A program made the position numbers and the translations under genes. A model generated the notes under the pieces. That model was not told where the DNA came from and did not search any database. It worked only from the letters and a program-made list of their open reading frames with translations. Shown here piece after piece: positions 1-23,144 of a stretch of 23,144 bases of DNA. Numbering within the stretch: position 1 is the stretch's first letter; each line of letters begins with the position of its first letter. The stretch covers positions 1 through 23,144 of the IMG/VR virus record IMGVR_UViG_3300030117_005266. The stretch is one strand, 5' to 3'. The stretch comes from a virus.

Positions 1-718
1 TGTTACAATCTTGTTCCTCTATCTCTATTGTTTCTGTTGATCCACCTGTTACTATATCTACACTTGTAAGTGTTGCAGTTGTACTTGTTGCATATTCTAT
101 TGCACTATTGGAGTTTGACACTCCTGTTGATACTGTTACACTTGATACTGTTGAACTACCATTTTTGAAGTTTACAGTAGTTGCACCTGTTAATGTATCA
201 CTTCCAGAATTTACACTCAAGTTTGCAAGTACAGGGATATATAACACCTCTTGTGTTTCTCTAAATATCTTTGTGTTATTAATTAGTTTTGTTACACTTC
301 CTTTATGTCTTGTAAGTGTTTGTGTTGTTGCACTATTCGATGAGCTTGTTATATCAAAACCTTCTTCAAAATATCCAACACCATCAAAAGCCAAATAGAT
401 AGAGCTGATAGCATCTAATGCACCATCAGATGGATTTGCCCTAACAGGTGTTGCAGTTGTTTGTACCCAAACATTTACACCATTGCTACCAAACGTACCA
501 CTAAAACTATATGCGATGTAATCTTTAATAAGTTCTCCTATCTCAAATATAACATAGTTGTTATTGCCTACTTCATTCTTTACAAGTTCGTAAGTTGTAG
601 AAGGACTTGCGTTGAAAGCACCACTATATATTGCAAGTGTTAAATTACAACTTGCTAGGTTTGTGTTTTCTATTTTAAGATAGACAGGACTGTTTATATT
701 TATTTTTTCTATTGCCAT
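1..718 (-). CDS. Phage structural protein, 3' part outside window
   Basis: An open frame starts with ATG at 718 (MAIEKININS) and runs without a stop to the left edge, giving 239 residues; the C-terminus is missing. The first ~110 residues look globular (PVYLKIENTNLASC, then EIGELIKDYI). The later part is rich in Ser, Thr, Val and Gly with alternating beta-type patterns (SVTVSTGVSNSNSAIEY), as in virion surface or tail proteins. The start overlaps the stop of the preceding gene (TAATG). It follows a tail-completion-like and a tail-terminator-like gene, so a tail or baseplate protein is the best guess from context. I do not recognise a named family. All codons use the AT-rich pattern of its neighbours. 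Confidence 0.75.
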   Translation of the reverse strand, partial: MAIEKININSPVYLKIENTNLASCNLTLAIYSGAFNASPSTTYELVKNEVGNNNYVIFEIGELIKDYIAYSFSGTFGSNGVNVWVQTTATPVRANPSDGALDAISSIYLAFDGVGYFEEGFDITSSSNSATTQTLTRHKGSVTKLINNTKIFRETQEVLYIPVLANLSVNSGSDTLTGATTVNFKNGSSTVSSVTVSTGVSNSNSAIEYATSTTATLTSVDIVTGGSTETIEIEEQDCN

Positions 719-1203
719 TATAATTCTTTTTCAAAGTCGTTTACAAAGGTTGCTATTAATTCTGGTGGTAATGTTTCAAATCTTTTCTCAAAAGGTTTTG
801 TAAAAAACAAACTGGGTTTTATGCCTTGTTCAAATATTGATCTGGCTATTACATAATTAAGACCTTTTCTTTTTGCAAACCTACCACCCTCTCCTCTTGG
901 TGCTATACCTTTTCTTACAGTCCACTTATCAAAAGCTGAACTAGGTGGTCTTTTGTTTGTGTACTTAAAAGGTGTATCATATTTTTTCTTTGTACCACTA
1001 ACTCCTTGATCTTGATAACTACCATATTCTTCCATTATAAATTGTAATATAAAACCTGTATTGTCAGAAAGTAAATTGTAATCCAATGATTCATAAAGTT
1101 TTTTACTTACATTCTTTTTACCTCTAGTTAGATTTGCTCGTGATTGTTTTATCACATACTTTGCAAAATCATTCAATAATTTTTTTGTTTCTTGAAATTC
1201 CAT
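718..1203 (-). CDS. Tail-completion / HK97 gp10-like minor structural protein (tentative)
   Basis: 161 residues from the ATG at 1203, whose TGATG overlap with the previous stop argues against the TTG two codons upstream. The protein is basic: an N-terminal helix (MEFQETKKLLNDFAKYVIKQ) is followed by a central region rich in Lys, Arg, Gly and Tyr (QDQGVSGTKKKYDTPFKYTN; GIAPRGEGGRFAKRKGLNYV) and a C-terminal helix ending in FVNDFEKEL. The layout of helix, Gly-rich middle and IFEQGIKPSLFFTKPF-like segment resembles HK97 gp10-type head-tail or tail-completion proteins. Its place between a tail-terminator-like gene and another structural gene agrees. The family assignment comes from pattern and context, not from a diagnostic motif. 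Confidence 0.7.
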   Translation of the reverse strand: MEFQETKKLLNDFAKYVIKQSRANLTRGKKNVSKKLYESLDYNLLSDNTGFILQFIMEEYGSYQDQGVSGTKKKYDTPFKYTNKRPPSSAFDKWTVRKGIAPRGEGGRFAKRKGLNYVIARSIFEQGIKPSLFFTKPFEKRFETLPPELIATFVNDFEKEL

Positions 1204-1673
1204 CAGCAAATACTTATATCGTTTTCAATTAATATATCCATAGTACACGCCCAACCACCTAATCTGTTTTCAAACCTTTCATAAAATGGCTCACATACAG
1301 GATCTCCAGATAATTGATATTTTGATGTATATAGTGATCCTCTACGCAGTAAGTGTATGATTTTATTTATGACTGCTAGTTGTGTATTGAGTACATCTTG
1401 TTCATTATCGTTTCCTACAAAAACATCTGTTGTTTCATCTTTGTATTCATTGACAACATCCATAGCCATCAACGTAATATTAAATACCAGAGCTTGTTCT
1501 TGTGCTGTAACTGTATTTACAATAATATGTGAAAGAGGGAATATGGTTTGTTTGGACAAATCTATTTCTGTTATATCTCCAGTTGTTACTGTATTGACAT
1601 TTGGATCAAGCAACAAATTTGTTTTGATTGTATCTGTCAGTTGGTAAAAACCTCTTATTCCTTGGTTACTCAT
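1203..1673 (-). CDS. Tail terminator-like protein (tentative)
   Basis: 156 residues starting with ATG at 1673 inside an ATGA overlap with the stop of the frame-shifted chaperone ORF. The N-terminus (GFYQLTDTIKTNLLLDPNVN) is followed by beta-strand-like stretches, a FNITLMAMDVVNEYKDETTD segment, a long helix (DVLNTQLAVINKIIHLLRRG) and a C-terminal strand with MDILIENDISIC. An alpha/beta protein of this size that measures short strands around one helix is typical of tail terminator/completion proteins that cap long non-contractile or contractile tails. The neighbouring tail chaperone pair and gp10-like gene support this. There is no single diagnostic residue, so the role is inferred from family shape and synteny. 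Confidence 0.65.
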   Translation of the reverse strand: MSNQGIRGFYQLTDTIKTNLLLDPNVNTVTTGDITEIDLSKQTIFPLSHIIVNTVTAQEQALVFNITLMAMDVVNEYKDETTDVFVGNDNEQDVLNTQLAVINKIIHLLRRGSLYTSKYQLSGDPVCEPFYERFENRLGGWACTMDILIENDISIC

Positions 1674-1936
1674 TTATATTTTCTTTTTAATTCTCTTGCT
1701 TCTAATTCGTTTTTCTCTTTCATAAAGGTTAGCATCAACAAACATTCGTGTAAACCTAGTTTAGTGATATTTTCAACTCTTGTAATATCGTATTGACAGA
1801 GGAAGTAAATTTGTCCAATCCATCCATATTTTCCATTAAAGTTTCCAACTGCCGAGATGGCATCTGCTTCTTGTCCTGAAAATAAGACATCATAACTCTC
1901 GATAAGTCTATCCCTAAACGATAAAAAAAAAGCATA
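1670..1936 (-). CDS. Frame-shifted second part of the tail assembly chaperone (T-like ORF without start codon)
   Basis: This frame is open from just after a TAG at 1937-1939 to a TGA at 1670-1672, 88 codons. For about 60 codons it overlaps the end of the chaperone ORF, in the -1 frame. It has no ATG or GTG until near its end, so normal initiation is unlikely. The translation looks like a real protein: ADAISAVGNFNGKYGWIGQI, then a helical QYDITRVENITKLGLHECLL and a charged tail MKEKNELEARELKRKYK. Its stop overlaps the next start as ATGA. Many siphophages make such an extension by -1 frameshifting (lambda G/GT) so that the chaperone can bridge tail tube and tape measure. A run of nine T on the coding strand lies at its 5' end. 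A homopolymer sequencing error is the main alternative. Confidence 0.6.
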   Translation of the reverse strand, partial: YAFFLSFRDRLIESYDVLFSGQEADAISAVGNFNGKYGWIGQIYFLCQYDITRVENITKLGLHECLLMLTFMKEKNELEARELKRKYK

Positions 1937-2406
1937 CTACCGAACACCACATCAAGTGGCATATCTTTCATCAGCTCTTGTCCTTCTCCAGAATATTTTT
2001 GTATAGTGTATTTACCACTAAATGATGTATCTATTGGTCTGTATAGAACTGCCATAGCTTTGTGCATATCATCCCAACTTGAAATGTAAGTATCTAGATC
2101 AACATACTCTCCTAAACTCATATCATCAAGGTTCGGTATAAAACCATACTCTACACCATTCATCATAAATCTTTGTTTGAGTTTTGGTTTCTTATTAAAC
2201 ATATCGCCAAGTATGTTTGTTACTTTTGTAACATCCCTTAATTTCATTCTAAAAGAATCTTTATGTGGTATGCCACAAAATATCTCAATCATTTTAGTTG
2301 CTAGAAAGCTCTCATCTTTGTTTTCTTCTTGAATCTTGTAATACTTTTGATATTGTGAAAGTCTTATTTCTGAAAGTTCTGTAGGAACAATTAATTTAAT
2401 CTTCAT
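1756..2406 (-). CDS. Tail assembly chaperone-like protein (G-like ORF)
   Basis: 216 residues from ATG at 2406; a TTG at 2442 is in frame but overlaps the terminator T-tract and has no ribosome site, so I reject it. The N-terminus MKIKLIVPTELSEIRLSQYQ is the kind of opening seen in Bacteroidetes phage proteins that precede tail genes. The middle has NGVEYGFIPNLDDMSLGEYV, and the end DVVFGSMLFFYRLGIDLSRV followed by a helical tail ending in LQELKISLN. A second, stop-free frame overlaps the last ~60 codons. This two-frame arrangement, placed before tail-completion genes, is the signature of tail assembly chaperones. No terminator separates it from the genes below, so it probably heads the tail operon. 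Confidence 0.65.
   Translation of the reverse strand: MKIKLIVPTELSEIRLSQYQKYYKIQEENKDESFLATKMIEIFCGIPHKDSFRMKLRDVTKVTNILGDMFNKKPKLKQRFMMNGVEYGFIPNLDDMSLGEYVDLDTYISSWDDMHKAMAVLYRPIDTSFSGKYTIQKYSGEGQELMKDMPLDVVFGSMLFFYRLGIDLSRVMMSYFQDKKQMPSRQLETLMENMDGLDKFTSSVNTILQELKISLN
1923..1931 (-). other. Candidate -1 ribosomal frameshift slippery run (T9)
   Basis: The coding strand reads ATG CTT TTT TTT TAT in the chaperone frame, which contains the heptamer T TTT TTT, a perfect XXXYYYZ slippery sequence. A one-base backward slip moves ribosomes into the frame that is open to 1670. The run is at the 5' boundary of that second frame, only two codons after its upstream TAG, which is where a shift would have to happen or later. 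I did not identify a downstream stimulatory pseudoknot. Confidence 0.5.
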
Positions 2407-2437
2407 ATATATATATCGAAATTGAAGATTGATTTTT
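2404..2437 (-). promoter_or_regulatory. Candidate late promoter upstream of the tail operon
   Basis: On the minus strand the sequence reads AAAAAT (2437-2432), 13 bases, then CGATATATATATATG. The same arrangement, with the same 13-base gap, is found upstream of terS (4964-4997). A terminator ends at 2441, only 34 bases before the ATG at 2406, so either a promoter lies here or the tail genes depend on read-through. If the CG ATATATA block acts as the -10 element, the mRNA would be almost leaderless. No TANNTTTG box is present here. Confidence 0.35.
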
Positions 2438-2440
2438 GAC

Positions 2441-2470
2441 AAAAAAAAAGGAGGGCCATTAAACCCTCCT
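2441..2470 (-). terminator. Rho-independent terminator after the 38-residue gene
   Basis: In minus-strand orientation the stem AGGAGGG pairs with CCCTCCT around an 8-base loop (arms 2464-2470 and 2449-2455) and is followed at once by nine T (2449-2441). This is a textbook intrinsic terminator. It ends transcription coming from terS, terL, the PP-loop gene and the small gene at 2497-2613, and separates them from the tail operon that begins at 2406. Confidence 0.85.
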
Positions 2471-2496
2471 CAAACAACTAACTAAAAATTAAAAAT

Positions 2497-2613
2497 CTAC
2501 TTCATCTTCTCGCTATACGGACTTTTTGGAAAGTCCTTACTTAGTATAAATTTAAAATAAATTTCTTTACTTACAAATTCTCTTGTTAGTGGATGTAAAT
2601 ATTTTTGTTTCAT
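2497..2613 (-). CDS. 38-residue basic protein in its own transcription unit
   Basis: A complete small gene: ATG at 2613, TAG at 2497-2499. It begins MKQKYLHPLTREFVSKEIYF and ends in FPKSPYSEKMK; about a quarter of residues are Lys or Arg, and there is no signal peptide or membrane segment. A strong consensus Bacteroidetes promoter sits 21 bases upstream and an intrinsic terminator 27 bases downstream of the stop, so it can be made as a short monocistronic mRNA of about 190 bases. The leader is A-rich (AAAACAAAACAA), as expected for this phylum. A 7-bp hairpin lies inside the coding sequence. I do not know the function; the same short RNA could also act as a regulator. Confidence 0.6.
   Translation of the reverse strand: MKQKYLHPLTREFVSKEIYFKFILSKDFPKSPYSEKMK
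2519..2536. repeat. Perfect 7-bp hairpin inside the small gene
   Basis: GGACTTT TTGG AAAGTCC: seven base pairs with a four-base loop, symmetrical on both strands. It has no T-tract, so it is not itself a terminator. It codes for the DFPKSP part of the 38-residue protein and may stabilise the short transcript ahead of the terminator at 2441-2470. Confidence 0.6.
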
Positions 2614-2633
2614 TTGTTTTGTTTTTATACATA

Positions 2634-2664
2634 CAAATATAGTCTTTTTTCATTAACTGACAAA
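2634..2664 (-). promoter_or_regulatory. Consensus Bacteroidetes promoter (TTTG - 19 bp - TATATTTG)
   Basis: The minus strand has TTTG at 2664-2661, a 19-base spacer, and TATATTTG at 2641-2634, a full match to the -33/-7 consensus used by the main sigma factor of Bacteroidetes. Transcription should start near 2627, about 14 bases before the ATG at 2613. It lies just after the stop of the PP-loop gene. Confidence 0.8.
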
Positions 2665-2681
2665 TCTTAATAACAATTTTT

Positions 2682-3527
2682 TTACAAACCACAGTATCCA
2701 CTATCGCAATCATTGAAATCATCATCGAATAATTCTGCTTGTATATTCCACTCTTTAATTTGTTTGAACGATAAGTTCTTGCTTTTATACCAAACATCTT
2801 TATTGTGTTTGATTTTTTCTTTACTTGCAAACCATTGAATTTTGTTTGGATGCTTTGACCACATTTTTTTTATTAGTAGTGGGTTTTTATGAAAACAACC
2901 TACACAATTATTCATCCAAGCAAATCTTACTGGCTTGTTAATCCAATACTTAATAATTTGATCTTTGTAAATATTATCATTAATCAAAGGGAATACAGGT
3001 TTTTGCCATTCAATCATACCCCACTTGTTTTGTGTTTTTCTTTTACCTATAATAGCTTTCATTTCTAATATACCATTATGATTTGTTTTTGCTAATGTCC
3101 TTTTTGCTCTTGCCTGTTCGTTAGCTCTAAAACCTAATCTAAACTCAGCAGGTTCTCGTATTATTTTTCTCCACCATTCAAATATAGGTTCAAGCTTCAT
3201 TTGTGTAGTGCAATATCTTCTAAGAGGGTCAGGTAATGTTCCTGCTGTATCTAAAACTTTATCAAACGTTTTGCCTGTTACCCAATCAATTTTTTTTCCT
3301 ATATATTGCTCTAAGTCAAGTATTGTATATATGATGGTATCATCTTCTGCTGTTGCTATGAATGGTGCTTGTATTTTATCCTCTACTTGTTTTCTAATTT
3401 TTTTATCTTTAAATTTAGATTTGTTATCCTCTATCCTCACTAAAGCAAATACATAAAAGTCTGCAAGATAATTAGCACTTATATATGCCGAAGTCTTACC
3501 ACCACTTATTAAATTAACTGTTTTCAT
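2682..3527 (-). CDS. PP-loop ATPase, PAPS-reductase-like
   Basis: 281 residues. The PP-loop SGGKTSA is at residues 8-14, the signature of ATP-pyrophosphatase enzymes that adenylate a substrate (PAPS reductase, DndC and tRNA-thiolation relatives). Cysteines occur in RRYCTTQMK, in NNCVGCFHKN and in a terminal CDSGYCGL, compatible with metal or Fe-S binding. Phages of many groups carry such PAPS-reductase-like genes; proven roles are few, and both sulfur metabolism and DNA or tRNA modification are possible. The start overlaps the terL stop as ATGA, so the two are translationally coupled, and a Mom-like protein and a methyltransferase are encoded just before terS. I favour a nucleic-acid modification role as an inference only. 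Confidence 0.75.
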   Translation of the reverse strand: MKTVNLISGGKTSAYISANYLADFYVFALVRIEDNKSKFKDKKIRKQVEDKIQAPFIATAEDDTIIYTILDLEQYIGKKIDWVTGKTFDKVLDTAGTLPDPLRRYCTTQMKLEPIFEWWRKIIREPAEFRLGFRANEQARAKRTLAKTNHNGILEMKAIIGKRKTQNKWGMIEWQKPVFPLINDNIYKDQIIKYWINKPVRFAWMNNCVGCFHKNPLLIKKMWSKHPNKIQWFASKEKIKHNKDVWYKSKNLSFKQIKEWNIQAELFDDDFNDCDSGYCGL

Positions 3528-4690
3528 CTTATTGCATATCTACCTCTATTGGGGTTTTCTAATTGCATCATTAAAGCATATCGAGCTGCATCAATACAGT
3601 CAGGATGTATGCCTGTTGGTTTTTGGATATTGTTTCCCTCTTTGTCTTTATCCCAAACATAACCTTGTAATTCTCTAATTAAATTCTTTGATCTTGATGT
3701 TATGTATATTTCGTTTTGGTTTATTAAGTTGATACCATAGATTACAGAATCTCTACCTTTAGTTACAGGGAATATCTTATGTCCATAGCTTCTAATCTCA
3801 CTTATTGACTTTGGTTCTGCACTATCTGCATAAATGTTTTCTGTGATTTGTTTGTCTTTTAAGAAGTGGCTGATGTCTCTATTTAGCATCCCTTTTCTGT
3901 AAAGCAATTCATCAAATATATAAGCATTGTTCCATTTGTATAATCTTATGAATGTAGATGGATCAACAGAATATCCAAAGTCAAGACCTGCACAAAGAAG
4001 TCTAGCATCACTAGGTATATTATCTATTGACTTCCAATCAGGAATACAAGCACCCTCTAAACTTCCTATCTCTCCTAGTCCATATACTTTCCACCAGTTT
4101 GCCCAGTATATAGATGTCTTTGATTTTACTTTTGCTTTCTCTATTTCTTTTACAATCGTATCGGACAAGCTCTCATTATCTTTGTAGGTAAGTGTAATAA
4201 AGTCTGTATCTTCTTGTCCTATTAATTCTTTATCTACCCAAAACAAATTAGTAGGATTATAGTCAAGCCATATATCTCCAGAAGTTCTTACTGCTAATTG
4301 TTGATAGCTTTCAAAGTCTATATTGTTGCACTCATTCAAAAATAAGTCTGTTCTCCTTGCACCTCTCAACTTGTCAGGTTGATCTGTTGAAAAGAACTCT
4401 ATATAACTGCCTGTACTAAATTCGTATTTTAAGGTACTTCTATTGAACTTTCTCTCATCGTACCTATATGTACCCTTCATAATACTTAGAAAGTCCTTTA
4501 AAGCACCTCTACGCAAGTGAGGGATGCTCTCTGCTACAATGCTTATTTCTTTGTATGGATTTTTGATTGCATAGTCAATCAGGATCATAAGTATTGCAAT
4601 AGTCTTTCCTGCTGAACTACCACCTCTAATAATCTTTATTCTTTTGTCTAATTTTCGTAATCTTTTGACTGCCTGTGTTTGTGTAAACAT
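3524..4690 (-). CDS. terL: Terminase large subunit (ATPase-nuclease DNA packaging motor)
   Basis: 388 residues from ATG at 4690, which overlaps the terS stop (TGATG); a TTG one codon earlier is less likely. Walker A is GGSSAGKT (residues 23-30), Walker B DLFLNE (115-120) with the catalytic Glu, then the coupling region WLDYNP (141-146). The RNase-H-like nuclease follows: GLDFGY with Asp237, YADSAE with Asp289, and HPDCIDAARY with Asp364/Asp367. This is the order and length of the Terminase_3 (PBSX-like) group. The enzyme cuts concatemeric DNA and pumps it into the procapsid. All catalytic acidic residues are present, so the gene looks intact. Confidence 0.95.
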   Translation of the reverse strand: MFTQTQAVKRLRKLDKRIKIIRGGSSAGKTIAILMILIDYAIKNPYKEISIVAESIPHLRRGALKDFLSIMKGTYRYDERKFNRSTLKYEFSTGSYIEFFSTDQPDKLRGARRTDLFLNECNNIDFESYQQLAVRTSGDIWLDYNPTNLFWVDKELIGQEDTDFITLTYKDNESLSDTIVKEIEKAKVKSKTSIYWANWWKVYGLGEIGSLEGACIPDWKSIDNIPSDARLLCAGLDFGYSVDPSTFIRLYKWNNAYIFDELLYRKGMLNRDISHFLKDKQITENIYADSAEPKSISEIRSYGHKIFPVTKGRDSVIYGINLINQNEIYITSRSKNLIRELQGYVWDKDKEGNNIQKPTGIHPDCIDAARYALMMQLENPNRGRYAIR

Positions 4691-4932
4691 CAATCAATAA
4701 ATAATGGTACATCTTCGTTGATGTGTATGTCTTTAGTTTCTTTTGGTCTGCCTACATAATAATTATAGTAAAGCTGAACATACTTATAATCTTTTTTCTT
4801 CAAACCTTCTTTCAATGCTTCATAAGCTAGTGGCTCTAGTGGTTTAAGTTTTTCTATTAGTTGTAGTTCCTCTGTCTTTGGTTTTCTACCTGCACCAATT
4901 CTTTTACCACCATTGTTAATTCTTTTATCCAT
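4690..4932 (-). CDS. terS: Terminase small subunit-like DNA-binding protein
   Basis: 80 residues starting MDKRINNGGKRIGAGRKPKT. The GG-R-GAGRKP motif is a hallmark of small phage terminase proteins and related DNA-binding helix-turn-helix proteins. It is followed by helices (LAYEALKEGLKKKDYKYVQL) and a C-terminal VGRPKETKD with an acidic end. An in-frame TTG at 4956 would add eight residues but lies in a palindrome; the ATG at 4932 is chosen. It is shorter than most TerS proteins, so it may carry only the DNA-recognition and oligomerisation parts. Its stop overlaps the terL start, as is usual for the pair. Confidence 0.8.
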   Translation of the reverse strand: MDKRINNGGKRIGAGRKPKTEELQLIEKLKPLEPLAYEALKEGLKKKDYKYVQLYYNYYVGRPKETKDIHINEDVPLFID

Positions 4933-4943
4933 AATTGAAAAAC

Positions 4944-4957
4944 ATTGATTAATCAAT
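4944..4957. promoter_or_regulatory. 14-bp palindrome before terS
   Basis: ATTGATTAATCAAT is a perfect inverted repeat located 12 bases upstream of the terS ATG and downstream of the candidate late promoter. Such a site between promoter and start could be an operator or the binding site of the small terminase. No protein can be assigned from the sequence. Confidence 0.4.
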
Positions 4958-4963
4958 CTTTTG

Positions 4964-4997
4964 TATATCTATATATCGTAAAATTTAATCAATTTTT
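4964..4997 (-). promoter_or_regulatory. Candidate late promoter upstream of terS
   Basis: The minus strand reads AAAAAT (4997-4992), 13 bases, then CGATATATAGATATA (4978-4964), 31 bases before the terS ATG. It matches the element before the tail operon (2404-2437) in both blocks and in spacing: 14 of the 15 bases in the second block agree. It starts in the stop of the Mom-like gene. The phage-encoded sigma-like factor (8771-9250) is the obvious candidate to recognise it. Confidence 0.35.
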
Positions 4998-5670
4998 AAA
5001 ATAATTCTATTTGTGTATGTGTTTTGTAGCTAGTATCGTAATTTATATTTTGACCTTTGGGATATTTGTAAGTTTTGTATGACATTTTTTCTTTCATTTT
5101 TTTTATTTGTTTTTTTGAACCCAAGAACTTAACATATCTAAATTTACCTTCTTGTTCATCAACAATATAGTTTTGTTCTAGTAATTTTTTTGTATTTGAT
5201 GTACCTAACCTTGAATTAATAGTTCTTTCGTGTATTTCTTTCCCTTGCATATCAATTATTTTTTTTCTCTTTGATGTCAAGCCAGTGTAAATCCAATTAG
5301 TAGCTTGATAAATATAGCCGTGATGTCCATTATTAATATCAGCGTAACTTATCAATACAAGTGGTTTTGGTAATAATTTGAATGTTTGTGCAACAAAAAA
5401 ACTTAAAACATTTTTTTCTAAATTATCATTCACGATTAATCTATTTAATTCTAAAGTTTCAATCTCATATTTACCTGCAAATATTGAATATCCCATATTT
5501 AACATTCTACAAGGTGATCCGTACGTGCATATACCAAATAAATTTTCTTTTGTATATAAACCGAAACTAAATTTTATTAATGGAACTCTTTTTGCATAAT
5601 GTTTATGTAACAACCATTCTTTACATAATTCTTTTTTAATTGATTTTACAAAATATTTTTTCTTAATCAT
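4996..5670 (-). CDS. Mom-like DNA modification protein (GNAT fold)
   Basis: 224 residues. The core matches what I know of Mom-family proteins, named after phage Mu Mom, which modifies adenine to a methylcarbamoyl form and protects phage DNA from restriction: ETLELNRLIVNDNLEKNVLS (about residues 71-90), FKLLPKPLVLISYAD (97-111) and HHGYIYQATNWIYTG (116-130). The C-terminal ~90 residues are lysine-rich and may bind DNA. Mom proteins have a GNAT acetyltransferase fold. The start overlaps the stop of the DnaA-like gene (ATGA). Together with the upstream methyltransferase it forms an antirestriction module next to packaging genes. The exact modification cannot be read from sequence. Confidence 0.75.
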   Translation of the reverse strand: MIKKKYFVKSIKKELCKEWLLHKHYAKRVPLIKFSFGLYTKENLFGICTYGSPCRMLNMGYSIFAGKYEIETLELNRLIVNDNLEKNVLSFFVAQTFKLLPKPLVLISYADINNGHHGYIYQATNWIYTGLTSKRKKIIDMQGKEIHERTINSRLGTSNTKKLLEQNYIVDEQEGKFRYVKFLGSKKQIKKMKEKMSYKTYKYPKGQNINYDTSYKTHTQIELF

Positions 5671-6065
5671 TTATTTTGTGTCATTTTATCTACTTGCTTT
5701 GCTATCTTATCAACATCTTTATTTTTTAAAAAGTTTACTTTGTGTTTTATAAACTCTCTTTTTGCATCATTGTTTAGGTCTTTGAGTTTGAGTGTAATGT
5801 CTAACAACCAGTCTTGTATTCTACTATTGTATTTTTTATGCGTTTCAAAGCTCTTGATGGAATGTAATACTGTTGTATGATTGCCTGATCTACCTTTTTG
5901 TTTGAATAGATTGCCTATTTCTTGTAGTGTCATCTTTTCGTATTTGTATAATATGAATGATAGTAATGATCTTGCTTCTACTACTTCTCTTTTTCTTGTA
6001 TTCTGGAATACATCTACGTTTGCTTTCTTACTTATTTCTTTTGCTATCTTATCTGCTTTACTCAT
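5667..6065 (-). CDS. DnaA domain IV-like DNA-binding protein
   Basis: 132 residues. Residues ~22-75 correspond to the C-terminal DNA-binding domain of DnaA: REVVEARSLLSFILYKY, then the helix-turn-helix MTLQEIGNLFKQKGRSG and the signature NHTTVLHSI (62-70; DHTTVLHA in DnaA). The AAA+ ATPase domain is absent, so it binds DnaA-box-like DNA without being an initiator ATPase. The C-terminus is a lysine-rich helix. Possible roles are recognition of the phage origin, hijacking or blocking of host initiation, or transcription control. It is coupled by ATGA overlaps to the methyltransferase before it and the Mom-like gene after it. Confidence 0.85.
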   Translation of the reverse strand: MSKADKIAKEISKKANVDVFQNTRKREVVEARSLLSFILYKYEKMTLQEIGNLFKQKGRSGNHTTVLHSIKSFETHKKYNSRIQDWLLDITLKLKDLNNDAKREFIKHKVNFLKNKDVDKIAKQVDKMTQNK

Positions 6066-6661
6066 AATATTCTTAATTGTCTTTTATGATTGTCTATTCG
6101 TTTCTTTGCTGCTTCGAAGTATTCTTTTTCTATTTCGTAACCTGTTAAATCAAACCCTAAATTATGACAAGCTATTGCAATACTACCACTTCCTAAATGA
6201 GTATCTAATATTTTATCACCATCTTTACAGTAATTTATTAATATCCATTCATATATTGATACAGGCATTTCACAAGGATGTATGCCTTGCCTACCTTTAG
6301 CAACAAAGTTTGTCCAAGTTTGTTCATACAATTCTATTTTTTTATGATATGAACAAGATGCGATTACACATTTTGAAAAATTGGGCATAGGTTGATTTTT
6401 TATCCAAACAATAGCACCTCCATTTTTTTCAAAGCAATTATAATAATTAGCACCAAATATTATTCTATTTTTACTAACCCTTTTTAGTTCTTTAAAATAT
6501 ACATCTGTAGGTGTTTCATCATTCCAATCAACTTTAGCACCTCTATTTGTTTGCACAAAATTACCAATACCAAAAGGTGGATCAACGATAGCCAAGTCAA
6601 ATTGATTTTCTGACATTTCTTTCATTGCTTCTATACAGTCTTCATTATAAATGTTTATCAA
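6062..6661 (-). CDS. DNA N4-cytosine/N6-adenine methyltransferase
   Basis: 199 residues. Catalytic motif IV DPPFG is near residues 27-31 after INIYNEDCIEAMKEM, and the AdoMet-binding motif I region GDKILDTHLGSGSIAIACHN is near the C-terminus, with HPCEMP before it. The order motif IV then motif I is that of beta-class amino-methyltransferases. The start must be the TTG at 6661 because the conserved N-terminal NEDC motif lies before the first ATG; this TTG overlaps the stop of the exonuclease gene (TTGA), so translation is probably coupled. No restriction endonuclease partner is adjacent, so it is likely an orphan enzyme protecting phage DNA. Target sequence is unknown. Confidence 0.9.
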   Translation of the reverse strand: MINIYNEDCIEAMKEMSENQFDLAIVDPPFGIGNFVQTNRGAKVDWNDETPTDVYFKELKRVSKNRIIFGANYYNCFEKNGGAIVWIKNQPMPNFSKCVIASCSYHKKIELYEQTWTNFVAKGRQGIHPCEMPVSIYEWILINYCKDGDKILDTHLGSGSIAIACHNLGFDLTGYEIEKEYFEAAKKRIDNHKRQLRIL

Positions 6662-7425
6662 AGTATTCCCTCTATTATATAATTATCTATGTCTTGTCCT
6701 TCTATAAAGAACTTCTCAAATATTTGTATTGCTTCTTTTGTTTTTCGTTCCCCTTCCAAATAAAACTCCTCTGAACAATTCCATACACCTATGTCTAGTG
6801 ATCCTTTGTCTATGACTACAAACTTGAAGTCTAAATATGTCACATCAAAGAGCTGACAATATATATAGCATTGAACATCGTAGGAATATTTCTTTGCTGA
6901 ATATGGAAAACCTTTTATGTCTGTTGTAGTCTTTATATCTACAATGCCATCTTTTTTCAATACATCTGCTTTACCTCTGAATGGATAACCTTGTATTGTA
7001 CCTATTGCAGATACCTCAAACTCACAGTCTGTAATGTGTTTCAATGCGTGTTCATTCTTAAAGAAAGCATCTGCTATTTTCTCTGCGTTTTCTTTTTCTG
7101 CTCTTGTATATACCTCTCCATATTTTTCTCTTGCTTCTTTATATGTCTTTGTATTTTTGGAAGATACATTTACAAATATCTGTTCACTAAATTTTTGTGG
7201 TTCTAGGATTGCTTGGTGTACCAAACGACCATCACGGAGAGGTTGTGTTTCAGGACTACCATATTCTGTAACATACTTGTAAGTCTTTGGACTTGATAGT
7301 AACAGTTTGAGTGATGAACTGCTCAATGCTAATTTGTTTAGTTCTCCATAGTAGAATGTATCATCTACCATTTTTTTGAGCAATTCTTTCTTGGAGTAAT
7401 TTCTTCCGTCCAAAAGTTGTATCAT
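6658..7425 (-). CDS. RecE/PDDEXK-type exonuclease
   Basis: 255 residues. The fold is the PD-(D/E)XK nuclease of the RecE/DUF3799 type: LSSSSLKLLLSSPKTY N-terminal motif, His70 in LVHQAILEP, GKADVL with Asp154, VDIKT with Asp163 and Lys165, and the QxxxY motif at Gln185-Tyr189. All catalytic residues are present. Such phage enzymes degrade one strand of double-stranded ends to make 3' overhangs for annealing-based recombination. No recognisable RecT or Erf partner is in the window, though the DUF3127 SSB-like protein could assist. The ATG at 7425 overlaps the preceding gene by 65 bases; the ATG at codon 19 (7371) is an alternative start. Confidence 0.85.
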   Translation of the reverse strand: MIQLLDGRNYSKKELLKKMVDDTFYYGELNKLALSSSSLKLLLSSPKTYKYVTEYGSPETQPLRDGRLVHQAILEPQKFSEQIFVNVSSKNTKTYKEAREKYGEVYTRAEKENAEKIADAFFKNEHALKHITDCEFEVSAIGTIQGYPFRGKADVLKKDGIVDIKTTTDIKGFPYSAKKYSYDVQCYIYCQLFDVTYLDFKFVVIDKGSLDIGVWNCSEEFYLEGERKTKEAIQIFEKFFIEGQDIDNYIIEGIL

Positions 7426-7612
7426 TATTTGTTTGTTTTAATATTAATTCTGTTTCTATCCTGTTGGTGTACTTGTACATCTTATTGATGCAACTTATAA
7501 ACAAACCGATCTGTTTTTTTCTTTCAGGACTTGCTTTCTCAAAAGCAGTCGCCATCGCTTGACCTATATAATTAAATGCCAATTCAAACTCTTGCTTTTC
7601 TTTTATATCCAT
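7361..7612 (-). CDS. Small helical protein of unknown function (83 aa)
   Basis: 83 residues from ATG at 7612, which lies inside the last codons of the upstream membrane protein. The protein is mostly helical and charged (MDIKEKQEFELAFNYIGQAM ... ASPERKKQIGLFISCINKMY) and ends in a basic tail (GRKKLLQERIAQKNGR). There is no signal, membrane helix or known motif. Its last 65 bases are also the start of the exonuclease gene, an overlap longer than any neighbouring junction apart from 8568-8641. I do not recognise the family; a helper of recombination is possible only because of its position. Confidence 0.65.
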   Translation of the reverse strand: MDIKEKQEFELAFNYIGQAMATAFEKASPERKKQIGLFISCINKMYKYTNRIETELILKQTNNDTTFGRKKLLQERIAQKNGR

Positions 7613-7737
7613 AAGCTCATAAATAAATACGCACTCATTGATACAACAAATAGTATAAATGCAAGTTTTAGTGTTTGATATGTTTGTTCTTCTTTTTCAG
7701 GACTTCTACCCTGATTGCTTCTGTATTGTTTTTTCAT
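7603..7737 (-). CDS. Small single-pass membrane protein (44 aa)
   Basis: 44 residues from ATG at 7737 (MKKQYRSNQGRSPEKEEQTY), giving a charged N-terminal half followed by one hydrophobic segment LKLAFILFVVSMSAYLFMSL up to the end. The frame is open further upstream to 7827, but that part overlaps the 54-residue gene and is not needed. The basic N-terminus and C-terminal membrane anchor suggest an inner-membrane protein with its N-terminus in the cytoplasm. Its end overlaps the next ATG. Function unknown; superinfection exclusion or membrane tethering are possibilities without direct support. Confidence 0.6.
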   Translation of the reverse strand: MKKQYRSNQGRSPEKEEQTYQTLKLAFILFVVSMSAYLFMSLWI

Positions 7738-7780
7738 ATTGCTTTCTTTTTTTATATATCCAATCTCGTAGAAATAATTA

Positions 7781-7945
7781 TCATTCAGATATGTCAGATA
7801 CTTGTTTTTTTGTGATCTCATATCCAAGTTGTGCTAATATTATTCTGTTCTCTTTTAAAAATTCAATTACCTTTTCCTCTTGTATTTTTTTTCTACAATC
7901 ATTTGTAACTTTGTTTTCTATTGGAAAATGATTATTTTTTGCCAT
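7781..7945 (-). CDS. Small hypothetical protein (54 aa)
   Basis: 54 residues, ATG at 7945 and TGA at 7781-7783, with the start MAKNNHFPIENKVTNDCRKK and a helical remainder (QEEKVIEFLKENRIILAQLG) ending in QVSDISE. One cysteine, no signal or membrane segment. It directly follows a 32-bp intergenic element with a repeated ATTGACAATAT, so its expression may be controlled there. No family recognised. The codon use and A-rich leader match real genes in this region. Confidence 0.6.
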   Translation of the reverse strand: MAKNNHFPIENKVTNDCRKKIQEEKVIEFLKENRIILAQLGYEITKKQVSDISE

Positions 7946-7956
7946 AATGTTTTTTT

Positions 7957-7988
7957 ATTGACAATATACAAATAATAATTGACAATAT
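7957..7988. repeat. Direct repeat ATTGACAATAT x2, 21-bp period
   Basis: ATTGACAATAT occurs at 7957-7967 and exactly again at 7978-7988, separated by ten bases. A 21-bp period places both copies on the same face of the helix. It fills the only gap (7946-7995) in this part of the operon, just before the 54-residue gene. It could be an operator pair, an iteron pair or an activator site; no consensus promoter is found in it. Confidence 0.6.
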
Positions 7989-7995
7989 CTAATAA

Positions 7996-8424
7996 CTACT
8001 CTTTGTGTACGATTGATGCCATATCTTCCGTGAGTAAATAGACCTCTTTTAGTTTTTTCTTTTTAGTCCAGAATGTAGTATCAGGACAGTATAACTCTTT
8101 GACCTCTGGCATATCTAAATAATTAATCCAATATAAATAAGTGCCTTTGGGATCAGTTACAAAATAGAGCTTTACGATTTCACTATCCATTTCCATAAGT
8201 TTGTCATACTTGTATTTTTCCAATAACTTTTCTTTATAGTATTTGTTTCTAAACTTCATTTCAATTACACACTTGATTGGATTTTCTTTTGTTGATTTTG
8301 GTGTATATCCTATTGCATCATAATACTCATAAGCACCACCACACCATTTTAAATCCCACCCCTCAAACTCATTTAAGAATGTTACTACGATCTTTTCAAA
8401 CCTATGTATTGTCTCTAAACCCAC
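7996..8424 (-). CDS. PD-(D/E)XK-family nuclease-like protein
   Basis: 142 residues with a GTG start at 8424 (GTG GGT TTA GAG) that overlaps the previous gene by 23 bases. The core looks like a small restriction-endonuclease-like fold: an N-terminal helix (IHRFEKIVVTFLNEF), an acidic segment EYYDAIG, then KCVIEMKFRNKYY where E-M-K is the ExK half of the catalytic motif, followed by strand KLYFVTDPKGTYLYWI. Such proteins in phage replication operons include Holliday-junction resolvases and structure-specific nucleases. The acidic residue plus ExK pair are visible; the precise substrate is not. Confidence 0.6.
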   Translation of the reverse strand: MGLETIHRFEKIVVTFLNEFEGWDLKWCGGAYEYYDAIGYTPKSTKENPIKCVIEMKFRNKYYKEKLLEKYKYDKLMEMDSEIVKLYFVTDPKGTYLYWINYLDMPEVKELYCPDTTFWTKKKKLKEVYLLTEDMASIVHKE

Positions 8425-8641
8425 CTGTGTATAATTTATTTATATCTGCTATCCATTGATTCCAAGTTCTTGGAGAACATCCACAGGGCAAATAGAAATT
8501 GTGGTAGAAATATTTAGAATGTAAAGATGCAATCAGCTCTTGTTCTTGTTTGTTGATCTGACTGCTTTTAATTCCTTTGAATTTTGTCCACTTTTGATAT
8601 TCTTCTTTGTTTAGTTTTTGTTCTAGTTCTTGTGATTCCAT
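8402..8641 (-). CDS. Small CGC-motif protein (79 aa), unknown function
   Basis: 79 residues beginning MESQELEQKLNKEEYQKWTK. The second half carries HSKYFYHNFYLPCGCSPRTW followed by NQWIADINKLY, a compact His/Cys-containing motif that could bind a metal or fold as a small helix-turn-helix. The upstream neighbour has a related CGC-x2-R motif. The first 74 bases are shared in another frame with that neighbour. The order CGC protein, CGC protein, nuclease after the sigma-like gene is consistent with a compact early operon. Function not known. Confidence 0.65.
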   Translation of the reverse strand: MESQELEQKLNKEEYQKWTKFKGIKSSQINKQEQELIASLHSKYFYHNFYLPCGCSPRTWNQWIADINKLYTGGFRDNT

Positions 8642-8774
8642 TTAACCAATTTTTTCTATTATCACATCCACAATCTTCATATCCTAATTTTATTGCGATC
8701 CATTGTGCTATGTCTTTGCCTTTACCAAATGTAATGATGTTTATTATATATTCTAATTTATCTCCTAATCTCAT
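8568..8774 (-). CDS. Small CGC-motif protein (68 aa) with overlapping basic tail
   Basis: 68 residues, ATG at 8774 inside the stop of the sigma-like gene (ATGA). The N-terminal part RLGDKLEYIINIITFGKGKD and the motif YEDCGCDNRKNWLN belong to a type of small phage protein with the CGC-x2-RK signature and usually end shortly after it. Here the frame continues for ~23 more residues (TRTRTKTKQRR...), all of which overlap the next gene in another frame. The tail may be a by-product of a lost stop codon (the sequence GGTTAAATGG has TAA one frame away). Function unknown; possibly metal-binding. Confidence 0.65.
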   Translation of the reverse strand: MRLGDKLEYIINIITFGKGKDIAQWIAIKLGYEDCGCDNRKNWLNGITRTRTKTKQRRISKVDKIQRN

Positions 8775-9250
8775 ATTAGTTCTTTTAGTTTTTTCTTTAC
8801 GTTTCTAAAAGTATTGTATAATGAGTAATAACTTATTTGACTTTTTCTTGATAGCTCACTTATGCTTTCTCCACCACTTACAATATCGTATACCTTTGCA
8901 TCGTACCAGTATATTTCTTTTAGAGCTTGTTGTATCTTTCCATACACCTCATCATAGTTTACTGTGCCCTCATCCTCTATTTGTATATTCTCAAGTGTCG
9001 TATATGTTACTTTCATTTTCTTTCGTAACAGGTCAACATACAAACCTCTTAATATTCTAAAACAGTAATAGTAATTAATATCGCAATCTCCATAACTAAA
9101 GTCTATTCCCTTTTGTGTATTTTTTATAAGCAAAAGGTATAGTTCTTGCACTATATCCTCAACCTCTGTTTCTCTCAAACCACCAAAACTTCTTGTAATC
9201 TCCATCCACTTTTCGTGTCTTTCGTATGCTATTTCTACTTGTGTTTTCAA
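8771..9250 (-). CDS. Phage sigma-70-like factor
   Basis: 159 residues. The N-terminal half looks like sigma region 2 (ETEVEDIVQELYLLLIKN, then INYYYCFRILRGLYVDLLRK), and the C-terminal half like region 4 with a helix-turn-helix (VYDIVSGGESISELSRKSQI, YYSLYNTFRNVKKKLKELI). This is the two-domain plan of small ECF-type sigma factors. The start is most likely the TTG at 9250, which overlaps the helicase stop (TTGA); the first ATG is at codon 16. It lies in the early operon, so it could redirect host RNA polymerase to late promoters such as those proposed at 4964-4997 and 2404-2437. A general HTH regulator is the alternative. Confidence 0.7.
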   Translation of the reverse strand: MKTQVEIAYERHEKWMEITRSFGGLRETEVEDIVQELYLLLIKNTQKGIDFSYGDCDINYYYCFRILRGLYVDLLRKKMKVTYTTLENIQIEDEGTVNYDEVYGKIQQALKEIYWYDAKVYDIVSGGESISELSRKSQISYYSLYNTFRNVKKKLKELI

Positions 9251-10158
9251 AATGGCATTTTTAATTGTTCTATGATGTTTGGTCTGTGTATGTCTTTGTC
9301 TCCTAGTTTATATCCTACATTGTTCTTAATGCTTTCCAGAATAAGTGGACTATCGAAAGGTGTTGGTTTACATCCTAAATCGTGGTCTTTTATTTTCTTA
9401 CAATGAAGCTCTGTGTATATCCATCTGGATTCGTGTTGGGTCATTCTGTGAATAGTATAGAAATCATCAGTTCTATTACCAAAAACATTACCACCCTCTA
9501 CATCAGACATAGCCAATGGTATAGGATGTCCTGCGTATTCGTGATTGCTATTGTATTTTTTTCTAAAACTTTCAGTAACGGAATGCATTACTAACCACAA
9601 ACCTTTGTTGTATTTTTTGACAAATATTCTAAAGTCTGTCATACACTCATACAAATATTCAAAAGCATTACTAAACTTCATCATTCCTTTATTCTTTCTC
9701 AAACTGTTTATTGGATCAATAATTAAACAGTCAAAGTCATACTGTGGCATAACCACCTCACACAAAGATAGTAAATCTAAATAATCATAATTTTGTTCGC
9801 AGTCTATAAATTTAAAATGCTGATAGACAAACTCTGTATGTTTGTCAAGTTCTTCTTTTGATAGTTTGTTTATTGGTTTTTGAGATTTGAACTCTATTAA
9901 TCTTCTTATCAAAGAATGAGGTTCATTTTCAGAGCTGAATACCAAAAACTTTATCTTATGTTTCATAGCAAAGAGTAACATAAAATATATAATAACAGAT
10001 GTCTTACCTACGTTTGCGTGTCCTGCAAAACAAGTAAGATTTCTTTTGAACCTGATTACACTATCTATTTCTTCAATGCCTATCTTTGGTGCTTCATTTA
10101 GTTTGCCTGTTCGTATTAGTTCAAGTTTGTCTAAATGATCTTCAAAGTTTATAAGCAT
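9247..10158 (-). CDS. DnaB-like/RecA-fold replicative helicase
   Basis: 303 residues. Walker A is GHANVGKT (46-53), followed by a catalytic-Glu-like FSSENEP (74-80), Walker B FDCLIIDPINS with Asp148, and a later MHSVTES that corresponds to the H4/sensor region. This is the C-terminal ATPase core of DnaB-family helicases; the N-terminal primase-interaction domain is missing or reduced to the ~40-residue start. It probably unwinds phage DNA at the fork, perhaps with host primase. The ATG at 10158 overlaps the stop of the DUF3310 gene, and the stop overlaps the sigma-like start. Confidence 0.8.
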   Translation of the reverse strand: MLINFEDHLDKLELIRTGKLNEAPKIGIEEIDSVIRFKRNLTCFAGHANVGKTSVIIYFMLLFAMKHKIKFLVFSSENEPHSLIRRLIEFKSQKPINKLSKEELDKHTEFVYQHFKFIDCEQNYDYLDLLSLCEVVMPQYDFDCLIIDPINSLRKNKGMMKFSNAFEYLYECMTDFRIFVKKYNKGLWLVMHSVTESFRKKYNSNHEYAGHPIPLAMSDVEGGNVFGNRTDDFYTIHRMTQHESRWIYTELHCKKIKDHDLGCKPTPFDSPLILESIKNNVGYKLGDKDIHRPNIIEQLKMPF

Positions 10159-10415
10159 TATTTAGATAGTTTTTCTAATTCAAATTTTAAGTGATTGATT
10201 GCTTTCTGTATGTCGCCTTCTGGTGTTTCGTGCTTTTTGTATGCTCGTAGTATATAGGTACAAGCAGTTCCTAGATTATAGTTTAAATCAAAGTTTTCTA
10301 CTACTTCTCTTGCAGTATAACCATTTGCACCATCATAATACTTTGGAGTTTCTATTTTTGATACTATCTTATAACTCCCAAACTGTTCATCATATCCTTT
10401 AGAATGGAAAGTCAT
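10158..10415 (-). CDS. DUF3310-family protein
   Basis: 85 residues from the ATG at 10415 (MTFHSKGYDEQF), which overlaps the SSB-like stop by 17 bases; an ATG at 10442 would add nine residues but lengthen the overlap. The C-terminal half has the DUF3310 pattern: YTAREVVENFDLNYNLGTAC, TYILRAYKKHETPEGDIQKA, INHLKFEL. This small helical domain is widespread in phages, sometimes annotated as nucleotide kinase-like, but its biochemical role is unsettled. It sits between SSB-like and helicase genes, in the DNA replication module. Confidence 0.8.
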   Translation of the reverse strand: MTFHSKGYDEQFGSYKIVSKIETPKYYDGANGYTAREVVENFDLNYNLGTACTYILRAYKKHETPEGDIQKAINHLKFELEKLSK

Positions 10416-10764
10416 CTTGTTTATTTTGGTTTTGATGTGCATATTCTCTATCTTGGTTTTGATCTGCTAATTGTAACTCTTTTTTAAGCTCTGCTTTTTC
10501 TATTTTCCAACCTTGTATCCAATTGAAAAACTTTTTTTGGTTGTGTTGGTTTATCCACTCTCTACCTTTTATATTAATGCCGATTGTTACACCATCATCT
10601 TTTTTGTATTTGTCTAACACTTGACATTTATCTTGGACAAACTCTATCTTTACCTTTTGTGGATATTGTTCATCTGTAGATAAAATTAAATCTCTTTTCT
10701 TAAAACCATTTGATCCGTATTCTTTTGTTATGCCTATTTGTAATATTGTTCCTGTTAATTCCAT
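10399..10764 (-). CDS. DUF3127-like single-stranded DNA-binding protein
   Basis: 121 residues. The body matches the DUF3127 OB-fold pattern typical of Bacteroidetes: MELTGTILQIG, KEYGSNGFKKRDLILSTDEQ, YPQKVKIEFVQDKCQVLDKY, NIKGREWINQHNQKKFFNWI. The C-terminus is a disordered, Gln/Asn/Lys-rich linker ending in DDFPF, the classic acidic SSB tip that docks onto replication and repair enzymes. It should coat single-stranded phage DNA during replication and recombination. Its start is two bases after the previous stop region, in the early operon. Confidence 0.9.
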   Translation of the reverse strand: MELTGTILQIGITKEYGSNGFKKRDLILSTDEQYPQKVKIEFVQDKCQVLDKYKKDDGVTIGINIKGREWINQHNQKKFFNWIQGWKIEKAELKKELQLADQNQDREYAHQNQNKQDDFPF

Positions 10765-10765
10765 T

Positions 10766-11161
10766 TTATTTATCTATTATATTAAAGTATTTATTTGTTA
10801 ATGTCTCCACTTCATCTTGAGATATTTTACCTGCAATATATGCTTGTGATGCTTCTTTGAAAGCTACCTGTAGTAAAATACTTCTCCCTGTATCTAGTCT
10901 AGCAACTGATTGTTCTTGTTTTGTATAGTTGCTATACATAGGTTTTTTATTTTCATCTTTTGCTAAAACTATTTTCCAACCATTCTTTTGTTGCACATAA
11001 TCGTATTGTATATGGTCTCCCTCTGCAACAGATAATTCACTTGTATATAGTAAACCTGTGTGTTTAGTAGTAGTTATTTGATAGGTGTATATATTGTTTT
11101 TATCTCCAAAAGGTCTCCTATCTAATTTGTGTATTTCTTTAATTTGTGCGTTGTAACTCAT
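10766..11161 (-). CDS. Hypothetical early protein, possible OB-fold (131 aa)
   Basis: 131 residues. The N-terminal ~70 residues alternate strands (NIYTYQITTTKHTGLLYTSE, LSVAEGDHIQYDYVQQKNGW) and could form an OB-like beta barrel. The rest is helical (RSILLQVAFKEASQAYIAGK, ISQDEVETLTNKYF). The same two-part layout, beta N-terminus and helical C-terminus, sits next to SSB-like genes in other Bacteroidetes phages that I recall, so a partner of SSB or a recombination mediator is possible. No catalytic motif is visible. It is coupled to the upstream 57-residue gene by an ATGA overlap. Confidence 0.7.
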   Translation of the reverse strand: MSYNAQIKEIHKLDRRPFGDKNNIYTYQITTTKHTGLLYTSELSVAEGDHIQYDYVQQKNGWKIVLAKDENKKPMYSNYTKQEQSVARLDTGRSILLQVAFKEASQAYIAGKISQDEVETLTNKYFNIIDK

Positions 11162-11331
11162 CTTTTTAAATTTTTGTCTTTATATTCTTCTAATTTAATA
11201 TTTTTATTTTCTATAATACTATTATAAATATTCTGATCATATTGTCTAATATGTCTTTTCATACTTGAAATTTGTTTTATTAAAACTTTTTTATCTTTTT
11301 CTAATTGTTTTGCTTTTTGTTTATAGTCCAT
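11158..11331 (-). CDS. Small lysine-rich coiled-coil protein (57 aa)
   Basis: 57 residues, ATG at 11331 and TGA at 11158-11160, starting MDYKQKAKQLEKDKKVLIKQ and ending YKDKNLKR. It is almost wholly helical and strongly basic (about a third Lys or Arg), with heptad-like Leu/Ile spacing in the first half. No cysteine or membrane segment. The stop overlaps the next start. Its position one base from the previous gene and its intact frame across the whole gap support it as real. Function unknown; nucleic-acid contact is conceivable. Confidence 0.6.
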   Translation of the reverse strand: MDYKQKAKQLEKDKKVLIKQISSMKRHIRQYDQNIYNSIIENKNIKLEEYKDKNLKR

Positions 11332-11332
11332 A

Positions 11333-11569
11333 TTATTTATTTATGTGATAGTCAAAGATTTGATCTCTTAAAAATTCAAAATCTTCTTGTGTGAAATTAT
11401 TTGTGATGTCTATGTTATCCTCAAAAATACGATTAATAGTTACTCCATCAAAAGGACCTGTACCAGAAAAATGATCTAGTTCTGATGTTGTAAAATCGTA
11501 CTCAATAGTTATGTACCTATGTTCGTAGATTGTATCGTATATGTTTGATTCTGATTTAAATTTTACCAT
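11333..11569 (-). CDS. Small early protein, paralogue of its upstream neighbour (78 aa)
   Basis: 78 residues from the ATG at 11569 (MVKFKSESNIYDTIY), which overlaps the neighbour's stop (ATGGTAA); the frame is open upstream but those residues overlap the other gene. It shares with the next gene upstream the opening MVK-[FY]-K, the block YDTIY and the block RI-x-E-x-N-x-D-[IV]-TNN, so the two come from a tandem duplication. This copy has an insertion in the middle (SELDHFSGTGPFDGV) and an acidic, aromatic C-terminus. Function unknown. Confidence 0.65.
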   Translation of the reverse strand: MVKFKSESNIYDTIYEHRYITIEYDFTTSELDHFSGTGPFDGVTINRIFEDNIDITNNFTQEDFEFLRDQIFDYHINK

Positions 11570-11751
11570 ATCTCTAATGTTGACAAGTGTTTTGTGTATT
11601 TTTTCCAATTATTAGTTACATCTTCATTGTTTTCAGTAATACGATGTATATTACCTGTTGAATCGTAAAGTACACAAATATCTTTGTTTTCATAGTGTGT
11701 GTTACACATATAGTAAATTGTGTCGTATTTTTTTGTTTTATATTTTACCAT
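11563..11751 (-). CDS. Small early protein, paralogue of its downstream neighbour (62 aa)
   Basis: 62 residues from the ATG at 11751 (MVKYKTKKYDTIYYM). The upstream extension to 11787 overlaps the 99-residue gene and is unlikely to be used. Shared blocks with the gene at 11333-11569 (MVKYK, YDTIY, HRITENNEDVTNNW) identify it as the shorter member of a duplicated pair. It has two cysteines and a small beta-strand pattern (KDICVLYDSTGNIHRI). The leader is the A-rich AAAACAAAACAGA. No function can be assigned. Confidence 0.65.
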   Translation of the reverse strand: MVKYKTKKYDTIYYMCNTHYENKDICVLYDSTGNIHRITENNEDVTNNWKKYTKHLSTLEIW

Positions 11752-11762
11752 TCTGTTTTGTT

Positions 11763-12062
11763 TTAAATCTGATCTTCTAATCTCCACCCTTCTCTAGGAT
11801 CCAAACCTATTTTAGCATCAGTCTCATTAAATCTATCAAGTAAAAATTTTGCAGTTGGTTCTGCAAAACTTGTTACACCTTCTTTTTCAAACCAATATCC
11901 AATCTTTAAATACACCCAATATTGATATTTACTTTCTTTTTCAGTACGAGTTTCCCAATCGTAATAAAAATCACTTTGTTCTTCTCTAACCACTGATTCT
12001 ACTAATGGGTGATTTTGTAGATCTTTTAATGTTCTTACTTTTTTATGTTTTATTGTATTCAT
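11763..12062 (-). CDS. First gene of the early operon, hypothetical (99 aa)
   Basis: 99 residues, ATG at 12062 about 11 bases after the predicted transcription start of the consensus promoter at 12080-12110. The N-terminus has TLKDLQNHPLVESVVREEQS, the middle aromatic strands (KYQYWVYLKIGYWFE) and the end FLLDRFNETDAKIGLDPREG with an acidic tip. It is acidic, soluble-looking and without known motifs. As the first gene from a strong host-type promoter it should be made very early, a position often used for proteins that alter host functions; that role is inference only. Confidence 0.65.
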   Translation of the reverse strand: MNTIKHKKVRTLKDLQNHPLVESVVREEQSDFYYDWETRTEKESKYQYWVYLKIGYWFEKEGVTSFAEPTAKFLLDRFNETDAKIGLDPREGWRLEDQI

Positions 12063-12079
12063 AACTGTTTTGTTTTACT

Positions 12080-12110
12080 CAAAGATAATTATAAATTGTT
12101 AATATCCAAA
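12080..12110 (-). promoter_or_regulatory. Consensus Bacteroidetes promoter of the early operon
   Basis: The minus strand has TTTG (12110-12107), 19 bases, then TATCTTTG (12087-12080), a full -33/-7 match. The predicted start near 12073 gives a leader of about 11 bases to the ATG at 12062. The -33 box lies in the T-tract of the preceding terminator, so terminator and promoter share bases. It is the only strong promoter before the replication genes. Confidence 0.8.
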
Positions 12111-12143
12111 AAAAAAGAGGAGAAAATTAATTCTCCCCTTTAA
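12108..12143 (-). terminator. Rho-independent terminator after the NinG-like gene
   Basis: On the minus strand GGAGAA (12136-12131) pairs with TTCTCC (12124-12119) over a 6-base loop, the stem can extend outward past one mismatch, and nine T follow (12116-12108). It ends the lysis/NinG transcript just before the early promoter. Confidence 0.8.
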
Positions 12144-12153
12144 AAACAAAACT

Positions 12154-12171
12154 CTTACCGAAGTTGGTAAG
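12154..12171. repeat. 6-bp hairpin between NinG-like stop and terminator
   Basis: CTTACC GAAGTT GGTAAG forms a 6-bp stem with a 6-base loop, three bases before the stop codon of the NinG-like gene and ahead of the intrinsic terminator. It lacks a T-tract. It may protect the 3' end of the transcript or simply be a secondary structure of the untranslated end. Confidence 0.45.
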
Positions 12172-12173
12172 GA

Positions 12174-12578
12174 TTACAAAGATAATCTTTTATTCTCAAT
12201 ATCAAGTTTTTTTTTGTATTTATCTATCAGCTCTTGTAGGTCTGCTATACTATACTTTACTGTTTCTTTTGATAGATTGTATAGATGTTTAGGTAAACCT
12301 TTTTTCTTTTTTTCTAATGCTAAGCTATAAACGTATTGTCGCCCATATCGAAACCTGTTGTCAAATCGTGATTGAGACCAAACGTTATCCTCATTCCACC
12401 TAGTAGACATCTCTTTTCGTGATATGAAATGCCCTGCATCTACTTCTGAATAGTGATATTTCTTACCAGATGTTATACATTTAACAAAACCTTTTCTATC
12501 TGCATCCCTCTTTCTTATATATTCTGAAAATATCCTGTCTAGTTTGTTGATGAGTGTTTTACGTTTAGGTTTTTTCAC
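12174..12578 (-). CDS. ninG: NinG/Rap-like recombination nuclease with degenerate zinc site
   Basis: 134 residues from GTG at 12578 (MKKPKRKTLINKLDRIF); a TTG at 12626 would add a hydrophobic stretch untypical of the family. The conserved NinG body is clear: KLDRIFSEYIRKRDADRKGF, the HNH-like DAGHFISR (47-54), TRWNEDNVW and NRFRYGRQYVYSLALEK. Lambda NinG (Rap) acts on recombination intermediates. The family's paired cysteines (CITCGK and QCxxCN) are reduced to one: CITSGK with Ser37 and SQSRFDN with Ser70 and Asp73, so the zinc knuckle is probably lost while the DAGH catalytic motif remains. A perfect TATATTTG box precedes the GTG at 12591-12584 but has no -33 TTTG. Confidence 0.8.
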   Translation of the reverse strand: MKKPKRKTLINKLDRIFSEYIRKRDADRKGFVKCITSGKKYHYSEVDAGHFISRKEMSTRWNEDNVWSQSRFDNRFRYGRQYVYSLALEKKKKGLPKHLYNLSKETVKYSIADLQELIDKYKKKLDIENKRLSL

Positions 12579-12714
12579 GTTATCAAATATATCTAATATT
12601 AAAGAAAAGAAAGAAAAAGTAACCAAAAAGAAAGAAAAGAAAAGTCCCTACTAGAAAAGAAAATAAATTATTTACCTGATCCAAGTGCCTTCCAACTTTA
12701 TTAGGTTGCACAAG

Positions 12715-12740
12715 TTTTGCTATAAGCAAAAGCAAATATA
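12715..12740 (-). promoter_or_regulatory. TATATTTG box followed by 7-bp inverted repeat
   Basis: The minus strand carries TATATTTG (12740-12733), the Bacteroidetes -7 consensus, directly followed by TTTTGCT TAT AGCAAAA (12731-12715), a 7-bp inverted repeat covering the expected start site. No TTTG occurs at the right distance upstream, so this is a partial promoter match. A repressor operator over a promoter for the NinG-like gene is one reading; the rest of 12579-12750 holds a pyrimidine-rich tract and no gene. Confidence 0.35.
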
Positions 12741-12750
12741 TAAAAATATT

Positions 12751-12885
12751 TTATCTGCCTTGACCTTTGTATCTTTTAAAATAATTCTTGCTTGATTTTA
12801 CTTTACTACTTTTTGTCTTTGAATGTATGCCTTTGCGTTTTCTGGTATTACTTTTGTATATATGTACGCTTGTTTTTCTTGGCAT
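12751..12885 (-). CDS. Very basic 44-residue protein
   Basis: ATG at 12885 overlaps the holin stop (TAATG) and TAA is at 12751-12753. The 44 residues, starting MPRKTSVHIYKSNTRKRKGI and ending YFKRYKGQGR, include about 18 Lys or Arg and no acidic residue. It has no signal or hydrophobic segment. Similar tiny basic proteins with a terminal RGQGR-type motif occur in Bacteroidetes phages as unknowns. It could bind nucleic acid or membrane phospholipids during lysis, but nothing in the sequence decides this. Confidence 0.65.
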   Translation of the reverse strand: MPRKTSVHIYKSNTRKRKGIHSKTKSSKVKSSKNYFKRYKGQGR

Positions 12886-13337
12886 TATTTTTTAAATATA
12901 CTTGTTGCTTTTTCTGTAGTCCTACCACCAAAGTATGCAAGTACAACTGCCATCATAACTTTTTCAAATGTATCATTCCATACTTCGTTTATGTGAAAAG
13001 GAATACTATCTACTGAATCCAATATACCTGCAAAAGAAAATATTACAATACACCAAACCAAAACTAATGGTCTTACATTTTGAGTAAGCCAACTGCCTTT
13101 TGCATCAGCTTCCCACCTACTTGTGATTGCTTCTATCTCTTTGTTTTGTTGTTCGTATATTAATTCTTGTAGTTTGATTTTGTCATCGTTAGAAATCTTT
13201 GCCTTAGTGATTTCTGCTAATGCTTCTTTTGGACTTGTTACACCATTAAGTACACTACCTAGTGTGGGATTAATGACTGTTGCTGCACCAAATAATAATT
13301 TACCTACTGTGGTTTCTTTAAAGGGTTTTTTAGACAT
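12885..13337 (-). CDS. Holin of the 3TM (GTA_holin_3TM) type
   Basis: 150 residues. An N-terminal amphipathic/hydrophobic region (LLFGAATVINPTLGSVLNGV) is followed by a helical linker, the family motif WLTQNVRP (83-90) leading into a membrane helix (LVLVWCIVIFSFAGIL), and a last membrane helix VMMAVVLAYFGGR (127-139). This matches the holin family first described in gene transfer agents. It would permeabilise the inner membrane to release or activate the endolysin encoded directly upstream. Start and stop overlap the neighbours. Confidence 0.85.
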   Translation of the reverse strand: MSKKPFKETTVGKLLFGAATVINPTLGSVLNGVTSPKEALAEITKAKISNDDKIKLQELIYEQQNKEIEAITSRWEADAKGSWLTQNVRPLVLVWCIVIFSFAGILDSVDSIPFHINEVWNDTFEKVMMAVVLAYFGGRTTEKATSIFKK

Positions 13338-13792
13338 TATGTGATATTTATGTATTTAACTTTACCTTGATCTCTAACTGCTTTTAGTATGCGTTTTCTA
13401 TTCTTTTCTAAATCTACATAACTAATATGCACCCAATCAGGATTATCTCCACCAAACTCCCAAATCAAAGTATCGAATTCTAAATTATCCTTTATGTATT
13501 CAAACATTTCTGCGTTTGTTTTGTGTCCGTATATGTCATCAATGTCAATAGCTTGACCTTTACAATGTTGTGATGTCTTACTACCACCTATAGCTTCATT
13601 CAGCTCTGTGCTTCTATAAAAACTTGTAATCTTAATTGGACCACCTACCCACTCTCTTAATGGCTCAAACACATTTGCTGCAAGTGTTTTCATATTATTA
13701 TATGCAGTACCATTTGGTGTATTGTCAATGCCTAATCTCAATGCAGTTATGCTTTTTGTTGCTTCTTTGTCTGATATATGTTTTGAAATCAT
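13337..13792 (-). CDS. Endolysin, peptidase M15 family
   Basis: 151 residues. The zinc peptidase motif is complete: SFYRS and LNEAIGGSKTSQHCKGQAID with His76 and Asp83 (H-x6-D), Glu112 in LIWEFG, and His122 in DWVHIS. This is the M15_3 pattern of phage L-Ala-D-Glu or D-Ala-D-Ala peptidases, which cut the peptide stems of peptidoglycan. No signal peptide, so export depends on the adjacent holin. The ATG overlaps the upstream stop (ATGA) and the stop overlaps the holin ATG (TAATG). Confidence 0.9.
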   Translation of the reverse strand: MISKHISDKEATKSITALRLGIDNTPNGTAYNNMKTLAANVFEPLREWVGGPIKITSFYRSTELNEAIGGSKTSQHCKGQAIDIDDIYGHKTNAEMFEYIKDNLEFDTLIWEFGGDNPDWVHISYVDLEKNRKRILKAVRDQGKVKYINIT

Positions 13793-14976
13793 AATCTAAA
13801 ATTTAGACCTACCGAACTGTTCATTATCTCGCTATCCCAAAACTTTATGTATTCTCCCTCTATAAATAGTCCAAGTGTTTTACTTATTTTCCAACCTGCT
13901 ATGATTCCACCTTGATAATCTGACCATTGTTCTCCCTCTAGTAAATTATTATGACCACCTTTACCCCAAGAGTTTCTATGTAAGTAACTAAAATCTTCAT
14001 TACCCTTTATGTATTCGTGGTATGGTAAAATCCAGTTTGCGTATGCGTGTAACCAGAACTTTGATCTGTAGTGATAGAAATCGAAACCCAAAATTGGTGC
14101 GACTTCTGCAAAAGGATCAAGCAAGTCCCATTGTTCACGATTAAATCTATTCATCAATCCACCAAAAACTCTGTCTCTAAAATCTCTATCTCCATAGGCA
14201 ACTATATCTCCGTTTTCGTTTTTCCAAATCCAGTCGTAAAAGCTTTCGCCTGTTTGCACATTTGAATACTGAGTAAACTCATCTGTATATCCATAATAAT
14301 AACCTAGAGAATACCAAGGGTTTACAGGATAGGTATATTCATTTCCATCAGGATCAAGAGCTGTTACTTGTTGGTTTAGCCAAATCTCAATAGGATTGTA
14401 TCCGTATGCTTTTTGGTGGCTTCTTGCTATTGCACCGACACTAACACCAAACTTTTGTCCTATTGGTAATCTAAATCTTAGCTCTGCACTTTGATACTGA
14501 AAGTTTACGTTGCCTTGTTTTCTCGATTCTAGTTTTACTATGTGGTATTTACCTGTATGTCTAATAAAATATCTTGTGTTATCAAACTCCTCACTTCTTT
14601 CTCTTTCTCTTTCATAGTGAAATAAATACTCTAGTCCTTTGACTGCTGCGATAGGTGCTGATAAACCAATTAAGTTTTCTGATCCATCTATGTAGTTGGG
14701 TTTTATCTCATAGTTAAATCTAGCGAGTTTTCTGATACCAATACCTATACGATAATCAAAAGGGTGGTATATTGTTTCATCTACAACATCAGGTATTGCA
14801 TATAGATCATCAGGGTTTGTTCTTATAAAATAATCAGGGTATTGAGTTTCGTATGCTTCTCGCATATCTCCTGCTACATAAATTGTTGCATACTTAAATA
14901 TACCATCGTATGCTTTTTTAAAAAACTGAGCATTTACATTAAGTGTAAATAGTAATAATAATATAATTTTTTTCAT
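13789..14976 (-). CDS. Secreted beta-rich outer-membrane-like protein
   Basis: 395 residues with a clear signal peptide (MKKIILLLLFTLNVNA, cleavage before Gln17). The mature part has no membrane helices but many aromatic, alternating strands (NFQYQSAELRFRLP, KFGVSVGAIARSHQ, GGIIAGWKISKTLGLFIEGE) and ends with SSVGLNFRL, as in outer-membrane beta-barrels with an amphipathic last strand. Phages rarely encode such proteins. Placed between thioredoxin-like and endolysin genes, it may help disrupt the outer membrane during lysis, act as a receptor mask against superinfection, or change the infected cell surface. A host-derived gene is possible, but its codon use is like that of neighbours. Confidence 0.7.
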   Translation of the reverse strand: MKKIILLLLFTLNVNAQFFKKAYDGIFKYATIYVAGDMREAYETQYPDYFIRTNPDDLYAIPDVVDETIYHPFDYRIGIGIRKLARFNYEIKPNYIDGSENLIGLSAPIAAVKGLEYLFHYERERERSEEFDNTRYFIRHTGKYHIVKLESRKQGNVNFQYQSAELRFRLPIGQKFGVSVGAIARSHQKAYGYNPIEIWLNQQVTALDPDGNEYTYPVNPWYSLGYYYGYTDEFTQYSNVQTGESFYDWIWKNENGDIVAYGDRDFRDRVFGGLMNRFNREQWDLLDPFAEVAPILGFDFYHYRSKFWLHAYANWILPYHEYIKGNEDFSYLHRNSWGKGGHNNLLEGEQWSDYQGGIIAGWKISKTLGLFIEGEYIKFWDSEIMNSSVGLNFRL

Positions 14977-14978
14977 AA

Positions 14979-15329
14979 CTAAAATCTATCTTCTATAAGT
15001 TTGTCTAATTCTTTTTGTAAATCTTTTTCGTAATCTTCTGGTAGTCTTAGAGTAATACCACCCTCAACCCTATAAACCTCTTTGCCATTGCTATAAAGAA
15101 CAATAGTAGGTAAAAACTCTATGCTTTCGTTTATAAAGTAATCTTCGTGTTTACTGTTTTCGTAATCAAATATATGTGTGTTATGTTCTCTATACTTTTT
15201 TATAGATACTTCTTCCACAAAAGAAGCTTTAAAAAGCACAACACTTATATTATCTTTGTAGTATTGACTACTGGCAGTTGAAACAAATAGGACAGTTAAT
15301 AGGGCACATATTTTTTTATTTAAGTTCAT
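14979..15329 (-). CDS. Secreted thioredoxin-fold protein lacking CxxC
   Basis: 116 residues with a signal peptide (KKICALLTVLFVSTASS). The mature part follows the thioredoxin pattern: strand ISVVLFKASF, helix, strand HNTHIFDYENS, then FLPTIVLYSNGKEVYRVEGG with the cis-Pro74 loop and the final helix. In the position of the redox CxxC (after VVLFKASF) it reads VEEVSI, so no disulfide chemistry is expected; the only cysteine is in the signal peptide. It may be a binding or structural variant acting in the periplasm. It lies in the lysis cassette, overlapping the coiled-coil gene and followed by the outer-membrane-like gene. Confidence 0.7.
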   Translation of the reverse strand: MNLNKKICALLTVLFVSTASSQYYKDNISVVLFKASFVEEVSIKKYREHNTHIFDYENSKHEDYFINESIEFLPTIVLYSNGKEVYRVEGGITLRLPEDYEKDLQKELDKLIEDRF

Positions 15330-15612
15330 ATATTCTTTCTTCTATCTTTTCGACAGTTTCTTTTATTTCTCTTACATCCTCTTGAATGTTCTCTACTTGT
15401 TGTTGGGTAAGGTCTATTTGAGATCGTATGAGCTTGTCTTTAAATTCTATCTCTTTGTCTGATACAGGAAATTCAGGTAATGTTTTCGCTTCTGCAATGT
15501 CTGACTGCATTACAAAATACATACTGGCAAGTGATATAGCACCACCTACAATTATACCTATGGTTTTTAAATCTAATTTTACTTGTGTATCCTCATTAAC
15601 TACTTTGCTCAT
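15316..15612 (-). CDS. Membrane-anchored coiled-coil protein (spanin-like)
   Basis: 98 residues: a short charged N-terminus, one membrane helix IGIIVGGAISLASMYFVM (18-35), then a linker and a long coiled coil (LIRSQIDLTQQQVENIQEDV, REIKETVEKIEERIYELK). This is the topology of inner-membrane spanins (Rz) with the coiled coil in the periplasm, and its position beside holin and endolysin fits. No lipoprotein partner with a lipobox is seen; the secreted proteins encoded just after it could be functional partners. A tail-associated or XhlA-like membrane protein is an alternative. Confidence 0.65.
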   Translation of the reverse strand: MSKVVNEDTQVKLDLKTIGIIVGGAISLASMYFVMQSDIAEAKTLPEFPVSDKEIEFKDKLIRSQIDLTQQQVENIQEDVREIKETVEKIEERIYELK

Positions 15613-15856
15613 TTTTCTCTATTTCTTGAATAGAGCCATCTGCTAAATTAATATTTACTTTTCCGTACTTATCCTCTAGCTTTTTCATTTTCTTGTTAAA
15701 GTCTTTTTTGCTTTGTTCTATTTTTTTTATAGCATCTGCAATTTTAGCTTCCGAAATAAGTTTGTTGTAGTGTGCTTTACCCACCTCAACATATTGTCTT
15801 GTTTCATCATTTAACAATTCTTGTATGTACTCTAATTCTGATTTTTCTAATTTCAT
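15596..15856 (-). CDS. Small coiled-coil protein (86 aa)
   Basis: 86 residues starting MKLEKSELEYIQELLNDETR, with helices and heptads through IADAIKKIEQSKKDFNKKMK and a C-terminal strand-turn KYGKVNINLADGSIQEIE. The last motif (INL-x-DG-x-I-x-EI) recurs in small phage proteins of unknown role. No signal or membrane segment. It overlaps the spanin-like gene by 17 bases and follows a 28-base gap that holds a TATATTTG box. Fibre assembly chaperone or lysis-timing protein are possible. Confidence 0.6.
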   Translation of the reverse strand: MKLEKSELEYIQELLNDETRQYVEVGKAHYNKLISEAKIADAIKKIEQSKKDFNKKMKKLEDKYGKVNINLADGSIQEIEKNEQSS

Positions 15857-15870
15857 AATATATTTTTTTA

Positions 15871-15878
15871 CAAATATA
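15871..15878 (-). promoter_or_regulatory. Isolated TATATTTG (-7-like) box
   Basis: A perfect TANNTTTG box lies on the minus strand 15 bases before the ATG at 15856, in the short gap after the 106-residue gene. The -33 TTTG is missing at 18 to 21 bases, so it is at best a weak promoter for the lysis cassette. Confidence 0.25.
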
Positions 15879-15884
15879 TAAATT

Positions 15885-16205
15885 TTACCATTCTGGTTTT
15901 AGCATAACATCTACTGGTGCTTCCTTTAATGCAATTTTATCTGATAGACTTTTTTGCATTTTAGCAACATCTAGTTTTGCTTCTAACCAACCAATCACAT
16001 CACTCTTCTTCAAATCTTTATATTCAATAAAAGAATCTGCATTGTACTCAACGTGGTCTGATCCAATAACATTTGCATTGTGATCTCCCTTGTTTGCATT
16101 ATAAGACCAATGAATAGCATATATTACATTGTCTTTACTATCGTGGCTAATCTTGGCATCAAAACCATTTATAACCCAACTATAACTTATTTTACTTTTT
16201 CCCAT
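15885..16205 (-). CDS. Small fibre-associated conserved phage protein (106 aa)
   Basis: 106 residues. The first half is beta-rich (ISYSWVINGFDAKISHDSKD, NVIYAIHWSYNANKGDHNAN). The second half, with VIGWLEAKLDVAKMQKSLSD and a terminal PVDVMLKPEW, matches a pattern I recall from marine phage genomes, where a small protein of this form lies next to tail fibres. No enzymatic motif. Its ATG lies 13 bases after the 791-residue fibre stop. It may be a fibre chaperone or minor fibre part; the role is inferred from context. Confidence 0.65.
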   Translation of the reverse strand: MGKSKISYSWVINGFDAKISHDSKDNVIYAIHWSYNANKGDHNANVIGSDHVEYNADSFIEYKDLKKSDVIGWLEAKLDVAKMQKSLSDKIALKEAPVDVMLKPEW

Positions 16206-16217
16206 TTTTATCTAATT

Positions 16218-18593
16218 TTATTTTTGTATTTCTAATATTGGTTTTCCTTTATCATCAGTCCAATCTACTTCCATTATATGTTTATCTTTTCTGTCTCCTA
16301 TAACAAGCCAAGAAACATATCCATCAAAATCTTCGTTTTGACATTCTATATGTAAGTCATTACCTTCTATCTTACCCCTAACTGCATCCCAAGTATCTTC
16401 GTTTGTTGTAAAAACTTGTTTGTCATCTACAAGAGCTGAAAATGTCCCCTCTGACATTCCAAAATTTCTGTCAATGTTTATTGATGCTTTACCTTTTGTA
16501 AGTTTTGTTTTACCTCTATATATTAAATCTGTAAGTGGAGATTCCACAAATGAATGATACAAATAATGTGTATCTGGTTTTATAGGGTGGTCAATTCTAA
16601 AAGAACCTGATCCTTTACTCAAAGAGCCACTCACTTCAAGATTCATATTACCACTTCCTGCATTTAACAACTTAAATGTTTTGTTGCTTGATGTACTCGT
16701 TTCAAGTTTTATTGTATCAGAATCAGGGAATATAAAATCATAATTACAAACACCATCATCTGTCAATCTTAATACTGGATCTGATGTCGATGATTGAGTA
16801 ATATCTAATTTACCATCAGCACTAGATGATCCTATGGCTACATTTTTAGTAAATACATTTGCCTCTGTACTACCATCTAGTCTGAAATATTCTGTTACTC
16901 CACCACTACCATCATCGGACTGAAAAATTATATCTTTATCATCAGTTCTATTTATTATATATAAATCACCTGTGTCATTTTGTATTTTACTATCAGTGTT
17001 ATTGTGAAATATTTGTAAATCAGCAGCATTACCAAAACTTGCTACTACACTATCAACAAAATTAAATTGTTTGCTAATTGAAACATTTACATTACTACCA
17101 TCTAGTTTGAAATATTCAGCGAGTCCCCCGCTTCCGTCATCTGATTTGAATATAATATCGTTATCGTCAGAGTTATTTGTAATTTCTAAATTACCAGTGT
17201 AGTTTTGTACATATGAATGTGTGCCATCGTGTTTGATTTGTAAATCCCCAGAATTACCTGCTCTTATTCCCACATTGTCTAAAGCATATAAATCTTTATG
17301 AAGTTGTACTATAGCGCTACCTCCATCTAACTGCAAATAGGTTGTAAATCCACCGCTGCCGTCGTCAGTCCTAAGTATTATGTCCTTGTCGTCGGATTGG
17401 TTTGTTATATATAGGTCTCCAGTGTAGTTTGTCAGGGAGGTATCCGTGCCGTTGTGATTCATATCGAAGTCGCCCGAGGTACCCAACTGCAACGGTACGC
17501 TATCTATGAACCTTGCGTACTTATTGAAAGTTACTCTGCTTTCGCTGCCGTCTAAAAATAAATATGTTGCTGTGCCGCCACTGCCGTCATCAGATTTGAA
17601 TATTACGTCCTTGTCATTAACCGAATTTTCTATAATTAGGTCACCCGACACTGTGTTCTGTATATAGGAATCCGTGCCGTCGTGATAGAGAATCAAGTCT
17701 CCGCCTGTACCGAACCTGGCCGCAACGCCATCATTGAAATACATCCCCATGGCGGCTGATACGATTATGGATCTATCGCCACCATCTAACCTAATATATT
17801 CAGTCGCAGTACCAGAACCATTATCAGCATAAAAAATAATATCGCCATCTGCTTGGTGTTGGACAAAATTTACACCTCCATTATAATTGTTGAATTCTGT
17901 ATTTGTTCCGTTATGCGTGATTTTCAGGTCAGCAGAAGAACCGATTTGCAATTCAACACTATCATTAATTCTTAAAGATTTGTTAATTGTAGTTCTGCCC
18001 TCGCTGCCATCTATTTGTATGTAGTTTTCCGTACTACCGGAACCGTCATCTGACTGGAATATGATGTCCTTGTCATCAGCGTTATTTTTTATATATATAT
18101 GGCCCGTGTTGTTTGCTAAATAAGAATCTGTACCGCTGTGGTATAGTTCTATATCGCCGCTGTTTCCGGCCTTGAATGCAACACCGTCGGTAGTTCTTAT
18201 TTCTCTACTCGCGACAGTTCTTGCGTCTCCACCGTCTAATCTGAGGTATTCTGTCGTGCCGCCCGATCCGTTATCCGACTCGAATATTATGTCGCCATCG
18301 TCGGTCCTGTTGGTTATCTGTATGTTTCCCGTATCATTAAAGAGAGATAAGCCGGAACCTGTGTGCTTTAGAAAAGCATCTCCACCGCTACCAAGTAAAA
18401 CCGCCTTATTGTCCGCAAGGGATATCTCGCCTACTACCGTTACGTCTCCCTGAAGCGTTACGTTGGCGCCGCTCGGCGTAGCCGCGTTGTATATCTCCGT
18501 GAAATTGTCGTTGCATATGTCGAATGCCGCCCTCAGCGAGCTTCCTGTCCCGTCGTTCGCTGTGGTTCCTATTGCTATAGTCTGCTTAGCCAT
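16218..18593 (-). CDS. Tail fibre with seven ~75-residue repeats (791 aa)
   Basis: N-terminal anchor MAKQTIAIGTTANDGTGSSL (continuing RAAFDICNDNFTEIY) is nearly the same as in the 1346-residue fibre, so both may attach to the same virion site. Residues ~56-580 are seven repeats with the pattern GNSGDLxIxHNGTDS, TGDLYIxN, DKDIIFxSDDGSGG, EYxxLDGS. The C-terminal ~200 residues form a different domain with HYLYHSFVESPLTDLIYRGK and VSWLVIGDRKDKH, a type seen at the end of phage fibres and some bacterial surface proteins, probably the receptor-facing tip. Base composition alternates between repeats: AT-rich near 16850-17075 and 17800-17960, much richer in G+C elsewhere. The start overlaps the preceding stop by 8 bases. 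Confidence 0.85.
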   Translation of the reverse strand: MAKQTIAIGTTANDGTGSSLRAAFDICNDNFTEIYNAATPSGANVTLQGDVTVVGEISLADNKAVLLGSGGDAFLKHTGSGLSLFNDTGNIQITNRTDDGDIIFESDNGSGGTTEYLRLDGGDARTVASREIRTTDGVAFKAGNSGDIELYHSGTDSYLANNTGHIYIKNNADDKDIIFQSDDGSGSTENYIQIDGSEGRTTINKSLRINDSVELQIGSSADLKITHNGTNTEFNNYNGGVNFVQHQADGDIIFYADNGSGTATEYIRLDGGDRSIIVSAAMGMYFNDGVAARFGTGGDLILYHDGTDSYIQNTVSGDLIIENSVNDKDVIFKSDDGSGGTATYLFLDGSESRVTFNKYARFIDSVPLQLGTSGDFDMNHNGTDTSLTNYTGDLYITNQSDDKDIILRTDDGSGGFTTYLQLDGGSAIVQLHKDLYALDNVGIRAGNSGDLQIKHDGTHSYVQNYTGNLEITNNSDDNDIIFKSDDGSGGLAEYFKLDGSNVNVSISKQFNFVDSVVASFGNAADLQIFHNNTDSKIQNDTGDLYIINRTDDKDIIFQSDDGSGGVTEYFRLDGSTEANVFTKNVAIGSSSADGKLDITQSSTSDPVLRLTDDGVCNYDFIFPDSDTIKLETSTSSNKTFKLLNAGSGNMNLEVSGSLSKGSGSFRIDHPIKPDTHYLYHSFVESPLTDLIYRGKTKLTKGKASINIDRNFGMSEGTFSALVDDKQVFTTNEDTWDAVRGKIEGNDLHIECQNEDFDGYVSWLVIGDRKDKHIMEVDWTDDKGKPILEIQK
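16850..18425 (-). repeat. Seven coding repeats of ~225 bp in the 791-residue fibre
   Basis: Seven copies of a ~75-residue unit are recognisable by their DDGSGG/DNGSGG and LDGS blocks. Protein similarity is high while codon choice differs greatly between copies; some units are AT-rich and others G+C-rich. Boundaries are approximate. Confidence 0.8.
18499..18524 (-). repeat. Direct repeat shared by the two fibre anchors
   Basis: The 26 bases at 18499-18524 match 22532-22557 with one difference (gtgaa[a/g]ttgtcgttg then catatgtcgaa). They code for the FDICNDNF part of the anchor in both fibres. Because codons elsewhere in the anchors have diverged, this short block is the best site for homologous exchange or deletion between the two genes. 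Confidence 0.7.
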
Positions 18594-21500
18594 TTAGTTT
18601 GTCTTTTAATTGTTTTACCTCCGCGCTCAGCTCCTGTATCGCCTTCGCCATGATCGGTATCAGCCTGCCGTAAGTCGCCTCAAGCTTATCGGGATTGCTA
18701 TCGTAAACCAGTCTTGTGTACTCATCATCGATTTTCTGTAGGTCTTGTGCTATGAATCCCACGTCTTTGACGCCCGATCTGTTGCCATCTCTTTGATCCC
18801 ACTCGAATGTTACTGGCTTTAGGTTATTCACAAAGTCCAAACCGTATACCGAATCCTTAATTTCTTTTTTATCGCGCTTGTCTGACAATGAGCTTATCGA
18901 TGTCACCTGTGCCCTGATTGCCGATACGTTGCTGTCGCCTAACGTTATCTCATTTGATACGTCAACAGCTGACGCGGCCGCGGCGGATCCTATTATGGTA
19001 TTGTTGGACCCTGTCGTTAAGGCATCCCCGGCTCTATTGCCTATTATAGTATTTTTGATACCAGTGGAAACGTCGTGACCGGCCTCGTAACCGACCGCTA
19101 CATTATATGTGTCTGCATCGGCATTTTGTGCGGTTAACGCTTCAAAACCCACGGCGACACTACCGCCTCTTGTGTCTTCCGCTCCTAATGCTCCGCTACC
19201 GATAGCCACATTATATCCGGACGTGGTAAGCGCGTCTCCGGCCAAATTACCTATTATTACGTTGTGTATACCCGTCGTCTGGTTTGCTGCCGCGTTGTAA
19301 CCCACGGCTACGTTAAACCCGTCACCGCCTACGTCCAACGACAGCAATGCCTGGTAGCCTATCGCGGTATTCCTACCTCCTGTATCTTCCGAGCCTAAAG
19401 CCTGAAGACCCACGGCGGTATTGAACAGCCCCGTGGTCAGCGCGTCCCCGGCGAGACCTCCTATTATGGTATTGTTGTATCCGCTGCTTATGTTCTGTCC
19501 AGCGGCATACCCTATCGCCACGTTATATGCGGCACCGTCTATGTTTTGACTAAGCAATGCGTTATTTCCGATGGCCACGTTTCTCGTTCCGGTATCCTCG
19601 GCGCTAAGCGCCTGGTAACCTATGGCCACGTTCTGTCCACCTGTCGTAAGTGCGTCTCCTGCGAGACCGCCTATAAGCGTGGAGTTGCTTCCCGTGGTAA
19701 CCGCCTGCCCCGCAAGGTGCCCTACGGCCACGTTATATACGCTTCCGTCCGTATTCTGCGTTTCTAGCGCCTTGTATCCGACAGCCACTGACCTGTTTCC
19801 CTCGTCCTCTGACGCCAATGCCGCGTAGCCGATAGCCGTGTTCTGCTCTCCTGTGGTGAGCGAATCTCCCGCGCTTGCGCCTATAAGCGTATTGAGCGTA
19901 CCTGTCGTTACGGCCGCGCCCGCGTCGTATCCTACGGCGGTGTTGTAAGTGTTGGCGTCGCCGGCTGGGTTCATGTTTCCCAGGGCGGCATTACCTACCG
20001 CTACGTTTCTCGAGCCGTTTACGTTTACCGCCATTGCGCTGTCGCCTATCGCCGTGTTGTATGACGTGTCCGTAGATGAGCTCAACGAGTTGTAGCCTAC
20101 GGCGGTGTTCTGCTGGCCGGATGTTATCGCGTCTCCCGCAAACCCGCCTAATATCGTGTTTCTTACTCCCGTACTTACGGAATAACCCGCCTGGTAACCT
20201 ACCGCAGTGTTGTATGCCGTGGTGCCCGCGTTTTGCGCGTTAAGCGCGTAGGCCCCGATAGCGACGTTCTTTCCGTGCGCGTCCTCTGAGCTCAATGCGG
20301 CGTACCCCAATACGGCATTCTCTATCCCCGAAGTCAACGCGTCTCCGGCCAAACTACCTACCAGCGCGTTTTTCGTACCGGTCGTAACCGAAACACCGGC
20401 CTGGTATCCCAAAACGGAATTGTATCCGTCCGTACCTGCGTCTTGCGTGCTGAGGGCATTGTATCCTACCGCGGTATTCGTTCCGTGCGCGTCTTCTGCG
20501 CCTAATGCCTGATATCCCACCGCAACGTTATAGTTACCCGTGGTCAAAGCGCCCGCAACGAGTCCGCCTATTAGTGTGTTCCTTACACCGGTGGTTATGT
20601 TTTGCCCTGCGGTGTATCCTATTGCGACATTGTAGTTTGACGCGTCGCTGTTCATGTTCTGCAGAGCCGAGTTACCTATCGCGACGTTTCTGGATTCCGA
20701 TCCGTCCGCGGAGCTCATGGCATTGTAGCCTATGGCCACGTTCTCGTCGCCTGAAGTCAATTCATCACCAGCTTGCGCACCAATCATCGTGTTTTGAGCC
20801 CCCGTTGAAATAGCCGTACCAGAATCGTATCCGACCGCCACGTTGTATCCGTTGCCGTCGAAGTTAAGTGACTTTAGCGATCCCTCTCCGACCGCCACGT
20901 TCCTGCTTCCAGTGTCTTCTGAGGAAAGGGCCTCGTAACCTATGGCGACATTGTTTGACCCCGTGGTGATTGCATCTCCTGAGGCACCGCCAACGAATGT
21001 ATTCAATGCGCCCGTGCTAACGTTTGCGCCTGATTGATATCCTATGGCTACGTTATAAGCATCCGTGCCCGCATTCTGCAATATTAGAGACTGATAGCCT
21101 ATAGCCACATTTCTTCCGTTTGCGTCCTCGCTGCCTAAAGCCGATAGGCCTATAGCGATATTGCCCGATCCCCCTACAAGATCGGAGCCCGCTCCTTTAC
21201 CCACCAGTACGTTGTCGCTCCCGGTGGTTAAGGCGTCACCCGCAAGCCCTCCTACTATTGTATTCTGAACTCCCGTTGAAATAGCCGTACCCGCCTCATA
21301 TCCTACGGCTACATTGTATGCGTCGCCATCGTAGTTCAGGCTTTCTAAAGCGCCTTTACCTATAGCTACGTTTCTGCTTCCGGTGTCTTCCGTGCTTAAT
21401 GCGTTATGCCCTATGGCTATATTGAAGTTTCCTGTCGTTAGCGCATCTCCGGCCTGTCCACCTATTATGCTATTGTAAGCACCTGTTGAAATATTTGAAC

Positions 21501-22626
21501 CGGCGCTAAATCCAATTGCCACGTTATAAGCGTCCGTACCGGCGTCTTGACTAGCTAAAGCGTCGTAACCAATAGCGACGTTTCTACCATGCCCATCTTC
21601 TGAGCTCAATGCCTGGTAACCTATGGCAACATTATAATTACCTATATTTAGCGCATCGCCCGCTAATCCTCCTATAATAACGTTTCTAATACCTGTAGAA
21701 ACCGATAATCCGGCTTGGTAGCCGACCGCCACGTTATACGCGTTTGCGCCTGCATTAAGACTTGATAATGCACTCGCGCCCACAGCCACGTTTAGGCCAT
21801 GTGCGTCCTCTGAGCCCAATGCGTCATAACCGATAGCGACATTGCCTATACCTGTAGTAAGAGCGTCTCCGGCAAGACCGCCTAACAGCGTGTTCTGCAC
21901 TCCCGTCGTTACCTCCATACCGGCGCTATGGCCGATGGCCGTATTGTAGTTGTTGCTATCGTTGTTTTGTTTGCTCAAGGCATAATAGCCAATCGCTATA
22001 CTGCTATTACCGGTGTCTTCCGAGCCTAGCGCGTGATAGCCTATGGCTACGCTGTAACTACCGGTGGTTAATGCGTCTCCTGCGAGACCGCCCAATATTG
22101 TATTTTGTACGCCTGTTGAAATCGATATACCCGATGTATACCCTATAGCCACGTTGTATGCGTGTGCGCCTGCATTTAGGTTTTCCAAAGCGGAGTGTCC
22201 TATGGCTACGTTTCTTCCATGCCCGTCTTCGTTACCTAACGCGTTTCTTCCTATGGCTATATTTTCCTTACCTGACGTTAGCGCGTCTCCGGCAAAGGAA
22301 CCTAGTATTACATTGTTGTTGCCCGTATCTATAGAGTATCCCGCGTTATATCCTACGGCCACGTTGGAGTCCGCTGTGGTAAGCGATCTCAAAGCACCTA
22401 TACCCAGTGCGGTATTGTAGAATGCGTTGTCTAGCGTACCCGTCGTGCTGTGCCCTATCAGAAGGGATCCCGTAAACGCGGTTCCCTCCGACTTGAAGCC
22501 GAGCGCTGCGGTGGTACCGCCGTAAAGTTCAGTGAAGTTGTCGTTGCATATGTCGAAGGCGGCTCTAAGTGACGAGCCGGTTCCGTCATTGGGATTGGTC
22601 CCTATGTTTATAGATTGTTTAGCCAT
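18586..22626 (-). CDS. Giant tail fibre with beta-roll repeats and peptidase S74 chaperone (1346 aa)
   Basis: Anchor domain MAKQSINIGTNPNDGTGSSL (continuing RAAFDICNDNF) at the N-terminus, then ~1170 residues of short repeats of the types NVAIGYxAL, STGxxNTIIGG and LAGDALTTG, then a C-terminal domain from about residue 1248. The repeats resemble the YadA-head/Hep_Hag left-handed beta-roll and form a long trimeric shaft. The C-terminal SDKRDKKEI, LDFVNNLKPVTFEW, DVGFIAQDL and LIPIMAKAIQEL are the peptidase S74 intramolecular chaperone, which drives trimerisation and cuts itself off before the Ser of SDKRDKKEI. The gene is about 45-60% G+C with balanced codons, unlike the AT-rich genome part. 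Confidence 0.9.
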   Translation of the reverse strand: MAKQSINIGTNPNDGTGSSLRAAFDICNDNFTELYGGTTAALGFKSEGTAFTGSLLIGHSTTGTLDNAFYNTALGIGALRSLTTADSNVAVGYNAGYSIDTGNNNVILGSFAGDALTSGKENIAIGRNALGNEDGHGRNVAIGHSALENLNAGAHAYNVAIGYTSGISISTGVQNTILGGLAGDALTTGSYSVAIGYHALGSEDTGNSSIAIGYYALSKQNNDSNNYNTAIGHSAGMEVTTGVQNTLLGGLAGDALTTGIGNVAIGYDALGSEDAHGLNVAVGASALSSLNAGANAYNVAVGYQAGLSVSTGIRNVIIGGLAGDALNIGNYNVAIGYQALSSEDGHGRNVAIGYDALASQDAGTDAYNVAIGFSAGSNISTGAYNSIIGGQAGDALTTGNFNIAIGHNALSTEDTGSRNVAIGKGALESLNYDGDAYNVAVGYEAGTAISTGVQNTIVGGLAGDALTTGSDNVLVGKGAGSDLVGGSGNIAIGLSALGSEDANGRNVAIGYQSLILQNAGTDAYNVAIGYQSGANVSTGALNTFVGGASGDAITTGSNNVAIGYEALSSEDTGSRNVAVGEGSLKSLNFDGNGYNVAVGYDSGTAISTGAQNTMIGAQAGDELTSGDENVAIGYNAMSSADGSESRNVAIGNSALQNMNSDASNYNVAIGYTAGQNITTGVRNTLIGGLVAGALTTGNYNVAVGYQALGAEDAHGTNTAVGYNALSTQDAGTDGYNSVLGYQAGVSVTTGTKNALVGSLAGDALTSGIENAVLGYAALSSEDAHGKNVAIGAYALNAQNAGTTAYNTAVGYQAGYSVSTGVRNTILGGFAGDAITSGQQNTAVGYNSLSSSTDTSYNTAIGDSAMAVNVNGSRNVAVGNAALGNMNPAGDANTYNTAVGYDAGAAVTTGTLNTLIGASAGDSLTTGEQNTAIGYAALASEDEGNRSVAVGYKALETQNTDGSVYNVAVGHLAGQAVTTGSNSTLIGGLAGDALTTGGQNVAIGYQALSAEDTGTRNVAIGNNALLSQNIDGAAYNVAIGYAAGQNISSGYNNTIIGGLAGDALTTGLFNTAVGLQALGSEDTGGRNTAIGYQALLSLDVGGDGFNVAVGYNAAANQTTGIHNVIIGNLAGDALTTSGYNVAIGSGALGAEDTRGGSVAVGFEALTAQNADADTYNVAVGYEAGHDVSTGIKNTIIGNRAGDALTTGSNNTIIGSAAAASAVDVSNEITLGDSNVSAIRAQVTSISSLSDKRDKKEIKDSVYGLDFVNNLKPVTFEWDQRDGNRSGVKDVGFIAQDLQKIDDEYTRLVYDSNPDKLEATYGRLIPIMAKAIQELSAEVKQLKDKLNG
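18924..22440 (-). repeat. Sixteen ~74-residue coding super-repeats in the giant fibre
   Basis: I count 16 AGDAL-type units. Each super-repeat of about 74 residues has four sub-units: YNVAIGYxAGxxISTG, xxNTIIGGLAGDALTTG, xxNVAIGYxALGSED, and RNVAIGxxALxxxN. At DNA level the ~220-bp period is blurred because synonymous codons vary from copy to copy. Boundaries are approximate. Confidence 0.85.
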
Positions 22627-22627
22627 A

Positions 22628-22777
22628 TTACATTTCCGTTTGGTCGGCCGTGAATAGTATGGTGTCCGCCGATAGTTTGTCGTGGTCCGCTAATAGCGCG
22701 AATGCGCCTAATGCCTTGTCGGCATTGGTCATCTGTGGCGTGAATATCACGCCCATCTTATTGGCTATTATCGGCAT
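22628..22777 (-). CDS. Small protein before the giant fibre (49 aa)
   Basis: 49 residues, ATG at 22777 and TAA at 22628-22630, starting MPIIANKMGVIFTPQMTNAD and ending LFTADQTEM. It lies two bases before the fibre ATG and two bases after the preceding stop, filling the gap exactly, and shares the G+C-rich codon style of this block. A hydrophobic middle (KALGAFALLADHDKLSADTI) is too polar for a clear membrane helix. No family recognised; a small virion or fibre-adaptor protein is plausible from position. Confidence 0.6.
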   Translation of the reverse strand: MPIIANKMGVIFTPQMTNADKALGAFALLADHDKLSADTILFTADQTEM

Positions 22778-22778
22778 T

Positions 22779-23144
22779 TTAGTAAAGCGCGATTATGTCG
22801 TCCGCTGAAGTCAGTGATGAGTATATCCTGTTTACCTTTATAGGGAGGAAAGATCCCGCCGCTATCTGTTGGAAAAGGATAGGTCTATATATTTCGTAGT
22901 TTTCCGCAGAAGCGCTGCCGTCGAATATGTCCGCCGCGCTTGATCCGCCCGGTGCCGTAACAAGTGAAAGCGTGGTGTCGCTGTCGACCGCGCTTACGAA
23001 AGCCTGCGTTCCGTCGGTTACGTTAAGTACCCTGTCGCCGACCTGTACGTCGTAAAGCCCACCCGAGAATCCCGCGTCGACCAGTTTGTTTGTGGTATTT
23101 CCCGTAGTGCTACCGCTTTTTATCAAAGGGCTTGAAGACAGTTC
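22779..23144 (-). CDS. Virion/tail structural protein, 5' part outside window
   Basis: The frame is open from the right edge (first visible codons give ELSSSPLIKSGSTTG) to TAA at 22779-22781, so only the last 121 residues are seen. A TTG inside could be mistaken for a start. The visible part is beta-rich: NTTNKLVDAGFSGG, VQVGDRVLNVTDGTQAFVSA, VDSDTTLSLV, then a C-terminal VNRIYSSLTSADDIIALY. The GDRVLNVTDGTQAFVSAVDS type of segment is common in phage structural and tail proteins. It uses the same G+C-rich codons as the fibres. Function cannot be narrowed further. Confidence 0.7.
   Translation of the reverse strand, partial: ELSSSPLIKSGSTTGNTTNKLVDAGFSGGLYDVQVGDRVLNVTDGTQAFVSAVDSDTTLSLVTAPGGSSAADIFDGSASAENYEIYRPILFQQIAAGSFLPIKVNRIYSSLTSADDIIALY

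Follow-up and report, generated by a model that had tools for sequence, protein, structure and literature searches.

Over about 56 codons of a probable phage tail chaperone gene, the same DNA encodes two C-termini, one in the 0 frame and one in the -1 frame, and both frames are under equal purifying selection. The gene lies in the virus record IMGVR_UViG_3300030117_005266, analysed as a single stretch of 23,144 bases (referred to below as the window), and its relatives form a large set of phages of Bacteroidota, which are abundant and aquatic. We place the probability that the gene as a whole is a dual-coded and recoded G/G-T gene at about 0.8.

As proposed here, one gene would specify two proteins with a common N-terminal domain of 161 residues and mutually exclusive C-termini. 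Normal decoding would yield G, a protein of 216 residues ending in a 55-residue extension, and recoding into the -1 frame at a run of nine T's (T9) would yield G-T, a protein of about 245 residues ending in an 84-residue T domain. If the analogy with phage lambda holds, the tape measure protein would be coated by G, and the less abundant G-T would bring in the subunit of the tail tube. (To judge by the sequence of the gene, both proteins would exist and would serve the tail.)

Layout of the locus

All features of the locus are on the minus strand. The 0-frame ORF (1756..2406, with its stop at 1756-1758) encodes the G-like chaperone (phrog_32199, E 5e-18) and begins with an ATG that is conserved among relatives as M1. 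Around codon 161 it reads ATG CTT TTT TTT TAT; here lies the T9 run (1923..1931; A9 on the plus strand), which its sequence and conservation mark as the proposed recoding site, with the heptamer T TTT TTT in phase at 1924..1930. Frame analysis delimits a stop-to-stop ORF of 88 codons in the -1 frame (1670..1936) that carries the T-like domain; its T part proper (1673-1924) has the motif KYGWIGQ, the counterpart in most relatives being WGW. Read in the 0 frame, the stretch identified as dual-coded by the reshuffling, diversity and substitution tests described below (1756..1923) gives G its C-terminal extension; read in the -1 frame, it gives T-domain sequence. The third (+1) frame is closed by a TAG two codons past the T run (1914..1916). 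At its far end the -1 ORF stops in an ATGA junction (1670..1673) with the start of the next gene (1203..1673; 156 residues, phrog_30964, function unassigned), and between the upstream gene and G a terminator-like hairpin followed by T9 (2437..2475) can be made out by eye. Rfam and tRNA scans across the window gave no matches.

A first-pass annotation of this DNA had described the two ORFs and their coordinates, the T9 run with its T TTT TTT, and the ATGA junction, and all of these are exact in the window sequence. It had also noted that the -1 frame has neither ATG nor GTG until near its end, and in the window no ATG, GTG or TTG in that frame would yield at least 50 residues.

Relatives and the conservation of both frames

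A protein search yielded 80 loci, and a profile together with further single searches brought the number of analysable loci to 315 in all, which represent 229 distinct sequences over the chaperone region. The T run has at least nine T's in every one of them (nine in 191 loci, ten in 115 and twelve in 9). The -1 frame is open for at least 78 codons in all loci except L219, and the 0 frame extends 55-88 codons past the slip site in 310 of the 315. A fusion across T9 had been predicted in the first-pass annotation; the run and both frames that the prediction calls for are kept across the 315 loci. (The exception, L219:650-735, has one early stop in the T frame followed by intact-looking sequence, and is either a mutation or an assembly error. 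At the other extreme, L228, L248 and L217 have 0-frame ends of 80-88 codons, and nearly all of the T domain, 91-93 codons, is dual-coded.)

In all five loci whose 0-frame end is short, the T domain is intact. In L119/L256 (one contig, found twice) the 0-frame stop comes 7 codons past the slip; the 0 frame is open again beyond this nonsense codon, so that the loss looks recent, and the sister locus L257 retains the long end. The other three are records of the P12024L type, in which the 0-frame end is 26 codons. Loss of either frame in close relatives had been named as something that would speak against dual coding; what is found within the close family is loss of the long 0-frame end in the L119/L256 lineage only.

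The arrangement extends to six distant prophages in host genomes (among them G220 (L337), G209 (L338), G715 (L340), G478 (L342) and G508 (L346)), each with its nine T's and with the 0 frame encoding G, the -1 frame a T-like domain. Their 0-frame ends are roughly 30-70 codons long, and some of their G proteins are only ~20% identical to others. Viral scans with the proteins of L340 and L342 gave no matches, the scan with the L338 protein gave one, an identical contig, and tblastn with T alone against phage records gave none.

Polymerase or ribosome at the T run

The switch into the -1 frame is probably the work of RNA polymerase, which would add a U at U9, and the resulting U10 mRNA would put ribosomes in the -1 frame. 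(A U8 mRNA would terminate translation after about two codons, giving a short G; if polymerase slips both ways, there would be three products: long G, G-T and short G.) Alternatively, the same dual-coded G/G-T gene could depend on ribosomes that slip back by one base, in the ordinary way, on the in-phase U UUU UUU. This is a real possibility, but one from which we lean away. For G-T genes, ribosomal slippage is the mechanism that has been established (PMC5009743), the strict form T TTT TTT is in phase in all 232 distinct sequences, and the T's that flank it are partly dictated by the aliphatic and aromatic residues encoded there.

Against the ribosome stands the way in which the length of the run is kept. 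On a tree of 256 sequences the arrangement of the run has changed about 20 times, never falling below nine T's, and its codon phase varies accordingly (2+3+3+1 in the window, 3+3+3 in L113, 1+3+3+3 in L129, 2+3+3+2 in L111, and 1+3+3+2 in L338, L342 and L346). The T's outside the heptamer, counted as (5',3'), come as (1,1), (1,2), (2,1), (2,0), (1,4) or (0,3); where there are none on one side there are two or three on the other, so that loss on one side is offset and the total is always at least two. 

Codon usage at the slip site points the same way. The first slip Phe codon is TTC in 0 of 251 sequences, and the second is TTC only where an upstream TTT extends the run, whereas other conserved Phe columns in G are 18-35% TTC (25-44 changes). 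When TAT or TAC follows, a change of the second slip Phe from TTT to TTC would be silent in both frames and would produce T TTT TTC; without an extended run, that heptamer is never seen, while P2 uses T TTT TTG. (That a relaxed heptamer, T TTT TT[T/C/G], might be sufficient was considered and rejected on this codon usage, which does not go so far as to reject the strict heptamer outright.)

A stimulatory structure was not found either: 25 sequences yielded 0 consensus pairs 3' of the run with programs that are blind to pseudoknots, and z-scores for single-sequence folding downstream of the run range from -1.8 to +1.2. In 225 of 229 relatives the third (+1) frame runs into a stop after 0-2 codons, which may follow simply from what the other two frames encode. 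Elsewhere in the coding parts of these contigs there are 12 A/T runs of at least nine in 208 kb, and these phages thus do not strictly avoid such runs.

A run of nine A's or T's whose length is conserved in all homologs has been considered very likely to signify purposeful slippage (Baranov 2005, PMC1088944). Two considerations count against polymerase: phage P2 shifts frame on T TTT TTG, where there is no long run, and published rates of transcriptional slippage, 15-55% (PMC4256274), exceed the low level of G-T frameshifting in lambda. On balance, the floor of nine T's regardless of codon phase, with gains and losses that offset each other and no structure found downstream, tilts the reading of the sequences towards programmed transcriptional slippage as the switch step. 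Polymerase and ribosomal slippage may also act together. The frame change implied in the first-pass annotation is supported, with the refinement that a classical ribosomal shift is less favoured by the T-run evidence than slippage by RNA polymerase. For the wider proposition, that polymerase slippage at T9 sets the G/G-T ratio and that both C-termini are overprinted throughout the group, we consider the chances evenly poised.

Selection in two frames

Dual coding was analysed by three methods, whose results agree. In 47 lineages that share less than 85% DNA identity, synonymous codons were reshuffled in one frame at a time: given the -1 protein, the 0 frame is left open to its stop in 0.61% of reshuffles on average, and given the 0-frame protein, the -1 frame is left open in 0.54%. 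Third-position diversity in the 0 frame drops to 0.368 past the slip site, from 0.549 ahead of it, and in the -1 frame it rises from 0.331 within the overlap to 0.482 beyond. Finally, substitutions in 45 independent pairs were counted in the manner of OLGenie (the idea is that of PMC7531306, rewritten here); these rates are uncorrected for multiple hits and for transition bias. Per site in the overlap they are 0.039 for changes nonsynonymous in both frames (NN), 0.096 for NS, 0.094 for SN and 0.490 for changes synonymous in both (SS), so that SS changes occur at ~5x the rate of changes synonymous in one frame only and at ~13x that of NN changes.

The resulting ratios in the overlap are nearly the same for the two frames: dNN/dSN is 0.41 [0.33-0.49] for the 0 frame and dNN/dNS is 0.40 [0.31-0.50] for the -1 frame. 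In the control region before the slip site the corresponding values are 0.10-0.11 and 1.02-1.42, that is, constraint in one frame only, and in the control region past the 0-frame stop they are 0.65 [0.39-1.31] (0 frame) and 0.12. The suggestion of the first-pass annotation that one stretch of DNA is under selection in two frames, with reduced synonymous change, is borne out by these figures.

Could the long end of G nevertheless be a passive frame, kept open by the composition of a T domain that alone is functional? The extension is modelled at low confidence, and the stops at 7 codons (L119/L256) and 26 codons (P12024L), with T intact, imply that it is dispensable somewhere. Passive retention fits poorly with a 0 frame that is open in 310 of 315 loci and with its rarity among reshuffles; the 0-frame ratio in the overlap also lies below that past the stop, although their intervals overlap. 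We regard a passive 0 frame as highly improbable.

Still less probable is a T protein made separately, by internal initiation or coupling, instead of as a fusion. Its one foothold is in P12024L, where the annotated ORF41 starts at a TAATG overlap. (In this phage, L081 (JQ823123.1), the T domain at 9435-9695 is annotated only from the ATG at 9528, and reading from T9 covers more of it.) An ATG or GTG precedes WGW within the T part in only 4 of 232 distinct sequences; moreover, the T run is conserved exactly where the frames must join, as production of a G-T fusion would have it.

Identity and genomic setting of the proteins

The lambda-type G/G-T role is the best reading of gene architecture, a weak profile match and gene context. 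The profile match is to phrog_166, 'tail protein', and is found for 22 of 53 relatives (at best 1e-5); a phrog_166 search in 149 genomes gave no matches. G and T were modelled apart with AlphaFold. The core of G (residues 1-165) is predicted at a pLDDT of about 90, its extension is predicted as helical at low confidence (pLDDT 37-57), and T is predicted as three helices at pLDDT 75. PDB sequence searches with G and T profiles found nothing convincing, and a Foldseek search of the PDB with G found nothing below E 0.78. (Structural matches from VIA-align were set aside as generic helical ones, with Z at or below 5.5.)

Proteins of 226-267 residues in BFVD match the models of both G and T, several of the T matches being weak. 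A BFVD entry named 'Tail assembly chaperone protein', from ctCpR1, gave a weak match (E 0.05). In these distant phages G and T thus seem to form one continuous ORF, and single chains that match both models support the idea that G and T belong together. The first-pass annotation had taken relatives with one continuous frame, or raw reads with eight or ten T's, as signs of a sequencing error; relatives of the former kind apparently exist at a distance, and T runs are indeed error-prone, but there is no sign of error here. To sequencing or assembly error, or a decayed gene whose single frame was split by a homopolymer miscount, we give next to no credence, since a run of at least nine and the same frame relation recur in 315 contigs from many samples, in the isolate phage P12024L and in host genomes, and both frames are under selection across the overlap.

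Related contigs carry terminase, portal, capsid protease and a tape-measure-like ORF, all on the same strand, with the chaperone gene beside terminase. On a related 32-kb contig the tape-measure-like ORF (phrog_3336, 1e-7) lies ~5 kb and several genes downstream of the chaperone and is not adjacent to it. A PAPS-reductase-like gene (2682-3527, minus strand; phrog_424, E 8e-18) is found between terminase and chaperone in the window, and not at that place in P12024L. Elsewhere the window encodes a Mom family protein of the DNA-modification kind (4996-5670, minus strand; Pfam PF25680, E 2e-38), an N6/N4 methylase (6062-6661), and a small sigma-70-like protein (8771-9250, minus strand; TIGR02937, E 1e-5, which is below the cut-off); in P12024L one protein carries a sigma-70 region 2 annotation. 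A 1346-residue fibre-like protein (18586-22626, minus strand) has many repeats of the GNxNVAIGYxAL type and a C-terminal chaperone of endosialidase domain (Peptidase_S74), and a neighbouring protein of 791 residues (16218-18593) has an almost identical N-terminus and a repeat of another kind.

Comparison with known systems

G/G-T frameshifting is a textbook case of recoding, usually with a short overlap, a slipping ribosome and a shift near the 3' end of G. The gene described here resembles lambda gpG/gpG-T, P2 E/E' and HK97 gp13/gp14 in that a common N-terminal domain would be joined, in a rarer -1 fusion, to a second domain, and in being a small early tail gene with an in-phase slippery heptamer. 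It differs in having no significant sequence or PDB match to these chaperones, in its invariable T run of at least nine, in adjoining terminase instead of directly preceding the tape measure gene, and in that the shift comes 55-88 codons before the end of G in the great majority of loci. The overlap past the slip is 6 codons in lambda (at most 21 open), 7 in P2 (at most 12 open) and at most 17 in HK97, and all of the 55-88 codons here are under two-frame selection; the first-pass view of the overlap as unusually long is thus well founded. (A long overlap in P2 was checked and proved to be wrong.)

In lambda, the domain common to G and G-T is for the tape measure, and the tube subunit is the binding partner of T (PMC5009743). 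When fusion is forced in TP901-1, the resulting particles do not infect (PMC4493119), implying that the ratio of G to G-T matters.

The slippage sites of Shigella mxiE and Thermus dnaX, like the one proposed here, have nine A's or T's, conserved length and two products (PMC1088944), and in mxiE the extra nucleotide joins two overlapping ORFs (PMC1088944). Those are bacterial genes, and this is a phage tail gene with dual-coded C-termini, in which slippage is predicted. Citrobacter rodentium tssM1 encodes part of a phage-tail-like machine, the type VI secretion system (T6SS), and slippage on A11 generates two length variants, both of which are needed (PMC4256274); unlike the present gene it has no long dual-coded overlap, is confined to few species, and slips on a run of A. 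The isolated relatives are the Nonlabens phages P12024L/S, in which ORF40 and ORF41 figure as two hypothetical proteins. In P12024L the T9 is the same and the 0 and -1 frames again encode G and T respectively, but the 0-frame end is shorter.

Evolution and significance

T, with its GW motif, is present in every relative. The length of the 0-frame end past the slip ranges among relatives between 7 and 88 codons, and there is little or nothing of this end in lambda, P2 and HK97. The simplest reading of the sequences may be that G lost its stop and grew longer, and that the new end was overprinted on an older T domain. Recoding in tail chaperones and T9 slippage sites in bacterial genes were already known (PMC1088944, PMC5009743, PMC4256274); in the open-access literature searched we found no report of a G/T overlap that is dual-coded throughout, or of a slipping polymerase in a G/G-T gene.

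Where annotation treats the two ORFs of the locus separately, the T domain is overlooked; P12024L is a case in point. With a G end of 55-88 residues and a T domain on the same DNA, these phages offer a natural and clean system for the study of overlapping genes. The conserved unit at the switch looks like a homopolymer of nine bases and, if polymerase slippage proves true, the same developmental ratio would have been solved by a different machine.
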